A DNA stretch of 64,000 nucleotides. It comes from Pedobacter deserti (GTDB taxonomy: Bacteria > Bacteroidota > Bacteroidia > Sphingobacteriales > Sphingobacteriaceae). The notes under the pieces are model-generated. The model saw only the letters and a list, made by a program, of their open reading frames with translations, searched no databases and had not been told where the DNA came from. The stretch spans positions 620,001-684,000 of the forward strand of contig NZ_JAFMZQ010000001.1 of NCBI RefSeq assembly GCF_024436415.1, given 5' to 3'. Below are positions 1 through 64,000 of the stretch, in pieces; the first letter of the stretch is position 1; the number at the start of each line of letters is the position of its first letter. Position numbers and translations under genes: made by a program.

Positions 1-540
1 CGGTTCGTCCAACACATAGATATCCGGATCTTCGATAAGCAGCTTAGACAAAGCCAGCCTCTTTTTCTGTCCGCCCGAAAGCGTAGAAATCTTCTGCTGA
101 AGCTGCGTAATGCCCATACGGCTCAGGATCGTTTTGATCTCATGCTCGTATTCCCAGGCGTTATGCTCACTCAATTCTCCGTACAGGCGGTTCAGTTCAT
201 TTTCATCGGGATGCTCCTGTTCAATCAGTTCCTCATATTCCCGGATCAACTGTTGCTGTTTGTTTTCCTGGGAAAATATAAAATCACTGATCGAATAACC
301 GTCAGGGAAGGAGGGCTCCTGATCAAGGAATCCAATACGCACGCTTTTATTTTTAACGATCTTGCCCTCCAGGGGAAGAAAGCGTTCGGCAAGCAGTTTC
401 AGCAAAGTACTTTTACCGGCACCGTTTATTCCGACCAGCGCAACGCGCTGTCCGGTTTGAATGCCCAGGGTCAGATTCTTAAAAAGCCATTCCTCATGAT
501 AAGCATGGCCAAGGTTTTCAGCTGCAATTAGTGTACTCAA
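1..540 (-). CDS. ABC-F family ATP-binding protein, 3' end beyond window
   Basis: Translation-associated ABC-F ATPase of the Uup/YkpA type: cytosolic, with no membrane domain, its family acting on or near ribosomes. Only the first 180 codons are inside the window. Visible are a Walker A GINGAGKST (about residues 37-45), a long helical insert, a signature LSGGQKKR near residue 153 and a Walker B ending in VLDEP at the window edge. The start is TTG at 540: an in-frame stop lies 12 nt upstream and a good TACTTTTG promoter element is at 580-587, so no ATG start is possible. The second ATPase domain expected of ABC-F proteins would lie to the left. ybeY lies upstream in the same direction. Confidence 0.88.
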   Translation of the reverse strand, partial: MSTLIAAENLGHAYHEEWLFKNLTLGIQTGQRVALVGINGAGKSTLLKLLAERFLPLEGKIVKNKSVRIGFLDQEPSFPDGYSISDFIFSQENKQQQLIREYEELIEQEHPDENELNRLYGELSEHNAWEYEHEIKTILSRMGITQLQQKISTLSGGQKKRLALSKLLIEDPDIYVLDEP

Positions 541-579
541 AGTGTATGATTAACGTATGTAATAGTCAGAAAATTACTG

Positions 580-587
580 CAAAAGTA
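580..587 (-). promoter_or_regulatory. -7 element of the ABC-F gene
   Basis: TACTTTTG on the minus strand matches the Bacteroidota TAnnTTTG box and gives a leader of about 35 nt before the TTG start. I see no clear TTG -33 box at the usual 19-21 nt. Confidence 0.5.
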
Positions 588-604
588 CGGATTATAAATC
601 GCGC

Positions 605-1051
605 TTAACGCAGGAGGGTTAATATAGCCAGGTAATGATCCTCTCTGTCTGTCATCCTGGCTTTATCCGTCTTGCTTTTATCTTTATAGCCCAGCAGATG
701 CAAGGTGCCATGCACCATCACCCGGCAAAGCTCCTTTAAAAAAGGCTCTTTGTACGTCGATGCATTTTCCCTGATCCGGTCAACGCTAATAAAAATATCG
801 CCTTGAATCGTTTTCGGCTCCTCAGACGAATCAAAAGTCACCACATCGGTAAACGTGTCGTGCTGAAGAAAACGCTTGTTTATATCGAGTAAATAGGCGT
901 CGCTGCAAAATATGAAGTTCAATTCACTTAACATATAACCCTCTGCCTGTATCACATCAAGCAGCCAGGAACGGATAACGGTCTTATTTTTAAGCGTAAA
1001 ATTCAGGTCCTCCGAAAAAAAGAAAATAGCGGGCTTAGGCATTTTAATCAT
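605..1051 (-). CDS. ybeY: YbeY endoribonuclease (rRNA maturation)
   Basis: Metal-dependent single-strand endoribonuclease used in 16S rRNA 3' maturation and late ribosome quality control. The 148-residue length is normal. The signature HGTLHLLGYKD (residues 114-124) aligns with HGxLHLxGYDH: both early His ligands (H114, H118) are kept and the third ligand position is Asp124, a variant I recall from other Bacteroidota. Start choice is open: ATG at 1051 directly abuts the stop of the upstream DUF4175 gene, and a second ATG lies at 1042. It is probably co-transcribed with that gene. Confidence 0.92.
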   Translation of the reverse strand: MIKMPKPAIFFFSEDLNFTLKNKTVIRSWLLDVIQAEGYMLSELNFIFCSDAYLLDINKRFLQHDTFTDVVTFDSSEEPKTIQGDIFISVDRIRENASTYKEPFLKELCRVMVHGTLHLLGYKDKSKTDKARMTDREDHYLAILTLLR

Positions 1052-4000
1052 TTAAGGCCTCAAATTTAGCATTTTATAATACTCCGCTAAGCTGTTTTTA
1101 TAGTAGTGGTTCAATTCCGCCGGCATAATATCCAGCCATTGCGTCCCTGGTCGCCGCTCCTGTTCCATTTTCTCAAGCGTGCGGAGGTAGTGCGGGGGGA
1201 AATCCCTACCAGCCTTGCTCTGCCTGCTGCTGTCCTCTTCCTGTTCCTTTTCCGCCTTCTCCAGGTCCAGCATTTTCACCAGCAGATCACGCTGCCTGTT
1301 CATGGCTTCAAGCTCCAGGCGTTTATTCACCAGATCACTTTCCGTCTTCTTCATTTCTTCGATCAGCTTGTCCATATTGCCGCCGGCGCCTTTGGCCTTG
1401 CCCTCGTTGTTCAGCTTTTGCAAACCCTCCCTGATCATCTGCTGCTGCTGTGCCATCCGACCAAACTCCTCACTCATCTGTCCCTTAGGTACCGATCCCT
1501 TTCCGCCGCCTTTCTGCAACTGTTCCCGGGCCTTTTGCATGTTCTCGTTCAACTGCTGCTGCATTTGTCTGAGTTGCTGCATGCTGTTTTTCTGGCCGCG
1601 ACCGCTTTTAGCGTTGCTTTTCGACTGCTGCAACTGCTCCAGGGCCTCGTTCAGCATAAGCGTCAGATTGTTGATCGCCGTCATGGCTTGCTGCTGATGC
1701 CTGCCCGCGTTAAAAAGATTACGGTCCGAGAGATACTCCAGACTCTTGTCTACGTTCTGATTTACCTTATGCATCTCCTCATTCACGGCATGTTCAATCT
1801 GCGGAACCCGCTTACTCAGCGAAAAAAGACTGTCGCCCACCGTCTTCATGTAGTCCTTAAGCACGCGTTGCTTTTGCGCCGCGGCACGCAGTCTCGGATC
1901 CGAAACATTCATTTCCTTAAGGTCGAGCATCAATTTCTCCTGTTCAAATGAAGTCTTCAGCAGGTTTTCCAGAAGCTGCCTCAGGTCGCGTGCATTCACA
2001 GATTCCGCTTCCTTTTCCGACTTCGCCTTTTCTTCTTCCATCTGCTTCGCCATTTCGTTCATCTCTTCGGCCGCTTTGCGCTGATTTTCGGCTGCTTCGC
2101 TGCGCGCTTTGCGGTCAAGCTGTCTATTCGCTTCCTCCTGCTTTTTCTGTACCGACTCCATTTTCTCCTCGGGAGCATTAAAAGAATTGGGCCTTTCCAG
2201 CATCTCATTCTTTTTTTCCAGTTCGGCAAGGTCCTTTTTAACCTTGTCGACCGCCTCATTAAGCTGTTGTTGTTTTTTCTTCAACGCGGCAGGATCAGAT
2301 GCATTTTTACGCGTCTCTTCAGCAAGAGACTGCTGTTCCTTACCCAGTTCGCGAAGCTGGTCGATTGCCCCTTCCAGTTGCTGCTCAAATTCCAGCTGTT
2401 TATACAACTCGAGAATGCGGTCGAGTTCATTACGGAGTGATTTGTTGTCCATCTGCATGTCCGACAGATCGCGCCGGGTTTGATCCTTGCTGCGCTGGTC
2501 CATCATGTCCTGCAACTTTTGCAGCAGCGATTTCGTTTTATCATCAAGCACCTGGTTAAACAGCTCATCGATCTGCTTTTGCTTTTCAAGCATCTCCTCT
2601 TTAAGCGCCTGGTTTTCTATCTTCTGCAAGGTGTTTTGCTCATTCTCAAGCTTCATCTGTTCTATACTGCGTTCCAGTTCCTTCCGCTTGTTCAGCAAGG
2701 CCTCAATCTGTTTACGCTCTTCATAACCCAGCTGCTTCTTATCCAGGAGCTCGCCCGCAAGCTTCTTGCTTTCCTTTTCAAGTTCGCCCGCAAGCTTAAT
2801 GGCGCGTTCCATCTGTCCTTTCAAGGCCGAGCTGCCAGCTTCTATCCGGGCCGAAACCTCCGCCGCCGTAGGGTTCTCGAAAGTGCGTACATCCGTACGG
2901 GATTTCTTTCCGCCGTTCACGCCATCGTTATCCGTCACCTCAAAAAGATAAGACACCCGTTCCCCGGGCTTCAGCGCCAGATCATTGATGTTCCACAGCC
3001 AGGTGAAACTTTGTCCCGCCTGCCCCGGCTTCAAAGGCAGTCTTTTGCTGATCAGCCGCTTTTCGGCACCAGCGCCCCGTATTTCCGCTTTGAAGTGAAG
3101 AGCCGTTAAGCCATAATCGTCGCTTACGCTGCCCACAAAGTACATGGCCTTCTGCGTAATCGAATCCAGTGTGCCTGACACGCTGATCGCCGGATACTGG
3201 TCTTTCATCACCAGGATCTGGTTCGACAACGAATCACGTGAAACAGTAGCCCTGTTCTTTGGAAAGATCCGGTACCGCGTGGTCTCACTCAGCGTTGCGC
3301 TGTAGCTGAACCCATCTTCCTGCGGACGCAGGCGATAAACCTTATTGCCCAGCGAGAACTCCAGTTCTTCCGCATGCACGGTCTGCATGTTCCACGTAAC
3401 CTTAGTGCCCTCCGGCACCGTCAAGTCGCCAGCATTATTTATCCTTTCCGTCTTCCTGTTCAGATAGGCCGGGAAATGCAACGCTGCGCTAACCCCCGTA
3501 AGCGCCGCACGCGGCCTAACCTCAATCAGGTAGCCCGCAGAACTGAAACCACCCGCTGAAAAGAAAATCTGTTTGCTCTGCTGAATGTTCGGAAAGACGT
3601 GCGTAAAAGTCGTCTTGTCCGCCTTTATCAGTTTATACGTGTTTTTGCCATCTACGATATACACATCCTGGGGCAGCGTCTCGCCGGTCAGCCTTAGCGT
3701 TATCGTCACATCGTCGCCCTGGGTGTATTGGAGCGACCTGTTCATCACCACGAAATTAAACGGGGCTTTAGGCAGGATTTCACGGTTATACTGTATGAAG
3801 CCCGAGGTACCCTCTTTCAGTATGGCTGGAGAAACAGCGCCAATGAGTACGATCACGGCCAGTGGCAGCAGACAATATTTCAAATATTTCCTGTTGTCTT
3901 TAAACCGGATCGCACTGGAGAACGGCACCGGACGAAGTTCCATGATCTTCTGGTCGATACCCGCCAGAATTAAGGCATTCTGTGCCGGATTGGCATCTGC

Positions 4001-4354
4001 AAGCGCTTTCAACTGAAGCGTATTCAGTAACTTATCCCGCACATGAAAGAAATGATCGCCAATAAGCACGGCGGCTTCCTCCATACTCAGGTTGTCGCCC
4101 AACCTGAAATAATGAAGCGCAGGTTTGCCGATCCAGAACGCGATGGCTGTAAGGGAAACGCCCAGATAAGCAAAGAACAATACCGTTTTGACCAGAACCG
4201 TCGGATATGTAAAATAGATGAAGAGGAACAGGCATAAATACCCGCTCAGCATGAGTGCCGCGGTATAAATGCTTCCGCGCAACAGTTTATTCAGGTAAAA
4301 CTTTTGAATAAACTCATTGATTTTAGATACCAGAAGATCGTAATTGCTCTTCAT
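1052..4354 (-). CDS. DUF4175 family large membrane-anchored coiled-coil protein
   Basis: 1100 residues. Three hydrophobic segments lie near the N-terminus (about residues 25-45, 50-70 and 155-178). A beta-rich, probably extracytoplasmic region follows to about residue 500, and then several hundred residues very rich in Gln, Glu and Lys with heptad character, predicting long coiled coils, before a short conserved C-terminus. This matches the Bacteroidota DUF4175 family, whose function is unknown to me; the layout suggests an envelope scaffold. It is transcribed away from the GDPD gene and directly into ybeY without a gap. Low-complexity coding makes many spurious long frames on the opposite strand. 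Confidence 0.8.
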   Translation of the reverse strand: MKSNYDLLVSKINEFIQKFYLNKLLRGSIYTAALMLSGYLCLFLFIYFTYPTVLVKTVLFFAYLGVSLTAIAFWIGKPALHYFRLGDNLSMEEAAVLIGDHFFHVRDKLLNTLQLKALADANPAQNALILAGIDQKIMELRPVPFSSAIRFKDNRKYLKYCLLPLAVIVLIGAVSPAILKEGTSGFIQYNREILPKAPFNFVVMNRSLQYTQGDDVTITLRLTGETLPQDVYIVDGKNTYKLIKADKTTFTHVFPNIQQSKQIFFSAGGFSSAGYLIEVRPRAALTGVSAALHFPAYLNRKTERINNAGDLTVPEGTKVTWNMQTVHAEELEFSLGNKVYRLRPQEDGFSYSATLSETTRYRIFPKNRATVSRDSLSNQILVMKDQYPAISVSGTLDSITQKAMYFVGSVSDDYGLTALHFKAEIRGAGAEKRLISKRLPLKPGQAGQSFTWLWNINDLALKPGERVSYLFEVTDNDGVNGGKKSRTDVRTFENPTAAEVSARIEAGSSALKGQMERAIKLAGELEKESKKLAGELLDKKQLGYEERKQIEALLNKRKELERSIEQMKLENEQNTLQKIENQALKEEMLEKQKQIDELFNQVLDDKTKSLLQKLQDMMDQRSKDQTRRDLSDMQMDNKSLRNELDRILELYKQLEFEQQLEGAIDQLRELGKEQQSLAEETRKNASDPAALKKKQQQLNEAVDKVKKDLAELEKKNEMLERPNSFNAPEEKMESVQKKQEEANRQLDRKARSEAAENQRKAAEEMNEMAKQMEEEKAKSEKEAESVNARDLRQLLENLLKTSFEQEKLMLDLKEMNVSDPRLRAAAQKQRVLKDYMKTVGDSLFSLSKRVPQIEHAVNEEMHKVNQNVDKSLEYLSDRNLFNAGRHQQQAMTAINNLTLMLNEALEQLQQSKSNAKSGRGQKNSMQQLRQMQQQLNENMQKAREQLQKGGGKGSVPKGQMSEEFGRMAQQQQMIREGLQKLNNEGKAKGAGGNMDKLIEEMKKTESDLVNKRLELEAMNRQRDLLVKMLDLEKAEKEQEEDSSRQSKAGRDFPPHYLRTLEKMEQERRPGTQWLDIMPAELNHYYKNSLAEYYKMLNLRP

Positions 4355-4421
4355 TAAGTTTGCACAATGTAAATAAAGATAAAAATAAACAGATCAAAAC
4401 ATTCGCTTAATAATAAACGGA

Positions 4422-4429
4422 TAATTTTG
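4422..4429 (+). promoter_or_regulatory. -7 element of the GDPD gene
   Basis: TAATTTTG fits TAnnTTTG and ends 15 nt before the ATG at 4445. It overlaps the in-frame TTG at 4427, which argues that the ATG, not that TTG, is the start. Confidence 0.6.
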
Positions 4430-4444
4430 ATTAAATTATCACAT

Positions 4445-5254
4445 ATGAAAGCAACCATTATAGCCGTTACACTTGCAGCGCTCAGCATGCAGATCAATCC
4501 AGGTACGCCAGCAGGCCGGTCATCGGGCAAGGGATCCTGGAATAAGAACCCCGTCATCGCCCATCGCGGCGCATGGAAACAGAAAAACCTCCCTCAAAAT
4601 TCCATCGCCTCCCTGCAGGAAGCCGTCAGGCTCGGTTGCCACGGGGCCGAATTCGATGTGCATATGACGTCCGACAGTGTACTGGTGGTAAACCATGATG
4701 ATGTTTTCTACGGACTGTCCATCCCTCGTTCCACGTATAAAGACCTGCTTACCAAAAAGCATCCGAATGGCGAGAACATCCCCACGCTGGAAGAGTACCT
4801 TAAAGCAGGGAAAAAACAGAAGAAAACCAAGCTCATCCTGGAGCTTAAACCATCCAATATCAGCACAGAGCGCGATCTGCGCATGACGGATAAAGCTGTG
4901 GCCATGGTAGGCAAATTAAAAGCTACAGCCTGGGTCGACTATATCAGTTTCAGTTATGACATCCTTAAGCATATTCGTCAGATACAGCCAAAAGCCAATG
5001 TAGCTTACCTGAAAGGTGATGTTTCCCTGGAGCAGCTCAAGGCCGATGGTTTTTACGGTGCCGACTACCACATGAATGTGTATAAGAAAGGGGAGTGGTT
5101 TGCCAAAGCCAAAGAACTGGGGCTAACCATCAACTCATGGACCGTCAACGAAGAGGCCGACATGAACTGGCTGCTCGATAATAAGGTTGAGTTCATCACT
5201 ACCGATCAGCCGGAGCGCTTGCTCAATATTCTTGCGTCAAGAGATAGGAAATAA
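4445..5254 (+). CDS. Glycerophosphodiester phosphodiesterase, exported
   Basis: Hydrolyses glycerophosphodiesters to glycerol-3-phosphate and an alcohol. 269 residues. A short hydrophobic N-terminus (MKATIIAVTLAALS) looks like a signal peptide, so a periplasmic enzyme is likely. GDPD signatures are present: IAHRGAW near residue 40 (catalytic His-Arg), AEFDVHMT (metal-binding Glu/Asp), VVNHDD (second catalytic His), and a C-terminal NSWTVNEEADMNWLL followed by TTDQPE typical of the TIM-barrel end. The ATG at 4445 is preferred over the upstream in-frame TTG. It is divergent from the DUF4175 gene and probably monocistronic, since the next gene is convergent. Confidence 0.9.
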   Translation: MKATIIAVTLAALSMQINPGTPAGRSSGKGSWNKNPVIAHRGAWKQKNLPQNSIASLQEAVRLGCHGAEFDVHMTSDSVLVVNHDDVFYGLSIPRSTYKDLLTKKHPNGENIPTLEEYLKAGKKQKKTKLILELKPSNISTERDLRMTDKAVAMVGKLKATAWVDYISFSYDILKHIRQIQPKANVAYLKGDVSLEQLKADGFYGADYHMNVYKKGEWFAKAKELGLTINSWTVNEEADMNWLLDNKVEFITTDQPERLLNILASRDRK

Positions 5255-5274
5255 TCCGCCCCCTAAAACAAAAA

Positions 5275-5299
5275 AGCATCGCAGTAACACTGCGATGCT
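5275..5299 (-). terminator. Terminator of the cold-shock gene
   Basis: Perfect 10-bp stem AGCATCGCAG / CTGCGATGCT with a 5-nt loop. On the minus strand it is followed by a T-rich tract (TTTTTTG), so it ends the cold-shock transcript; it may also serve the convergent GDPD gene. Confidence 0.8.
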
Positions 5300-5322
5300 G
5301 TACAATTTATGTCTTGAATAAT

Positions 5323-5514
5323 CTAGATTACTTTAACATTAACCGCGTTCAAGCCTTTTTTACCGCTCTCTACTTCGTATTCAACTTTGTCGTTTTCACG
5401 AATTTCGTCGATAAGGCCTGTTGAATGTACAAAGATATCGCTATCGCCATTTGATGGGATAATAAAACCGAAACCTTTAGTTACATTAAAAAATTTTACT
5501 GTTCCTTCTTGCAT
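5323..5514 (-). CDS. Cold-shock domain protein (CspA family)
   Basis: 63-residue single-domain OB-fold nucleic-acid chaperone beginning MQEGTVKFFN. Both RNA-binding motifs are present: RNP1 KGFGFI and RNP2 DIFVHST. An upstream in-frame extension exists but would run through the promoter and into the preceding gene's end, so the ATG at 5514 is chosen. It is followed closely by a strong terminator and has its own likely promoter. The single-gene unit with a leader of roughly 20-25 nt is shorter than the long thermosensing leader of enterobacterial cspA. Confidence 0.95.
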   Translation of the reverse strand: MQEGTVKFFNVTKGFGFIIPSNGDSDIFVHSTGLIDEIRENDKVEYEVESGKKGLNAVNVKVI

Positions 5515-5538
5515 TGTATTGTTTTTATAATTAAGTCT

Positions 5539-5570
5539 GCAATGTACATAATATTTTTTTAAAAATGCAA
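5539..5570 (-). promoter_or_regulatory. Candidate promoter of the cold-shock gene
   Basis: On the minus strand, TTG (5570-5568), a 21-nt A/T-rich spacer, then TACATTGC (5546-5539), close to TAnnTTTG. It starts just past the stop of the upstream lipoprotein gene. Confidence 0.45.
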
Positions 5571-5575
5571 GCCCC

Positions 5576-6529
5576 TCATTTTTTGGTGGTTTTGCCCACG
5601 GCCACAATCTTCACCTCGCTCGGGTGAGGGATGCCCAGCGAAGTTCCCGGGCTTATTTTCAGCAGGTTATAAAAGTACACATCGATGATTGCCTGTATGG
5701 TTTTTCGCCTGCTGGCCATCTGTTCCGGGATCACATTGTCAATTTTCCCGAGGTGGATTTTTCCGTTCTCATCCACCACTACGGAAAACTCATAACCGAA
5801 GTCTTTGTACGCTTTGGAGATTTCAATCCGGTACCTCGGAAACATATAATCGTAGGCCGTTAAACCCATCACCGGATCGGTATTGTCTTTCTTTTCCACC
5901 TTGATCATATCGCTTACAGGCGTAAAAGCGACCGGACTCCTTGCCGCAAAGGCACTGTCGGCATTGCCGGGATTTCTCTGCGCTTTGGCTGTAAGCTCAC
6001 GAATATAAGCCGAGTCTTTCGGAAGAGGCTTTCTTAGCTCTTCCAGCGTTGTCTTCAGCTTCTTGGTGATATATGCATCCGTATAGAAGGTCATGTGCAC
6101 GTCCGACTCAATGCCCTTGGAGATTTCCTTGCGCTTCAGGTGAAGGCGCTGAAACACCAGGCTGTCTTTAGACACATGCATGATCCTGAAATAGTTTTTC
6201 GCAAAATTATAGACCTGTCCGTGATCGTAGGTGATGTAAAAGGGGAACATCTTGTCTTCATCCGGACTGTACACTTCCACGGTATCATTGGATCGGAAGC
6301 GGATCTCCCAGGACGGTTCCTGCTGAAAGCCTGACTCGTTGAATATCAAACCCGAAGCAAACTTACGCTTAGCCTCGTAGAAAGTAATGTCCTTAATCGT
6401 ATTGAAATCGTATCGCCCGTCGGGCATTGTGGTATTGCCGGGATCATTTTTATCGCCCTCCCGGTTGCCGCATCCTGATAACACCAGGAAGGACCCCGAA
6501 AGCAGGGCAAGGAAAAGTCTGTTAATCAT
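5576..6529 (-). CDS. Hypothetical lipoprotein, 317 aa
   Basis: Not assigned to a family. The N-terminus MINRLFLALLSGSFLVLSGC is a lipoprotein signal with the lipidated Cys at residue 20. The mature part has no recognisable catalytic motif. The C-terminal third (GYEFSVVVDENGKIHLGKIDNV, then RRKTIQAIIDVYFYNL, written here in pieces) looks like an alpha/beta module, vaguely TonB-C-like in its 'VVDENGKI' strand, but I would not call it so. It sits between the retropepsin-PDZ gene and the cold-shock gene, all on the minus strand, with 51 nt to the former; co-transcription is possible. Confidence 0.6.
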   Translation of the reverse strand: MINRLFLALLSGSFLVLSGCGNREGDKNDPGNTTMPDGRYDFNTIKDITFYEAKRKFASGLIFNESGFQQEPSWEIRFRSNDTVEVYSPDEDKMFPFYITYDHGQVYNFAKNYFRIMHVSKDSLVFQRLHLKRKEISKGIESDVHMTFYTDAYITKKLKTTLEELRKPLPKDSAYIRELTAKAQRNPGNADSAFAARSPVAFTPVSDMIKVEKKDNTDPVMGLTAYDYMFPRYRIEISKAYKDFGYEFSVVVDENGKIHLGKIDNVIPEQMASRRKTIQAIIDVYFYNLLKISPGTSLGIPHPSEVKIVAVGKTTKK

Positions 6530-6580
6530 CTTAAGTCGCGCAGAATATGTAAGTACACATAAAACGCTAAAATTAGAGAT

Positions 6581-7810
6581 TTATATTCTTTTCTTCAACT
6601 TTATCCGCTTCACCAGCAGTTCACCGCCACGGTTTACAGAAAAATAGAGTATGGTACCGTCGCCCGACCGCAGCAGCATGTTGAGCGCACTCAGGTTCAG
6701 GGATTTTGAGCGGTTAAAGTTTACCGTGATCAGTTCATCGCCGGGCTTTAGTTCTGCCTCCTCTGCAGGCGATCCGGGTTCTATGCGGCCGATAAAGAAG
6801 CGGGAGCCTGAAGCGTCGGCAAACAGTTCCATGCCCGACATATCGTGCTCAAAGGGCTTGCGGTAGGTACTATTGGGCCGTAAATACATGGCATTGCCGG
6901 CATAGTCTATCACCATGTTAAACCTGCTCAGGATATCGGCACCCAGGTTGCCATGACGGGTTTCCAGGAAACGAAGTCCCGCCTGGCGGTCATATTCAGG
7001 AAAGGAAGTCAGCACCCCGGTAAACACAAATCCACCCATCCTCATCTCTGGCATCCGCGCGATACGCCCGCTTATTGGTCCGCCCAAACCCACACCCAGA
7101 TTGGCGGCGATCGACTGGTCCGGTACAGGGAAGGGGAGGTTGTCCAGACTTTCCAGTGATAGCGCGTGACTGGCGCCATTGTCGAGCACAACCCTGGCGG
7201 CAATCTTGCCCCGGCCCGGCACCATCAGTTCAACCACAGTATGCGGTTTATTGCCAATCAGTTCAATGTCAATCTTTTCGCCCCTGCGCTGCGGCGTATC
7301 CTTGCCAGAGCCGAAGCGCAGTTTACGCGCAGAATAATTCACATCGACCACAAAGCTGCTGAAGAAATCGTACCCCAGGAGTCCGGAAATCTTCATGCCT
7401 ACGTAGGCCGATAGCCCGAAAGCGTCATCTTCCAGTATTGCTGCAGGGATGCTGGAGGCCACAGCCCTGCCCAGCCGGACCTTCATGTGGTCGCAGGCCA
7501 GTGCGTTGAGCACAACATTTCCACCCATACCCGCAATGGTAATGGGGCGCAGTTTATGCTGGTCGACCATACTCGCAATAGCCGAATCGGTAACGATCAT
7601 AGGCCCGACCCCAGTGTCCAGGATGAAATTATACGGGCCTTTGTCGTTCACATACATCTTCACGATCACCAGGTTGCGCACATGGTCGAACGCCACACGC
7701 TGCTGTTTGCGCTTGCCGTCCAGCCGGAAGGTCTGCGACATGACAGGCCATGCCTGCAGCAGCAGTATGGCCAGCAACAGCAATTTGGGGGTCAACCAGC
7801 GTTTCATCAA
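6581..7810 (-). CDS. Retropepsin-like aspartyl protease with PDZ domain, exported
   Basis: 409 residues with a signal peptide (MMKRWLTPKLLLLAILLLQA...). Two pepsin-like half-sites are visible: FILDTGVG (Asp65) and VVLDNGAS (Asp210). The second has Asn where DTG or DSG is usual, but the catalytic Asp remains. A PDZ domain (about residues 330-405) carries the loop IGRIEPGSPAEEAELKPGDEL. The architecture is typical of Bacteroidota periplasmic 'aspartyl protease family / PDZ' proteins of unknown substrate. It is divergent from the PBP4 gene with only 28 nt between the two starts, so the promoters must overlap the coding ends or each other. Confidence 0.85.
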   Translation of the reverse strand: MMKRWLTPKLLLLAILLLQAWPVMSQTFRLDGKRKQQRVAFDHVRNLVIVKMYVNDKGPYNFILDTGVGPMIVTDSAIASMVDQHKLRPITIAGMGGNVVLNALACDHMKVRLGRAVASSIPAAILEDDAFGLSAYVGMKISGLLGYDFFSSFVVDVNYSARKLRFGSGKDTPQRRGEKIDIELIGNKPHTVVELMVPGRGKIAARVVLDNGASHALSLESLDNLPFPVPDQSIAANLGVGLGGPISGRIARMPEMRMGGFVFTGVLTSFPEYDRQAGLRFLETRHGNLGADILSRFNMVIDYAGNAMYLRPNSTYRKPFEHDMSGMELFADASGSRFFIGRIEPGSPAEEAELKPGDELITVNFNRSKSLNLSALNMLLRSGDGTILYFSVNRGGELLVKRIKLKKRI

Positions 7811-7811
7811 A

Positions 7812-7828
7812 CTAATTTAATAAATTAG
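7812..7828. repeat. AT-rich palindrome between divergent genes
   Basis: CTAATTTA-A-TAAATTAG: perfect 8-bp arms around one central base, filling most of the 28-nt gap between the retropepsin-PDZ and PBP4 starts. It could be an operator shared by both genes; AT-rich palindromes also arise by chance. Confidence 0.35.
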
Positions 7829-7838
7829 CCTGTACAGC

Positions 7839-9167
7839 ATGTTTAAAATTAAGCTAAAGTACCGGTACCGCATTTCCGCAGCAGCCTTCGCCTTACTGGC
7901 GATGCCCGGCTGTTCTGTGCAGAACCGCGGACAAAAGGAGATCAGCCGCAGACTGGAGCGCTTTGAAGAGCTTACCGGTCACCACGCCGGCTTTGCCCTG
8001 TACGACAGCGGTAAGCAGAAGATGGTTGCGGCACATCAGGCCGATAAATACTTTACGCCGGCCTCTAACATGAAACTGCTGACCATGTATGCCGCACTCA
8101 AGCTGCTGCCCGATTCCCTGCCGGCGCTCCGCTACCAGGAACGCGGCGATTCGCTGATTTTCTGGGGTACTGGCGACCCCTCTTTTTTGCATAACAGGTT
8201 GGAGGGCACCAAGGCGGCCAGTTTCCTGGTAAATAGTGGCCGGCAACTGTTCTTTGTCCCAGGCCGGTATACCGGCGCCTTTTATGGCCGCGGCTGGCAA
8301 TGGGACGATTATAATGACGATTACCAGGCGGAGATCAATGAATTTCCGGTGATGGGCAATGTGCTGAGCATAAGCGAACGCGAGGGAAAACTCCAAACTT
8401 TGCCGCGACTGTTCCAAGCCTATCTTGCCGCCGATTCTTCCGACCGCGATACATCCTTCCATATCACCAGGGCATTTACACAGAACAGCTTTACTTACCC
8501 GCCCCTCAGCATTCCGCCGAACTACACGCAGCAACTGCCCTATAAGCTTAGTCATACGCTTACACTTGCCCTCCTTAGCGATACACTGAAAAAGCGGGTA
8601 GCCACCCTAAGCCGTACACTTCCGTCAGATGCCAAAACCCTTTATAGTACACCCACCAAACTGGCCATTAAGGAAATGATGCTGCCGTCCGACAACTTCA
8701 TTGCCGAGCAGTTGCTGCTGGTGTGTGCGGATCGATTGGGTGATACTTTATCCGGCGAAAAAACCATCAAAACCGTGCTTTCAAGGTATTTGTCGGACTT
8801 GCCCGATAAGCCGGTGTGGGTAGATGGATCGGGACTAACGCGGTACAACCTCATCACACCTCGCTCGCTTATCGAGGTGCTCAAACGCATACGTTTGGAA
8901 TTTAAAGAAGATAAGGCCCTTTACGACCTGCTTCCCGCCGGGGGCAACCGCGGTACATTGAAAGCCGCCTATCCGGCTACCGATAAGCCCTTTGTATTTG
9001 GCAAAACAGGAAGCTTCTCGAACAACTATAACCAGGCGGGCTATATCGTCACAAAAAAAGGCAATACCTACCTGTTTGCCTTTATGAACAACAATTTCGT
9101 GAAGCCTACCGCCCAGATCAGGGCCGCCGTAGCCGATGTCGTGACCTACGTATACGAAAACATGTAA
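7839..9167 (+). CDS. dacB: D-alanyl-D-alanine carboxypeptidase/endopeptidase (PBP4, family S13)
   Basis: Periplasmic low-molecular-mass penicillin-binding protein that trims or cleaves D-Ala peptide crosslinks. 442 residues. The N-terminus has a lipobox-like AMPGC (Cys25), so it may be a lipoprotein rather than soluble. Active-site motifs in order: SNMK (SxxK, Ser76-Lys79), SDN (SxN) in PSDNFIAEQ, and KTGS in FGKTGSFSNN. The spacing between SxxK and SxN, with a large inserted domain, is characteristic of S13. It is convergent with alanine dehydrogenase, whose stop lies immediately next to this stop. Confidence 0.92.
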   Translation: MFKIKLKYRYRISAAAFALLAMPGCSVQNRGQKEISRRLERFEELTGHHAGFALYDSGKQKMVAAHQADKYFTPASNMKLLTMYAALKLLPDSLPALRYQERGDSLIFWGTGDPSFLHNRLEGTKAASFLVNSGRQLFFVPGRYTGAFYGRGWQWDDYNDDYQAEINEFPVMGNVLSISEREGKLQTLPRLFQAYLAADSSDRDTSFHITRAFTQNSFTYPPLSIPPNYTQQLPYKLSHTLTLALLSDTLKKRVATLSRTLPSDAKTLYSTPTKLAIKEMMLPSDNFIAEQLLLVCADRLGDTLSGEKTIKTVLSRYLSDLPDKPVWVDGSGLTRYNLITPRSLIEVLKRIRLEFKEDKALYDLLPAGGNRGTLKAAYPATDKPFVFGKTGSFSNNYNQAGYIVTKKGNTYLFAFMNNNFVKPTAQIRAAVADVVTYVYENM

Positions 9168-10394
9168 CTATTGATTCGATACCACGAGCAGTTCAATGTC
9201 CTTATACGGAATATTGAACATGCCTGCCAGATCCTTATTGGTCAGATGCCCCTGATAAATATACAGCGCCTCCCTGATGCCCGGCTTGGTCCATACCACG
9301 TTCATCAAGCCGCCCATATCACCAATATCCACCAAAATAGGGCTAAAGATGTTTGTTAAGGCATAAGAAGCCGTTCTGGGAACCCTCGAAGCAATGTTCG
9401 GCACACAGTAATGGATCACATCATATTTCCGGAACACCGGATCTTTGTGGTTGGTTACCTCCGAGGTCTCGAAACAACCGCCCTGGTCTATACTCACGTC
9501 GATCACCACCGAATTAGGCTTCATGCGGCTCACGGTTTCTTCCGTTACAATACAAGGACTGCGGCCATTGGTAGCCCGTATCGCGCCGATGACCACATCG
9601 CAAGTCGTAATCGCCTTTTCAAGGACAATCGGCTGCATCACGGAAGTAAACACCCGGCTTCCCAGGTTATTCTGCAGCCTTCTGAGCCGGTATATGGAGC
9701 TGTCGAACACCTTAACCTCGGCACCCAGCGAAAGCGCCGTACGTGCGGCATATTCGCCCACCGTGCCTGCGCCCAGGATCACAATTTCCGTAGGCGGAAC
9801 GCCCGTGAAACCCCCAAGCATCAAGCCCTTGCCGCCGGTTACGCTACTCAGGTATTCGGCTGCGATCAGGATAGAGGTGGCCCCGACAATTTCGCTCATG
9901 GCCCTCACTACGCTCAGCACATTCCCTTCATCGCGCAGATGCTCAAAGCATAAAGCATTGATCTTCTTCGCCAGCATGGCCTTCAGGTAACTTTCATTGA
10001 TGCCGCCCATCTGCATGGCCGAGATCAGCGTTTGCCCCTTGTGCATCAGTTCAATCTCCTCCAGTGTCGGCGGAGCGATCTTAACCAGCACATCGGCAGC
10101 AAAAACATCCTTCTTATCGAAGGAAATCTGCGCGCCCTGCTCGCTGTAATCCTTGTCGGAAAAGTTAGCGCCCTGTCCCGCACCCGACTCAATGAGTACT
10201 TTATGCCCGTTGTTTACGAGCAGGGCTACCGACAAAGGTGTGAGCGGAACCCTGTTTTCCTGAAAAGAGATCTCCTTAGGGATACCGATAAAAAGACTGT
10301 TACTTTTCGGAGCTATTTCTGACATTGCCTCTTTAGGCTGCAACAAACCTTTTTGTGCAATAGCGGCCATTCCTTCGCGTAATCCTGTTGCCAT
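9168..10394 (-). CDS. ald: Alanine dehydrogenase
   Basis: NAD-dependent oxidative deamination of L-alanine to pyruvate and ammonium. 408 residues, longer than the ~370 usual elsewhere because of an N-terminal extension (MATGLREGMAAIAQKGLL...) that I associate with Sphingobacteriaceae homologues. Visible: the substrate-domain stretch IGIPKEISFQENRVPLTP, the Rossmann motif GAGTVGEYAAR, and a C-terminal closure PFRKYDVIHYCVPNIASRVPRTAS (in parts). Start ATG at 10394. Downstream of tsaE on the same strand with 58 nt between; a weak TACCTTTT box at 10436-10443 suggests its own promoter. Confidence 0.9.
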   Translation of the reverse strand: MATGLREGMAAIAQKGLLQPKEAMSEIAPKSNSLFIGIPKEISFQENRVPLTPLSVALLVNNGHKVLIESGAGQGANFSDKDYSEQGAQISFDKKDVFAADVLVKIAPPTLEEIELMHKGQTLISAMQMGGINESYLKAMLAKKINALCFEHLRDEGNVLSVVRAMSEIVGATSILIAAEYLSSVTGGKGLMLGGFTGVPPTEIVILGAGTVGEYAARTALSLGAEVKVFDSSIYRLRRLQNNLGSRVFTSVMQPIVLEKAITTCDVVIGAIRATNGRSPCIVTEETVSRMKPNSVVIDVSIDQGGCFETSEVTNHKDPVFRKYDVIHYCVPNIASRVPRTASYALTNIFSPILVDIGDMGGLMNVVWTKPGIREALYIYQGHLTNKDLAGMFNIPYKDIELLVVSNQ

Positions 10395-10452
10395 CTTACT
10401 ATTTTAGTTGCTGAAATTAAGCATAATAGCTGAAAAAAAGGTACTTATACTG

Positions 10453-10878
10453 TTAAATTTTTGATAACCTTAGCAAGCGCGCTGTATCGCTCAACACAAC
10501 AATGCTGATTTCCACATAATGTTCAGGCAAAAGCGACTCAATTTTCTCCGGCCACTCCACAAAACATACGTGTCCGGAGTAAAAGTACTCCTCATAGCCG
10601 ATGTCGTACGCCTCCCGGATGTCCTTGATCCGGTAAAAATCAAAATGGTAGACCGGCTCGCCCTGCGCATCGTATTCGTTTACAATAGAAAAAGTAGGGC
10701 TCGAAACGACCTCGGTCACCCCCAGCTCCCGTGCCAGTTCCTTGATCAGCGTCGTTTTACCCCCGCCCATCTCTGCCCGCAGGATAAATATGCGTTCACC
10801 GGCGGCAAAATCCAGGATCTGCGCTGCGGCGGAAGATAATTCATCCAATCCGTTGACCTCAATTTCAAGCTTGTTCAT
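10453..10878 (-). CDS. tsaE: TsaE, tRNA t6A biosynthesis ATPase
   Basis: P-loop ATPase that works with TsaB/TsaD/TsaC in making N6-threonylcarbamoyladenosine at tRNA position 37. 141 residues, normal size. The Walker A stretch ILRAEMGGGKTTLIKELA is preceded by the family's 'GE..' type beta-strand, and SSPTFSIVNEY, YHFDFYRI and the FVEWPEKI stretch are diagnostic of TsaE. ATG at 10878 (MNKLEIEV) is preferred over the in-frame TTG 18 nt upstream. Upstream neighbour is a DUF6266 gene, 30 nt away on the same strand. Confidence 0.95.
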   Translation of the reverse strand: MNKLEIEVNGLDELSSAAAQILDFAAGERIFILRAEMGGGKTTLIKELARELGVTEVVSSPTFSIVNEYDAQGEPVYHFDFYRIKDIREAYDIGYEEYFYSGHVCFVEWPEKIESLLPEHYVEISIVVLSDTARLLRLSKI

Positions 10879-10908
10879 AGCCTGCAAATCTAGCAAATAA
10901 CGCGCTAT

Positions 10909-11541
10909 CTATTGCAGGGTTACCGCGCCAAGGTACTGACTATTGCTTTGGTGCGTTTGATCGATCGTAACGAAAGCAAGATAAACATGAAACACCCTGC
11001 CCACATCGGTCGGACTCAGCTCAAAATCAAATGTGCCTTTGGCCCTCCATGCTGCGGCTGTGTCTATGTAAGCATGCCTGTTCTCGATATTGTACAGTAA
11101 AATCATGGCTTTCTCCATGGCTACCTGTTCGCCTCCGCTCCAGTTGACCGTAATCGTATTAGGTTTCGCGCAGTCTGCCCCGGCCTGATCGGCCTGACTC
11201 AAATGTCCGTAGCTAACCAATGCCTTGGCCGGATCAACCCATATCTCCGGGTATTCACCGCCTCTGGCAACTTTACTGTTGTACGATTTAGCGCCTAAAA
11301 AACCCTCGAATGTCTCGGCATAGTTTTTAAAGCCGATCCTGAGAAATGGCGTGATCGGCTGCAGCCAATGCTGGAGCACCTTAAACCAATCCCTGTTGGA
11401 TTGCTCGGGATCTGAAACTTTCCTTTTTTTGTTTACCCTTGGTCGGGAGCGCATAACGCCTTGTCCCTTCAATTCATACCCCACTGCCGTGCCAATTGTG
11501 CCACTGAACGGGCCTAAAATTCCTTTTTTTATTCTTGCCAT
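10909..11541 (-). CDS. DUF6266 family protein
   Basis: 210-residue protein beginning MARIKKGILGPFSGTIGTAVGYELKGQ. This glycine-rich opening and the following RPRVNKKRKVSDPEQ are what I recognise from the Bacteroidota DUF6266 family, often found in several copies per genome; function unknown. No signal peptide or transmembrane segment. The second half reads as beta-sandwich-like (TITVNWSGG..., FHVYLAFVTIDQ). Upstream there is a 210-nt gap with three phased CCCCTGTT repeats. Possibly in one transcript with tsaE. Confidence 0.7.
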   Translation of the reverse strand: MARIKKGILGPFSGTIGTAVGYELKGQGVMRSRPRVNKKRKVSDPEQSNRDWFKVLQHWLQPITPFLRIGFKNYAETFEGFLGAKSYNSKVARGGEYPEIWVDPAKALVSYGHLSQADQAGADCAKPNTITVNWSGGEQVAMEKAMILLYNIENRHAYIDTAAAWRAKGTFDFELSPTDVGRVFHVYLAFVTIDQTHQSNSQYLGAVTLQ

Positions 11542-11665
11542 ATCGTTGATACTTGGTTTATACTAAGTTAAGGAATAGTGGCATGAAAACAAAATTTTAA
11601 TACATAGTTTATAAAGGATTAACCCGGACCTTACCCGAATTTGGCTATGTTTGATCCGGGCTATG

Positions 11666-11695
11666 CCCCTGTTAAGCCCCTGTTTTCCCCCTGTT
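11666..11695. repeat. Three CCCCTGTT repeats with exact 11-bp period
   Basis: CCCCTGTT occurs at 11666-11673, 11677-11684 and 11688-11695, so each copy lies on the same face of the helix. It sits in the 210-nt gap between the DUF6266 start (11541) and the end of the oxidoreductase gene (11752). Otherwise this gap shows nothing clear. Confidence 0.5.
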
Positions 11696-11751
11696 ATTTA
11701 GCTTTCATGCACAGACGAAGTGGCATCTTGCTGATTAACTAACAGGCTAAA

Positions 11752-12693
11752 TCAGGGAAGGGCTACAATTGCTTTTCCGACCGTTCTTCCGCTTTCCACC
11801 TGCCGGTGAGCCTCGGCCATTTGCCCGAATGAGAAAGTTTGCGATACATGCGGCTTGATCACGCCTTTTTCAAGAAGATCAGCAATGTGTTTCATGTCTT
11901 CGCCGTTCGATTGCACCAGGAAGAAGTAGCCGTTCACACCTTTCGATTTTGCCTTGTCCGTCACCTGCTCATTAAGTCCGGATGGAATGCTGATCAGGGT
12001 GCCACCTTCTTTGGTTACTTCGAGCGAGTGATCGATGTTTTCGCCGCCAATGGTATCCAGTACAAAATCGTACTCACGCGGATGTGCACTCCAGTTGTAA
12101 TCGGTATAATCAATATGCTCGTCGGCCCCAAGCGACAGCACAAAGTCTTTGTTTTTTGCGGAGGAAGTTCCGGTGACTAAAGCACCCAGATGTTTGGCAA
12201 TCTGCACCGCGATATGACCGACGCCACCCGATGCCGCATGAATCAGCACTTTTTGCCCTTGCTGAACCTTGGCATTCTTAACCAGCGCCTGCCATGCTGT
12301 AAGCGCCACCAGCGTGGCAGCTGCGGCCTCTCCGTGCGAAACATTTGCCGGCTTCAGTGCCAGTTGAGCAGCAGGTGCAGCTACATACTCAGCATAAACC
12401 TTGCCGTGGCCGGGGAAGTCGACCATCCCAAACACCTCATCGCCAGCCTTAAACAAGTCGCTCAGACTTTCTTCCACCACGCCCGAAACGTCCCAGCCTA
12501 TAACCAAGGGCTGCTCAGCTTTGATGCGCCCATAAACACCCTTGCCAGCACGCGTTTTCACGTCGACAGGGTTAATGCTGATCGCTTTTACCCTGATCAG
12601 GACCTCGCCCTGCACAATTGTGGGTACAGGAAGGTCGGTGTATTCCAGTTGCCCGGCCTCGCCAGGTTCTTTAAGTATAATGGCTTTCATCAT
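11752..12693 (-). CDS. MDR-family NADP-dependent oxidoreductase (quinone reductase-like)
   Basis: Zinc-independent medium-chain dehydrogenase/reductase. About 313 residues; starts at one of two tandem ATGs (12693 or 12690), because the longer frame from a TTG lacks family resemblance. GroES-like N-terminal half with the typical VKAISINPVDVKTRAGKG and VIGWDVSGVV; nucleotide motif ASGGVGHIAVQIAKHLGA with the downstream SLGADEHIDY. The Cys/His set of structural and catalytic zinc sites is missing, as in quinone oxidoreductase-type MDRs. Reduces quinones or enones with NADPH by family analogy; the substrate is unknown. Divergent from the lipoprotein gene at 12806. Confidence 0.85.
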   Translation of the reverse strand: MMKAIILKEPGEAGQLEYTDLPVPTIVQGEVLIRVKAISINPVDVKTRAGKGVYGRIKAEQPLVIGWDVSGVVEESLSDLFKAGDEVFGMVDFPGHGKVYAEYVAAPAAQLALKPANVSHGEAAAATLVALTAWQALVKNAKVQQGQKVLIHAASGGVGHIAVQIAKHLGALVTGTSSAKNKDFVLSLGADEHIDYTDYNWSAHPREYDFVLDTIGGENIDHSLEVTKEGGTLISIPSGLNEQVTDKAKSKGVNGYFFLVQSNGEDMKHIADLLEKGVIKPHVSQTFSFGQMAEAHRQVESGRTVGKAIVALP

Positions 12694-12744
12694 TTGCGGA
12701 GTTGATTTGTACAAAAGTGGCGTTAATTTCAGTGTTTTAAATGG

Positions 12745-12776
12745 TTGTTTTTGTCAAAGTTTTCTAATTACATTAG
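12745..12776 (+). promoter_or_regulatory. Promoter of the left-flank island lipoprotein
   Basis: TTG (12745-12747), 21-nt spacer, TACATTAG (12769-12776). The same TACATTAG followed by an ACGAAA element recurs in front of the paralogous gene at 21753, so the box is conserved between the two copies. Confidence 0.5.
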
Positions 12777-12805
12777 TGGGACGAAAAACAAACGCTCAGG
12801 CTCTT

Positions 12806-13612
12806 ATGAGAACATTACAAGTATTAACGCTGGTTCTGACAGTGCTGATTGGCACCAGCCTTTCCTCATGCAAGAAAGATAATCCGCAAAAATCCCAGCA
12901 CAGGATCAAATCGATCACGACCGTTGAGGCTGAGGTATCCCGCAAAACGGAGTTTTATTTTGATGACAAAGGGCTGCTGAAACAAACAAGGCAGTATAAA
13001 AATGGTAGTATTGAAGTTTACACGGATTACGAGTATTCGGCCGGCAAGATAACCGCCGCCAAGACTTATGAGCAATTGACAGACGGCGCCGTAAGGTTAT
13101 GTGCCCAGGCGAACTTCAGCCACGAGGGCGACAGGCTCTCCCGTGTGGAGATCTCGGACGTTCCAGCTGCGTTAAAGAAGTTTGCATACGTGTTTGATTA
13201 TAGCTTAGGTGATACGCTGCGGGTGACACGAAGGGTTCACAGAAATGGTATACCTGACTACTGGACACACCCGGGAAGCGAAGAGGACGATTCAAGTGAA
13301 TGGATGACCCTGCCTCCTCTGGCTGCTGATATTAAGCAAGACTGTATATTCGACGACAAGCAGAATCCGCTCCAAGGAATACCAGTCCTGTCTGTTACCT
13401 ATAGTGTGGGCGTTTTCAAGCAGATTTCCTGTGATTTCGATTATAGAGCCTTCTTTCTCCCGAATAACTTGACGAGCCAGAAAATGGATTGGGGTGAATT
13501 AAGAACAAGTCAGTACAGTTACAATGCGGTAGGATTGCCGGTTAAGCGTGTGACGACTGGCAATGCGGCAACAGCGTCAAGACTCGAGGTGATGTTTGAT
13601 TATGGGGAGTGA
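12806..13612 (+). CDS. Lipoprotein with YD/DUF4595-like repeats, paralogue A (left flank of island)
   Basis: 268 residues. Lipoprotein signal ending SLSSC (Cys22), followed by KKDNP. The mature protein consists of short strands of the form FYFDDKGLLKQTRQY, YTDYEYSAGKI and YSYNAVGLPVKR, reminiscent of the YD-like strands in DUF4595 lipoproteins of Bacteroidota, so a surface or periplasmic beta-protein is likely; no enzymatic motif. ATG at 12806 is chosen since the longer open frame upstream is antisense to the oxidoreductase gene. Clearly homologous along its length to the protein at 21753-22532; the two genes bracket the island. Confidence 0.65.
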   Translation: MRTLQVLTLVLTVLIGTSLSSCKKDNPQKSQHRIKSITTVEAEVSRKTEFYFDDKGLLKQTRQYKNGSIEVYTDYEYSAGKITAAKTYEQLTDGAVRLCAQANFSHEGDRLSRVEISDVPAALKKFAYVFDYSLGDTLRVTRRVHRNGIPDYWTHPGSEEDDSSEWMTLPPLAADIKQDCIFDDKQNPLQGIPVLSVTYSVGVFKQISCDFDYRAFFLPNNLTSQKMDWGELRTSQYSYNAVGLPVKRVTTGNAATASRLEVMFDYGE

Positions 13613-13630
13613 GCCATTGAAAACTTAATT

Positions 13631-13804
13631 ATGAAAGTAATAGCTAATAATAGTGAGAATGACGCTGTCTTAGTGATCTCCACTGAAGAATACAATTCGC
13701 TTATTGAAACATCACATTTGATGTCCACTGAAGCCAATCGTAGACGTCTTGAACAGTCTATTGAGCGTCTAAATCAAGGGAGTGCGAAAATTATTTATTC
13801 CTGA
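13631..13804 (+). CDS. Short YefM/Phd-like antitoxin, probably remnant
   Basis: 57 residues beginning MKVIANNSENDAVLVISTEEYNSLIET and ending in a RRRLEQSIERLNQG segment. The VLVISTEEYNSLIET stretch and the helix ending '..IERLNQG' are those of YefM/Phd-type antitoxins that neutralise YoeB. At 57 residues it lacks the N-terminal DNA-binding part of the usual 80-90. The partner downstream is broken, so the pair is probably non-functional, or the antitoxin is kept as an anti-toxin decoy. Begins 18 nt after the upstream lipoprotein stop. Confidence 0.5.
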   Translation: MKVIANNSENDAVLVISTEEYNSLIETSHLMSTEANRRRLEQSIERLNQGSAKIIYS

Positions 13805-13831
13805 AGATGAAACTCACGTGAAAGACTGAGC

Positions 13832-14025
13832 ATGAATATCGTTTTTACTCCCGAAGCCTGGGAAGATTTTGAGTATTGGATGGAATGATGAAGATGCCGA
13901 GCACAGAATCAGAGCGTTACCAAGAGAAATTAAAAGAACCCCCCTTTCACGGTCAGGGATTCTTTAAACATGGGAAGTTCTTAGGATTTAAGCATTATAA
14001 AGGGCGCTGGTATATACGAAGTTAA
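13832..14025 (+). pseudogene. Decayed Txe/YoeB-type toxin
   Basis: Begins with an intact-looking YoeB start MNIVFTPEAWEDFEYWME and hits TGA after 18 codons (13832-13888). Further on, two other frames keep family-like pieces: HRIRALPREIKRTP (compare 'KINELIKDIKRTPF') and GFKHYKGRWYIRS at the end (compare the 'L.GYWSRRI' core). At least two frame disruptions and a deletion must be assumed; 194 nt in all against about 250-270 for a full gene. The catalytic C-terminal His/Tyr region is not recoverable. Confidence 0.55.
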
Positions 14026-14103
14026 TTTTCTCATTGTGCCCATTTTATAGAAGCAACGACTGGCATTTTAGATCGTTGTTAATATAATCGTGTTTCGTCT
14101 ATT

Positions 14104-14134
14104 TTGTTTGTTTCGTTTATTTCGTTTATTTTTG
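14104..14134 (+). promoter_or_regulatory. Promoter of the HTH-PIN operon
   Basis: TTG (14104-14106), 20-nt spacer, TATTTTTG (14127-14134), a near-ideal Bacteroidota promoter ending 19 nt before the ATG. The spacer contains a tandem TTTCGTTTAT-like repeat that could bind the antitoxin. Confidence 0.7.
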
Positions 14135-14153
14135 TGCATAAATCTTATTAATT

Positions 14154-14600
14154 ATGGAACAAATACGGAGGCCTTCTAAGCTGGAACAGAAGATGGCTAT
14201 TGAATCATATCCAACGCTGTCTTCCGTGCTATCACATATTAGCGGGGAGCAAACCGAGATTGAGATCGAGGAGACAAAGGAACGGATTAAAATCCCGTAT
14301 AGAGCACTTGAGCTTTTGGGAGAAATTCTTAAGGCGATGAGTGAAGGTAAGCCGATTTCTATCGTTCCTCTGGCAACTGAAGTGACGACACAAAAAGCCG
14401 CTGAAATACTTGGGTGTTCGAGACCTTATCTTGTTAAGCTTCTTGAAGAAGGTAAAATTGATTTTGTCAAAGTTGGGAGACATCGCAGAATTATGCTTGA
14501 GGATGTGTTGGCATATAAGCAAAAGATGAAGAAAGATCAGAAGACTCATCTTATTGATATTATGGGCTTTGATGAAGAGATAGGCTTGTATGATTCATAG
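14154..14600 (+). CDS. Excisionase-type HTH antitoxin of a PIN toxin
   Basis: 148 residues. N-terminal acidic part (about 1-75), then an excisionase-like winged helix (about 80-128: VTTQKAAEILGCSRPYLVKL followed by KVGRHRRIMLEDVLAYK), and an acidic C-terminal tail (HLIDIMGFDEEIG) suited to plug the toxin. Its stop overlaps the start of the PIN gene by 11 nt, the usual translational coupling of toxin-antitoxin pairs. It probably represses its own promoter at 14104-14134. Codon use is AT-richer than the flanking core genes. Confidence 0.8.
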   Translation: MEQIRRPSKLEQKMAIESYPTLSSVLSHISGEQTEIEIEETKERIKIPYRALELLGEILKAMSEGKPISIVPLATEVTTQKAAEILGCSRPYLVKLLEEGKIDFVKVGRHRRIMLEDVLAYKQKMKKDQKTHLIDIMGFDEEIGLYDS

Positions 14601-15153
14601 CGTCCGGTTTAAAGCCGTTCTGGATACTAACGTAATGTTCCCGGTAGTGATCAGAGATTTGCTGTTCTGGTTTGCACATTATGAACTTTATACCCCAAAA
14701 TGGAGTGCGAATATTTTTAGTGAGTGGATGCATGTGATGATCAGAAAAGGAGTAGGTGAATCTGAAGCGGTGAAACGTGTGCAAAAGGCTAATGCGGCGT
14801 TTCCAGATGCGATGGTTTTAAACTACGACGGTCTAATAATAGACTTAAAGCTTCCGGACGAAGAGGATCGTCATGTGCTTGCTGCGGCAATTAAGACTAA
14901 TGCGAATGTTATTGTCACGAACAACCTCAAAGATTTTCCCGATGATTATCTTACTACCTTTGGATTGAAGGCTAAGAGCGCTGATGATTTTCTGACAGAT
15001 ATCATCGACTTGAATCAAGAGCAAGCAATAGAAGCTTTTAAAGAGATGGTACTCAACCGGAGAAATCCTGCAATGGATGAATATCAGGTACTGGAAAGCC
15101 TACGAAGAAACGGATTAAAAAATACAGCAGATTATCTCCATGCGCTATTGTAA
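14590..15153 (+). CDS. PIN-domain ribonuclease toxin
   Basis: 187 residues. PIN nuclease acidic residues are all in place: Asp12 in VLDTNVMF, Glu45 in FSEWMHV, Asp93 in EEDRHVLAAA and Asp115 in NLKDFPDDY, so the enzyme looks active; PIN toxins cut RNA, often tRNA or mRNA, when freed from the antitoxin. After the PIN fold a C-terminal helical extension (about residues 135-187) is present, as in the subgroup paired with excisionase-like antitoxins. No frameshift. This is the only apparently intact toxin-antitoxin pair in the island. Confidence 0.85.
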   Translation: MIHSVRFKAVLDTNVMFPVVIRDLLFWFAHYELYTPKWSANIFSEWMHVMIRKGVGESEAVKRVQKANAAFPDAMVLNYDGLIIDLKLPDEEDRHVLAAAIKTNANVIVTNNLKDFPDDYLTTFGLKAKSADDFLTDIIDLNQEQAIEAFKEMVLNRRNPAMDEYQVLESLRRNGLKNTADYLHALL

Positions 15154-15341
15154 CCGACACAGCGCAGTGAGGAATTGTCGGATTGGAAATCACAGAATGT
15201 GATAACCAATAGAGAGAAAATGGGCTTAAGGGAGCCACAATGCGTTTACTGAACAGAATGTGGTGATGCTGTTATGCGTGCATAATGCGAAACGGCATAG
15301 AGGTAACTATAGGATTTTACGTACTAAAAAATGTATTGAAT

Positions 15342-15860
15342 ATGATTAAGAAGTTTCTGTTTGTGGTATTAGTTATGTTGTTTAAAATTAATACTTTACT
15401 CGCGCAGACCAGAGCTATCCTTAATGTCTCTTCAAAAATCACAGAGAGACAATTGGAAAGAAAGCTAATTGAAAGAAGAAGCGGCATAGCTCTTTATGAG
15501 AATATTCGAAACAAGCTAATCGCTAAGGATAGCTTGAATTTTATTGGCCAATGCGATACCGTTTTTTTTATTGAGACATACGATTTAGAAACTGGTACAT
15601 CCTATGGTAGGATTTGGAATAGCAGAAAGGCTATTTCATATGAATGTTTTAAGGATAGGCTCACTTTTAGTAACATATCTTTTTTTGACGCGGAGACATT
15701 AAAGTTGGTACAGGCCTGGGATACCAATACAATACGTAGATACGAGTCTGAAAATTCCGCAATGATATCACCACTAACAATTTTCGCCTCAAGAGCTATA
15801 TTGAATAAAGGGGAGATTGATGTGGACTGTTTAAAATTTGACGAGTTTTATAGGCGTTGA
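15342..15860 (+). CDS. Hypothetical exported protein, 172 aa
   Basis: Family not recognised. A signal peptide MIKKFLFVVLVMLFKINTLLAQ is followed by a mature part of about 150 residues with Lys/Arg-rich helix (KITERQLERKLIERRSG) and a strand-rich second half. ATG at 15342 chosen because the 19 upstream codons look like non-coding sequence. AT-rich, and the only neighbours are other island genes; it may be an immunity or cargo protein. The 190 nt before it contain a short inverted repeat CCGACA/TGTCGG (15154-15182) that could end the PIN transcript. Confidence 0.45.
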   Translation: MIKKFLFVVLVMLFKINTLLAQTRAILNVSSKITERQLERKLIERRSGIALYENIRNKLIAKDSLNFIGQCDTVFFIETYDLETGTSYGRIWNSRKAISYECFKDRLTFSNISFFDAETLKLVQAWDTNTIRRYESENSAMISPLTIFASRAILNKGEIDVDCLKFDEFYRR

Positions 15861-15871
15861 TATTACTATGA

Positions 15872-16000
15872 ATGAGTATTTCAGCAACACTTGCAGGTGT
15901 CTCATCCTGCTATAGCTCGTCTACGGAATCCGACCAGTTGCCGACATACCCACTTTCAGAAAAAGTTGGGATTATTTTCGATAAATATTATGAACTTTGA
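15872..16000 (+). CDS. Possible 42-aa small lipoprotein
   Basis: A short frame MSISATLAGVSSC... has a lipobox-like GVSSC (Cys13) and lies tightly between the two neighbouring lipoprotein or exported genes (11 nt before, 6 nt after). It may equally be the decayed head of a longer lipoprotein. Confidence 0.22.
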   Translation: MSISATLAGVSSCYSSSTESDQLPTYPLSEKVGIIFDKYYEL

Positions 16001-16006
16001 TAGAAT

Positions 16007-16465
16007 ATGAGAACACCGATATTCGGTTTTGTATTTTTGGTTCTTCAAGGTTGCTCGTCAGACTTTGGAGACTCCTTCACTAGCCAAGCGCTCACTTCGA
16101 GCAAGGGGGAGGTAATTTACGTTAATACCTTGAATTGGGGAGTAACAGATGACCACCAACTTTCCGCTGTTTCAACTGATCTAAATAAGCTTAGTGAGCG
16201 AACCGATACTGCTGGAACTATAGAAGGCCTGGAGCCATTTATATATAGTTTCAAAAATGATAGCTTGACCCTTTATTTCGACAGAGAGGTCGCCTATAAT
16301 GTAGGTGAAAGGTTCAAAACGATCAGAGTATCATACGTTTCCCTGGACGGCGAGGAGTTTAGGGGGCTTCGAGCAAAAGCATATAAAAATGATGACTATT
16401 ATTGTGTGCCTAAAAGAAGGCCATCGGCCATGTCATCAGATATGCCAATGCCATCTTCTAATTGA
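16007..16465 (+). CDS. Hypothetical lipoprotein, 152 aa
   Basis: Lipoprotein signal MRTPIFGFVFLVLQGC (Cys16). The mature protein has alternating strands (VIYVNTLNWGV, FIYSFKNDSLTLYF, FKTIRVSYVSLDGEEF) suggesting a small beta-barrel or sandwich, and a Ser/Pro/Met-rich tail. No family recognised. It precedes the truncated RHS gene and is separated from it by a terminator-like hairpin, so it is transcribed on its own or with 15342-15860. Confidence 0.45.
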   Translation: MRTPIFGFVFLVLQGCSSDFGDSFTSQALTSSKGEVIYVNTLNWGVTDDHQLSAVSTDLNKLSERTDTAGTIEGLEPFIYSFKNDSLTLYFDREVAYNVGERFKTIRVSYVSLDGEEFRGLRAKAYKNDDYYCVPKRRPSAMSSDMPMPSSN

Positions 16466-16488
16466 TATCATAAAATAATGAGATATAA

Positions 16489-16520
16489 CAAGACCCTTAA
16501 TTTAGAGGGTCTTGTCTTTC
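16489..16520 (+). terminator. Hairpin terminator before the RHS fragment
   Basis: 9-bp stem CAAGACCCT / AGGGTCTTG with 8-nt loop, followed by TCTTTC. Placed right after the lipoprotein gene. It also isolates the RHS fragment from upstream transcription. Confidence 0.6.
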
Positions 16521-16542
16521 AGGCACACATTACCCCGGAACG

Positions 16543-17346
16543 ACCACATATGGCTACGACGGCAACGGGAACATGACAACCAGGATTAATACCACAAGCG
16601 CAGGTAACAACATGTATGATATGGCTTACAACCATCTCAACCTGCCAACTAATATCAACGCGAATGGTGCGGTTAGCACCCATACTTACAGCGGCAATGG
16701 GGAAAAGCTAAAAAAATCGGTCAGCGGTAGCGCAACCTTAAATAATGAGTATATTAGTGGTATCCATTACGAGGGTGGTGTATTACAGTTTGTAAATACG
16801 GGGGAGGGCAGGGTAAGAAGAACCGGCACCAACACTTACAAATATGAATACCTGCTGACAGACCACCTTGGTAATGGCCGTGTGTACTTTGAGATAGATG
16901 GCAGCAATGCTGCGGTGAAAATCCAGGAACTTGACTACTATCCTTTTGGTAAAGAGATAGACCGGTTGGTTCCAAGCCCTAAGAACCTTTACACTTACAA
17001 CGGTAAGGAGAAGCAGGAGCACGAGAAACTGCTGGATTATGGTGCAAGGTTCTATGACCCGGTGATAGGCAGATGGCATGTGATCGACCCAATGGCTGAC
17101 AAGATGCGGAGGCATTCCCCGTATAACTATGCCTTTGACAATCCGGTGAGGTTTATTGATCCGGATGGTATGATGCCTTATGACTGGGTTTGGGGAGCAG
17201 ATAATAAAATGCGTTGGCGAGATGACGTTACCAGTGAAGACGATGTTGACCTCAAGGAAGGCGAAAGATATGCTGGTAAGACTGCAGAAGGAACAACGAA
17301 AGAAGGATATACCTACAAATTCAATGCTGACGGTACCATACGTTAG
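16543..17346 (+). pseudogene. 5'-truncated RHS repeat-associated core
   Basis: Only the last part of an RHS/YD-repeat shell is present. The frame is already RHS-like before any start codon ([10 protein letters not shown], then MTTRINTT...), so the N-terminal ~1000 or more residues with signal, sheath and most repeats are gone. The core ends in the classical region: [49 protein letters not shown] (shown in parts) and [17 protein letters not shown]. This hyperconserved border precedes the variable toxin tip. The frame stops at 17346, and the tip continues in another frame. As it stands it cannot make a secreted toxin; tips like this serve as recombination donors for a full-length rhs gene elsewhere. 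Confidence 0.85.
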
Positions 17347-17816
17347 TAACCTGGACCCCGACACCCCAACCTGAGGGGCCAACGATTCAGGAGGCCGTTT
17401 GCGAGATGATGCCGGTATTGAATACAGCGGAAGGGATAGCGACAGTAAGTGCAATTGTAGCTTCAGGGGCTGTTGGTGCGGCGGAGAGCGGGACAACGTT
17501 CCTTTTGGGGCAGGCAGGTAGAAGGACAGAATTTATGGCTGGCCTGGCGGAGAATATTGCTGCTAAGACAGGGGCAGAAATTTTTAATTTTGGCGCTACC
17601 GCTGCAAGGCATATGGCAAATCCGGGTAGAGCAGTTCCTGTTCAGATACTTAAAGAGGCAATTGAAGGGGCACCGGGACTTGCGGATCCTAGAGGGTCAA
17701 GAGCATTAATGCATACTATAGAGATGTTTAAGAATAATGTCCCATATAATCTTGAAGTTCTTTATGATAAGACAACAAATGACATTTGGCATTTTAAATA
17801 TTTCACGCCAAAGTAA
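17331..17816 (+). pseudogene. RHS C-terminal toxin tip, -1 frame relative to core
   Basis: Open frame from 17331 to 17816 continuing the RHS core after a frame change: WTPTPQPEGPTIQEAVCEMM, then a small-residue hydrophobic stretch (NTAEGIATVSAIVASGAVGA), then a compact C-terminal domain of about 95 residues with ARHMANPGRAVPVQILKEAI, DPRGSRALMHTIEM and YNLEVLYDKTTNDIWHFKYF. The conserved-looking His, Asp-Pro-Arg-Gly and the terminal WHFKY suggest a nuclease-like fold, but I do not recognise the family. An internal ATG at 17406 could give a 136-residue product. Immediately followed (8 nt) by a small acidic gene that should be its immunity partner. Confidence 0.6.
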
Positions 17817-17824
17817 GAATTGTT

Positions 17825-18115
17825 ATGTACGAAAAAAGCGATAAAAGGCGATTGTATTGGCTTATCAATAAATATCTTAATAATGAGATAGATGAGCGGA
17901 CTTTTTGCGATGAATTCTATTATAGTTACAGCCTAGAGCTTAACAATGAAGAATTAACAGATATTGAAAGAAAGATGTTTTATGAATTAGATTTAGTTGT
18001 AAGCAGATTTTCGGAGTTTGAAAGTGATCATGAGTTAGATATTAATGCTTTTTCCACTGTAGAAGAATTACGGAAAAAGGCTATCGATGTAAGAGAGAAA
18101 CTAAGCCTTATATAG
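17825..18115 (+). CDS. Candidate immunity protein, colicin-D-immunity-like
   Basis: 96 residues, acidic and helical (MYEKSDKRRLYWLINKYLNN..., DINAFSTVEELRKKAIDV). Size, composition, the N-terminal 'I..YL.NEID..TF...Y' pattern and the terminal 'EELR..A..V' helix resemble the colicin-D-type self-protective immunity family (Colicin_immun). If so, the tip upstream could be a tRNase, but that is inference. Lies 8 nt after the toxin tip and is followed by a terminator hairpin. No signal peptide: acts in the cytoplasm. Confidence 0.55.
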   Translation: MYEKSDKRRLYWLINKYLNNEIDERTFCDEFYYSYSLELNNEELTDIERKMFYELDLVVSRFSEFESDHELDINAFSTVEELRKKAIDVREKLSLI

Positions 18116-18150
18116 CTACAGAGTCCCACCAATCAGCGGGACTTTGTAGC
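18115..18150 (+). terminator. Terminator of toxin-tip/immunity cassette 1
   Basis: 13-bp stem GCTACAGAGTCCC / GGGACTTTGTAGC with one G-U pair and a 10-nt loop, just after the immunity stop, followed by TTCC rather than a long T-run. Confidence 0.6.
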
Positions 18151-18279
18151 TTCCAGTTCTTCGACCTCATTGGATTACTTTGCTGCTAGCGCTAATAAAA
18201 GTGCTACCGGTCTGGGAAGCGGAAAGTGCAACGCTGCGCAGGTTTTCCTTCTGTGATTCCGAAAGTGAACTTGGAGTAG

Positions 18280-18708
18280 AATTGGATACGCCTAATTTAC
18301 TATTTTGGTGCGGCTGATGCTGTTGGTGGTAAGATAGCGGGAAAGGTTGTTTCGGCTGGCGGTCCGGCATTGAAAAAGATTGTTGGGGAAGCGGCGGAGA
18401 AGTTAGTTGAGAATGTTGCCAAGAACGGAGAGACAGCGGCTACTGCGCTAGGCAAAAAGATGCATAAGCTTTATAAAGTGGGTGAAGAAGGGTTTAAAGA
18501 ATTTAGACTGCTCTCTGGAAAGAGGATAGACTTTCTGGATATCGAAAATGGTGTGATTTATGAACTAAAGCCTAACAATCCAAGAGCTATCAAAGCAGGG
18601 AGGAATCAATTAAAGATGTATCTTCAAGAACTACAATCTCCGGAAATGCTTGAAAAGTATCCGCATTTTGAAGGCATTAATTGGAAAACTGTATTAGACA
18701 CATATTAG
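18280..18708 (+). pseudogene. Orphan toxin tip, PD-(D/E)xK (Tox-REase-like) nuclease
   Basis: The open frame begins without a start after a stop at 18277: NWIRLIYYFGAADAVGGKIAGK, then GGPALKKIVGEAAEKLVENV, then the nuclease. TTG at 18370 would give 112 residues. The catalytic module reads GKRIDFLDIENGVIYELKPN followed by AIKAGRNQLKMYLQEL: Asp in the first strand, Glu-x-Lys in the second and a Gln-containing helix, the restriction-endonuclease-fold layout of polymorphic-toxin REases. No RHS core is attached and no export signal is present, so this is a displaced tip. Its stop abuts the DUF4304 immunity gene by 1 nt. The 18151-18279 stretch upstream contains only unreadable remnants. Confidence 0.65.
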
Positions 18709-18709
18709 A

Positions 18710-19156
18710 ATGGACAGTAAAGAATTAAAGGAAATTTTTGATTTATTAGCCAAAGAAAACGGCTTTGTGAAGGCATATGGCGCCTGGTTTAAGGAGAGTG
18801 ATGACGGTACTGTTGTTCTTGAATTACAAAAATCCAGTTATTCTAATAGTTACTATTTAAACATTAAGGGCTACATAAAGGGTGTATTTGGTAGAAGTTA
18901 TAGTAAAAGTAAGGAGCTTGCTAAAAGTGCGGCGGGACATATTTCAAAACAAGTGAATGATAATAGTGCATTGGACCTCGAAATACATAACGATAAAGCG
19001 CATACTAGTTTAGAAATACAAAAGCTTTTTCAGAGTTTAATCAATCCGCTAGCAGATGTTGCATTGTCAAGAAAAAAAACTAAGGAGATGGCTAGCACCG
19101 GAAAGCTATTTTTGCTGCCAGTCATAAAAGAGCAGTTGGAATTGCTAGAGACTTGA
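18710..19156 (+). CDS. DUF4304 family immunity protein
   Basis: 148 residues. The N-terminal half (LLAKENGFVKAYGAWFKES, VVLELQKSSYSNSYYLNIKG) carries the pattern 'GF.K....W.K......V..LQKS.YS..YY.N.G' of DUF4304, a family I know as a frequent immunity partner of RHS and related toxins. It starts 1 nt after the nuclease tip, so the cassette is intact as a toxin-tip/immunity pair. Cytoplasmic. Very AT-rich. The following 186 nt (19157-19342) hold nothing I can assign. Confidence 0.75.
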   Translation: MDSKELKEIFDLLAKENGFVKAYGAWFKESDDGTVVLELQKSSYSNSYYLNIKGYIKGVFGRSYSKSKELAKSAAGHISKQVNDNSALDLEIHNDKAHTSLEIQKLFQSLINPLADVALSRKKTKEMASTGKLFLLPVIKEQLELLET

Positions 19157-19342
19157 AACAATTAAGCTTAAAAAAATAATGTCATCTTAGTATTGGGCAG
19201 TCTAGGGTAGTTAAGTATAAATTAGCATTTTAGCACAGAGTGTAGATATGTAAGAAGAATTTATCAAAAGGAATCCAAGCCTACTTTAAAACGTTGTTGA
19301 AGATTGTGTTTTGAGCTTTTGGTGATGTAAAACTAGAATTTT

Positions 19343-20026
19343 ATGAATGACGTGTTTTATATAGGAGCATATTGGACAAACAGAAAGCAGAAGCTCGAGG
19401 AAATACTACAACCTGCTCTTAATGTTCTACAAGGACTTAGTGTAATTGACAATCAATTTCAATATTATTATGAATTAGGTAATAGTAGAAAGCAAGCATT
19501 AGAAAAACAAGTTGTTATACGTCAAAATGAATTGCATCGCCTTTTTTTACTACGGGTAAAAAAAAATGATCTTGATTGGGAAGGATATAATTCAATTGGA
19601 TATAGGTTAGGCTTATGGAATGGTCAAAGTGATTATGAATCTAGTTCTGTATCCTTCAACGTTGGCTGTAGCTCCCCACGTTTAGGCAATAATATTTTGA
19701 TTAAGTTCCCTTCTGAAGGTGAAGCTAAACAGAGATTACTCGGACTACCTAAAGTTCGTCAAATTATTGATCTCGTAGTTGAAAATTTCAATCCAGATAT
19801 TTTAGTTTTGAATTCAAGAAGATTACAAGAGGAACTTGATGTGGTTAATGAGGTTGGGTGGGTTACTTACAAAAGACAATTAATTAAAAATCCAACGCTA
19901 AGTCATAAAATAATTCATGACTCAAGCTATAAAGGAGGTCATCTTTTTTACTTAAGAACTGATACGGGATTGGCTAATGACTATGATTTGATCAACGACT
20001 TGAAGATATTGAAGACCTCGTTCTAA
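19343..20026 (+). CDS. Imm52 family immunity protein, orphan
   Basis: 227 residues starting MNDVFYIGAYWTNRKQKLEE. The 'YWGNR..SL..CA' type opening, YRLGLWNGQ in the middle and VVNEVGWVTYKR near the C-terminus match the Imm52 family of polymorphic-toxin immunity proteins. No cognate toxin lies within the window: upstream is an empty 186-nt gap and downstream are two tiny frames. Among the most AT-rich genes of the window, consistent with recent acquisition. Confidence 0.75.
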   Translation: MNDVFYIGAYWTNRKQKLEEILQPALNVLQGLSVIDNQFQYYYELGNSRKQALEKQVVIRQNELHRLFLLRVKKNDLDWEGYNSIGYRLGLWNGQSDYESSSVSFNVGCSSPRLGNNILIKFPSEGEAKQRLLGLPKVRQIIDLVVENFNPDILVLNSRRLQEELDVVNEVGWVTYKRQLIKNPTLSHKIIHDSSYKGGHLFYLRTDTGLANDYDLINDLKILKTSF

Positions 20027-20164
20027 TAGTTAATGAATCTCACTAAGGCTGATAAATCCGTTATAGAGAAATATAATTTACCAAGATAATTAACTATGAA
20101 TATTGAAAGAATTCCATGGTTGATTGATGAGGTATGCAATGATTCCACAGTCTAACATTTAGCT

Positions 20165-20659
20165 ATGAAGATATCCGGTTGGACTTTAATGACTGTTGTG
20201 CTAACCATAGCTGGTTGTACCGACACGTCAAGTGAAACTTATGAGCAATCAGACACTTGTTCTAATTTAGTGTTGATTGTGGCCAAATTATACAGAGCGG
20301 AAGAGGTAAGCTTGTATGTCGACCAAGAAAGAATATTCTGGTACAAAGCTGATAGTTCAAATTCCGTAAGCGTATACAGGAAGTTTTGTATTGATTATAG
20401 TTTAAATTCGACTGTTCGAGTAACAACAAAGATCGGTGGGAAAAGATATATCGACAAGACATTTTGGGCGCCGAAGCGAGAGTTCGGATATTTTTTATCG
20501 ATAACATATCCCCATCCACCGAATTGGAAGGATTACTATGATCCAGATAAATCGGAAAATCCTGTTAAAAAAGAACCTGGTAAGCTGACTCTTCAAAATA
20601 GTGTAAGAACGGTTAGATTGAAACCTGAGACCATATATAAGCATTCTTTTATTGATTGA
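20165..20659 (+). CDS. Hypothetical lipoprotein, 164 aa
   Basis: Lipoprotein signal MKISGWTLMTVVLTIAGC (Cys18). The mature part is beta-rich with two Cys residues (SDTCSNL and FCIDYSL) that could pair, and a segment VRVTTKIGGKRYIDKTFWAP suggestive of an immunoglobulin-like or lipocalin-like sheet. No family recognised. The 138 nt before it (20027-20164) hold two broken reading frames of 18-19 codons. Confidence 0.45.
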   Translation: MKISGWTLMTVVLTIAGCTDTSSETYEQSDTCSNLVLIVAKLYRAEEVSLYVDQERIFWYKADSSNSVSVYRKFCIDYSLNSTVRVTTKIGGKRYIDKTFWAPKREFGYFLSITYPHPPNWKDYYDPDKSENPVKKEPGKLTLQNSVRTVRLKPETIYKHSFID

Positions 20660-20757
20660 TGCGGTTTTTCAAGGTCGGATGTCTGTGTGCGCAGCGTCGG
20701 TGAATCTCGTACAACTCTTTTAACAAGAAAGGTCATTTAAATGGATATCTTTATGTA

Positions 20758-21525
20758 ATGATATCGCAAGCCCTAAAGACAATCTCAGCTAATACAGGAC
20801 TAAGGATCAAGTCCCAACATTTGATAAATCCGAACATTGAACGGGTGTCGCTAAAAAGCATCGTTGCCACTGACTTTAGAGGACACCGATTACAGATTAA
20901 TGAATATGATGATCTACTTGAATTTTATCTTGATCTTGACAGTAAGTTCGTGTTGGCTATCGGTCGGCCGGATGTTATTATTCCAATAAACAGAAAGCTT
21001 CAGCAGACTGAATGCTTGTACGATGTATATGTTTCGTCCTTAGATATGCATAAAGCGAAAGATCAGTTCCTTCAATTTTGGTCCGTTTTCGGAAACCTGC
21101 TGTCTCTGCTAAAACTGACCGAGGCGGAGGCAGTCTATGTATATCGTAATCGCATGTGCGGGTTGTTAGAGCTGAACAGGGATGTATTGAGCATTGCCGA
21201 AGGGTTTTCTGAGATGCTTGATTCGCATGCTGATCTGTTTTTACACGACCGGGCTGTCGCACTTAGCGAGATGCGAGTGCCAAACCGGCTACAGCCACTC
21301 GTCAAGTTGGCGATGAAATTGAACGCTATAGATGATAATCTGCGAACAGAGTTAGTGGAGACCTTGTCTAAGGTAAAGATCCAAGAGATCGTTGGTAGTG
21401 TGAAGCCGCTTGTAGCAGAGATAAACTCTTTTCTTAATTCTTTTGGAGATGCGCCGCTTTCTGAAGAGGCCATGTATTTGGGAGCGCTTGCGGAACTAGT
21501 AAGTGAGTTAGAGCAGGTTCAGTAA
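20758..21525 (+). CDS. Hypothetical protein, 255 aa
   Basis: Soluble, no signal peptide, no family recognised. N-terminal alpha/beta part (to about residue 110, with DLLEFYLDLDSKFVLAIGRP and VIIPINRKLQQ), then an all-helical second half (FLQFWSVFGNLLSLLKLTEA..., VETLSKVKIQEIVG). A TATCTTTA box at 20746-20753 sits directly before the ATG, suggesting a leaderless or very short-leader transcript. GC content closer to the core than the preceding immunity genes. It could be a further immunity or effector protein, but nothing in it shows that. Confidence 0.45.
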   Translation: MISQALKTISANTGLRIKSQHLINPNIERVSLKSIVATDFRGHRLQINEYDDLLEFYLDLDSKFVLAIGRPDVIIPINRKLQQTECLYDVYVSSLDMHKAKDQFLQFWSVFGNLLSLLKLTEAEAVYVYRNRMCGLLELNRDVLSIAEGFSEMLDSHADLFLHDRAVALSEMRVPNRLQPLVKLAMKLNAIDDNLRTELVETLSKVKIQEIVGSVKPLVAEINSFLNSFGDAPLSEEAMYLGALAELVSELEQVQ

Positions 21526-21660
21526 AGTGATATTGGTTTCTTTATTTACATTAGTCTCATCTGAATTAATGTATATGAAAAAAAGATTTAGGCAATGGTG
21601 TTAGCGAAAAGTAAGCAGAGGCACATTTAGAACGCGATAAAGCGTGTCATGCACAGAACT

Positions 21661-21710
21661 TTTACATGAAACACTTATCATGTAAAGAAAATCGACTTTT
21701 CTTTACATGA
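21661..21710. repeat. Three-part inverted repeat forming alternative hairpins
   Basis: TTTACATGA (21661-21669), TCATGTAAAGAAAA (21678-21691) and TTTTCTTTACATGA (21697-21710). The middle part pairs with the first (9 bp, 8-nt loop) or with the third (14 bp perfect, 5-nt loop TCGAC), so the two hairpins exclude one another. It lies 15-92 nt upstream of the paralogue-B lipoprotein start. Confidence 0.75.
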
Positions 21711-21752
21711 GGCATATATTTTAATACATTAGCACGAAACTTCTCAATATCA

Positions 21753-22532
21753 ATGAAACCATCTAAACGTCTCAATCTAATATCACCGTTTATTTTTTAT
21801 CTCCTTATAGCGGCTGCCTTAACTTCTTGCAAGAAAGATAATCCGGCAAATGCGGACACAAGGTTAAAGTCGATTGCCACTGTGGAGGGGCAGATTTCCA
21901 GGAAAATAGTGTTTCTATATGACCGGAGTGGGTTGCTTATGCAAACAAAGCACTACCAGAACAGTCAGATTAATGCGTATACAGATTACCAATATGCATC
22001 CGGAAAGATAGCAGCGGCCCAAACCTATGAGCAGTTTTCAGGTAAGGCGGCAAGATTAATATTGGAAACCAGCTTTGTTCATGCCGGCGACAGGCTAGTT
22101 CGTGTTGAAATGGTGGAAGCAACGCAGGCAGCGAGAAAGTTTGTTTATGAGTTCGATTACAGCTCAGGGGAGATTCCAAAGGTAACGACGGTACTGCCCA
22201 AGGGTGCTTACCTGGAAGATGGTACGGGAATGCCGCCTGTTTCGACGACAGACATGATGCAGGATGTTGAACTGGACGACAAGAGGAATCCGCTACGCGG
22301 GTTACCATATGTCTCGCTAATACATTTTGAGTATGAACAGATGAAGGGGTACGCGTTTAGCTTTAATGCCGTCGGTTATTTCCTTCCGAACAATGTAACC
22401 AGGCAGGGTGCGGGATATATGGATATGTTAACTACTAACCAATATACGTACAATAAAGCTGGTTTCCCGGTGAGATGTCTGTCGATGCTTACACCGGGTG
22501 GTGTTAAGTCTGAGCATATCTATGAGTATTGA
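21753..22532 (+). CDS. Lipoprotein with YD/DUF4595-like repeats, paralogue B (right flank of island)
   Basis: 259 residues, homologous to the protein at 12806-13612 over its full length: lipobox ALTSC (Cys26) followed by KKDNPA, then FLYDRSGLLMQTKHYQNS, YTDYQYASGKIAAAQTYEQF, FVYEFDYSSGEIP and QYTYNKAGFPVR. The two genes share the 18-mer TGCAAGAAAGATAATCCG just after the lipobox. Predicted to be a lipidated beta-protein of unknown role. Preceded by a TACATTAG box (21725-21732), like paralogue A, and by the three-part hairpin. Confidence 0.65.
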   Translation: MKPSKRLNLISPFIFYLLIAAALTSCKKDNPANADTRLKSIATVEGQISRKIVFLYDRSGLLMQTKHYQNSQINAYTDYQYASGKIAAAQTYEQFSGKAARLILETSFVHAGDRLVRVEMVEATQAARKFVYEFDYSSGEIPKVTTVLPKGAYLEDGTGMPPVSTTDMMQDVELDDKRNPLRGLPYVSLIHFEYEQMKGYAFSFNAVGYFLPNNVTRQGAGYMDMLTTNQYTYNKAGFPVRCLSMLTPGGVKSEHIYEY

Positions 22533-22557
22533 CCATAAAGTTCTTCTAATATGCCGA

Positions 22558-22594
22558 CCTAGTAAATCCAAACTTAAAGTTGGGATTTACTAGG
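22558..22594. repeat. Perfect 12-bp inverted repeat in the ATPase promoter
   Basis: CCTAGTAAATCC (22558-22569) and GGATTTACTAGG (22583-22594) with a 13-nt loop that ends in the promoter's -33 TTG; the right arm fills the spacer. It could be an operator or the terminator of the preceding lipoprotein gene, though it lacks a T-run. Confidence 0.6.
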
Positions 22595-22610
22595 TTAATC
22601 GGTATCTTTG
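22580..22610 (+). promoter_or_regulatory. Promoter of the AAA/DUF4143 gene, probably leaderless
   Basis: TTG (22580-22582), 20-nt spacer, TATCTTTG (22603-22610). The ATG is at 22615, so the transcription start should fall on or next to the start codon. Confidence 0.7.
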
Positions 22611-22614
22611 AATC

Positions 22615-23769
22615 ATGATTAAGAGGAATCTTGAGGCGGAAATTAAAAAGAGAATAAGTCAATCCCCTGCTGTGGCGATCTTAGGTCCGCGGCAGGCGGG
22701 TAAAACTACTTTGGCTAAAAACCTGGCTTCGGATGACGGGCAGTATGTTTATCTCGATATGGAGAACCCTGCAGATCAGGCCAGGCTGGCCGACGCGTAT
22801 GCTTATCTGAGCCAGTATGAGGATTCGCTGGTAATTATAGACGAGATACAACTGATGCCATCTTTATTTTCCATACTTCGTCCGCTGATTGATGCCAATA
22901 GGAAACCTGGGAGGTTTGTTCTTTTGGGCTCTGCATCGCCGCTATTGGTGAGAGGAGTGTCGGAGTCGCTGGCGGGTCGTATATCGTACAGGGAGCTTAC
23001 TCCGGTTGGCATTACAGAGCTAGAGAACGAGTTCAACCATAGAGAACATTGGTTCAAAGGGGGATTTCCTGAGGCGTTGCTTGCAGTTGATGACGAGAAT
23101 AGTAAAGCGTGGCTGAATGACTTTATCCGGAGTTATGTGGAAAGGGATCTGGCGATGTTGTTTGGTGTGGCTTTGTCGCCCGTTACCCTGCGTAATTTTT
23201 GGAGTATGCTAGCGCACTCTAATGGAAACTTGTTAAATGCTGAGGTGTTTGCGCGTTCGCTGGGTGTAAGCGCAACCACGGTGATGAAGTATCTGGATTT
23301 TCTGGAAGGAGGTTACATGGTGAGGAGATTACAGCCTTGGTTTGTTAACGCAAAAAAGCGGCTGGTCAAATCTCCTAAAACATATATTCGTGATACGGGT
23401 ATTTTGCACAGATTGCTAAATATTCCTTCTTTCGATGCGTTGCTGGGCCATCCGGTAGCGGGCAGCTCGTGGGAGGGCTATGTAGTGGAGCAAATCTATC
23501 AGACTAAGCCGGCTCACCTCGACCTGTTCTTTTACCGCACTCAGGCGGGAGCAGAATGTGATTTAGTTTTGGTTGACGGCATCAGACCGGTGGTGTGTAT
23601 AGAAATTAAGCTGTCGAACGTTCCGTCTGTGTCAAGAGGCTTCTTAAGCTGTATTGATGACCTTCAGCCAGACCGGAGCTACATTGTCGTTCCTGAAGGG
23701 GAAAGCTATCCTACGGCGCATAACATTACTGTAATCGGATTAAGGGAGTTGTTGTCTACTTTAATATAG
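22615..23769 (+). CDS. AAA ATPase with DUF4143 domain
   Basis: 384 residues. The AAA_14-type N-terminal ATPase has Walker A GPRQAGKTT (residues 24-32), Walker B SLVIIDEIQ and sensor LLGSASPLL; the C-terminal DUF4143 half contains a winged-helix-like LNAEVFARSLGVSATTVMKYLDFLEGG (in parts) and a nuclease-like strand pair (DLFFYRTQAGAECDLVLVDG and VVCIEIKLS) recalling a PD-(D/E)xK fold. The family is common as scattered accessory genes, and the role is unsettled. It sits at the right edge of the island and has its own promoter. Confidence 0.85.
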   Translation: MIKRNLEAEIKKRISQSPAVAILGPRQAGKTTLAKNLASDDGQYVYLDMENPADQARLADAYAYLSQYEDSLVIIDEIQLMPSLFSILRPLIDANRKPGRFVLLGSASPLLVRGVSESLAGRISYRELTPVGITELENEFNHREHWFKGGFPEALLAVDDENSKAWLNDFIRSYVERDLAMLFGVALSPVTLRNFWSMLAHSNGNLLNAEVFARSLGVSATTVMKYLDFLEGGYMVRRLQPWFVNAKKRLVKSPKTYIRDTGILHRLLNIPSFDALLGHPVAGSSWEGYVVEQIYQTKPAHLDLFFYRTQAGAECDLVLVDGIRPVVCIEIKLSNVPSVSRGFLSCIDDLQPDRSYIVVPEGESYPTAHNITVIGLRELLSTLI

Positions 23770-23828
23770 CTGACTCCGGTCTTCAAAACGGTTATAGAGT
23801 AAGAGGGTCAATGATGCCCGCTGATCCG

Positions 23829-24233
23829 CTAAGACCGAGCGTAGGATACAAATATAGAGGTAAATACAAGTACTACGAAGACGATCGTGTTAATCACCAC
23901 AAACTTTAGTATTCGGCCAGATTTCCGATCGTCTACTTCGAATAATAAATCATTGGTTTTTCCAGCTTTTGGTATTCTTAAAATATCGAAATATAGAACA
24001 TGATTTAATAATACTGCCAATAAAATGCTGAGCCACAAGATGCCTTTATTTACATTAAACCGGATTATATTATCTTCAAAAATGTTAATCAGAAACAAAA
24101 TGTCGAAGAAGAGTATAAGTAGAACTAATGTCGAACAGATAGAAGCGAGTGTTGGAGTTAGTGATGTATAGCCATTTTTTCTAACCCAATAATTGAAAAT
24201 CGACTTATATAACGATTCGAGTACAAGCCTCAT
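23829..24233 (-). CDS. Hypothetical integral membrane protein next to porX
   Basis: 134 residues with three or four predicted transmembrane helices (about residues 28-52, 65-82 and 108-130), basic N-terminus, no known family. The start ATG (24233) lies 1 nt beyond the porX stop, so it is translated from the porX message. Slightly AT-rich compared with porX. Neighbour position alone hints at a link to the gliding/type IX secretion signal pathway, which I would not assert. Confidence 0.5.
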   Translation of the reverse strand: MRLVLESLYKSIFNYWVRKNGYTSLTPTLASICSTLVLLILFFDILFLINIFEDNIIRFNVNKGILWLSILLAVLLNHVLYFDILRIPKAGKTNDLLFEVDDRKSGRILKFVVINTIVFVVLVFTSIFVSYARS

Positions 24234-24234
24234 A

Positions 24235-25788
24235 TCACCTCGTCGTATATGTTACAATAGGTATGATCATCTCTTCCAGGGAAATGCCTCCGTGCTGGAA
24301 GGTTTCGTTGTAATAGTTGACGAACTGGTTGTAATTGTTCTGGTACACGAAGTATTTGTCTTCCTTGGCAAAGATATAGTTGGAGCTGATGTTGATTTTG
24401 GGCAGGTGGGCTTCGTGCGGGTTTTTGATCAGGAAGACTTCTTTGGCGTTATAGTTCAGATTGCGGCCTTGCTTGTAGCGCAGGTTGGTGTTTGTGTTAC
24501 GATCGCCGATCACCTTGCTTGGGTTTTTTACCCGGATGGTGCCGTGGTCGGTGGTGATGACAACCTTGACGTTTTTCTGCGACAGGCGTTTCAGCAGGTC
24601 GTACAGCGGGGAATGTTCAAACCATGACAGGGTGAGGGAGCGGTATGCGGCATCGTCGTTGGCCAGCTCGCGGATCATCTGCATGTCGGTACGTGCATGG
24701 GAAAGCATGTCGACAAAGTTGTACACAATGGCGTTGAATTCGTTTTTAAGCAGGTTGTTCAGCTGGTCGTTAAGTGCCCGGCCATCGTCGTAGGTCAGGA
24801 TTTTATGGTAGCTGAACTTGCAGTCTTTTCGCAAGCTGCGCTTGATCTGGTCGGCCAAAAATGCTTCTTCGTGCATGTTTTTGCCGCCTTCATCGTCGTC
24901 GTTTTGCCAAAGCCCCGGGAAGCGTTTTTCCATCTCCAGCGGCATAAGCCCCGAAAAAATAGCGTTCCGAGCGTATTGCGTTGCCGTGGGCAGGATGCTG
25001 GAGTAAATGTCTTCTTCTTCCAGCCGGAAATATTCGGTGATGAGCGGGTTTATGATGCGCCACTGGTCGTACCGAAGGTTGTCTATCAGGATAAAGAAGG
25101 TAGGTGTGGTACTGTTGATGAGCGGGAACACCTTTTTCTTGAGCAGCTCGTTGGACAGTAAAGGGGCCTGATCCTGACCGTTTACCCAGCCTAAGTAGTG
25201 GTCTTCTATGAACTTGGAAAACTGCGCATTGGCCTCCGATTTCTGCATGGTGAGGATTTCGTGCATCTGCGGGTCGTCGAGCTTTTCGAGCTCAAGTTCC
25301 CAGAATACCAGTTTTTTGTACACATCAACCCATTCCTCGTAGGTAAGCTTGTCGTTTAAGGTCATGCCCAGTCGCCTGAAATCCTGCTGATAGGCCATCG
25401 AGGTGCGCTCGCTAACGAGGCGCTTATTGTCGATCAGCTTCTTGATGGTGAGCAATACCTGCTTGGGGTTTACCGGCTTAATAAGGTAATCATCTATCTT
25501 GGAGCCGATGGCATCTTCCATCAGGTTTTCTTCTTCGCTCTTGGTAATGAGGACTACCGGGATATCATTATTCAGGTTCTTTATGGCCGTCAGCGTTTCA
25601 AGGCCGCTTAATCCGGGCATGTTTTCATCGAGAAACACGAGGTCGAAATGTTCTTTGCCAAATGCTTCGAGGGCGTCGTTGCCGTTTGTAAAGGTGGTTA
25701 CCTGATAGCCTTTCTCGTTTAAAAGAAGGATGTGCGGCTTTAACAGGTTAATTTCGTCATCGGCCCATAGAATCTTGGTCTCCTGCAT
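24235..25788 (-). CDS. porX: PorX, response regulator of type IX secretion with PglZ domain
   Basis: 517 residues. An N-terminal receiver domain with phospho-acceptor Asp54 in LVFLDENMPG, acidic Asp10/Asp11 and Lys104 (YLIKP); then a helical bundle; then a C-terminal PglZ/alkaline-phosphatase-like domain (about 200-517) with FFILIDNLRYDQW and VVITTDHGTIRVKNPSKVIGD (in parts) carrying metal-binding Asp/His residues. In Porphyromonas and Flavobacterium PorX partners PorY and the PorL motor and controls T9SS genes. ATG 25788 gives the canonical MQETKILWADDE start. It shares a 66-nt gap with the divergent HD-hydrolase gene. Confidence 0.95.
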   Translation of the reverse strand: MQETKILWADDEINLLKPHILLLNEKGYQVTTFTNGNDALEAFGKEHFDLVFLDENMPGLSGLETLTAIKNLNNDIPVVLITKSEEENLMEDAIGSKIDDYLIKPVNPKQVLLTIKKLIDNKRLVSERTSMAYQQDFRRLGMTLNDKLTYEEWVDVYKKLVFWELELEKLDDPQMHEILTMQKSEANAQFSKFIEDHYLGWVNGQDQAPLLSNELLKKKVFPLINSTTPTFFILIDNLRYDQWRIINPLITEYFRLEEEDIYSSILPTATQYARNAIFSGLMPLEMEKRFPGLWQNDDDEGGKNMHEEAFLADQIKRSLRKDCKFSYHKILTYDDGRALNDQLNNLLKNEFNAIVYNFVDMLSHARTDMQMIRELANDDAAYRSLTLSWFEHSPLYDLLKRLSQKNVKVVITTDHGTIRVKNPSKVIGDRNTNTNLRYKQGRNLNYNAKEVFLIKNPHEAHLPKINISSNYIFAKEDKYFVYQNNYNQFVNYYNETFQHGGISLEEMIIPIVTYTTR

Positions 25789-25800
25789 GTATCGGATAGT

Positions 25801-25830
25801 TTGAGTTGTGAATAAAAATAGCAATTTTTG
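25801..25830 (+). promoter_or_regulatory. Promoter of the HD-hydrolase gene
   Basis: TTG (25801-25803), 19-nt spacer, AATTTTTG (25823-25830), one mismatch to TAnnTTTG. Gives a leader of about 20 nt to the TTG start at 25855 and rules out the upstream in-frame TTG at 25828. Confidence 0.45.
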
Positions 25831-25854
25831 TACCGTATAAATTTATTTCACCTA

Positions 25855-27078
25855 TTGAACAAAAAGAAAATTATAAATGATCCGGTTTACGGGTTCATTA
25901 ATATACCTTCAGCTTTCGTCTTCGACCTGATTTCTCATCCTTATTTTCAGCGGCTTAGATATATAAAACAGTTGGGCATGACGCATCTGGTTTACCCTGG
26001 CGCACTGCACACACGGTTTCATCACGCCCTTGGCGCCATGCACCTGATGGGTTTGGCTATTGAGGTGCTGCGGAATAAAGGTCAGCACATCACCGCCGGG
26101 GAAGAAGAGGCCGCTACGGTGGCGATTTTGCTGCATGATATTGGTCACGGTCCTTTTTCGCATGCCCTGGAGCACTCGCTTGTGCATGGCATCAGGCACG
26201 AGGCTATTTCCATGCTGGTGATGGAACGGCTGAATGAGGAGTTTGAGGGAAGGCTGACCGGCGCTATTCAGATTTTTAAGGGGCAGTACCACAAGCCTTT
26301 TCTTGCGCAGCTGGTTTCTGGTCAGCTGGATCTGGACCGGATGGACTACCTGAACAGGGACAGTTTTTTTACGGGCGTGAGCGAGGGTGTGATCAGTTCC
26401 GACCGGATCATCAAGATGTTTAATGTGCTTAATGATGAGCTGGTTATTGAGGAGAAGGGGATTTATTCCATAGAAAAGTTTCTGGTGGCGCGTCGACTGA
26501 TGTACTGGCAGGTGTATCTGCATAAAACGGTCGTTTCGGGCGAGATGATGCTGGTGCAGATCTTAAAGCGGGCGAAATTGCTGGCTGTTTCAGGTGCAGA
26601 ACTGTTTGCTACGCCTTCCCTGGCTTATTTCCTGACCCGGAACCTGAACAGTGCGGATTTTTTTAAGGATCAAAGTCATTTGAAGGAGTTTTTGAAGCTT
26701 GATGACCAGGATATTTTTGCTGCGGTGAAGGTTTGGAGCGGGCATGAAGACAAGGTGCTGTCGGCTTTATGCAGCATGATGATAAACCGGAATCTGTATA
26801 AGGTGGAGATCAGCAACAAGGCTCCCGATCCGCTGCGGGTGCTGAATATCCGTGACCAGGCCATGGAAAAGCTGGGACTGACGGCCGAAGAGGCAGAATA
26901 TTTTGTGTTTACGGATGTAATTACCAACAGGGCTTACGATCCGGGAAGCGGAAGAATTAGTATATTAATGAAAAATAACCAAACTACTGATATTGCAAAA
27001 GCTTCCGACCTGTCGAATATCGAATCGCTCGATAAAACCGTTAGAAAGTATATTTTATGCTATCCTGCGTCGATTTAA
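25855..27078 (+). CDS. HD-domain phosphohydrolase (dGTPase/YwfO-like)
   Basis: 407 residues from TTG at 25855 (MNKKKIINDPVYGFINI), chosen because the family start is at this point and a promoter lies just upstream. HD-domain metal ligands: TRFHHALG, then AILLHDIGHGPFSHALEH and later QLDLDRMDYLNRD. These are those of the SAMHD1/YwfO branch of HD hydrolases that act on dNTPs; the substrate here is not known. Divergent from porX, followed 50 nt later by lpxD with its own promoter. Confidence 0.88.
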   Translation: MNKKKIINDPVYGFINIPSAFVFDLISHPYFQRLRYIKQLGMTHLVYPGALHTRFHHALGAMHLMGLAIEVLRNKGQHITAGEEEAATVAILLHDIGHGPFSHALEHSLVHGIRHEAISMLVMERLNEEFEGRLTGAIQIFKGQYHKPFLAQLVSGQLDLDRMDYLNRDSFFTGVSEGVISSDRIIKMFNVLNDELVIEEKGIYSIEKFLVARRLMYWQVYLHKTVVSGEMMLVQILKRAKLLAVSGAELFATPSLAYFLTRNLNSADFFKDQSHLKEFLKLDDQDIFAAVKVWSGHEDKVLSALCSMMINRNLYKVEISNKAPDPLRVLNIRDQAMEKLGLTAEEAEYFVFTDVITNRAYDPGSGRISILMKNNQTTDIAKASDLSNIESLDKTVRKYILCYPASI

Positions 27079-27094
27079 CGCGCCGTTAGTTTAT

Positions 27095-27124
27095 TTGTTC
27101 ATGTCAATTTAACATTTAACTTTG
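27095..27124 (+). promoter_or_regulatory. Promoter of the lpx operon, near-leaderless
   Basis: TTG (27095-27097), 19-nt spacer, TAACTTTG (27117-27124), only 4 nt before the lpxD ATG at 27129. The transcript should begin at or within a few bases of the start codon. Confidence 0.7.
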
Positions 27125-27128
27125 TAAA

Positions 27129-28187
27129 ATGCAATTTACTGCCAAGCAGATTAGCGAATTTATCGACGGAACCATTGAGGGTGATGAAGATGCAAAAGTG
27201 AGTGAGCTTTCGAAGATTGAAGACGGTAAATCTGGCTCCCTGTGTTTCTTGTCTAATCCGCGCTATGAGAACTTTTTGTATAGCACAAGTGCTTCGGCAG
27301 TGATTGTGAGCAGGGACTTTGTGCCCTCACAGCCTGTTAAGAGTACGCTGATAAAAGTAGCGGATCCGTATAGTGCGTTTTCCATGCTCCTGGAGCGTTA
27401 CAATGAGGCGGTAGACCAGTCGCGTTTGCAGAGTGGCATAGAGGAACCGTCTTTTATTCATCCAACAGCTAAGATCGGTGCCAATGTTTACGTTGCGGCA
27501 TTCTCTTATATCGCGGAGAATGCGGAGATCGGCGACAATACCAAGATCAACTCGCAGGTGTATATCGGGCAGGGCACGAAGGTTGGTTCGGATTGTACAT
27601 TATATGCGGGCGCTAAAATTTATCATAACTGTGTGGTCGGAAACCGCGTGCTGATTCATGCGAATGCGGTAATTGGGAGCGATGGTTTCGGCTTCGCGCC
27701 CCAGGCCGATGGTACTTATACCAAGATTGCCCAGATTGGCAATGTGGTGGTGGAGGATGATGTGGAGATTGGTGCCAACACTACGATCGATCGTGCGACG
27801 ATGGGCTCTACGTTTATACGGCAGGGTGTAAAGCTCGATAACCTGATCCAGGTGGCGCATAATGCGGATATCGGTGCGCATGGAGTGGTTGCCGCCCAGT
27901 CGGGAATCTCCGGCAGTACCAAAATAGGTGAACGTGCGGTGATTGGCGGTCAGGTGGGCATAGCAGGGCATCTTTCTTTGGCTAAGGGAACACAGATCGG
28001 TGCCCAGGCGGGGATCAATTTCAACATTGAAGAAGAAAACAAACAATGGCACGGTAGTCCGGCGCAGCCGCTGCGCGAATGGATGCGTGCTTCCGTCATA
28101 TTCAGACAGCTTCCGTCTGTAGAAAAAAGGATTGCAGCGCTCGAGGCAAAAATTAAGGAGCTAACCGCATTAAAGAACACAAAATAG
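27129..28187 (+). CDS. lpxD: LpxD, UDP-3-O-(3-hydroxyacyl)glucosamine N-acyltransferase
   Basis: Third step of lipid A synthesis, adding the N-linked hydroxyacyl chain from acyl-ACP. 352 residues. N-terminal uridine-binding domain (LSKIEDGKSGSLCFLSNPRY), then a long left-handed beta-helix of hexapeptide repeats (IGANVYVAAFSYIAENAEIG..., IGSDGFGFAPQADG, VAHNADIGAHGVVAAQSGISGS given in parts) with the catalytic His in the VAHN motif, then C-terminal helices. First gene of the cluster lpxD - lpxC/fabZ - lpxA - ABC ATPase, all on the plus strand. Confidence 0.97.
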   Translation: MQFTAKQISEFIDGTIEGDEDAKVSELSKIEDGKSGSLCFLSNPRYENFLYSTSASAVIVSRDFVPSQPVKSTLIKVADPYSAFSMLLERYNEAVDQSRLQSGIEEPSFIHPTAKIGANVYVAAFSYIAENAEIGDNTKINSQVYIGQGTKVGSDCTLYAGAKIYHNCVVGNRVLIHANAVIGSDGFGFAPQADGTYTKIAQIGNVVVEDDVEIGANTTIDRATMGSTFIRQGVKLDNLIQVAHNADIGAHGVVAAQSGISGSTKIGERAVIGGQVGIAGHLSLAKGTQIGAQAGINFNIEEENKQWHGSPAQPLREWMRASVIFRQLPSVEKRIAALEAKIKELTALKNTK

Positions 28188-28201
28188 ACCAAGAGAATAG
28201 C

Positions 28202-29614
28202 ATGAATGTTAAGCAAAAGACGATAAAAACCGAGGTATCGGTAACGGGAGTAGGCTTGCATACAGGGGCAAACGTAACACTTACGTTTTGTCCGGCACCT
28301 GAAAACCACGGCTTTAAGTTTCAACGAATAGATTTGCCGGGAGAGCCGGTTATTGACGCGGATTGCGATAACGTAACGGATACCGCAAGAGGAACGACGA
28401 TATCACAGAACGGGGCCAGCGTAAGCACGGTGGAGCATGTGATGGCTTCTTTAGTGGGTATGGACCTGGATAATGTGCTGATCAAGCTGGATGGGCCTGA
28501 AACGCCGATTATGGATGGCAGCGCCATACAGTTTATTGAAGCGCTTGAGGCGGCAGGATCTCAACTGCAGGCGGTAGATCGTGAGTATTTCCAGATCCCG
28601 CATAATATTACCTATACCGAGGCCGACAGGAAGGTGGAGATTGTGGCGATGCCGCTGGACGATTACCGCTTTACCTGCATGATCGATTATAATTCGCCGG
28701 TGCTTGGCAGTCAGCACGCTGGCATTACAAGCATAGCAGAGTTTAAAAAGGAGATCGCTTCCTGTCGGACTTTCTGTTTTTTGCATGAACTGGAGTATCA
28801 GTTGCAGAACAACTTAATTAAGGGGGGCGACCTGAACAATGCGATTGTGATTGTGGATAAGGAGGTGACCAAAGATGAGCTGGATCACCTGGCTACGATC
28901 TTTAACCGCACAGCCATGGAAGTAGCGCCGCAAGGTATCCTGAACAATATGGAACTGCGTTATCAGAACGAGCCGGCCCGTCATAAGCTGCTCGACATGA
29001 TCGGCGATCTTGCGCTGGTAGGGGTTCACCTGAAGGGCCATATCATGGCGGCGCGCCCTGGTCACGCCGCAAACGTTGCCTTTGCCAAGAAGATTAAAGC
29101 AGCTATTAAAAAAGAAAAGAACAAGAAGGTACAGCACGTGTACGATCCAACGGTTAAGCCGCTTTACGACACCGTGCAGATCATGAATATTCTGCCGCAC
29201 AGACAGCCCTTTTTGTTTATCGATAAGATCCTCGAACTCTCGAAAACACATGTGGTTGGGGTGAAGAATGTGACTATGAACGAGGAGTTTTTTAAAGGGC
29301 ACTTCCCTGGCGCTCCGGTTTTTCCCGGGGTTATTCAGATTGAGGCTATGGCGCAGACCGGCGGGGTGCTGGTGCTGAGCACGGTACCTGATCCTGAAAA
29401 CTACCTGACCTTGTTCTTAAAGATCGATAATGTACGTTTCAGGGCCCAGGTTTCTCCTGGAGATACGATCGTGTTCAGATGTGATTTGATGGAGCCTATC
29501 AGAAGGGGCATAGCCCAAATGAAGGGCGTGGGAATGGTAGCCGGTAAAGTTGTGGTAGAAGCCGAGATGATGGCGCAGATCGTTAAAGTTAAAGACACTG
29601 AAGTTCCGTCATGA
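28202..29614 (+). CDS. lpxC: Bifunctional LpxC / FabZ fusion
   Basis: 470 residues joining UDP-3-O-acyl-GlcNAc deacetylase (about 1-310) and 3-hydroxyacyl-ACP dehydratase (about 320-465). LpxC signatures: STVEHVMASLVGMDLDN with a zinc His, ETPIMDGSA, and ARHKLLDMIGDL with zinc ligands His and Asp. FabZ signatures: LPHRQPFLFIDKILEL with catalytic His, and GHFPGAPVFPGVIQIEAMAQ with catalytic Glu. The fusion is the regular state in Bacteroidota, linking the committed lipid A step to fatty-acid supply. 14 nt after lpxD; its stop overlaps the lpxA start by 4 nt (ATGA). Confidence 0.97.
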   Translation: MNVKQKTIKTEVSVTGVGLHTGANVTLTFCPAPENHGFKFQRIDLPGEPVIDADCDNVTDTARGTTISQNGASVSTVEHVMASLVGMDLDNVLIKLDGPETPIMDGSAIQFIEALEAAGSQLQAVDREYFQIPHNITYTEADRKVEIVAMPLDDYRFTCMIDYNSPVLGSQHAGITSIAEFKKEIASCRTFCFLHELEYQLQNNLIKGGDLNNAIVIVDKEVTKDELDHLATIFNRTAMEVAPQGILNNMELRYQNEPARHKLLDMIGDLALVGVHLKGHIMAARPGHAANVAFAKKIKAAIKKEKNKKVQHVYDPTVKPLYDTVQIMNILPHRQPFLFIDKILELSKTHVVGVKNVTMNEEFFKGHFPGAPVFPGVIQIEAMAQTGGVLVLSTVPDPENYLTLFLKIDNVRFRAQVSPGDTIVFRCDLMEPIRRGIAQMKGVGMVAGKVVVEAEMMAQIVKVKDTEVPS

Positions 29615-30396
29615 TACAACCATTAGCGTATATACACCCGCAGGCTAAAATTGCTGACAATGTAGTTATCGAGCCTTTTGCAGTGATTCATAAGGATGTG
29701 GTGATCGGAGAGGGGACCTGGATAGGTTCTAATGTGGTGATCATGGACGGCGCACGGATCGGAAAGAATTGCCGGGTGTTCCCGGGGTCGGTTATTTCCG
29801 GCGTTCCGCAGGACCTTAAATTTGCCGGAGAAGTAACAACGGCTGAGATAGGTGATAACACGACCATCCGGGAGTGTGTAACGATTAACCGCGGGACGAA
29901 GGATAAGTGGAAGACGGTGATTGGGAGCAATTGCCTGATCCAGGCTTACTCGCACATTGCGCATGATTGCGAAGTGGGCGACTACTGCATCTTTTCGAAC
30001 AGCACAACCTTGGCGGGGCATATTACCATTGGTAACTATGTGGTTCTGGCCGGACTTGTGGCCATACATCAGTTTGTAAAAGTAGGTGCCCATGCTTTCG
30101 TTACAGGCGGTTCTTTGGTTCGTAAAGATGTTCCTCCTTATGTTAAGGCTGCGCGGGAGCCGCTTTCTTATGCCGGGATCAATTCTGTGGGCTTAAGAAG
30201 AAGAGGCTTTTCATCTGAGAAAATCAACGAGATTCAGGAGATTTACCGGGTGCTTTTTGTAAAGCATAACAATGTGACCAAGGCGCTGGATATGATAGAG
30301 GCAGAATTTGCGCCTACGGAGATCCGCGACGAGATCGTTGACTTTATTCGCAACTCGAACAGGGGGGTGATGAAGGGCTTCGGTTCGGGGAGCTAA
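29611..30396 (+). CDS. lpxA: LpxA, UDP-N-acetylglucosamine O-acyltransferase
   Basis: First step of lipid A synthesis. 261 residues: hexapeptide beta-helix from residue 1 (AYIHPQAKIADNVVIEPFAV), with the diagnostic ISGVPQDLKFAGE loop, the catalytic-His stretch SHIAHDCEVG, VLAGLVAIHQFVKVG and a C-terminal helical domain (GLRRRGFSSEKINEIQEIYR). Translationally coupled to lpxC-fabZ by an ATGA overlap. Acts in the cytoplasm on UDP-GlcNAc and hydroxyacyl-ACP. Confidence 0.97.
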   Translation: MIQPLAYIHPQAKIADNVVIEPFAVIHKDVVIGEGTWIGSNVVIMDGARIGKNCRVFPGSVISGVPQDLKFAGEVTTAEIGDNTTIRECVTINRGTKDKWKTVIGSNCLIQAYSHIAHDCEVGDYCIFSNSTTLAGHITIGNYVVLAGLVAIHQFVKVGAHAFVTGGSLVRKDVPPYVKAAREPLSYAGINSVGLRRRGFSSEKINEIQEIYRVLFVKHNNVTKALDMIEAEFAPTEIRDEIVDFIRNSNRGVMKGFGSGS

Positions 30397-30401
30397 ACCG
30401 C

Positions 30402-31022
30402 ATGGAGATCTTGCTTGACAGGGCGGGTAGAAGGTTTAACCAGGAATGGGTATTCCGTAATTTATCTTATCGCTTTGTGTCTGGCCAGTCTTATGCTGTT
30501 CTCGGTGCAAATGGCTCGGGTAAGTCTACGTTGTTAAGCGTGATTCTGGGCAGTTTATCTTTGTCGGAAGGCGAACTGAAATATGTGCATCAGCAAAAGG
30601 ATTTGCGGATAGAGGATTTCTACCGGTACGTAAGTTTTGCAGCGCCTTACCTCGACCTTATTGAGGAATTTACGCTCGAAGAGACCGTCGAATTTCATTT
30701 TCGTTTTAAGGGTTATTATCCCGACCTGGACCAGGCATCTGTGCTTGAGATACTGGAGCTTTCCGGTGCGCGGGGCAGGCCACTTAAATATTTTTCTTCG
30801 GGTATGAAGCAGCGCACAAGGCTGGTGCTGGCCTTGTGTTCGGACACGCCTGTGCTTGTTCTGGACGAGCCGACATCGAATTTAGACAAGCAAGGACTGG
30901 CATGGTATCAACAACTGATCGGCAGGTTTGCTTCAGACAGGCTTGTCGTAGTTGGATCTAATCAGGAAGACGAATATTCCTTTTGTAATCATTTTGTTGA
31001 GATGGCGGATTTTAAGGGATAA
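30402..31022 (+). CDS. ABC transporter ATP-binding protein
   Basis: 206 residues, a single nucleotide-binding domain: Walker A GANGSGKST (about 34-42), signature SSGMKQR and Walker B VLVLDEPTSNLD. The signature has Met instead of the second Gly or Gln residue, as is common in CcmA/multidrug-type exporters. It begins 5 nt after lpxA, so it is part of the lpx transcript, but no permease is adjacent; a partner must be encoded elsewhere. A role in lipid or LPS movement is suggested only by the location. Confidence 0.85.
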   Translation: MEILLDRAGRRFNQEWVFRNLSYRFVSGQSYAVLGANGSGKSTLLSVILGSLSLSEGELKYVHQQKDLRIEDFYRYVSFAAPYLDLIEEFTLEETVEFHFRFKGYYPDLDQASVLEILELSGARGRPLKYFSSGMKQRTRLVLALCSDTPVLVLDEPTSNLDKQGLAWYQQLIGRFASDRLVVVGSNQEDEYSFCNHFVEMADFKG

Positions 31023-31065
31023 GATTTATCTTTGAGAGGAGCTAAAAATAATTTTAAAATAGGTA

Positions 31066-31096
31066 TTGTATAATTAAAAAATAGTCTATACCTTTG
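31066..31096 (+). promoter_or_regulatory. efp promoter
   Basis: TTG (31066-31068), 20-nt spacer, TACCTTTG (31089-31096): a full match to the Bacteroidota consensus, 43 nt upstream of the ATG. Confidence 0.75.
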
Positions 31097-31139
31097 CGGC
31101 ACGAAAAAGGGCCGGTAGTATGGGCGCAATTTCAGGAAA

Positions 31140-31700
31140 ATGGCAAAAGCATCAGATATAAAAAACGGCAACATCCTTCGCTTCAACGGAGAACTGGTAC
31201 AGGTTGAGGAATTTATCCACCGTACACCAGGTAACCTGCGCGCTTTTTATCAGTCTAGAATGCGAAACGTGAAAACCGGTAAACTGGTTGAATACAGGTT
31301 TCGTGTTGACGAAGAAGTAGAAATTTGTCGTGTAGAAACCAATGACTATCAGTATTTATACGAAGATGGTGATGCATTGGTGGTGATGGACAACAACACG
31401 TTTGAGCAGTTCAATATCCCTAAGGTATTGTTCGGTAAAAGTGTCCGCTTTTTGAAAGAAGGCATGAACGTGATCATCGCATTTGAAAGTGACGAGCCGA
31501 TCATGGCGCAAACGCCTTCTCATGTGGAATTGGAAGTAACGTACTCTGAGCCTGCTGTAAAAGGAGATACTTCTACAAATGCATTGAAGTATGCGACCGT
31601 AGAGACAGGCGTAGAGATCAAAGTGCCTATGTTTATCAATCAGGGCGATAAGGTTAAGATTGATACCCGTACAGGTGATTACGTAGAAAGAGTAAAATAA
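31140..31700 (+). CDS. efp: Elongation factor P
   Basis: Relieves ribosome stalling at polyproline stretches. 186 residues in three beta-barrel domains (N-terminal KOW-like MAKASDIKNGNILRF, the OB domain EFRR-like YRFRVDEEVEICRVE, and C-terminal VETGVEIKVPMFINQGDKVKIDTRTGDYVERV shown in part). The tip of domain I reads RTPGNLRAF: the position of the lysine that is modified in Escherichia coli EF-P (K34) is Arg34 here, so the EpmA/B lysylation route cannot apply. Own promoter and a strong terminator: a monocistronic unit. Confidence 0.95.
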   Translation: MAKASDIKNGNILRFNGELVQVEEFIHRTPGNLRAFYQSRMRNVKTGKLVEYRFRVDEEVEICRVETNDYQYLYEDGDALVVMDNNTFEQFNIPKVLFGKSVRFLKEGMNVIIAFESDEPIMAQTPSHVELEVTYSEPAVKGDTSTNALKYATVETGVEIKVPMFINQGDKVKIDTRTGDYVERVK

Positions 31701-31737
31701 GAATTTTCATAGTTTAGTTTTAGGTTTAGGTTGATTG

Positions 31738-31774
31738 AGGCTTCGGAGTGGTTCCCGAAGCCTTATTTTTTTTT
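31738..31774 (+). terminator. efp terminator
   Basis: 9-bp stem AGGCTTCGG / CCGAAGCCT with 8-nt loop, followed by TATTTTTTTTT. A classical intrinsic terminator. Confidence 0.9.
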
Positions 31775-31788
31775 GTGCCTATGGTTGT

Positions 31789-31873
31789 AAAATGATGTGC
31801 TCCTTCGAGGCTGGAATCTTTTGCCCGCTTCGCGGGACAAAATTTCCTAGGCCGCTCAGCAACACATCATTTT
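31789..31873. repeat. 85-nt nested palindromic element
   Basis: Outer arms AAAATGATGTG (31789-31799) and CACATCATTTT (31863-31873) are perfectly complementary over 11 bp. Inside, the arm is resumed by GGAA...TTCC, TTTTG...CAAAA and ends in CCCGC-TTC-GCGGG. The whole folds into one long interrupted hairpin. It lies between the efp terminator and the next promoter and codes for nothing; it looks like a dispersed palindromic repeat or a non-autonomous mobile unit. Confidence 0.65.
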
Positions 31874-31942
31874 AATGCGAAAGGTTCAGTTAAAAAATGC
31901 GGTCTTCGGGATGAGGGGTGATGTTATTGCTGGGGTTGTTGA

Positions 31943-31950
31943 TATCTTTG
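31943..31950 (+). promoter_or_regulatory. -7 element of the 5-FTHF cyclo-ligase gene
   Basis: TATCTTTG, 21 nt before the ATG at 31972. It overlaps the longer open frame upstream of that ATG and so decides the start. Confidence 0.55.
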
Positions 31951-31971
31951 TTGAGAATAATGATGTTTTAC

Positions 31972-32535
31972 ATGAAGAAAGCGGAGATCAGAAAGGAGGC
32001 TATGAGGCAGCGTAAGGCGTTGTCGGAGCTGCAGGTTGCCGAGTTGAGTTTGGGTTTGCTGGAACAGTTTAAAAGGCTTGATTTTACCGGGGTAAAGACG
32101 CTTCATGTTTTTCTGCCAATTGCAGAGAAGAACGAGCCGGATACTTTTTTGTTTATTGAATGGTTACAGGCGGAACATCCGGACGTAAAGATTATTGTGC
32201 CGCGGGCGGACTTTGATTCTGCCTTAATGACCAACCACGTGTACGCTGGGCGTGAGGACTTGCAAAAAAATCTTTATAATATCCTGGAGCCGCAGAAATC
32301 GGCCTTGCACACGGGCGACGTGGGTATGGTACTGGTGCCTTTACTTGCCTTCGATCGCCGTGGCTACCGCGCGGGCTACGGTAAGGGGTTTTATGATCGT
32401 TTCCTAAGCGGCCTTGAGACCCTTAAAGTGGGGGTCTCCTTTTTTGGACCGGTTGAGGAAATTGAGGATGTGCATGAGAATGATGTCAGGCTGGATTGCT
32501 GCATTACCCCGGAGCACATGTACTCGTTTGATTGA
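31972..32535 (+). CDS. 5-formyltetrahydrofolate cyclo-ligase
   Basis: ATP-dependent conversion of 5-formyl-THF to 5,10-methenyl-THF in one-carbon metabolism (MTHFS family). 187 residues from ATG 31972 (MKKAEIRKEAMRQRKALS), the family's usual N-terminal helix; the 18 codons upstream are hydrophobic nonsense overlapping the promoter. Diagnostic C-terminal motif GYRAGYGKGFYDRFL, preceded by VLVPLLAFDRRG. Convergent with the exodeoxyribonuclease III gene, with only 14 nt between the stops and no visible terminator. Confidence 0.93.
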   Translation: MKKAEIRKEAMRQRKALSELQVAELSLGLLEQFKRLDFTGVKTLHVFLPIAEKNEPDTFLFIEWLQAEHPDVKIIVPRADFDSALMTNHVYAGREDLQKNLYNILEPQKSALHTGDVGMVLVPLLAFDRRGYRAGYGKGFYDRFLSGLETLKVGVSFFGPVEEIEDVHENDVRLDCCITPEHMYSFD

Positions 32536-32549
32536 GCGCCCCTGGATGA

Positions 32550-33350
32550 TCAGAGAGGGCCATGGGTACCCCCTTCGGCCTGGAGGTCCAGTTCTAACAG
32601 TACCGGGCAATGGTCGGAATGGACCGCGTCGGGCAGGATGGTTACCCGTTTTAATTTACTGAGCATCGGCTGGGAGGCCAGATGATAGTCGATGCGCCAG
32701 CCGAGGTTCTTTGCCCGTGAATTTGCCCGGAAACTCCACCAGGTATAGTGATGTGGATCTTTATTAAAATACCTGAAAGTATCTATAAAACCGTTGCAGA
32801 GAAAGGTTTCCATCCATTCCCGTTCTTCGGGCAGGAAGCCTGAGGAATTCGCGTTTGTTTTCGGGTTATGTATGTCGATGGCGGTATGACAGATATTATA
32901 ATCGCCCGATATAATAAGATTTGGATGTGTCTTTCTTAGTTCGGCGATATAGCCGTCGAAAAAGCGCATGAACTCGTACTTCTTGATCTGACGTTCCTCT
33001 CCGCTGGATCCCGATGGCATATAAAGGCTCATCAGGGAAAAGTCGTCGAAATCGGCCCGGATAACACGCCCTTCCCTGTCGATCCATTCCTCCCCGCATC
33101 CTAGCTGCACGTGGTTTGGCGGAATACGGGTAAGTATGGCTACGCCACTATAGCCCTTCTTTTCGGCTGGAAACCAGAAGTGCTGATAGCCTAGTTGTTC
33201 AATCAAGGCAATGATTTCCGGAATCTGTGTGGGCAGTGCTTTTACTTCCTGAAGGCATACCATGTCGGCATCGGTAGCCTGAAGCCAGCCGAAAAAGTTT
33301 TTAGTAGAAGCGGAACGGATGCCGTTGATGTTGTATGATATGATTTTCAC
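32550..33350 (-). CDS. xth: Exodeoxyribonuclease III
   Basis: AP endonuclease and 3'-5' exonuclease of base-excision repair. 266 residues. Family marks: MKIISYNINGIRS (metal-binding Asn), VCLQEVKAL (catalytic Glu), SLYMPSG (Tyr), LIISGDYNICH (Asp-x-Asn), and the C-terminal DAVHSDHCPVLLEL (Asp-His). The WWSFRANSRAKNLGWRIDYHL segment (in parts) is usual for the Xth branch. Starts 2 nt after the stop of the peptidyl-prolyl isomerase gene, so the two form one transcription unit. Confidence 0.95.
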   Translation of the reverse strand: MKIISYNINGIRSASTKNFFGWLQATDADMVCLQEVKALPTQIPEIIALIEQLGYQHFWFPAEKKGYSGVAILTRIPPNHVQLGCGEEWIDREGRVIRADFDDFSLMSLYMPSGSSGEERQIKKYEFMRFFDGYIAELRKTHPNLIISGDYNICHTAIDIHNPKTNANSSGFLPEEREWMETFLCNGFIDTFRYFNKDPHHYTWWSFRANSRAKNLGWRIDYHLASQPMLSKLKRVTILPDAVHSDHCPVLLELDLQAEGGTHGPL

Positions 33351-33352
33351 GG

Positions 33353-34042
33353 TCAGGATTTTGAAAGTTTACGTTCCAGACGGCGTGCTTCACGCTTGCT
33401 GAGCAGTTTCACTGCCATTCTCACGTCGGTTAGCGGACGGTTGCGCTCGTCGGTGGCTACCGTCGCAATACTGTCGACCATAGCGACGCCCTGAACGATT
33501 TCGCCGAAGACGGTATAGTTTTGGTCGAGATGCGGTGTACCCCCTGCGGTCTTATATATTTCCCGCTGCCATCCTGGTATTTTGAAACCCTGACGTTTAC
33601 TTTCCAGTGCATCCAGCATTTCGTCTGTAAATATTTTTCCCTGGACAAGGTAGAACTGGCATCCGCTGGAGGCTTTCTCCGGGTTATTGTCGCGCGCAGC
33701 CGCAAGTACGCCCTTTTTGTGAAACAGGCTGTCTCTGAACTCTGCAGGTACGGTGTAGCCCACATCGCCATTGCCCAGTTCGCTGCCAGGCTGGGCTGTT
33801 TTAGAGTCCGGATCGCCCCCCTGGATCATAAATCCGTTGATAACGCGGTGAAACAGGGTGCCGTCTATAGTTTTCTTTTTGGCAAGCTTGACAAAATTAT
33901 CGCGGTGTAAAGGCGTTTCATTATATAGCTTTATGACGCATTCGCCCATGCTGGTTTGAATGCGGACATATTTGTGCTTTGGCCTGGCCCCGAATACTGC
34001 GCTAAGGCTTAGGCATAAGAGTAGGGTAAGAAGTCTTTTCAT
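33353..34042 (-). CDS. Peptidyl-prolyl cis-trans isomerase, cyclophilin type, exported
   Basis: 229 residues with signal peptide MKRLLTLLLCLSLSAVFGA. The cyclophilin fold is evident from FHRVINGFMIQGGDPDSK (active-site Arg/Phe/Gln), SELGNGDVGYTVPAEF and SSGCQFYLVQG. A lysine/arginine-rich linker and tail (SKREARRLERKLSKS) follow. Bacteroidota often carry several such periplasmic foldases. Upstream of xth in the same operon; divergent from the HYC_CC_PP gene. Confidence 0.92.
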   Translation of the reverse strand: MKRLLTLLLCLSLSAVFGARPKHKYVRIQTSMGECVIKLYNETPLHRDNFVKLAKKKTIDGTLFHRVINGFMIQGGDPDSKTAQPGSELGNGDVGYTVPAEFRDSLFHKKGVLAAARDNNPEKASSGCQFYLVQGKIFTDEMLDALESKRQGFKIPGWQREIYKTAGGTPHLDQNYTVFGEIVQGVAMVDSIATVATDERNRPLTDVRMAVKLLSKREARRLERKLSKS

Positions 34043-34065
34043 AATCGCGCTGCAAGATAATGCTT

Positions 34066-34097
34066 TTGGTTTTGATCGGCTTAATTTTATATATTTG
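34066..34097 (+). promoter_or_regulatory. Promoter of the HYC_CC_PP / HMA cluster
   Basis: TTG (34066-34068), 21-nt spacer, TATATTTG (34090-34097), giving a leader of about 30 nt to the ATG at 34133. Confidence 0.65.
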
Positions 34098-34132
34098 TAC
34101 CTGAGCGTTGACTCGTCAACCTCCAGTGATTT

Positions 34133-34531
34133 ATGAAGTTACAAAGAAAAATTGCTTTAGGCTTATGTGTCTTTTACCTGTTCAGCGTAATCGGCATTGC
34201 TGTCAGTATGCATTTCTGCAACGGCAGTTTTTCTTCTTTTAGTTTCACCAAGGCGGCTAAATGCGGGTCGTGCAAGGCAACAGGAACTGATGCGAAAAGC
34301 CATGACTGCTGCAAGACTACGGATGTGGATGCTAAGGTTGAAGACAGCCATGAGGCTTCTGGTAAGATCAGTATTCCCAAGATTGTTAGTCTGGAAATGC
34401 TCTTTGATGCGGTGTTGCCGTATTTCAAAGTGGGCGGGTTGGCCGTTGTTTTTAAGGATGCAGAAGGTAAGGCTCCCCCGCTCTCCTCGCTTGTGCGTTT
34501 GCACCTTTTCAACTGTGTTTTCAGGAATTAG
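34133..34531 (+). CDS. HYC_CC_PP family protein
   Basis: 132 residues. A single N-terminal membrane or signal helix (LGLCVFYLFSVIGIAVSMHFC), then the three marks that name the family: H-F-C at the helix end (MHFC), CC in SHDCCKTT (with further CGSC upstream), and PP in KAPPLSS. Cys and His clusters suggest metal binding at the membrane face; such genes commonly precede outer-membrane copper or heavy-metal genes, and here an HMA-domain gene and a porin-like gene follow. Function not established. Confidence 0.75.
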   Translation: MKLQRKIALGLCVFYLFSVIGIAVSMHFCNGSFSSFSFTKAAKCGSCKATGTDAKSHDCCKTTDVDAKVEDSHEASGKISIPKIVSLEMLFDAVLPYFKVGGLAVVFKDAEGKAPPLSSLVRLHLFNCVFRN

Positions 34532-34613
34532 GAGTTAAGATGGTTTTTTTCCGGCTTGCCAGGTATTGGTTGGCCGTGGCTTATACTATTTTTTAACTTC
34601 AAATGATTCTAAC

Positions 34614-35150
34614 ATGAAAACGATTCAATATTTCGCTTTAATTATATTCGTGCTGACCGCAGGAAAGGTTTCCGCTCAGCAAATTTCTTCTGCAGAACTT
34701 CAGGTTACGGGGCTTACCTGCTCGATGTGTTCTCAGGCTACCGAGAAGTCGCTCCGTACGCTGGATTTTGTCAAAAATGTGGAACCCGACCTTAACCGCA
34801 ATGTCTTTGTGCTGAGCTTTGATGCGGGCAAACGTGTTAATCTGGATAAGATCGCAGATAAGGTACAGGATGCGGGTTTTTCGGTGGGTAATCTGGCCGC
34901 TACATTTAATTTTAACCAGGTAAAGGTCGACCCTTCAGGCAAAGCCCTTGCTGGTTCTGAAATGTATCAGTTCGTGAATGCGAAAAATAAGGTGCTCAAC
35001 GGGAAGGTGAAAGCCAATGTGGTCGACAAAGGCTTTATTTCTAATGCTGAGTATAAGAAGAAAGCGGCAGAAGTGAAATCAGAAGCCTACAAATCGGGTT
35101 ACGCCCTTGTAAATGGTAAGCGTACACGTGTTTATCACCTGTCTATTTAA
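34614..35150 (+). CDS. Exported heavy-metal-associated (HMA) domain protein
   Basis: 178 residues from ATG 34614 with signal peptide MKTIQYFALIIFVLTAGKVSA. An HMA domain follows directly: VTGLTCSMCSQATEKSL with the metal-binding CxxC (Cys36, Cys39) and the later VEPDLNRNVFVLSF strand. The second half (about 100-178, ending VNGKRTRVYHLSI) is a lysine-rich region I do not recognise. It is probably a periplasmic copper (or similar) chaperone, given the neighbours. 82 nt after the HYC_CC_PP gene, 3 nt before the next. Confidence 0.82.
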   Translation: MKTIQYFALIIFVLTAGKVSAQQISSAELQVTGLTCSMCSQATEKSLRTLDFVKNVEPDLNRNVFVLSFDAGKRVNLDKIADKVQDAGFSVGNLAATFNFNQVKVDPSGKALAGSEMYQFVNAKNKVLNGKVKANVVDKGFISNAEYKKKAAEVKSEAYKSGYALVNGKRTRVYHLSI

Positions 35151-35153
35151 AGG

Positions 35154-35960
35154 ATGAGGGGGTTGTTATATGCGCTGGTGCTGGTCTTTTTGGCCAGCAC
35201 TGCGCAATCTCAGGAATTGTATGTGTTTACCGAGCCTGCCAGCAATATGCCTGCTAAGTCGGTGGGACTAAGGCTAACCAATGAGGGAGTGTTCAGCCCG
35301 GAGTTTGCTAACCGCAGTATCCCGGAACTGATGGTCGGTTTTAACAAGAGCTGGATGCTGCACGGACAGGCGTTTTTGTCGGATATGGATGGACGCTATG
35401 CATTTGAAGGTGGCAGCGTGTACACCAAATACAGGTTTTTATCTATAGACGATGTCCAATCGCATTTTCGGGCTGCAGCGTATGCACGGGTCAGCAGCAG
35501 CAGGCGGCCCACTTATACAGAAGACATTAACCTGGAGGGCGACAACAGCGGCGTGCAGGGGGGCGTAGTGTTTACGCAGTTGTTGCATAAGCTTGCGCTT
35601 TCGGCCAACTTGAACTACAGCAAGGCGTTTGTTAAGGCAGACAAGCAATTGCCTGACATGCCGGAACCGGACCAAATGATCGGATATAGTCTGTCGTCCG
35701 GTTACCTGCTTTTCCCTTTGGTGTACAGGAATTACAATCAGCCCAACTTAAACTTGTATTTTGAGGCCTTGGGCAAAACAAATCCCGCAAACGGACGTTC
35801 CTATGTTGACTTTGCTCCGGCGGTTCAAATGATTTTAAATAGTCGCACCCGAATCGATGTTGGTTATCGCTTCCAGGTGGCGGGTAATATTCCGGGGCGC
35901 TATACCCGCAATATGTATTTGGTTCGGGCGGAGTTTAATTTTTTTAATGCCATTAAATAG
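35154..35960 (+). CDS. Outer-membrane beta-barrel protein of the metal cluster
   Basis: 268 residues, signal peptide MRGLLYALVLVFLASTAQS. The mature part is built of alternating hydrophobic strands (SVGLRLTNEG, LMVGFNKSWMLHGQAF, YTKYRFLSIDD, LALSANLNYSKAF, IDVGYRFQVAGN) and ends in a strand YLVRAEFNFFNAIK, as outer-membrane barrels do. 3 nt after the HMA gene: clearly co-transcribed. Suggests a channel or sensor for the metal handled by its neighbours; the substrate is unknown. Confidence 0.7.
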   Translation: MRGLLYALVLVFLASTAQSQELYVFTEPASNMPAKSVGLRLTNEGVFSPEFANRSIPELMVGFNKSWMLHGQAFLSDMDGRYAFEGGSVYTKYRFLSIDDVQSHFRAAAYARVSSSRRPTYTEDINLEGDNSGVQGGVVFTQLLHKLALSANLNYSKAFVKADKQLPDMPEPDQMIGYSLSSGYLLFPLVYRNYNQPNLNLYFEALGKTNPANGRSYVDFAPAVQMILNSRTRIDVGYRFQVAGNIPGRYTRNMYLVRAEFNFFNAIK

Positions 35961-36007
35961 CAGGCGATTTCTTATCATAGATCAATGGCTTAGGTTTTGT
36001 GCGGATG

Positions 36008-36015
36008 TATCTTTG
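36008..36015 (+). promoter_or_regulatory. -7 element of the YceI gene
   Basis: TATCTTTG, 17 nt before the ATG at 36033. No TTG box at the right distance. Confidence 0.5.
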
Positions 36016-36032
36016 TATGAAAAATTAGAAAC

Positions 36033-36605
36033 ATGAAAAAGACATTTTTATTTTTTATCGCGCTGACATTCAGCGTAGCGTCGTTTGCACAAACCAAATG
36101 GACGGTTGACCCGATGCACTCCTTTGTGAACTTCTCCGTGAAGCATATGGGTATTTCCTTTGTAGACGGTAATTTCGGTAAGTTTAACGGCACCGTAACT
36201 GCGGCCAAGGAAGACCTGTCTGATGCTAAGATCAGCTTTACGGTAGATGTTAACAGCATCAACACCAATGTAGAAATGCGCGACAAACATCTAAAGTCTG
36301 ATGACTTCTTTAACGCGGAAAAGTACCCTAACATGACTTTTGAGAGTGCTTCTTTTAAAAAGAAAAGCGGCAGCAATTATGTGCTTGCGGGCAAGCTGAC
36401 CATTCGCGATGTGACTAAAGATGTACAATTTGATGTTGTTTTTGGTGGAACTGCTAAAGATCAGCAAGGGAATACCAAGGCTGGATTTATGGCTACAACT
36501 ACCATTAACAGGCTGGACTACAACATAAAATATGATCCTTCAGGAATGGGTGTTGGAAAAGACGTTAAGATCACCCTGAACCTGGAGTTTGCTCAGGCAA
36601 AATAA
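36033..36605 (+). CDS. YceI family periplasmic lipid-binding protein
   Basis: 190 residues, signal peptide MKKTFLFFIALTFSVASFAQ. YceI lipocalin-like fold: WTVDPMHSFVNFSVKHMG, FTVDVNSINTNVEMRDKHLKSDDFFNAEKYP (in parts), LTIRDVTKDVQFDV and TTINRLDYNIKYDPSG. Family members bind isoprenoid chains. It lies just before the secreted FAD-like protein, 20 nt away on the same strand. Confidence 0.92.
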   Translation: MKKTFLFFIALTFSVASFAQTKWTVDPMHSFVNFSVKHMGISFVDGNFGKFNGTVTAAKEDLSDAKISFTVDVNSINTNVEMRDKHLKSDDFFNAEKYPNMTFESASFKKKSGSNYVLAGKLTIRDVTKDVQFDVVFGGTAKDQQGNTKAGFMATTTINRLDYNIKYDPSGMGVGKDVKITLNLEFAQAK

Positions 36606-36625
36606 ACTTTAAAATATAGTTCTGA

Positions 36626-37753
36626 ATGAAGAAGGGATTGCTCACCTGTTTGTTTTTGTTTTGTTTGCTCCATATAGCTTGGGGGCAGACGATAAAGACG
36701 GGTGTGCTGGTGCTAGGCGGTGGAAATAGCGCTGTCGCAGCGAGCCTGCAGTCGGCCATTTCAGGTGTTAAAACGCATTTGCTGCTACCGGGCAATGACC
36801 TTGGCCTTTCGATGGAAAAAGCCAGTTCAGGAACTGGCCTGGAGGCTACGCTTACTGCCTTGCTGGATAGTCTTGGCGAGCCGGGGATAAGGAAATGGGT
36901 AGACAGCACTAAAAACCTGTCTGTCGTAAGAAGTGTAAGCTGGCAAAAGCTGAAGCGGTCTGGGCAGGGCTGGGTTATGGAACTTGGCGATGGTCGCAAG
37001 GTTAGGGCCGAAGTGCTTGTTCGACCTGACACGGTTAAAGCACCCGCGATTTGGCAGCCCTTTGATTATCAGAATAATAATTACAGAACCAGTATCGGGG
37101 CAAATTATGGTGCGGATGCACCTGAAGCCTCGATACTGAGTTTACATGCTTTGCTCGGGGCTTCGAACGAGAACGAGATCATCTTACCTGCCACTCAGCA
37201 TTCGCTGGCGTTCGGTCAGGCAGCAGGCGCTACTGCGGCTTATGCGGCTTTCTTCAAGAAGAAGACCAGCGAGGCGAGTCTAAAAGATATTCAGGGCGAA
37301 CTGATCAAGTATAACCTGGCGCTAATCCCGTTTGAAGACGTTAAACCGGCAGATACCAACTGGAGGGCTATTCAGTTCGCCGGTCTGACCGGCGTCCTCA
37401 AGGCTTCTCTGAACAAAGGTAAAGCGTATTTTAAGCCTGAGGAACCGGTATCCGTTTCTGAGGTAAAGGATGTGATCAAAGAATATTATTATAAGGCCCA
37501 GATATGGTTTGATGACCATAAGTCGGATAAACTGACTGCGGGCGATGCGTTAAGCCTTATTTGTTACGTGGGCGGCAAAGCCCCCGAAAGTACAGAAAAA
37601 CAGGTAAGGAAGAACTGGAACACATCCTATGGTTTCAAAACGCCCTACAATCCCTCCAAGGTTGTTAGTCGCCGTGAGCTGGCGGCTTTGATGATGGACT
37701 ATCTGAACCCTTTCAACGTAACCATCGATAAGACTGGCCGCGTTTTGAGGTAA
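36626..37753 (+). CDS. Exported FAD-dependent oxidoreductase-like protein
   Basis: 375 residues with signal peptide MKKGLLTCLFLFCLLHIAWG. Directly after it, VLVLGGGNSAVAASLQSAIS is a Rossmann dinucleotide motif (GxGxxAxxAA type), as in FAD-dependent oxidoreductases of the BT_ 'FAD-dependent' secreted group. The rest lacks a clear second FAD motif (GD); LPATQHSLAFGQAAGATAAY resembles the usual C-terminal FAD contact. The last 90 residues (SRRELAALMMDYLNPF) recall an S-layer-homology-like module. It could be degenerate. The operon partner is YceI. Confidence 0.6.
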   Translation: MKKGLLTCLFLFCLLHIAWGQTIKTGVLVLGGGNSAVAASLQSAISGVKTHLLLPGNDLGLSMEKASSGTGLEATLTALLDSLGEPGIRKWVDSTKNLSVVRSVSWQKLKRSGQGWVMELGDGRKVRAEVLVRPDTVKAPAIWQPFDYQNNNYRTSIGANYGADAPEASILSLHALLGASNENEIILPATQHSLAFGQAAGATAAYAAFFKKKTSEASLKDIQGELIKYNLALIPFEDVKPADTNWRAIQFAGLTGVLKASLNKGKAYFKPEEPVSVSEVKDVIKEYYYKAQIWFDDHKSDKLTAGDALSLICYVGGKAPESTEKQVRKNWNTSYGFKTPYNPSKVVSRRELAALMMDYLNPFNVTIDKTGRVLR

Positions 37754-37808
37754 TAGATTTTGTCTATACTTCTATCGAGAATTGATATCGGTTTATCGAT
37801 CGCTTTGC

Positions 37809-37839
37809 TTGCATTTGGCGGTGGCTTGGCGTACCTTTG
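37809..37839 (+). promoter_or_regulatory. Promoter of the peroxiredoxin operon
   Basis: TTG (37809-37811), 20-nt spacer, TACCTTTG (37832-37839), 34 nt before the ATG at 37874. The upstream in-frame extension of the gene would run through it. Confidence 0.75.
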
Positions 37840-37873
37840 CACCAGTAAAATTTTAAACACGAAACATAAAATT

Positions 37874-38518
37874 ATGGCACTAGTAGGTAGAAAATTTCCA
37901 AGCATCAGTGTTGATGCCATGTCTGAAATGGGCGACAATTTAAAGATCAACGTTTTTGAAGAGGCCGTTAGTAAAAACAGCAAGGTGTTGTTGTTTTGGT
38001 ATCCAAAAGATTTCACTTTTGTTTGCCCAACAGAGCTTCATGCGTTCCAGGCAGCACTTCCTGAATTTGAAAAAAGAAATACCATTGTAATAGGTGCGTC
38101 ATGTGATACAAACGAGGTGCATTTTGCCTGGTTAAATACGCCGAAAGATAACGGTGGTATTGAAGGTGTAACATATCCTATTCTTGCGGATACACACAGG
38201 CACCTGGCGAACATTCTGGGTATCGTAGAACAGGAAGTTGAATATGATGAGGAAGGCAATGAGACTTTTTCGGGTTCGAATGTGACGTTTCGCGCCACTT
38301 ATCTGATCGATGAGACTGGTAAGGTTTTCCATGAGAGTGTGAACGATATGCCGCTTGGAAGGAATGTAAAAGAGTATCTGCGTCTGATCGACGCATACAG
38401 CCACGTACAAACTCATGGCGAGGTTTGTCCGGCAAACTGGGAAGAGGGTAAAGAAGCGATGAGTGCGAACAGGACCAGTGTGGCAGAATACCTGAGCGCT
38501 AATGTAAGTGCGAACTAA
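37874..38518 (+). CDS. 2-Cys peroxiredoxin (AhpC/Prx1 type)
   Basis: Reduces hydrogen peroxide and alkyl hydroperoxides. 214 residues from ATG 37874 (MALVGRKFPSI). Peroxidatic Cys51 in DFTFVCPTELHAFQ and resolving Cys185 in THGEVCPANW, the typical 2-Cys layout; Arg and Thr of the active site are present. The C-terminal tail after the resolving Cys (about 29 residues) suggests sensitivity to over-oxidation. Its reductant is probably the thioredoxin encoded 11 nt downstream. Confidence 0.93.
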   Translation: MALVGRKFPSISVDAMSEMGDNLKINVFEEAVSKNSKVLLFWYPKDFTFVCPTELHAFQAALPEFEKRNTIVIGASCDTNEVHFAWLNTPKDNGGIEGVTYPILADTHRHLANILGIVEQEVEYDEEGNETFSGSNVTFRATYLIDETGKVFHESVNDMPLGRNVKEYLRLIDAYSHVQTHGEVCPANWEEGKEAMSANRTSVAEYLSANVSAN

Positions 38519-38529
38519 CAAAAACAAAG

Positions 38530-38841
38530 ATGTTTGTAGAATTAACAGAAGATAACCTTCAGCAATATATTGCCGGCAACGACAAGGTCATGGTGCAGTT
38601 TTCGGCCTCTTGGTGTGGTAACTGCCGGATCATGAAGCCGAAGTTCAAGAAGCTTGCTTCGGAGAACGAGGACGTGGCTTTCCTGATCGTAGACGCAGAG
38701 AAGTTCCCGGAGTCGCGTAAGCTGGCTAACGTGGACAATCTGCCAACCTTTGCGGCTTTTAGCGGCGGGTCCCTTGCGGGGCAGGTTCAGACCAATAAAG
38801 CTGAGTTGCTGACCGAGTTATTTGAAAAAGTAAAGTCATGA
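38530..38841 (+). CDS. Thioredoxin with CGNC active site
   Basis: 103 residues, cytosolic thioredoxin fold. Active site SASWCGNCRIMKP (Cys29-Gly-Asn-Cys32): Asn instead of Pro in the canonical WCGPC, which should shift the redox potential. The cis-Pro loop LPTFAAF is present. Located between a peroxiredoxin and a DUF6952 gene, all tightly spaced (11 nt and a 4-nt ATGA overlap), so a dedicated electron donor for that peroxidase is a reasonable inference. Confidence 0.88.
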   Translation: MFVELTEDNLQQYIAGNDKVMVQFSASWCGNCRIMKPKFKKLASENEDVAFLIVDAEKFPESRKLANVDNLPTFAAFSGGSLAGQVQTNKAELLTELFEKVKS

Positions 38842-39089
38842 AAATTCCTGTAATCAGACAGTTGTATCAGAACAGTACGCCGGAAGACCTGGAGACTACG
38901 CTCACCGTTTTAGAGTCGTTTTGCGAGTTCAGGGGTGTGAGCGAGGCGGAGATTGATGTGGCAGGCGAACTGATCACGAATATCTGCGGAGCGCTCGAAG
39001 TACACGGCAGCGTGAGATCGGGAATGGCTGAGAAGGATGCATTAAATGCTTTTTCTCAGAAAGTCATGGGCTCGATCGATCGGGGATAG
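38838..39089 (+). CDS. DUF6952-like small protein
   Basis: 83 residues, all-helical and acidic (MKIPVIRQLYQNSTPEDLETTLTVLES..., FSQKVMGSIDRG). I associate it with the small DUF6952 family that accompanies thioredoxin/peroxiredoxin genes in Bacteroidota, with no proven function. Two Cys residues (ESFCEFRG and ITNICGA) could be redox-active. It overlaps the thioredoxin stop by 4 nt and is ended by a bidirectional terminator. Confidence 0.6.
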   Translation: MKIPVIRQLYQNSTPEDLETTLTVLESFCEFRGVSEAEIDVAGELITNICGALEVHGSVRSGMAEKDALNAFSQKVMGSIDRG

Positions 39090-39106
39090 CCCGAAGGTGG
39101 AAAAGC

Positions 39107-39139
39107 AAAAAAGGGGATGCATGATGTATCCCCTTTTTT
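39107..39139. terminator. Bidirectional terminator between redox operon and ppc
   Basis: Stem GGGGATGC / GTATCCCC (one G-U pair), loop ATGAT, flanked by AAAAAA on the left and TTTTTT on the right, so it works for both convergent transcripts. Confidence 0.85.
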
Positions 39140-39156
39140 ATTGCTTGGTTTATTTC

Positions 39157-41745
39157 TTATGCCAGGTTTCTTCCTGCATTAACGATACCATATACCGTTC
39201 TGATCGCCAGCTTTTCGTACCACTGACGCTCATCGGCAGATATATCGCCGCGAAGGCGTTCCAAAGCGAAATGCTGGATCAATACCAATGGAAGTACGAT
39301 CTTTTCTCTCACGGCAATAGAGCGCTTCTCTGCCGGATAATTCTCCATCAGTGTTTCATGTCCCGACAGCTTAAGGAGCATCCGCTTAGACAGCTCAAAT
39401 TCGTCGTACAGGCTCTTCCAGAACTGGCCATACTCTTCGTCGTTCTGAAAATGGGCGGTTATCGAGAAGTCTGACTTGCTCATGGACATCATACAGTTGT
39501 CGATGATGGTCTTAAAGTATCCCGACTCATTGTAGGTTTCCACAACCTTATCCCAGTTGCCCTGTTCTTCCTGGTCTTTAAGTGCCGTACCCATACCGTA
39601 AAAACCAGGGATATTCTGCTTTAACTGGCTCCAGGCGGTAACAAAACTGATCGCCCGCAGATCCTCCAGCTTCAATGATCCTCCGGAGCTGCGTTTTACC
39701 GGCCTGCTGCTGATGGTGATTTTAGAAAGCAGGGTAAGCGGCGAGAACTTCTCCAGATAGCTCAGGAAAAGGGGGTGCTTGCGGAGCGATACAAACGCGT
39801 TGAAGCTGGTCCTGGCCATGTTGTCGAGCAGGTTTTTATGCACCGGATCCAGCAGGATATTGTGCTTCTCCCGGATGCCGGCTGAAATCCCCGCGTTGAT
39901 CAGCTGTTCGATATTGAATTCTGCGCTGTCGATAGACCCGAATTGTGAACTGATGGTTTGCCCCTGAATGGTCAGCTGAATATTTTTGTTGGCGATCTCT
40001 TTGCCCATCGAGGCATAAAAGCGGTGTGTTTTGCCTCCGCCGCGTGATGGCGGGCCGCCTCTGCCGTCAAAAAAGGCGAGTTGTATGTTATGCTTGTTGG
40101 CCGTGGATGTAAGCGCAACCTTGGCATTGAATATAGACCAGTTGGCCATTAGATAACCCCCATCTTTGGTGCTGTCAGAAAACCCGAGCATGATATGCTG
40201 CTTGTTTCCGCGACTCGCTAAATGTTTTTTATAGAAGGGGTGCGCGTATAGTGTTTCCATGATATCGCCCGCTACTTCCAGATCGTGTACGGTTTCAAAC
40301 AACGGTACGAAGTCGACGGTCAAGCTGTCTTCTTCCCATCCGTTCCAGAGAAACAGCTCGATAAGCTGAAGGATGTCGCTTGCCCGCTGGCAGTTGCTGA
40401 TGATAAACCGGTGGCATGCTTCTTCTCCATTACTTTCCTGGATCTGCTTGATCTCCGAGATGGTCTGTAAGGTGTCGTCAATGAGCGGGTCGGGCGTAGC
40501 CGGATTCTGCAGTCGCGCGCTTTTGAATACAAGCGTGTTAATTTTTTCTTCTTCGCTCAGTTCATCGTAGTTTTCAGGGAACAGGGAAATAATGGGCTTG
40601 CTTTGTCGGCAATATGCATGTACGTCTCTGAGTACCCTGCTGTCCTGCCTGATGTCAAGTGAGGCAAAGTGGCATTTGTAAAGTTCTATTTTGCGTATCA
40701 GATCCGACACAAGATCGGTAAAGAGCCCGTCGTGATCTGTATCCAGAGTATTCTTGATGTTGCTGAGATATCCGACAATGCTATCCGATATGTTTTCCAT
40801 CTGAAGACTGGAATCGAAGGCGTTTGCATACAGGATGTCGTGTACTTTGGCGATGTCGTCTTCTACGCCACGGAAGGTGATGCGGCGCTTTAAGTTACGG
40901 AAGTCGCGGTAGTAACAACGGAACAGTATCTGACGGAGCATTCGCGCAACTTGTATGGTCGCATCTGTATGTACGTTGGGATTGCCGTCCCTGTCTCCAC
41001 CAGGCCAGAAGCCAAGTTCGAGGATCTTTTTTGGTTCGAGATTGAAGTCTGTAAGCGTGCGGTCAATCTCAGATTGTATGTTGGCCGCCGCGAAGTAAAA
41101 GACGTTTTCCAGGTACCAGGCAAGGCTCAGGGCTTCATCGACCGGGGTGGGCGACTTCTTATTAAAGAACGGCGTTTTGCCAAGCTGCTGCAGGAGCGAA
41201 TGGATGGTCGACAAATCGTTTGTTTTAATGGCGGTTGTCAGATCCGTAATGATGGAAAGCACACTTCCCGGGTAGAATTGGGTGGGGTGCGCAGTAAGAA
41301 CCAGACGGAGCGAAAAATCCTCCATAAGCTTCTCAATTTTTTCACTCAGAGGATTGTTGTCGACGCCCTTTTTCAGATAATCGAGCAAAGCGCTGTGCTC
41401 ATCTGAGGCATTGATCTTGGTAAAGCTCGCGTCTTCTATGGCATCGAACAAAACGACCTGGCGTTCGATGTATTGGATAAAGCGAAAGAGCAGGTCTATA
41501 ACATCTTTGGTTCCCTCGGTCTGGGTGTATTTTTCAAAGAATGCACGAATAATGTCTGCGGGCGTTTTCCGGTTATTGACGCCGTCTTCGCAGGACTTGA
41601 TAAAAAGAGGAAGCAGTGTTCCTGTGTCTTTGATCTTGTAAAACGGAAGGGTAAGGAAAAGGCTGTTATATAGTTCGAAACGAGATACAACTTCGTTGTT
41701 GAATACGGACTCTCGCTGGCCTTTTGCACGTTGTTTCTGCATCAT
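39157..41745 (-). CDS. ppc: Phosphoenolpyruvate carboxylase
   Basis: Anaplerotic carboxylation of PEP to oxaloacetate. 862 residues, the lower end of the usual range. Motifs: VLTAHPTQFYPGS with the catalytic His, LGFWPGGDRDGNPNVH, ML-GFSDSTKDGGYLMA (metal Asp/substrate Lys region), and FFDGRGGPPSRGGGKTHRF (mobile loop, in parts). The C-terminal NAGRNLA departs from the conventional ...RNTG ending, as in other Bacteroidota. Start is one of two tandem ATGs (41745 or 41742). A single gene, convergent with the redox operon. Confidence 0.96.
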   Translation of the reverse strand: MMQKQRAKGQRESVFNNEVVSRFELYNSLFLTLPFYKIKDTGTLLPLFIKSCEDGVNNRKTPADIIRAFFEKYTQTEGTKDVIDLLFRFIQYIERQVVLFDAIEDASFTKINASDEHSALLDYLKKGVDNNPLSEKIEKLMEDFSLRLVLTAHPTQFYPGSVLSIITDLTTAIKTNDLSTIHSLLQQLGKTPFFNKKSPTPVDEALSLAWYLENVFYFAAANIQSEIDRTLTDFNLEPKKILELGFWPGGDRDGNPNVHTDATIQVARMLRQILFRCYYRDFRNLKRRITFRGVEDDIAKVHDILYANAFDSSLQMENISDSIVGYLSNIKNTLDTDHDGLFTDLVSDLIRKIELYKCHFASLDIRQDSRVLRDVHAYCRQSKPIISLFPENYDELSEEEKINTLVFKSARLQNPATPDPLIDDTLQTISEIKQIQESNGEEACHRFIISNCQRASDILQLIELFLWNGWEEDSLTVDFVPLFETVHDLEVAGDIMETLYAHPFYKKHLASRGNKQHIMLGFSDSTKDGGYLMANWSIFNAKVALTSTANKHNIQLAFFDGRGGPPSRGGGKTHRFYASMGKEIANKNIQLTIQGQTISSQFGSIDSAEFNIEQLINAGISAGIREKHNILLDPVHKNLLDNMARTSFNAFVSLRKHPLFLSYLEKFSPLTLLSKITISSRPVKRSSGGSLKLEDLRAISFVTAWSQLKQNIPGFYGMGTALKDQEEQGNWDKVVETYNESGYFKTIIDNCMMSMSKSDFSITAHFQNDEEYGQFWKSLYDEFELSKRMLLKLSGHETLMENYPAEKRSIAVREKIVLPLVLIQHFALERLRGDISADERQWYEKLAIRTVYGIVNAGRNLA

Positions 41746-41951
41746 AATTGGGGGGTTGTTTTTTGCGCGCTTAAGCTACCAAAAATGATTCAAATACCGA
41801 CGGCTTATTTCGATTAAATTTATTTTGATATTTTTCTATAAATCATTAACTTAGTACCATAGAGGTTTAACAAATCCGTCTAGATTTATTTGCCTGCCGT
41901 TACAACGCAATGAGAAGCGGACAGGTAGTAATTGTTAATTTTTTGGGGTAG

Positions 41952-41981
41952 AACAGCCGGCAAGACAACTTGCCGGCTGTT
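41952..41981 (-). terminator. Hairpin after the efflux operon
   Basis: 13-bp perfect stem AACAGCCGGCAAG / CTTGCCGGCTGTT with loop ACAA, 3 nt downstream of the transporter stop. On the minus strand no T-run follows, so it may stabilise the 3' end as much as terminate. The remainder of the 239-nt gap to ppc shows no clear feature. Confidence 0.6.
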
Positions 41982-41984
41982 TTG

Positions 41985-43532
41985 TTAATGTGCATCTGTG
42001 GGTACCGCCACGTTCTTCCTGAATTTTTGGAGGAAGACCAAAGGGATGGAAAACAACAGAATTAAACCGGCAACCCAATAGGCGTCGCTATAGGTGAGTA
42101 GGAGTGATTGTTTAATTACTGTTCCCTCAATAGCCTTTATCGCCTGATTTTTTGCGTCTAGATAGGTGTAACCGTGTGCCATAAAGCTCTTTATGAATCC
42201 GTTAAGGCGGTCGGTAAACGCGGGGTTGTACTCGTTAATATTTACGAGGAGGTTGCTGCGGTGGAATCCCTGCCTCACATGAATTAGTGTAGTTAGCGCG
42301 GCAATTCCAAACGACCCGCCTAATTGTCTCATCATGTTGTTCAAGCCTGAGCCCTGCCCGATTTCCGGACCTTTCAGGTCCTGTATGGCCAGGGTGGTAA
42401 GCGGAACAAACAGCAAAGCCATGCCAATACCGCGTACAATCAGGGGAAGAAAAAAGTCGCCGGTGCCCGACTGTAGGGTCGACTTACTGAGCATGCTGCA
42501 GAATACAAAAAACAGGAGCATACCAATCGCCGCCATAATTTGAGCAGGAACGCCTTTTTTTAGCATTATGCCAATGAAAGGCATCAGGATGATGGTGCAA
42601 AGTCCGCCGGGAAACAGCAATTCCCCCGTTTGAAGCGGGGAGAAGCCTAAGAGGTTCTGGCAAAAAACGGGGAAGACAAAGACGGAGCCGTATAATCCGA
42701 AACCTAGAATAAACGAGGTAAACATGCCGATGGAGAAACTTCTGTGGCGCATGATCTTGAAGTTGACTATCGGATGGTCAGTGGTGGTCTCCCGCCAGAT
42801 GAACAGCAACAGCCCGATCACCGACAGGGCGGCAAGCGCTGTAATATATGGTGTCGCGAACCAGTCCTCGCTTTCTCCTTTTTCCAGTACGGTTTGTAAA
42901 CTGCCAACGGCAACGGCCAAAAGCAGAATGCCCCACCAGTCGACCGGCGCCCCTTTATCCTCTTTAGGTGTAGCGCGTACAAAAGTATACGTGCAATACG
43001 CCGCCAGGATTCCAACGGGAATGTTAACATAAAAGATCATGGGCCATGTGCTGATTTCGAGCAGGTAGCCACCAATGGTTGGCCCTACCGTTGGCCCTAC
43101 TACCGCACCCAGGCCAAAAAGAGCTGTGGCGATGCCGACGTCTTCCCTTGGCCAGGTTTCGATTAGAATGGCTTGTGCGGTCGATATCAGGCCGCCTCCA
43201 GCGAGTCCCTGCAGGATGCGGAAGATAATGAGCTCTTCGAGGTTTGTGGCATTCCCGCAAAGAAAGGAGGCTATGGTAAAGAGGATAATGGAGAACAGGA
43301 AATAGTTTTTACGGCCAAAGCGCCCGCCCAGCCAGCCGGACATAGGCAGTACGATGACGTTGGCTACGGCGTAGCCGGTAGAAAGCCAGGCGACGTCTTC
43401 CAGGGTGGCACCGAGGTTGCCCTGGATCTGGGGTATTGCCACATTTACTATGGTCGTATCAATAAGCTCCAGCAAGGATGCGGTAATGACTGTGAATGTG
43501 ATGATCCACTTTTTTAAACCTTTTTCGGCCAT
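41985..43532 (-). CDS. MFS multidrug efflux transporter, DHA2 family (EmrB-like)
   Basis: 515 residues with about 14 predicted transmembrane helices, the DHA2 drug:H+ antiporter layout. Family marks: LLELIDTTIVNVAIPQIQGNLG with the Asp of TM1, WLSTGYAVANVIVLPMSGWLGGRFGRKN (motif A, in parts), and the motif-C-like GAVVGPTVGPTIGGYL. It is the inner-membrane pump of a tripartite system with the HlyD and TolC proteins upstream; 2 nt after the HlyD stop. Last gene of the tetR-tolC-hlyD-mfs operon. Confidence 0.93.
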   Translation of the reverse strand: MAEKGLKKWIITFTVITASLLELIDTTIVNVAIPQIQGNLGATLEDVAWLSTGYAVANVIVLPMSGWLGGRFGRKNYFLFSIILFTIASFLCGNATNLEELIIFRILQGLAGGGLISTAQAILIETWPREDVGIATALFGLGAVVGPTVGPTIGGYLLEISTWPMIFYVNIPVGILAAYCTYTFVRATPKEDKGAPVDWWGILLLAVAVGSLQTVLEKGESEDWFATPYITALAALSVIGLLLFIWRETTTDHPIVNFKIMRHRSFSIGMFTSFILGFGLYGSVFVFPVFCQNLLGFSPLQTGELLFPGGLCTIILMPFIGIMLKKGVPAQIMAAIGMLLFFVFCSMLSKSTLQSGTGDFFLPLIVRGIGMALLFVPLTTLAIQDLKGPEIGQGSGLNNMMRQLGGSFGIAALTTLIHVRQGFHRSNLLVNINEYNPAFTDRLNGFIKSFMAHGYTYLDAKNQAIKAIEGTVIKQSLLLTYSDAYWVAGLILLFSIPLVFLQKFRKNVAVPTDAH

Positions 43533-43534
43533 GC

Positions 43535-44575
43535 TTAGTCGTTTACGGAAACGGATACTTTAACGCTCATGCCCGGCCTGAACGAGGACATAAGTTCTTT
43601 TGGCGCTTTTGTGATCCTGATCTTTACGGGTACGCGCTGAACAACTTTAACGAAGTTTCCGGTGGCGTTGTCAGGCGGCAAAAGGGAGCCTTTTGCTCCG
43701 GTTATAGGGGCGAAGTTGTAGACTTCCCCCTCGACTTCGGCGTCAGGATATGCGTCGACCTCTATTTTCACTTTAGAGCCGGGTTTGATTTCTTCGAGCT
43801 GCGTTTCCTTGAAATTAGCAGTGATATACAAACTGTTGTCATTTACAATAGAGAACAGGGACTGTCCTGCCTGGACCAGCTGCCCTTTCTGTACGTTCTT
43901 TTTGGAGACCAGGCCGCTTGCAGGGGCTTTAATTAAAGTGTATGAAAGCTGGAGTTTGGCAAAATCTACCTCTGCCTGTTGCTGAGTTACGCCAGAGTTG
44001 CTTACCGCCAACTGCGACTCGCTGGTGTTGACTTGCTTAACTAAGGCGATATACTGATCGTTTGCAGCGGCATACTCCGCCTCGGCCGACTCTCTTTCTG
44101 CCTTAGCCTGATCGAACTGCTGCTGTGTAACAGAGCCGTCTTTTATCAGATTGGCATAACGCTCGAAATTTTTTCGGGCCAGCGAAAGTTTCGCCTTAGC
44201 CGCGTCTATGTTCGCCTTGGCGGTACTGGTATTTGCAGAACTGGCAGAGATTTGCGCTTGCGATACATTAACGCCAGCGCTGGCGCCTTTCTGGCGGGCC
44301 TCGGCCTGTTCTAGTTTGACGCTGTAGTCGCTGTCGTCTAGTTCAACCAATACATCGCCTTCGCTTACGTGGGTGTTTTCCTCGAACCGGATCTGCTTAA
44401 CATATCCGCTTACCCTGGCCACAACCGGACTGATGTCTCCATCGATTTGCGCATCATCGGTGTCGACGTGATTGCTGTAATAGATGTATTCTTTAATGCC
44501 AAAACCGGCGCCTATGATGATTAATACGGCGAGTATGATCGGGATTATTTTGTTTTTCTTCTTTTCAGTTGTCAT
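43535..44575 (-). CDS. HlyD/EmrA family membrane-fusion protein
   Basis: 346 residues: a single N-terminal transmembrane helix (IIPIILAVLIIIGAGFGI), biotinyl-lipoyl strands (SPVVARVSGYVKQIRFEENTHVSEGDVLVELDDSD in parts), a long Ala-rich coiled-coil hairpin (about 90-200), then a barrel (IKAPASGLVSKKNVQKGQLV, LYITANFKETQLEEIKPGSKVKIEVD in parts). It bridges the MFS pump and the outer-membrane channel. 10 nt from the TolC gene. Confidence 0.93.
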   Translation of the reverse strand: MTTEKKKNKIIPIILAVLIIIGAGFGIKEYIYYSNHVDTDDAQIDGDISPVVARVSGYVKQIRFEENTHVSEGDVLVELDDSDYSVKLEQAEARQKGASAGVNVSQAQISASSANTSTAKANIDAAKAKLSLARKNFERYANLIKDGSVTQQQFDQAKAERESAEAEYAAANDQYIALVKQVNTSESQLAVSNSGVTQQQAEVDFAKLQLSYTLIKAPASGLVSKKNVQKGQLVQAGQSLFSIVNDNSLYITANFKETQLEEIKPGSKVKIEVDAYPDAEVEGEVYNFAPITGAKGSLLPPDNATGNFVKVVQRVPVKIRITKAPKELMSSFRPGMSVKVSVSVND

Positions 44576-44585
44576 TTCAGTAGGA

Positions 44586-45908
44586 TTATTTAGAAGTGTC
44601 GATTTTTCCGGTTGATTTTAACAGGGTGTACCAGGCGAGTCCTGCATCCGCCTTTGCAATTTCCAGATTGATGCGGGCTTGATATAGCAATGTTTCAGCA
44701 TCTATGCGGTCGGTAGCCGAGGCTACATTGTTCTGGTACTTTGAAGCAAGCAGCTTATCATTTTCTGTGGCCTGTACGATAGAGGCTTCAAGCACTTTGA
44801 TACGGTTTACCGCCAGCAGATAGTCATGATAAGACTTGTTTATTTCTGTCTTAACCTGATCGGTAAGTACATCTTTCTGCAGAGTTATGCTTTTTTGCTG
44901 TATGCGCGCTTCTGCAACTTTGTGCCTAGTTGTCCAAAGGGAGCCGATGTTCCAGGACAGATTTGCGCCGAGCGTTATGGGGGAGATAAACTGGTTGACC
45001 GGTGGAATGAAGCGGCCGCTTGGGTTTATGTAATAAAGATTGGCGCCAACACCAACACTAGGTAGGGTTTCTGCTTTCACAGACTTTGTGTTTACTTCCG
45101 CAGCGTGATTTTGTAAGTCCAGCTGGCGGAGCTCCTGGCGGTTTTCCATGGCCATTTCGGTAAAACTGCCCAGGTTTGGTGCCATTTGGAGGTGGGCTTC
45201 GGGATCTGAAATGTCGAGTATTGTGTTTCCATCCAGGCCGAGCATAATGTTCAGATTGTAATTGACGATTTTGCGGTTGTTCTCGATTTCCATCCCGGTA
45301 AGCGATACATTTGCCTCCTGTAACTGGAAACGGAGTACATCATTTTTGGTGACAATACCCTGGCTGAAGAATCGCTGAGCTTGCTTAAGCTGGCTGGCAA
45401 TCGATTCAAGGTTCTGCTCAACCACCTTTTTACTCTGTATGATTTTGAAAAGATTATAGTAGGTAGAGATCACTGCGTAGGCGATTTCTTCTTTGCTTTT
45501 GTCGGCATCCAGTCTCGCAACTTCGGCCAAGAGTCGGGTCGACGCTTCGGCATACCTGAGTTTTCCTCCACCATACACGAGTTGCTCGACTGCGGCGGTT
45601 CCGACAAAGGCGTCTGCACGTTTCGGTAGGTGCAGCGGTGCGGACTCCCCTATGACCAGCGTGTTGCCCGGGATCTCGGCGTGGTTATATAAAAACGAAG
45701 CGTTTCCCGAAGGCAAAGCGTTGTCTTTAACTACAGCAAGGTGAGCAAGGGCTTCATCAATTTTATTTTGTGAGAGGCGTAGATTTTTGCTGTTTTCAAT
45801 TCCCAGGTTGACCGCCTCACTAAGGTCCAGGTGCCTCACCTGCTGAGCGTAAGTGGTCCCGGAAAGCAGCAGGCCTGTAAGTATTAAATTTTTGAACAGA
45901 TGTTTCAT
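44586..45908 (-). CDS. TolC-family outer membrane efflux channel
   Basis: 440 residues, signal peptide MKHLFKNLILTGLLLSGTTYA. OEP repeats with long alpha-helical barrel segments (LDLSEAVNLGIENSKNLRLSQ, and the second half NLEIAKADAGLAWYTLL) and beta strands between. It completes the tripartite pump. Its ATG overlaps the stop of the TetR gene by 4 nt, so the regulator and the channel are translated together. Confidence 0.92.
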   Translation of the reverse strand: MKHLFKNLILTGLLLSGTTYAQQVRHLDLSEAVNLGIENSKNLRLSQNKIDEALAHLAVVKDNALPSGNASFLYNHAEIPGNTLVIGESAPLHLPKRADAFVGTAAVEQLVYGGGKLRYAEASTRLLAEVARLDADKSKEEIAYAVISTYYNLFKIIQSKKVVEQNLESIASQLKQAQRFFSQGIVTKNDVLRFQLQEANVSLTGMEIENNRKIVNYNLNIMLGLDGNTILDISDPEAHLQMAPNLGSFTEMAMENRQELRQLDLQNHAAEVNTKSVKAETLPSVGVGANLYYINPSGRFIPPVNQFISPITLGANLSWNIGSLWTTRHKVAEARIQQKSITLQKDVLTDQVKTEINKSYHDYLLAVNRIKVLEASIVQATENDKLLASKYQNNVASATDRIDAETLLYQARINLEIAKADAGLAWYTLLKSTGKIDTSK

Positions 45909-46525
45909 TTTTGGGGTGCTAGGTATATGGTGATCAAATCGCGCAGATGCGCAATCAGTCGATCGGTAAGTTGCTTGCGGTCTTCCGGCTTGCCAAGATC
46001 CTGGCTTGTTCCATGTGTGATCTTTCCGGGCGATATCGCTATCTTGCTAATGGTTCCGACTAGCGTGAGAATGGTTAGCCGGACATCGACCTGCCTGATG
46101 CTGCCTTCAGATATTCCTTCGTTGATGATGTTCTCGATAATCTGATAGTTTTCAGCCATCGCTTTTTTGATGTTGCCAAACATTTCAGGGCGTTGGGGGA
46201 GGGACAGCTCCCTATGTATCATTTTGTGGAAGCGATGATTGCTCAGGGTGCGAACCGCATACTCGTCAATAATCTTCATCAATTTTTCGATACCGGTTTC
46301 ACTGCCCTTGCTGATTCGCTCCAGTTGTTCCTTTAGGTCGCTAATCCGTTTATTTATGATTTCCATGAATACGCCTTCTTTGGAACCGAAGTAGTAATTA
46401 ATCATGGCCATGTTCGCACCTGATTCGCGCGCTATGAGCCGGGTAGACGAGCCTTCATACCCGAGTTCGGAAAACAGCCGCTCCGCAGCTTCCAGAATAC
46501 GTGTTCTTTTATCTTTTATTTCCAT
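45905..46525 (-). CDS. TetR/AcrR family regulator of the efflux operon
   Basis: 206 residues. N-terminal HTH: TRILEAAERLFSELGYEGSSTRLIARESGANMAMINYYFGSKEGVF (in parts) with the classic YYF-xxKE recognition end; the C-terminal ligand domain is all-helical. First gene of tetR-tolC-hlyD-mfs; the palindrome at 46548-46565 that covers the -7 box should be its operator, so the regulator represses its own operon until a substrate binds. Confidence 0.93.
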   Translation of the reverse strand: MEIKDKRTRILEAAERLFSELGYEGSSTRLIARESGANMAMINYYFGSKEGVFMEIINKRISDLKEQLERISKGSETGIEKLMKIIDEYAVRTLSNHRFHKMIHRELSLPQRPEMFGNIKKAMAENYQIIENIINEGISEGSIRQVDVRLTILTLVGTISKIAISPGKITHGTSQDLGKPEDRKQLTDRLIAHLRDLITIYLAPQK

Positions 46526-46541
46526 ATGTTGATTGGGTGCG

Positions 46542-46549
46542 CAAAACTA
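46542..46549 (-). promoter_or_regulatory. -7 element of the efflux operon
   Basis: TAGTTTTG on the minus strand matches TAnnTTTG and its first two bases are the end of the 18-bp palindrome, so repressor binding would occlude it. Confidence 0.6.
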
Positions 46550-46565
46550 ATCAATCGATTGATTA
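46548..46565. promoter_or_regulatory. Perfect 18-bp palindrome, probable TetR operator
   Basis: TAATCAATCGATTGATTA is fully self-complementary. It lies 23-40 nt upstream of the tetR ATG and overlaps the promoter -7 box; length and position fit a TetR-family operator. Confidence 0.7.
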
Positions 46566-46574
46566 ATATTGAGA

Positions 46575-46604
46575 AAATAAAAAAAGGTAATCTTGAAATT
46601 ACCT
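46575..46604 (-). terminator. Intrinsic terminator, minus strand
   Basis: Stem AGGTAAT / ATTACCT with a 6-nt loop, followed on the minus strand by TTTTTTTATTTT. It ends whatever transcript comes through 46605-46738: the small membrane gene or a separate RNA. Confidence 0.75.
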
Positions 46605-46738
46605 GCGATTGACAAAATGCCGCGACTGAGCTATCCTGGAACTAAGCCAAACGTAATTGTAGTACTGTCGACAGGACCACAGCGGGAACTGACAGTTCGT
46701 GCAAAAGGTAGCAAACAATAACTTAAATTTAGGAGGGG
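46605..46738 (-). other. Structured non-coding stretch, possible small RNA or 3'UTR
   Basis: 134 nt between the small membrane gene's stop and a strong terminator. It contains two short palindromes (GAACTG-A-CAGTTC at 46686-46698; CTGTCGACAG at 46665-46674) and, on the minus strand, GGATAGCTCAGTCG, which resembles the D-arm side of a tRNA, but no cloverleaf can be drawn. No reading frame. Confidence 0.3.
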
Positions 46739-46924
46739 TTAGTATTCCCTGCCTTTCACGATGCCATTGAGAAATATAGCGCTGAATATAAAACCGACTA
46801 TGCCTCCAAAGATTGCCCAGAAAAAATTATTTGTGATCGCTAAGGTGGTTACAATGCCGAAGAAGAGTCCTAATACGTAATATACCCAGTCAAAAGTGTT
46901 GTTATTTTTTCCTTGCTCAGTCAT
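46739..46924 (-). CDS. Small membrane protein, 61 aa
   Basis: 61 residues with two predicted transmembrane helices (VYYVLGLFFGIVTTLAI and FFWAIFGGIVGFIFSAIFL), short polar ends, no family recognised. Its own TATCTTTG box lies 20 nt upstream. It is transcribed toward the structured stretch and terminator at 46575-46738. Confidence 0.6.
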   Translation of the reverse strand: MTEQGKNNNTFDWVYYVLGLFFGIVTTLAITNNFFWAIFGGIVGFIFSAIFLNGIVKGREY

Positions 46925-46943
46925 AGTGAATATCTTAATGGCT

Positions 46944-46951
46944 CAAAGATA
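46944..46951 (-). promoter_or_regulatory. -7 element of the small membrane gene
   Basis: TATCTTTG on the minus strand, ending 19 nt before the ATG at 46924; it lies in the 62-nt gap after the histidine kinase stop. Confidence 0.55.
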
Positions 46952-46986
46952 TCGATTATTTTAATTTGGGAGGTAATTTTTTGTTA

Positions 46987-48210
46987 CTATGCCGGAGCGC
47001 CTGAGGTAGGCTCGTAAGTGATGCTGCTCTTTAATATGATCCGGAATGTGGTTCCCTTGCCGATTTCCGAATCTTTAATAAAGATTTGACCACTATGGTA
47101 ATTTTCGACGATTCTCCTGGTCAATGAAAGGCCCAGTCCCCAGCCTCGCTTTCGTGTGGTATAGCCGGGCTGAAATACGGCGTCGAATTTAGAACGGGAA
47201 ATGCCCGATCCGGTGTCTGTAACGTCTATCAGAACTTCTTCCTTTGCGAGGTTCTCGGCGATGTTTATGCTGATCTTCCCTTCGTTATCTATAGCGTTTG
47301 CTGCATTTTTCAACAGGTTTTCAATTACCCAGTCGAACAACGGTACATTTAGCATAGCGCGAACCTGCTCATCACCGGTAATCTCAAATCTGATCTTGTC
47401 AGATGTCCGTAGTTTAAAGTACTGGACAAAGTTATAGATCGCGGTATAGACCACGTGGTCCTCCAGGATGGGTTTTGAGCCGATCTTAGAAAAGCGGTCG
47501 GTGATCACTTCCAGGCGCTTGATGTCGTTCTCCATTTCCGCAATAAGCGGGTCGTCCTCGGCGTTAAACCTTGATTTTATCAGTTCTACCCAAGCCATCA
47601 GTGATGAGATAGGTGTGCCCAACTGATGTGCCGTCTCTTTTGCTAAACCGACCCAAACCTGGTCCTGTTCGGCCTTTCTGGCCGAACTGAAGGCTACGTA
47701 AGCCGTGAGCAAAAACACGGCGATGACCGCCAGCTGGATGTAAGGGAAATAGCGGAGCTGTGTTAGGGTTGGGGAGTCGCGATAATATAAATACCATACT
47801 GTGCCGTCTAGACCGATTATCGGTGTGGGCGCATGCTGCTTTTTCATGCGAAACAGTTCTTTCTTGAAATATAACGGATCGTATGTAATGCCTTCTTTTT
47901 TCTCCAGGTTATAGTTGGTTTTTGTTGAATCAAGCCCTTGAAAGCTGATGATTTCCCCCTGAGAGTCTGTAAGAATTACCGGAAGTTTTGTGTTGCTGCG
48001 TATGAGGTCGATCATACTGGTATAGCGATCGTCGTCGTACATTAAAAACGTCTGTTCGGTTACTTTAACGTACAACTGAAACTGGAGCTGCTCCTCGCGC
48101 TCCATTTTCTTAACGAACGAGTTACTATAAAAAACGGAAGCGGTTCCGATAACGATGGCAAAGATCAAAAGAAAGAATTTCCAACGGCGCTTTTTTTCGT
48201 ACGGATTCAT
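46987..48210 (-). CDS. Sensor histidine kinase
   Basis: 407 residues from ATG 48210 (MNPYEKKRRWKFF); the longer frame runs back over the divergent promoters. Two transmembrane helices (about 10-30 and 185-207) enclose a periplasmic sensor of about 150 residues without a recognised family. The dimerisation motif is AKETAHQLGTPISSLMAW with the phospho-accepting His in a HQLGTP box, then an N box VIENLLKNAANAID, G1 DTGSGIS and G2 RGWGLGLSL. No response regulator is adjacent, so it is an orphan kinase. Confidence 0.9.
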   Translation of the reverse strand: MNPYEKKRRWKFFLLIFAIVIGTASVFYSNSFVKKMEREEQLQFQLYVKVTEQTFLMYDDDRYTSMIDLIRSNTKLPVILTDSQGEIISFQGLDSTKTNYNLEKKEGITYDPLYFKKELFRMKKQHAPTPIIGLDGTVWYLYYRDSPTLTQLRYFPYIQLAVIAVFLLTAYVAFSSARKAEQDQVWVGLAKETAHQLGTPISSLMAWVELIKSRFNAEDDPLIAEMENDIKRLEVITDRFSKIGSKPILEDHVVYTAIYNFVQYFKLRTSDKIRFEITGDEQVRAMLNVPLFDWVIENLLKNAANAIDNEGKISINIAENLAKEEVLIDVTDTGSGISRSKFDAVFQPGYTTRKRGWGLGLSLTRRIVENYHSGQIFIKDSEIGKGTTFRIILKSSITYEPTSGAPA

Positions 48211-48232
48211 AGAATATGAAAAAGGCAAATTA

Positions 48233-48248
48233 CAAAAATATATCTTTG
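48233..48248. promoter_or_regulatory. Back-to-back -7 elements of the kinase and gltX
   Basis: TATTTTTG on the minus strand (48240-48233), for the kinase, and TATCTTTG on the plus strand (48241-48248), for gltX, are directly adjacent. The gltX ATG is 11 nt downstream, giving a very short leader. The two promoters must compete for polymerase. Confidence 0.6.
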
Positions 48249-48258
48249 CGGATAGTAT

Positions 48259-49770
48259 ATGGAAAAGAAAGTTAGAGTACGGTTTGCTCCCAGCCCCACG
48301 GGTGGACTTCACTTAGGAGGCGTTCGGACAGCGCTGTTCAACTATTTGTTCGCAAAGCAAAATAAGGGCTCATTTATCCTTCGTATCGAAGATACGGATC
48401 AGACCAGATTTGTGGAAGGCGCGGAGGAATATATTGCTGACTGTTTGGATTGGTCTGGGCTGGTGCCCGATGAAAGTCCGCAAAAGGGCGGTAACTATGG
48501 ACCATACAGGCAGAGTGAGCGGAAGGCGTCTTACCGTGTATTTGCTGAACAGTTGATTCGTGAAGGACATGCATACTATGCATTCGATACGCCGGAAGAG
48601 CTGGAGATAAAGCGAAAAGAAGTGCCTAATTTTACTTACGGGCAGGCTACGAGGGAGAGTATGAGAAATTCCCTGTCGTTAACTTCCGGAGAAGTGGAAG
48701 AACTGCTTAGTCGCAACGTTCCGCATGTGGTGCGCATCAAGATGCCGGAAAACGAAAGTGTATCATTCCATGATATGATCAGAGGTCATGTAAGCTTTGA
48801 CACCAATTTGGTTGATGACAAGGTGCTGCTTAAAGCAGATGGCATGCCAACGTATCATCTTGCCGTTGTTGCAGATGACAAGGCGATGGAGATCAGCCAT
48901 GTATTTCGTGGAGAGGAATGGCTTCCATCAGCTCCCATCCATATCCTGCTATGGAAATATCTGGGCTGGGCCGACGCTATGCCACAATGGGCTCATTTTC
49001 CGTTGATTCTCAAACCTGACGGGAACGGAAAGCTGAGCAAGCGAGATGGCGACAGACTTGGGTTCCCGGTGTATGCTAAAAATTGGACTGACCCGCGTAC
49101 CGGAGCAGAAACCAGGGGTTTTAAAGAGCTTGGTTTCTTGCCAGAAGCGTTTGTAAACCTTCTTGCCATGTTGGGCTGGAACGATGGTAGTGAGCAGGAG
49201 TTATTCTCGCTTTCTGAGCTAATAGCCAAGTTCTCGATAGACCGGATCAGTAAGGCTGGAGCCAAGTTCGATTTTGAAAAGGCGAAGTGGTTTAACCAGG
49301 AATGGATAAAGAAAAGCGAAGCGGAAGTGCTGATGCCGCTGGTTAGGTCCGTGTTGGGCGAGCAGGTCACGGACGTAATAACCGACAAGTATTTTCTGAA
49401 TGTTGTGAGGCTGGTGAAAGACCGGTGTACATTGCTCAGCGATTTTAAACTTCAGGCAGGTTATTTCTTTAAGGCTCCGGAGGTTTTTGATGTGGATGCA
49501 GTGAAGCCAAAATGGACTGAGATTAAAGCCAATTTTTTCTTCGCATTTGCGGACACAATTACCGATGAACGCTCTGCATCTGACCTTGAGGAAAGATTTA
49601 AATTGCTGTCCGCCGAACACGGACTAAAAGCTGGTGAGGTGATGCTACCCTTCAGGGTGATGCTTGTTGGTGGAAAATTTGGTCCGGGCGTCTTCGATAT
49701 CGCCGCGATGCTGGGTGCACAGGAAACTATACAGCGCATCCGATCTGCGGTGAATATGTTTAGTGAATAA
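48259..49770 (+). CDS. gltX: Glutamyl-tRNA synthetase
   Basis: Class I synthetase charging tRNA-Glu. 503 residues. HIGH-type motif FAPSPTGGLHLGGVRTALFNYL (in parts), and the KMSKS-type motif GKLSKRDG with Arg in place of the last Ser, as is normal for GluRS. ATG 48259 (MEKKVRVRFAPSPTGG). A GlnRS gene is also in the window (60244), so this enzyme is likely to be discriminating. Confidence 0.97.
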   Translation: MEKKVRVRFAPSPTGGLHLGGVRTALFNYLFAKQNKGSFILRIEDTDQTRFVEGAEEYIADCLDWSGLVPDESPQKGGNYGPYRQSERKASYRVFAEQLIREGHAYYAFDTPEELEIKRKEVPNFTYGQATRESMRNSLSLTSGEVEELLSRNVPHVVRIKMPENESVSFHDMIRGHVSFDTNLVDDKVLLKADGMPTYHLAVVADDKAMEISHVFRGEEWLPSAPIHILLWKYLGWADAMPQWAHFPLILKPDGNGKLSKRDGDRLGFPVYAKNWTDPRTGAETRGFKELGFLPEAFVNLLAMLGWNDGSEQELFSLSELIAKFSIDRISKAGAKFDFEKAKWFNQEWIKKSEAEVLMPLVRSVLGEQVTDVITDKYFLNVVRLVKDRCTLLSDFKLQAGYFFKAPEVFDVDAVKPKWTEIKANFFFAFADTITDERSASDLEERFKLLSAEHGLKAGEVMLPFRVMLVGGKFGPGVFDIAAMLGAQETIQRIRSAVNMFSE

Positions 49771-49868
49771 AATTCCTGCATAGCATATTATGCAATAAAC
49801 CTGAAACCTTTGCTATTTTGGTATAATCCTTGTCGCAATACACGGATAAACCAAAACTCACTACAAAT

Positions 49869-50708
49869 ATGCAATGGTTCGGCAAAGGAAGCGGCAATGT
49901 GGACGATAGGAGAGGAATGGGCGGTGGCGCCATTGGAGGCGGTATCGGCGTCATCATTGTTGTGTTAGGGTTGCTTTTCGGAACTGATCTGAGTGGGTTA
50001 GTTAGTCAGCTCCCTTTGCAGCAGGGCGCTCAGGCCGAACGGGCTACTGGTAGCCCCGAAGATGCAGAAGGGAAGTTCGTTGACGGGGTGCTGGAATCGA
50101 CCAATCAGGTTTGGGAGCAGCAGTTCCAGGAGATGGGACAACGCTATGAGGAACCTACACTTGTTTTATTCACGAATATGGTGCAGTCGGCCTGTGGTAA
50201 TGCCAGTGCCGCAGTAGGGCCGTTCTACTGTCCGGGCGACCAGCAGGTATATATTGACCTCTCGTTCTATAAAGACCTTAAAGACCGTTTTGGTGCGTCT
50301 GGCGATTTTGCGCAGGCCTATGTTATCGCACATGAAGTTGGCCACCATGTACAGAATCTGCTTGGTATTTCTGAAAAAGTGCAGAGGGCAAGGGCTCAGC
50401 TTAGTGAAAAAGAATATAACAGGCTCTCTGTGAAGCTGGAGCTTCAGGCAGATTTTCTGGCGGGGCTTTGGGCTCATCACGCACAGAATCTTAAGGACTT
50501 CAGGCTTGACCCTGGGGATCTGGAAGAGGCATTGAATGCAGCCAATGCTATTGGTGATGATAAACTTCAGCAGCAAACCAATGGGGAAGTGGTTCCTGAT
50601 GCGTTTACGCATGGAACTTCGGCGCAGCGTGCGTTTTGGTTTAAAAAAGGATTTGAAACGGGTGATTTTAGTCAGGGCGATACATTCAGCTCGGAGGAAC
50701 TCCCTTGA
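49869..50708 (+). CDS. YpfJ/KPN_02809-type neutral zinc metallopeptidase
   Basis: 279 residues from ATG 49869 (MQWFGKGSGNVDDRRG); an in-frame TTG 39 nt upstream is less likely. A single glycine-rich transmembrane segment (about 20-40: GAIGGGIGVIIVVLGLLFG) precedes the catalytic part, with AHEVGHH (His155, Glu156, His159) as the HExxH zinc site and ELQADFLAGLWAHH downstream supplying the third ligand. The family has no settled physiological role. Confidence 0.9.
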   Translation: MQWFGKGSGNVDDRRGMGGGAIGGGIGVIIVVLGLLFGTDLSGLVSQLPLQQGAQAERATGSPEDAEGKFVDGVLESTNQVWEQQFQEMGQRYEEPTLVLFTNMVQSACGNASAAVGPFYCPGDQQVYIDLSFYKDLKDRFGASGDFAQAYVIAHEVGHHVQNLLGISEKVQRARAQLSEKEYNRLSVKLELQADFLAGLWAHHAQNLKDFRLDPGDLEEALNAANAIGDDKLQQQTNGEVVPDAFTHGTSAQRAFWFKKGFETGDFSQGDTFSSEELP

Positions 50709-50726
50709 TACTGAAAAGTAACATGT

Positions 50727-50765
50727 AAGTTATAACATGAATTTATCCCTGTGGTGTTATAACTT
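50727..50765. repeat. 11-bp inverted repeat before the signalling operon
   Basis: AAGTTATAACA (50727-50737) and TGTTATAACTT (50755-50765), perfectly complementary, 17-nt loop. The right arm overlaps a TAACTTTA box (50760-50767) 17 nt upstream of the REC-HK ATG, so it is placed like an operator. Confidence 0.5.
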
Positions 50766-50783
50766 TATGACGGATATTTAAAC

Positions 50784-51911
50784 ATGATATTAATTGTAGA
50801 TGATACGCCCGAAAACCTGATTTCTTTAAAAAGGGTTCTGGAGCGGCATAATTTTGAAGTAGATACGGCATCATCGGGAGAAGAGGCCTTGAAAAAGGTG
50901 CTCAAGCATGAGTATGTACTTATCATTCTGGATGTGCAGATGCCAGGGATGGACGGCTTCGAAGTCGCAGAGGCTATTTCCGGTTACAGCCGGGCGAAGG
51001 AGACGGCGATCATATTTTTGTCTGCCGTTAACAAGGAACTGAAGTTTATTACACGCGGCTATTCTTCCGGCGGGCTCGACTATATCACCAAGCCGGTAGA
51101 TATGGACATTTTACTTTTGAAAGTAAAGACGTTTTACCGGATTTATGAGCAAAGCCGTAAGCTGCGCGAAATTCAGAAGGCTTTGCTCGAGGAGATTGAA
51201 TTCAGAAAACGCGCTGAGCGTAAAAAAGACGAGTTTATCAGTATTGCCAGTCACGAGCTAAAAACTCCGCTGACGAGCGTGAAAGGTTATGTGCAATTGT
51301 TGGCCAGAAGCGTAGAAAAAGGCGATATAGATAAGGTTAAGAATCATCTTGCCAAGGCAGAAGTTCAGTTGGAGAAGCTCAACGAGCTCATTGCAGATCT
51401 TCTGGACATTTCTAAAATTGAAAGCGGTAAGCTCAAGTTTACCAAAAAGCATTTCGTTATGGACGAGTTGCTTGACAACGTGATAGAAATTATTCACCAG
51501 TCGAACCCAGGCTTTAACATTGTCCGGAAAGGCAAGGCACCAGGCCTTGTATATGCTGACGAGATGCGTATTGAGCAGGTAATCGTCAATTTTCTTACGA
51601 ATGCGATCAAATATTCTCCTGGCACGGATGAAATTCATGTATATCTGAATGTGAAGGATGATAAAGTATACCTTGGTGTGCGTGACTTCGGTATAGGGAT
51701 TGCGAGGGAGCAGCAACAACATGTGTTTGATAAATTTTATCGCGTAGAAGAGACCGCGATCCATTTTCAGGGACTTGGCATTGGTCTCTATATCTCTGCC
51801 GAAATCATCAGACGGCACGGTGGCGAGGTGGGCGTTAAAAGCACCCTCGGCGAAGGTTCAGAATTTTACTTTATACTTCCCTCAGATACAGGGACCGAAA
51901 ACGATCAATAA
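50784..51911 (+). CDS. Response regulator-histidine kinase hybrid (REC-HisKA-HATPase)
   Basis: 375 residues, soluble. Receiver first (Asp50 in IILDVQMPGMDGFE, Lys103 in YITKP), then a coiled coil, then HisKA with His157 in ISIASHELKTPLTSV, and an ATPase with N box VIVNFLTNAIKYS, G1 VRDFGIGI and G2 GLGIGLYIS. A REC-first kinase is typically switched by another kinase's phosphate. First gene of a six-gene operon: its stop is 6 nt from the large hybrid. Confidence 0.93.
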   Translation: MILIVDDTPENLISLKRVLERHNFEVDTASSGEEALKKVLKHEYVLIILDVQMPGMDGFEVAEAISGYSRAKETAIIFLSAVNKELKFITRGYSSGGLDYITKPVDMDILLLKVKTFYRIYEQSRKLREIQKALLEEIEFRKRAERKKDEFISIASHELKTPLTSVKGYVQLLARSVEKGDIDKVKNHLAKAEVQLEKLNELIADLLDISKIESGKLKFTKKHFVMDELLDNVIEIIHQSNPGFNIVRKGKAPGLVYADEMRIEQVIVNFLTNAIKYSPGTDEIHVYLNVKDDKVYLGVRDFGIGIAREQQQHVFDKFYRVEETAIHFQGLGIGLYISAEIIRRHGGEVGVKSTLGEGSEFYFILPSDTGTENDQ

Positions 51912-51917
51912 GGACTT

Positions 51918-54900
51918 ATGGAGAAAACATCACTCAAAAACAATTTGCGTATTGGGCTTGGGCTGTCATTGCTGATCTTATTTGTGTCATCACTGGCGTC
52001 CTACAAGAGCATAACGAATTTGATTAAAAGCGCAGAACTGGTATCGCACAGCAATGCCGTTATGACTGATTTAGACGGGGTGCTTTCCGCACTGAAGGAT
52101 GCCGAAACCGGTCAGCGAGGTTACCTGCTCACAGGCGAGACAGAGTTTCTTACACCCTACAATGGAGCGCGTGGCAATGCCTTGGAACTGCTTAACAGGA
52201 TAAGTCTGGCAACCGCAGATAACGGTCAGCAACAATACCATATTGAGCGCCTGCAGGACATCATTGAAAACCGGCTTAACGCTTTACAGAAAATCATTGA
52301 CATCAAAGACAGCGGAGGTCAGATTACGGTTTCCGAATTGCGGGTGGGAAAGTCATACATGGACCGTGCACGGGCCTTGATCAAGAAAATGCAGGAGGAA
52401 GAGATGCGACTCCTTAACGAGCGGACGACCGAATTAAATAAGCAAGCCAGCTACACGCCGCTTGTAATCATTGCTGCGGCTGCGCTTGCCGTACTCATAA
52501 CGCTTTTCTTTTACCTGCGTGTATCTAGAGATCACGACGAGCGCATGAGGCTGCAGGAAGAACTGAGGGCAAACAATGAGCAAACGGCGGCGAGAATAGC
52601 CGCTATTCAAACGGTTGCCGCGCAGATATCTAAAGGCGATTATGGTGCGCGGCTCGACGAAACAGAAAAAGACGGGTTAGGTAGTTTGTCTGGATCGCTC
52701 AATGCCATGGCCGAATCTCTCGAGTATTCTTTCTCTAAGCTTGCGGATAAGGAATGGCTTCAGTCGGGAATAGCCACGTTAAACGAAACCATGGTTGGGG
52801 AGAAGACCGTGGAAATGCTGGCCGCTAACATTTTAGAGCATGTTGCAGATTATACGGAAAGTGTTGTCGGCGCATTGTATCTTCTTGAGTCTGACAACAG
52901 TCTTTATCTTGCAGGCGGGTTTGCCCTTGAAGCCCAGGCGAGGCGTAACCGGATTAGCCTAGGCGACGGGCTTGCGGGCCAGGTAATAAGGTCGGGAAAG
53001 CAAATTCTGGTGAACGATATTCCGGAAGGTGAGATGACCGTGAGCTATGCTACCGGAAGTACCAGTCCCCGAAATGTGGTGGCGGCGCCAATCACACGTC
53101 ATGGCGAAGTAGTCGGCGTTATGGAGTTTGGTTCGCTTTCAAGCTACAGCCCGCTTCAACTGGAGCTGTTAGGGAGTGTTGCGGATAGTATTGGTATGGC
53201 AATCCATGTGTCGCAAAACCGAAAGAAACTTCAGGAACTGCTGGAAGAAACGCAGGCACAAACCGAAGAGCTTCAGGCTCAGCACAGCGAACTGGAGGGG
53301 CTAAATGCGGAACTGGAGGCTCAGGCACAGAAAATACAAACTTCTGAAGAGGAGTTGCGTGTACAACAGGAAGAGTTGCTGCAAAGCAACCAGGAACTCG
53401 AAGAAAGAACAAGCCTGCTTGAAGAAAAGAACCAGCTGATACATGAGCGGAACCTGGATATTCAGCAAAAAGCAGAGCAACTCGAGCAGAGTACGAAGTA
53501 CAAGTCTGAATTCCTTGCAAACATGTCTCACGAGCTGAGGACGCCGCTTAATTCTATTTTGCTGTTGTCTAAGCTTATGTCTGAGAATAAAGAGCTGGAT
53601 AAGGAGTATATCGAATACGCAGAAGTAATACAAAGCTCGGGACAGGGCCTACTAGGCCTAATAGATGAAATTCTTGACCTGTCGAAGATCGAAGCAGGAA
53701 AGATGAAGCTGGAATTTGCGGACGTTAATATCTCCGAGGTGGCTACAGATATGAAGTCACTTTTTACCCCGCTTGCTAAAAACAAGGGGCTGGAGCTTGT
53801 TATAGATATAGCGGATGGCTTGCAGATTAACACGGACAAAATGCGTCTGGAACAAATCCTTAAAAACCTGCTTTCAAACGCCGTTAAATTTACGGAACGC
53901 GGCAAAGTAGCCCTGACGGTTAATAAGGACGATGCCGGCCGCATGCTTTTATTCAAGGTAACGGACACAGGTATCGGTATTCCTGAAGAAAAGCAGGGTT
54001 TAATCTTCGAAGCATTTCAACAGGCCGACGGCTCTACACGCAGAAGATTTGGCGGGACAGGCCTTGGCTTATCGATAAGCCGTGAACTTTCAAAACTTCT
54101 GGGAGGTGAAATAGAACTAACGAGTAAAGAAAATGTTGGAAGCGAGTTTTTACTCAGGCTGCCGGTTGACCGAAACGCTGTCACTGAGGAAGTAACGCAA
54201 TCAGATTCATCCGAACCCGAAAAGCCGAAACAGGAAACACCAAAGCAAGCCAACGCTGAGAGATTTACTGTGAGTGTTATTCCGAAAGATATTGAAGACG
54301 ACAGGGATGACATAGGAGCACAGGACAAAGTAATCCTGATCATTGAGGACGATACGGCATTCGCAAAGACCTTGTTGCAGTTTACCAGGAAGCGTGGATA
54401 TAAGGGTATTGTGGCTGTGCGGGGCGATGCCGGTATAGAACTGGCAAACAGCTTCAGGCCGCTCGCAATTTTGCTGGACATCCAGCTTCCGGTGAAAGAT
54501 GGATGGCAGGTGATGGAAGAATTGAAGTCTAACCCCGCTACACGGCCTATCCCGGTGCATATCATGTCATCGCTTGAAGTAAAGAAAGAAAGCCTGCTTA
54601 AAGGGGCGGTAGATTTTATCAACAAGCCTGTAGCGCTTGAACACATGAAACAAATTTTCCAGAAACTGGAGTATGCGCTTAGCAAGCATCCTAAAAAGGT
54701 GTTGATTGTGGAAGAGAATAAGCAGCACGCCGAAGCGCTGAGCTACTTTTTGAGCAATTATAATATCATGACCCAGGTTGCCAACAATGTTAACCAGAGT
54801 ATCGATGCGTTGCAGAAAAAAGAAGTAGATTGTGTGATTCTGGATATGGGCATACCGGATAAGAATGCTTATGAAACGTTGGAGACCATCAAAAAAAGTG

Positions 54901-55508
54901 AAGGACTGGAAAACCTGCCGATCATTATCTTTACCGGGAAGAACCTTTCTAAAGGCGAGGAAAGCCGGATCAGGCAGTATGCCGATTCGATCGTAGTGAA
55001 GACGGCTCATTCGTACCAACGTATCCTTGATGAGGCAGGCCTGTTCCTCCATCTTGTTGAAGCAAACGAGAGTGATAAAAGAAACCGGCCTGTGGTCACG
55101 GAAAAGCTTGCAGGCTTGTATGACGTCCTGAACAATAAGACTGTCCTGATCGCGGATGATGACGTAAGAAATATTTTTTCACTCACAAAAGCACTAGAAC
55201 AGCATAAAATGAAGGTTCTCGCGGCTACTGACGGCAGGGAAGCCCTACAGATTTTAAAAGACAACCCAAAGGTAGATATTGTCCTTATGGATATGATGAT
55301 GCCGGAAATGGATGGATATGAAAGCACACGGGAGATCAGGAAAATACCTGCTTTCAAACAATTGCCGGTGCTGGCTGTTACTGCCAAAGCTATGATGGGA
55401 GATCGGGAGAAATGCATTGCGGCCGGTGCTTCGGATTACATCTCAAAACCTGTAGATGTTGACCAACTCATCTCGTTGCTTAGGGTCTGGCTTTATGACA
55501 GGATATAA
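51918..55508 (+). CDS. Giant hybrid histidine kinase: CHASE3-HAMP-GAF-HisKA-HATPase-REC-REC-REC
   Basis: 1196 residues. Two transmembrane helices (about 13-33 and 177-199) enclose a CHASE3 domain (LKDAETGQRGYLLTGETEFL). Then HAMP (about 200-265), GAF (about 285-425), a Glu/Gln-rich coiled coil (about 425-530), HisKA with His538 (NMSHELRTPLNS), HATPase with N box ILKNLLSNAVKF and GGTGLGLSIS, and three receivers: Asp854 (ILLDIQLPVKDG), Asp976 (VILDMGIPDKNA) and Asp1125 (VLMDMMMPEMDG). All three acceptors are present; the middle one lacks a typical Lys-Pro. A multi-step phosphorelay that can feed the CheR/CheB and REC genes downstream. Confidence 0.93.
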   Translation: MEKTSLKNNLRIGLGLSLLILFVSSLASYKSITNLIKSAELVSHSNAVMTDLDGVLSALKDAETGQRGYLLTGETEFLTPYNGARGNALELLNRISLATADNGQQQYHIERLQDIIENRLNALQKIIDIKDSGGQITVSELRVGKSYMDRARALIKKMQEEEMRLLNERTTELNKQASYTPLVIIAAAALAVLITLFFYLRVSRDHDERMRLQEELRANNEQTAARIAAIQTVAAQISKGDYGARLDETEKDGLGSLSGSLNAMAESLEYSFSKLADKEWLQSGIATLNETMVGEKTVEMLAANILEHVADYTESVVGALYLLESDNSLYLAGGFALEAQARRNRISLGDGLAGQVIRSGKQILVNDIPEGEMTVSYATGSTSPRNVVAAPITRHGEVVGVMEFGSLSSYSPLQLELLGSVADSIGMAIHVSQNRKKLQELLEETQAQTEELQAQHSELEGLNAELEAQAQKIQTSEEELRVQQEELLQSNQELEERTSLLEEKNQLIHERNLDIQQKAEQLEQSTKYKSEFLANMSHELRTPLNSILLLSKLMSENKELDKEYIEYAEVIQSSGQGLLGLIDEILDLSKIEAGKMKLEFADVNISEVATDMKSLFTPLAKNKGLELVIDIADGLQINTDKMRLEQILKNLLSNAVKFTERGKVALTVNKDDAGRMLLFKVTDTGIGIPEEKQGLIFEAFQQADGSTRRRFGGTGLGLSISRELSKLLGGEIELTSKENVGSEFLLRLPVDRNAVTEEVTQSDSSEPEKPKQETPKQANAERFTVSVIPKDIEDDRDDIGAQDKVILIIEDDTAFAKTLLQFTRKRGYKGIVAVRGDAGIELANSFRPLAILLDIQLPVKDGWQVMEELKSNPATRPIPVHIMSSLEVKKESLLKGAVDFINKPVALEHMKQIFQKLEYALSKHPKKVLIVEENKQHAEALSYFLSNYNIMTQVANNVNQSIDALQKKEVDCVILDMGIPDKNAYETLETIKKSEGLENLPIIIFTGKNLSKGEESRIRQYADSIVVKTAHSYQRILDEAGLFLHLVEANESDKRNRPVVTEKLAGLYDVLNNKTVLIADDDVRNIFSLTKALEQHKMKVLAATDGREALQILKDNPKVDIVLMDMMMPEMDGYESTREIRKIPAFKQLPVLAVTAKAMMGDREKCIAAGASDYISKPVDVDQLISLLRVWLYDRI

Positions 55509-55509
55509 T

Positions 55510-55875
55510 ATGGCTAATAAGATTTTGATCGTTGACGACGATAATCGTAATATTTTCGCTTTAAAGGCAGTGCTCAAGTCGAAAGGATACACCTGTTTGT
55601 CGGCAACAAGCGCCGAAGAGGGGATACGAATGCTTGGTGCTGAACCAGGGATTTCGGTTGTGCTTATGGACATGATGATGCCGGATATGGATGGTTATGA
55701 AGCCATGGCAAAGATCGCTGAAACTGAGCAGTTGAAGCATATACCGGTAATTGCGGTTACTGCTCAGGCGATGGTGGGCGACAGGGAAAGGTGCCTGGAT
55801 GCAGGCGCAGCAGGCTATGTTTCGAAGCCCATCAACGTCGATGAATTAATTAAGCTGATAACTCAATACGTTTGA
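55510..55875 (+). CDS. Single-domain response regulator
   Basis: 121 residues from ATG 55510 (MANKILIVDDDNRNIFAL), 1 nt after the hybrid kinase stop. Acceptor Asp in VVLMDMMMPDMDGYE, the switch Thr in AVTAQAM, and Lys in YVSKPI. Very close to the third receiver of the upstream hybrid kinase (LMDMMMP.MDGYE, AVTA.AM.GDRE..), so it probably arose from it and can compete for the same phosphoryl group. Confidence 0.92.
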   Translation: MANKILIVDDDNRNIFALKAVLKSKGYTCLSATSAEEGIRMLGAEPGISVVLMDMMMPDMDGYEAMAKIAETEQLKHIPVIAVTAQAMVGDRERCLDAGAAGYVSKPINVDELIKLITQYV

Positions 55876-55876
55876 T

Positions 55877-56701
55877 GTGGAGGGAGCGGTAATTAGTGAT
55901 GAACAGGTAGATTTATTGCTCGCAGATACTTTGGAGCAATATGGTTACGACTTTACCGGATATTCCAGAGCCTCGCTGAAGCGTAGAATTTTGAGACTCT
56001 TCACGCTCGATAAAGCACTTAGCTTTGCGGAATTCAGGTACCGGATAAACAATGACAGTTCGTATTTCAAACGGTTTGTTGAGCAAATCACTGTAAATGT
56101 GACGGAAATGTTTCGTGACCCAATGTTCTTCAAGACGCTCCGCGAGGAAGTGCTGCCGAAGCTTGGGACCTATCCCTTTATCAGAGTGTGGGTGGCAGGG
56201 TGTTCGACCGGAGAAGAGGCATATTCTATAGCTATTATCCTTAAGGAACTCAATCTGCTCGAAAAATCCCTGATATATGCAACCGATATAAATCCTGCTG
56301 TTCTTGATCGGGCCGCTCAGAGTATTTTTGCACTGAGCTACATGAAACAATATTCTGAGAACTACATTTTATCTGGCGGCACTAAGGAGTTCTCCGGTTA
56401 TTATACGGCTAATTATTCCCTCGCTAAATTCAATGATGATCTGAAAAAGAAAATCATTTTTTCAACGCACAACCTTGTGTCAGACCGGTCTTTCAATGAG
56501 TTTCAACTGATCTTGTGCCGCAATGTACTGATCTATTTCGACCGGGAATTGCAGCATAAGGTATTCGGACTTTTCGACGACAGTCTTGAGGAACTGGGTT
56601 ATCTTGCATTAGGAACCAAGGAGACGATCAATTTTTCTCCATTCTTAAAGAAATACAAGCGACTCGGCACGGAGAAAATATGGCGTAAAATACAGAAATG
56701 A
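55877..56701 (+). CDS. CheR-type protein methyltransferase
   Basis: SAM-dependent glutamate methyltransferase family. 274 residues from GTG at 55877; 1 nt after the RR stop. An N-terminal helical domain (to about 70) and a SAM-binding domain with WVAGCSTGEEAYSIA, LIYATDINPAVLDRA and LILCRNVLIYFD, which are CheR hallmarks, including the NVLIYF end. No chemoreceptor or CheA is encoded nearby, so its substrate is probably not a flagellar chemoreceptor. 4-nt overlap with cheB (ATGA). Confidence 0.93.
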   Translation: MEGAVISDEQVDLLLADTLEQYGYDFTGYSRASLKRRILRLFTLDKALSFAEFRYRINNDSSYFKRFVEQITVNVTEMFRDPMFFKTLREEVLPKLGTYPFIRVWVAGCSTGEEAYSIAIILKELNLLEKSLIYATDINPAVLDRAAQSIFALSYMKQYSENYILSGGTKEFSGYYTANYSLAKFNDDLKKKIIFSTHNLVSDRSFNEFQLILCRNVLIYFDRELQHKVFGLFDDSLEELGYLALGTKETINFSPFLKKYKRLGTEKIWRKIQK

Positions 56702-57276
56702 GGGCGTGTGAAGCATTTATAATCGGTGGCTCGGCTGGTAGCCTGGACGTACTGCTTAAGGTGCTTCCGATCGTTCGTATCCCTGTGCCGTTTCCGATCA
56801 TTATTGTCATACACCGTAAGCATGGAAGCGACTCGTTGCTCCCGGATCTTTTAACTTCACGGACCGGGCTGACGGTGAAGGAAGTTGATGAAAAAGAGGT
56901 TGTTCAGCCCGGCGTTGTATACATTGCACCATCAGATTATCACCTCCTGATAGAGCGGGACGAAACGTTTTCGCTGGATTATTCCGAAAAAGTGAATTAT
57001 TCGAGGCCATCAATAGATGTAACTTTCCATACCGCTGCAGAAGTATACAGGGAGGGTCTTGTATGCTTACTGCTTTCAGGGTCGAACGCCGACGGTGTGG
57101 CAGGGCTGAGGCAGGTGAAGAAATGGGGAGGGGTGGCTGCGATACAGGATCCCGAAACAGCTCAGGTGTCTTATATGCCTGCTCAGGCAAAGCAAAATGT
57201 ATCCGTAGATCATATTCTGACTATCCCACAAATAGCAGAGTTTATAAACACGTTATCTAAATACCATCATGAATAA
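56698..57276 (+). CDS. CheB-type methylesterase, catalytic domain only
   Basis: 192 residues, the esterase domain without the N-terminal receiver of standard CheB. Catalytic residues: Ser12 in GGSAGS, His40 in IVIHRKHG, and Asp133 in SGSNADGVAGL. VYIAPSDYHLLIE and the C-terminal MPAQAKQNV are typical. With the receiver absent, activity must be controlled in trans. It overlaps CheR (ATGA) and the next gene by 8 nt. Confidence 0.93.
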   Translation: MRACEAFIIGGSAGSLDVLLKVLPIVRIPVPFPIIIVIHRKHGSDSLLPDLLTSRTGLTVKEVDEKEVVQPGVVYIAPSDYHLLIERDETFSLDYSEKVNYSRPSIDVTFHTAAEVYREGLVCLLLSGSNADGVAGLRQVKKWGGVAAIQDPETAQVSYMPAQAKQNVSVDHILTIPQIAEFINTLSKYHHE

Positions 57277-57637
57277 ACCCAAAAGAGTATTCGTCTTTGA
57301 CGATAATGCCGATATACTCGACTTATGTACAATCATTCTGGAGGACGCCGGCTACGAGATCAAAACCTCGGTGACTTCGAATAACATTATTGATCAGGTA
57401 ATGGCCTGTGTACCAGATATCATTTTCATGGACAACTGGCTGCCTGATGTTGGCGGAATTGAAGCCACCAAGGCGCTTAAGAGCCATCCGGAGCTGAGAA
57501 ACATCCCGGTAATCTATTTTTCCGCGAACAATGATGTGAAATCTCTTGCAGAACAGGCTGGAGCCGATGATTATCTGTCTAAGCCATTCGATATTCAAGA
57601 TCTGGAAGATATCATAAGCCGTTATATTTCGCCTTAG
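57269..57637 (+). CDS. Single-domain response regulator
   Basis: 122 residues. Receiver with the acidic pair Asp11/Asp12, acceptor Asp55 in IIFMDNWLPDVGG, Ser in YFSAN and Lys in YLSKPF. The D-N-W-L-P surround differs from the usual D-x-x-M-P and recurs in CheY-like proteins of this phylum. Its start overlaps the CheB stop by 8 nt. It is the last gene of the operon, convergent and nearly touching the M49-like gene (1 nt between the stops). Confidence 0.9.
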   Translation: MNKPKRVFVFDDNADILDLCTIILEDAGYEIKTSVTSNNIIDQVMACVPDIIFMDNWLPDVGGIEATKALKSHPELRNIPVIYFSANNDVKSLAEQAGADDYLSKPFDIQDLEDIISRYISP

Positions 57638-59305
57638 TTACTTTACGCCCAGGACATCGACCCCCTGCTCGAATACAATGTCTACAGGAATACCTTTTTG
57701 AGTAAGGCGGTCCAGATCCTGCTTAAGTTCGGCGCCTATAACTGCATTTTCCTTCTGGGCCCGCTCCGCAGCAGCCCTGTCGCCGTCGCCCTGCAGCTGC
57801 AGAATAAGGCTGCTTAACGCGTTCATCGCAGTTTCGAATTTGCTGAAATCTACTTTGTAGGTACCGTTGGCATTGCGGACAAATGCGCCCTTTTCTTTGA
57901 AGAAGTTAAAGCACTGCATATTTGCTTTTCCGTGTGCGCTGGAGGCGCCGAAGCGAACAGACCTCAGGATACCGGCCATGTAAGTCGTATAATAGTCCTC
58001 AATCTTTCCTTTGAGTTCCCCCTTCTTTAAAAGACCGGTAACCATGTACAGCCCCAGGACATCCGCTTTTCCTTCTTCAAGCCAGGAGTATTGATCCTGA
58101 AGTGCTTCTTTGACGAAGCCTTTGCCGTTTACCGTTTTTTTGATGCCCAGTCCGTGGGCAACCTCGTGAAACATAACATTGGAGAAGAACGCGTCGAAGT
58201 TGATATAATTTAGCTGCGACTTATCAATCAGTTCGTTAGCAACAGGAATCAGGATCTTGTCGAACTTCGCTTTCATCGCATTTTTGAGCTGGGAACGTCT
58301 GGTACCTTTCTTCTGCTGTATTATTTCATCGTTGGGAAGATTTACCGCAATGGTCTTTGAGCCCGCATTGCAGTCGCCCGCATAATAGACAACGTCATAG
58401 GCGTTAAGCTCAGAGTCGGTTCCCGGTTTTTCCTGTTTGTACTTTTCAGGCACGGGAAGTCCGCGCTGCAGCTCGGGGAGCATAGCAACATATTTGGTAA
58501 GGCGCTCACTCCATACTTTGTCTTTTACGAGGACATATGCCTCGTAGGCGGCGCGGGCATTGAATAACTTATCTTCATAGTTCTCAATAGGCCCGATGAT
58601 GATGTCCAGCGTATTGTCTTTCATATCCAGCCATGCGTAATCACTCGCCGTATACTTGTCTGTTACCAAAGCGTCCGCACGCAGGTTAAGGTATTTTTTG
58701 AACCCGGCGTTTTCCGTGAGTAAAGCCGCCTGCTTAAGTAACGAAGAGGCCTTTTGCAATTCTGCTGCGTAAAGTACATGATACGGTACGGATGTCATAC
58801 GACCCAGAGTGTCCGCCCGTATCACAGAGTACAAGCCATATTTATCACTCACCGTTGACTTTTCGAGGGCCTCTTTGGTCATACCGGCAGGATAAAATGT
58901 GCCGGCGGCAGGTTTAGGACCAATTCCTGCGACGAATGGCTTATCGCCGTTCAGGCGGTCCCAAGGCCCGTAATTGATCCAGATGAAGGCTTTTGTCTTT
59001 TCGTCTTTTACTGCGTTCAACAGGCTGTCACGTTGCGGATAGGCCTGTTTCCAAAAGAGCTCGTCCATGATCTGGGCAGCCTGAATTAAAAGCGGCAGAA
59101 TTTTCCGGTCATCAGGAGAAAGATCGTTCAGGTTGGTCGTCAGTTTGACCTGTTCATAGATACTGATGCGTTCGGCAACATACCGCTGCAGGCTGTCGTC
59201 TCCTGTCACGGTTGTACCAGCGCGGGTTCCGGTAGAATTTGTACATGAAATCAGCATGATACTGGTATAAATAAAGCAACAGGCAGCAATAAAGATATTT
59301 CTCAT
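57638..59305 (-). CDS. Peptidase M49 (dipeptidyl-peptidase III)-like lipoprotein
   Basis: 555 residues. Lipoprotein signal with Cys21 (MLISC). The catalytic zone has MFHEVAHGLGI (His380, Glu381, His384) and YSWLEEGKADVLGLY (Glu410/Glu411). Authentic DPP III uses HExxxH (HELLGH) with the spacing extended by one, whereas this protein has a plain HExxH; the overall M49 fold pieces (WINYGPWDRLNGDKPFV, VNLPND) still place it in the Bacteroidota 'dipeptidyl-peptidase 3' group. It is probably a periplasmic zinc peptidase. Confidence 0.82.
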   Translation of the reverse strand: MRNIFIAACCFIYTSIMLISCTNSTGTRAGTTVTGDDSLQRYVAERISIYEQVKLTTNLNDLSPDDRKILPLLIQAAQIMDELFWKQAYPQRDSLLNAVKDEKTKAFIWINYGPWDRLNGDKPFVAGIGPKPAAGTFYPAGMTKEALEKSTVSDKYGLYSVIRADTLGRMTSVPYHVLYAAELQKASSLLKQAALLTENAGFKKYLNLRADALVTDKYTASDYAWLDMKDNTLDIIIGPIENYEDKLFNARAAYEAYVLVKDKVWSERLTKYVAMLPELQRGLPVPEKYKQEKPGTDSELNAYDVVYYAGDCNAGSKTIAVNLPNDEIIQQKKGTRRSQLKNAMKAKFDKILIPVANELIDKSQLNYINFDAFFSNVMFHEVAHGLGIKKTVNGKGFVKEALQDQYSWLEEGKADVLGLYMVTGLLKKGELKGKIEDYYTTYMAGILRSVRFGASSAHGKANMQCFNFFKEKGAFVRNANGTYKVDFSKFETAMNALSSLILQLQGDGDRAAAERAQKENAVIGAELKQDLDRLTQKGIPVDIVFEQGVDVLGVK

Positions 59306-59408
59306 AATGGTCGTACTCTTAATTTAACGGTAAGTCGGGCTAGTAGCTCCGAAGAAATAGCGGCTAAAATAGCAAAAATTAGTAATTTCACAGCCCAATA
59401 CCTATGCT

Positions 59409-60242
59409 ATGAAAAACTCCCCCGTCAGCAAAAATGTTTTTGCCCTTATAAGTTTTGCCGTTCTGCTTAGCTCCTGCGGAGGCGGAAAATATGCAGCGAC
59501 GAATAAAATCTATAAAAGTCAGGCCAGAGCCTATGCAAAGATAATTGAAGCAACGCCCCCTTTAAATCAGGGAAGTGAGACAATTCCCGCGAATCAACAG
59601 GCATGGGTTGGCTCTGTAAATTTCGGACTGAGAAAGCCGAATTTTGTTATTCTTCATCATACCGCGCAAAAATCGACCGAACAAACCATCAATACCTTTA
59701 TCCTGGCAAGAACACAAGTGAGTGCTCACTACATAATTGGGCGCGACGGAAAAGTGATCCAGATGGTAAATGATTACCTCAGATCTCATCATGCCGGCGC
59801 GGGCAAATGGGGAAATGATACCGATCTTAATTCGTCGTCGATCGGCATTGAACTGGATAACACGGGAAGCGAACCCTATCCTGACGCTCAAATCAACAGT
59901 CTTCTCGAGGTACTAGCCGCGTTGAAAAAGAAGCACAACATTCCGGTAGCCAATTTTATAGGTCACTCCGATATGGCGCCCGGCCGAAAGCAGGATCCGA
60001 ATATGTTTCCATGGAAAACACTTGCCGAGAAAGGTTTCGGATATTGGTATGACGCTATTCTAATAACGCCTCCTGATACCTTTGATACAAAAGCTGCGCT
60101 TCGGATTATCGGATATGACGTCAGTAATCTCCCGGCCGCAATTACCGCCTTTAAGCGGCATTTTATTCAAACAGATATTAGCCCTGCACTAACGCCCTAC
60201 GATAAACAGGTGTTATTCAGTTTGTACCGCAAATATCTCTAG
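59409..60242 (+). CDS. N-acetylmuramoyl-L-alanine amidase (Amidase_2), lipoprotein
   Basis: 277 residues, lipobox SSC (Cys23). Zinc amidase of the AmiD/T7-lysozyme type: VILHHTAQ (His83, His84), SAHYIIGRDGKVIQMV, IGIELDNTG and GHSDMAPGRKQDPN (His186, Asp196) give the His-His-Asp zinc set and the Lys near it. The C-terminal stretch (about 205-277) is a helical extension. Cleaves the amide bond between muramic acid and the stem peptide, probably in peptidoglycan recycling. Its stop is 1 nt from the glnS stop (convergent). Confidence 0.93.
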   Translation: MKNSPVSKNVFALISFAVLLSSCGGGKYAATNKIYKSQARAYAKIIEATPPLNQGSETIPANQQAWVGSVNFGLRKPNFVILHHTAQKSTEQTINTFILARTQVSAHYIIGRDGKVIQMVNDYLRSHHAGAGKWGNDTDLNSSSIGIELDNTGSEPYPDAQINSLLEVLAALKKKHNIPVANFIGHSDMAPGRKQDPNMFPWKTLAEKGFGYWYDAILITPPDTFDTKAALRIIGYDVSNLPAAITAFKRHFIQTDISPALTPYDKQVLFSLYRKYL

Positions 60243-60243
60243 C

Positions 60244-61905
60244 CTATTTGTTGGCTTTAGACCAGGCGTCCTTGAGAGAGACAGTACGGTTGAAAACGGG
60301 CTTTTCGGCAGTAGCGTCCCTGTCGAGGCAATAGTATCCCTTGCGGATGAACTGGTAGCGTACGTTGGATGAAGCCTGAGCCAGAAAAGGTTCAATGTAT
60401 ACGTCATGGAGTACCTCAACGCTGTTCGGGTTAAGGTAGTCCTTAAAATCTCGCGCTTCCGCGTCTGGCGACTCAACCGTGAACAAACGATCGTAGAGCC
60501 TCACTTCTGCCTTTTTTGCGTGAGAAGCGCTTACCCAGTGGATGGTGCCTTTTACGTTAATACCGCTTGTGTCAGACCCGCTTTTAGACTCCGGGATGTA
60601 AGAACAGTGGACTTCTGTAAGGTTGCCGTTGTCATCTTTTTTGAAATCCTCGCATTTCACAATATATGCATGCTTCAGCCGAACCATGGAGCCCGGGGCT
60701 AACCGGAACCATTTCTTTGCCGGGACTTCCATGAAGTCTTCACGCTCGATCCATAATGTATTACTGAATGGTATTTCCCGGGTCCCGCCTTTGTCTTCCG
60801 CCTCCGGATTGTTTTCGCCAATTAAAATCTCCTCTTTGTCTTCAGGGTAATTGGTAATAACAAGTTTAATTGGGTCCATCACGGCCATCACTCGGGTGGC
60901 GGTTTTGTTAAGATGTTCCCGGATACAGAATTCCAGGAGGCTTAACTCTATGATGTTTTCGCGCTTTGCGATCCCGATTCTTTCACAAAAATCGCGAATG
61001 CTCTCCGGGGTATATCCTCTGCGCCTCAGACCGCTTATCGTAGGCATGCGCGGATCGTCCCAGCCACTTACCACACCATCATTTACAAGCTGCAGAAGCT
61101 TACGCTTGCTCATTACGGTATATGACAGGTTTAGTCGGGCAAACTCGTATTGTTTAGACGGGAAGATGTCCAATTGCTCAATCAGCCAGTCGTACAATTC
61201 ACGGTGCGCAACATACTCGAGTGTGCAAATAGAATGGGTAATTGATTCAATGCTGTCACTTTGCCCGTGAGCGAAATCATACATAGGATAGATGCACCAT
61301 TTGTTTCCTGTACGATGGTGCTCCGCGTGTTTGATCCGGTATAAGATCGGATCGCGCATTAGCATATTCGGACTTGCCATGTCAATCTTTGCGCGGAGCG
61401 TGCATGCTCCGTCAGGGAATTCGCCTGCTTTCATCCGGCTGAAAAGATCAAGATTCTCTGCAATTGTTCGGGTCCTGTAAGGGCTGTCTTTCCCCGGTTC
61501 AGTCGGAGTGCCTTTCTGTTCAGCAATCTCGTCTGCCGTGCTATCGTCTACATAGGCCAGTCCTTTTTCGATGAGTTTTACTGCGAAAGCGTATAAAGTA
61601 TCGAAATAGTCAGAGGTATAAAGTTCATTTTTCCACTGAAAGCCCAACCACTTTATATCGTTTTGCTGGCTGTCCACATATTCTGTCTTTTCCGTCACTG
61701 GGTTTGTGTCGTCAAATCTGAGATTGGTATAGCCTCCGTATTTCTGAGTAAGGCCGAAATTAAGACAAATGGCTTTTGCATGTCCGATGTGCAGATAACC
61801 GTTCGGTTCCGGAGGGAAGCGGGTTATTAAGGTTTCGTACCGGCCACTCTTTAAATCGTTTTCAATGATCTCTTCAATAAAGTTCAATGATCTTTTCTCA
61901 CTCAT
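60244..61905 (-). CDS. glnS: Glutaminyl-tRNA synthetase
   Basis: Class I synthetase charging tRNA-Gln. 553 residues. HIGH motif [16 protein letters not shown], the KMSKS-type VMSKRKL, and the GlnRS-specific [14 protein letters not shown] and [16 protein letters not shown]-terminal barrel. Its presence means the organism does not rely only on GatCAB transamidation for Gln-tRNA. Promoter-like TAACTTTG lies 20 nt upstream, in the divergent gap with the B12-binding gene. Confidence 0.97.
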
Positions 61906-61925
61906 AAAAACTGTAATTTTTGCCT

Positions 61926-61933
61926 CAAAGTTA
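61926..61933 (-). promoter_or_regulatory. -7 element of glnS
   Basis: TAACTTTG on the minus strand, 20 nt upstream of the ATG at 61905, in the 78-nt gap with the divergent cobalamin-binding gene. Confidence 0.55.
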
Positions 61934-61983
61934 ACATAAAACCGCTAAATTAATTACATTTACCGCATACTATTCACATTAAT

Positions 61984-62403
61984 ATGGATAACGCATTACA
62001 AAGACCGATACGTGTTCTTGTCGCGAAAGTGGGGCTTGACGGACATGACAGAGGCGCAAAAGTAATCGCTACTTCGCTCCGCGATGCCGGAATGGAAGTC
62101 ATCTATACAGGTTTAAGGCAAACGCCGGAGATGGTGGTAAATACAGCATTGCAGGAAGATGTCGATGCTATCGGCATCTCAATTCTTTCCGGCGCGCATA
62201 TGACCGTTTTCCCTAAGATCATACGGTTGATGAATGAGAAGGGACTCAACGATGTGTTGCTTACCGGAGGTGGCATAATTCCGGCGGCAGATGCCTTAGC
62301 GCTCAAGAAAATGGGTGTGGGAGAGCTGTTTTCGCCGGGCACTACAATGGCGTCCGTTGTCGATTATATAAAGAACTGGGTGTCAGTAAACAGAACTTTT
62401 TAA
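61984..62403 (+). CDS. Stand-alone cobalamin-binding domain (methylmalonyl-CoA mutase C-terminal type)
   Basis: 139 residues, the B12-binding fold only: [14 protein letters not shown] with the axial His21 of DxHxx[12 protein letters not shown], and [29 protein letters not shown] (in parts). In full mutases this module follows the TIM-barrel catalytic domain; here it is free, as in split mutases of some Bacteroidota and Actinobacteria. No mutase catalytic subunit is in the window. 2 nt upstream of the enoyl-CoA hydratase gene, so the pair is co-transcribed. Confidence 0.9.
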
Positions 62404-62405
62404 CT

Positions 62406-63182
62406 ATGACCTATCAAAACCTTCTCGTCGAATTAAGAGACCGTATTCTTCATGTCACGATTAACAGAGCTCCGAAACTCAATGCGCTAAACACTCAGAC
62501 GATCACTGAACTCAGTGATGTCATCGCTTCGGCGCAGGCAGATCCGAACATTGGAGGGATTATACTTACAGGTGCCGGTGAGAAGGCGTTTGTTGCAGGC
62601 GCCGATATCGCTGAATTCGCATCCTTTAATGTAGAACAGGGTAAGGCTTTAGCGGAGACAGGTCAACGCAGCGTTTTTAACGCTATCGAGACTTCCGTTA
62701 AGCCGGTTATCGCTGCTATCAACGGTTTTGCACTCGGAGGCGGGCTGGAACTGGCCTTGTCGTGTCATCTTCGCATAGCCGCAGATCACGCGCGGCTGGG
62801 TTTACCGGAGGTTACTTTGGGGCTTATCCCTGGTTATGGCGGTACACAGCGGTTGACTCAGCTGATCGGCAAAGGTCGGGCACTTGAAATGATCGCAACG
62901 GCAGAGATGATCACCGCGTCGAATGCTCTGGAGATCGGAATAGTGAATCATATTGTTCCTTTAGCAGAACTCATGGAAAAGTCAGAAGAGGTCATGAGGA
63001 AAATCATACAGCACGCGCCTCTGGCGATCGCCGCAGCTATCCGGGCCGTAAACGCGTCGACTGGAAATTCCGGCTTTCTGACGGAAATTCACGAGTTTGC
63101 CGCGTGCTTCGGTACACATGATTTCCAGGAGGGGGTGCAGGCCTTTATGGAAAAGCGCAAGCCGGTATTCAAGGGCATATAG
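62406..63182 (+). CDS. Enoyl-CoA hydratase/isomerase family protein
   Basis: 258 residues, crotonase fold. NRAPKLNALN, the oxyanion loop AGEKAFVAGADIAEF, the second oxyanion/acid region NGFALGGGLELALSCHLRIA and LPEVTLGLIPGYGGTQRLTQLIG (both in parts) carry the two Glu residues of a true hydratase. Possibly short-chain 3-hydroxyacyl-CoA dehydratase; the context with a B12-binding domain suggests propionate or branched-chain acyl-CoA metabolism. The 133-nt gap after it holds an inverted repeat. Confidence 0.92.
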   Translation: MTYQNLLVELRDRILHVTINRAPKLNALNTQTITELSDVIASAQADPNIGGIILTGAGEKAFVAGADIAEFASFNVEQGKALAETGQRSVFNAIETSVKPVIAAINGFALGGGLELALSCHLRIAADHARLGLPEVTLGLIPGYGGTQRLTQLIGKGRALEMIATAEMITASNALEIGIVNHIVPLAELMEKSEEVMRKIIQHAPLAIAAAIRAVNASTGNSGFLTEIHEFAACFGTHDFQEGVQAFMEKRKPVFKGI

Positions 63183-63218
63183 CTCGGGAACACGCCTTAT
63201 TTCCTTTTTTCTTCGAGG

Positions 63219-63267
63219 TTTATTGGGACTTTTTTAAATAAAACTGTGGAGAATATTTCCCAATAAA
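63219..63267. repeat. 10-bp inverted repeat upstream of the NtrC-type gene
   Basis: TTTATTGGGA (63219-63228) and TCCCAATAAA (63258-63267), perfectly complementary with a 29-nt loop. Could be a regulator site or the 3' hairpin of the enoyl-CoA hydratase transcript. Confidence 0.45.
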
Positions 63268-63315
63268 AAAAACATACCTATATTTATTTCGTAAATAAGG
63301 TGCCAAGTTAGCTAT

Positions 63316-64000
63316 ATGAGAAAAATATTAATAGTAGATGATGAGGTCAATATAGGTCTGCTTCTTTCGAAGTTTTTAACCAGGAATTCTTTCAGCGTGA
63401 CTACCGCAACCAGCGGCGTTACTGCCATGGAACACCTGAGCCGGGAAAAGTACGATCTGGTGCTGTGCGACTATCGTTTGGAAGATACAGATGGAAAGGA
63501 AATGCTCATCAGAATTAAGGAAAGCTACCCTAAAACCGGAGTGATTATCATCACTGGTTATTCAGATATCAAGCTGGCTGTTGAACTTATTAAACTTGGG
63601 GCCTATGATTACATCACCAAGCCGCTCTATCCCGATGAAATTCTGAACACGATCAACAAAGCCATTGAGACGCAGATCGCGCTGAATACGGACCAATCCG
63701 ATATTTCCGCAGATGCTCCTAAGCAAAAGCCGGCAAAAGCAACCTATGTTAATACGGACAATTTTGTGGTAGGTCAGAGTCAATCTTCAAAAGATTTGCT
63801 CAAGCAGATACAGCTTGTAGCACCAACTTCCTACAGCGTCATCCTGATGGGGGAAAGTGGTACAGGGAAAGAGTCGGTTGCAAAGGCGATTCATCTCAAC
63901 AGTCCCCGAAAAGATCAGCCCTTTGTTGCAATGGACTGTGGATCCTTAACCAAGGAACTTGCCGGCAGCGAGTTCTTTGGGCATGAAAAAGGCGCCTTCA
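63316..64000 (+). CDS. Sigma-54-dependent NtrC-type response regulator, 3' end beyond window
   Basis: 228 codons inside the window. The receiver has Asp8/Asp9 in ILIVDDE, acceptor Asp52 in LVLCDYRLED, Thr80 and Lys102 in YITKP. After a short linker comes the AAA+ domain: VVGQSQSSKDLLKQI, Walker A GESGTGKES (about 177-185), and FFGHEKGAF at the very edge, the beginning of the GAFTGA loop that contacts sigma-54. The HTH output domain lies outside. It is not preceded by a kinase on this side. Confidence 0.93.
   Translation, partial: MRKILIVDDEVNIGLLLSKFLTRNSFSVTTATSGVTAMEHLSREKYDLVLCDYRLEDTDGKEMLIRIKESYPKTGVIIITGYSDIKLAVELIKLGAYDYITKPLYPDEILNTINKAIETQIALNTDQSDISADAPKQKPAKATYVNTDNFVVGQSQSSKDLLKQIQLVAPTSYSVILMGESGTGKESVAKAIHLNSPRKDQPFVAMDCGSLTKELAGSEFFGHEKGAF

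Follow-up and report, generated by a model that had tools for sequence, protein, structure and literature searches.

A dispersed family of terminator-like gene-end hairpins in Pedobacter, represented by an atypical copy behind efp in Pedobacter deserti

In Pedobacter deserti, the intergenic region between the gene for elongation factor P (efp) and a 5-formyltetrahydrofolate cyclo-ligase gene carries an 85-nucleotide nested palindrome, which raises the question of what kind of element it is and what it might do at the end of a gene. The original prediction took it for a dispersed palindromic repeat, either REP or MITE-like, lying between a terminator and a promoter. The window, i.e., the whole 64,000-nucleotide stretch of DNA that was analyzed, contains the following features around the palindrome:

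31140-31700, + strand: elongation factor P gene (efp), upstream of the element (Pfam EF-P domains)
31736-31765, + strand: intrinsic terminator of efp with a T run behind it, ahead of the element (terminator scan)
31785-31878, + strand: the element, a member of the gene-end hairpin family of Pedobacter (matches model R1 in full)
31788-31799, + strand: 5′ outer stem TAAAATGATGTG, the A-tract side, complementary to 31863-31874
31809-31828, + strand: 5′ half of the core, comprising GGCTGGAA, an unpaired TC (31817-31818), TTTTG, and CCCGC (fold; conservation in 98 copies)
31829-31831, + strand: apical loop TTC (sequence, fold, and comparison with 98 copies)
31832-31853, + strand: 3′ half of the core, comprising GCGGG, a bulged A, CAAAA, T, TTCC, a bulged TA (31848-31849), and GGCC (fold)
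31863-31874, + strand: 3′ outer stem CACATCATTTTA with a weak T-tract of only four T (T run of 4)
31972-32535, + strand: 5-formyltetrahydrofolate cyclo-ligase gene, downstream (PF01812)

The palindrome is real, and its architecture was confirmed in every predicted part. The perfect 11-bp outer arms are AAAATGATGTG (31789-31799) and its exact reverse complement CACATCATTTT (31863-31873), lengthened to 12 bp by the pair T31788-A31874; the interrupted inner arms can be read in the sequence of 31789-31873, and the central CCCGC-TTC-GCGGG occupies 31824-31836. The segment 31780-31882 folds with −37.7 kcal/mol on the + strand (z −4.0) and −43.7 kcal/mol on the − strand (z −6.2), and none of 200 shuffles on either strand folded equally well. 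The expected terminator ahead of the element is present at 31736-31765, while a scan for sigma-70-type sites, the only promoter type covered, found none of the promoter expected after it (0 sites in 31650-32000). The copy starts 84 nt after the efp stop codon, behind efp's own terminator, and the likely cyclo-ligase ATG, chosen by eye against relatives, lies 97 nt past the outer stem.

The efp 3′ untranslated stretch itself (31701-31775, consisting of GAATTTTCATAGTTTAGTTTTAGGTTTAGG and the terminator) is nearly unchanged behind efp in other Pedobacter. It resembles the Bacteroides sRNA family FopS (RF04319) at 29.2 bits, rising to 33 bits in locus L046 of G093, against a gathering score of 56, and is possibly a 3′-UTR-derived sRNA. 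Two EF-P matches occur in 18 of 24 genomes of the same genus, and one in the P. deserti genome.

Whether the palindrome has relatives depends strongly on how they are sought. A BLAST search of its own genome returned the copy itself, its match in reverse complement (E 0.016), and a further six short matches, and searches of four genomes of the same genus (G002, G012, G026, and G032) returned three to four matches each, in which the inner core was shared more than the outer arms. A covariance model (R1), built from 16 copies including the one in the window, scored the latter at 68.1 bits, matched nowhere else in the window at E up to 1 apart from the antisense match of the copy to itself, and recovered a second, diverged copy in the same genome (C1:1151321-1151410, 46.5 bits). 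The family thus appears single-copy in BLAST searches, whereas a structure model detects it immediately. This second copy (L093 8322-8411, G000:C1:1151321-1151410) has part of its inner region repeated behind it, and its core resembles, by eye, a hairpin behind cysN in G093.

Model matches at E up to 0.01 were found in at least 31 of 99 Pedobacter genomes when at most the best 41 candidates per genome were scored. The complete 7.6-Mb genome G119 gave 53 matches at E up to 1, corresponding to 42 distinct places and 11 antisense matches. An order-wide search, scoring at most the best 16 candidates per genome, was positive in at least 22 of 250 genomes at E up to 1e-4, all in one genus of the 16 searched; both searches used stricter filters, so that weak copies outside the genus may have escaped them. 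An exact core pattern likewise retrieved 19 stretches from named genomes, all of them Pedobacter. The copies are unevenly spread, since 800 kb of G119 (two blocks) contained none despite the 42 places in the genome as a whole, and three copies may stand in tandem, as in L090 10257-10546 (G032:C16) and L253 2985-3341 (G220:C2), with periods of 98 bp and about 132 bp. The prediction of a dispersed palindromic repeat therefore holds for the genus (31/99 genomes; 42 places in G119), with only two copies in P. deserti itself. A single copy without relatives, which would have refuted the prediction, is not what was found, given the diverged second copy and the relatives in the genus. A phage or plasmid origin was rejected, as no viral contig carried the exact core pattern, copy L033 had no phage match, and the copy in the window had no plasmid match. 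No description of the family was found in the literature, a weak negative from a search that was thin on subscription journals.

What is conserved among the copies is primarily the structure. In the 16 copies, aligned without reference to structure, 84.6% of cells at paired positions could pair, compared with 76.5% after shuffling, and 15 of 35 pairs had double changes. In 98 copies aligned to the model, where the alignment leans to the structure, the values were 91.2% versus 70.6%, with double changes at 34 of 35 pairs. The outer arms differ between copies yet stay complementary, even at orthologous gene ends, and the comparison shows that double changes maintain base pairing while the arms turn over in sequence. 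Seven of the 25 unpaired columns of the consensus have one base in 93-100% of the 98 copies: a T and a C in each of the two internal loops (5′ and 3′), two positions in the apical loop, and the bulge A. The remaining unpaired columns fall to 34% identity, and some paired columns are equally conserved. The bulge has two nucleotides in 91/98 copies (TA in 75/98), and a 2-by-1 loop is kept in 80/98. These conservation values are biased upward since the copies were found with the model, and the copies are partly orthologous. The copy in the window departs from the family in its apical loop, TTC, where the commonest loops are CTGAAGAA and CTGAAAAA.

No Rfam family matched over the copy in the window, and none reached its gathering score in 19 relative loci, where the best overlap with a copy was ar35 in L037 (38.4 of 45 bits). 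In E. coli, 6S RNA adjoins the cyclo-ligase gene. It was considered for this reason and rejected, there being no Rfam match over the element.

Placement relative to genes was scored for 150 copies. From 98 and 142 model rows, 161 copies were picked by hand, leaving out self-antisense matches, some weak rows, and repeat fetches; omission of the same-species twin of the copy in the window (L097) gave 160, and six copies inside ORF calls and four lacking a flanking gene were not scored. Genes were called with an in-house ORF caller whose training set was a single genome, and expected values were obtained by random placement, 20,000 times, in the intergenic DNA of two copy-free blocks of G119 (800 kb in total). 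A sense gene lay upstream of 127/150 copies (33% expected), 105/150 were within 60 nt of a sense stop codon (11.5% expected), and 88/150 stood between convergent genes (5.5% expected). When one copy was drawn from each of 87 upstream-gene clusters (500 draws), the means were 71.0 sense, 57.9 within 60 nt, and 51.2 convergent. Among neighboring copies within 3 kb, the order was +− in 42 cases, ++ in 6, and −+ in 2 (all 160 copies, orthologous loci included), as would be expected if each of two convergent genes had its own copy.

The feet of the hairpin add to this picture. In the 144 copies of at least 45 bits that were used for foot and flank counts, the 3′ foot had a run of five or more T in 107 and the 5′ foot a run of five or more A in 105; the corresponding value for T in random intergenic 26-mers is 11.6%. 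The family thereby shows both the stem followed by a T-tract and the position behind sense genes that are looked for in intrinsic terminators, the position being 84 nt from the stop in the case of the copy in the window. The sequences thus show that most copies are oriented, with a sense gene upstream whose stop codon is within 60 nt (in some copies it falls inside the element) and with A and T runs at the feet.

Comparison of the same gene ends across species was informative as well. Behind cysN, a model match was found within 300 nt of the stop in 20/30 loci (E up to 0.05), with arms that differ but pair; in G295 the match has the opposite orientation. The cysN locus L271 (G032:C27) ends in long G and T homopolymers, perhaps a contig-end assembly artefact. 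Behind a metallo-hydrolase gene, 10 of 27 genomes had a model match (two weak, at 31.5 and 22.6 bits), 8 had another hairpin with a T run, and 9 had neither by these criteria, although several of these nine fold into hairpins with shorter or no T runs. One of the eight, G079, keeps the outer arms of G087/G099 and lacks the apical part between two GAATCT repeats; G094 looks similar. Within one species, G080 has a copy at this site, whereas G000, the P. deserti genome analyzed here, is without a 158-bp block containing it; its flanks abut at the stop codon, and no hairpin is present. The gene opposite the metallo-hydrolase is polA by eye, a name that was not used in the analysis. Behind efp, the copy is identical in G080 (L097), G012 and G093 have family copies with other arms at the same place, and G014 has a hairpin-forming stretch that the model does not report; the model matched at 2 of the 20 efp loci searched (G000 and G012). 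At these gene ends, the copies occupy places where some related species carry other hairpins with T runs.

Taken together, we consider it probable (roughly 0.6) that the palindrome is a copy of a lineage-specific, dispersed, terminator-like gene-end hairpin family with a conserved core that is possibly recognized. Judged by its members, the family consists of hairpins of roughly 85-100 nt at gene ends in part of Pedobacter. The evidence from placement and structure is strong, and that from the shared gene-end sites is supportive. In this reading, the element would be transcribed into the 3′ end of the mRNA, and the base of the stem, next to a U-tract, would serve as an intrinsic terminator that could often work on either strand, which would explain why the copies favor convergent genes. 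The inner core contains several nearly invariant unpaired bases and would be recognized by a putative factor such as an RNA-binding protein or a nuclease that sets the fate of the 3′ end.

Several observations count against a role in termination: (i) usual intrinsic terminators have a much shorter stem; (ii) 23/150 scored copies have no sense gene upstream, including those in the tandem arrays L090 and L253; (iii) G000 has no hairpin at the site where G080 has a copy; and (iv) the copy in the window has only four T and stands behind a good terminator. Termination in general does not depend on the core, given that a genome contains tens of copies. As a member of its own family, the copy in the window is atypical and a weak example because of its four T, its distance of 84 nt from the stop, the good terminator ahead of it, and its uncommon apical loop. 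Its T run falls short of the five or more seen in most copies, and the terminator scan does not list it. Given the four-T tract, the unusual loop, and the efp terminator ahead, it is doubtful that this copy terminates transcription; it may serve as a back-up or be a relic.

A bolder extension, which we regard as tentative and rather doubtful, is that the fixed unpaired core bases label the 3′ ends of tens of mRNAs in each genome for a single dedicated, putative factor of this Pedobacter clade (an RNA-binding protein, nuclease, or termination factor), a lineage-specific 3′-end code spreading by replacement of plain terminators. In any case, a gene-oriented repeat in the same sites as ordinary hairpin terminators links repetitive DNA with transcript-end formation, two subjects that are usually treated apart, and the plain and core-less variants at the same site in sister species form a natural test set for the apical part of a terminator.

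The same distribution could also be read as that of a non-autonomous mobile element of the MITE or YPAL type inserting beside or inside gene-end hairpins, its structure serving mainly transposition and any effect on transcription being a by-product. The restriction to part of one genus, the tens of copies, the tandem arrays, and the presence/absence difference between two genomes of one species (G080/G000) would all fit, as would the stop codons that 27 copies contain at set positions (14 at −11, 5 at −10, and 8 at −4; for example, TAAAAAATAACC). The targets of YPAL are likewise described as extending across dyad symmetry or lying next to it, and the element as co-translated with upstream genes (PMC2229807). 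We nevertheless consider this reading unlikely. Direct repeats of five or more in the flanks occurred in 48/144 copies, compared with a shuffled mean of 41 and a maximum of 59, so that the expected target duplications are not in excess, and none is evident at the G080/G000 site. The arms are inconstant, the sole presence/absence block is, at 158 bp, longer than the element and could have arisen in either direction, many positions are common to several species, and no transposase was identified in a search for Y1 enzymes only. The MITE-like character originally proposed is not borne out, given the absence of a direct-repeat excess and outer arms that vary even at orthologous places.

It could further be argued that the arms are complementary only through template-switch correction of quasi-palindromes during replication, with no selection on an RNA. 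Such correction would give double changes without function. It should also remove the two-nucleotide bulge and the 2-by-1 loop, which are kept in 91/98 and 80/98 copies, and it leaves placement and T-tracts unexplained; we therefore regard it as improbable.

Mobilization as REP/REPIN sequences by a RAYT (Y1 transposase) would suit palindromes that often occur as inverted pairs, and is very improbable nonetheless. Y1_Tnp was found in 1/31 carriers versus 55/68 non-carriers (56/99 overall), the sole carrier match being partial with an internal TGA, and there was none in the P. deserti genome. REP hairpins have GTAG/GTGG as their foot motif, which only 6 of 144 copies have at one foot and 7 at the other (a count without shuffle control), and the hairpin here is about 90 nt. 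The Y1 distribution and the motif counts contradict the REP assignment of the original prediction. RAYT-type transposases are nearly absent from element carriers and common among the sampled non-carriers of the genus, a pattern that may partly reflect clade, which is not separated here from presence of the element. Equally remote is a recombination site of the integron attC type that functions in single-stranded form, which would fit an imperfect hairpin behind sense genes with variable arms and some fixed unpaired bases; it is contradicted by the lack of attC boxes RYYYAAC/GTTRRRY, found in neither order at the two feet of any of 144 copies, and the genes concerned are scattered over the chromosome.

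Among known systems, REP, BIME, and REPIN elements are dispersed palindromes that form inverted pairs. The Pedobacter family shares both properties and differs in having no intact RAYT in 31 carriers, no GTAG/GTGG foot, and a longer hairpin. Pedo-repair RNA (RF01715) is likewise a structured RNA listed for Pedobacter (PMC2864571), but it has no match in the window or in the 19 copy-bearing loci. The YPAL or RU-2 element of Yersinia, according to PMC2229807, is a dispersed palindromic repeat of about 168 bp and resembles the present family in its targets at or beside dyad symmetry and its co-translation with upstream genes; compared by description, it differs in its length and its duplications of 3-26 bp, none being evident in the Pedobacter family, whose arms vary. 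Intrinsic bidirectional terminators share with the family an A run, a stem, and a T run, a position just behind stop codons and between convergent genes, and compensatory evolution, which has been reported for Bacillus cereus terminators (PMC5381666). Unlike ordinary rho-independent terminators, however, the Pedobacter element measures 85-100 nt with internal loops, is dispersed, and carries a similar core behind unrelated genes.
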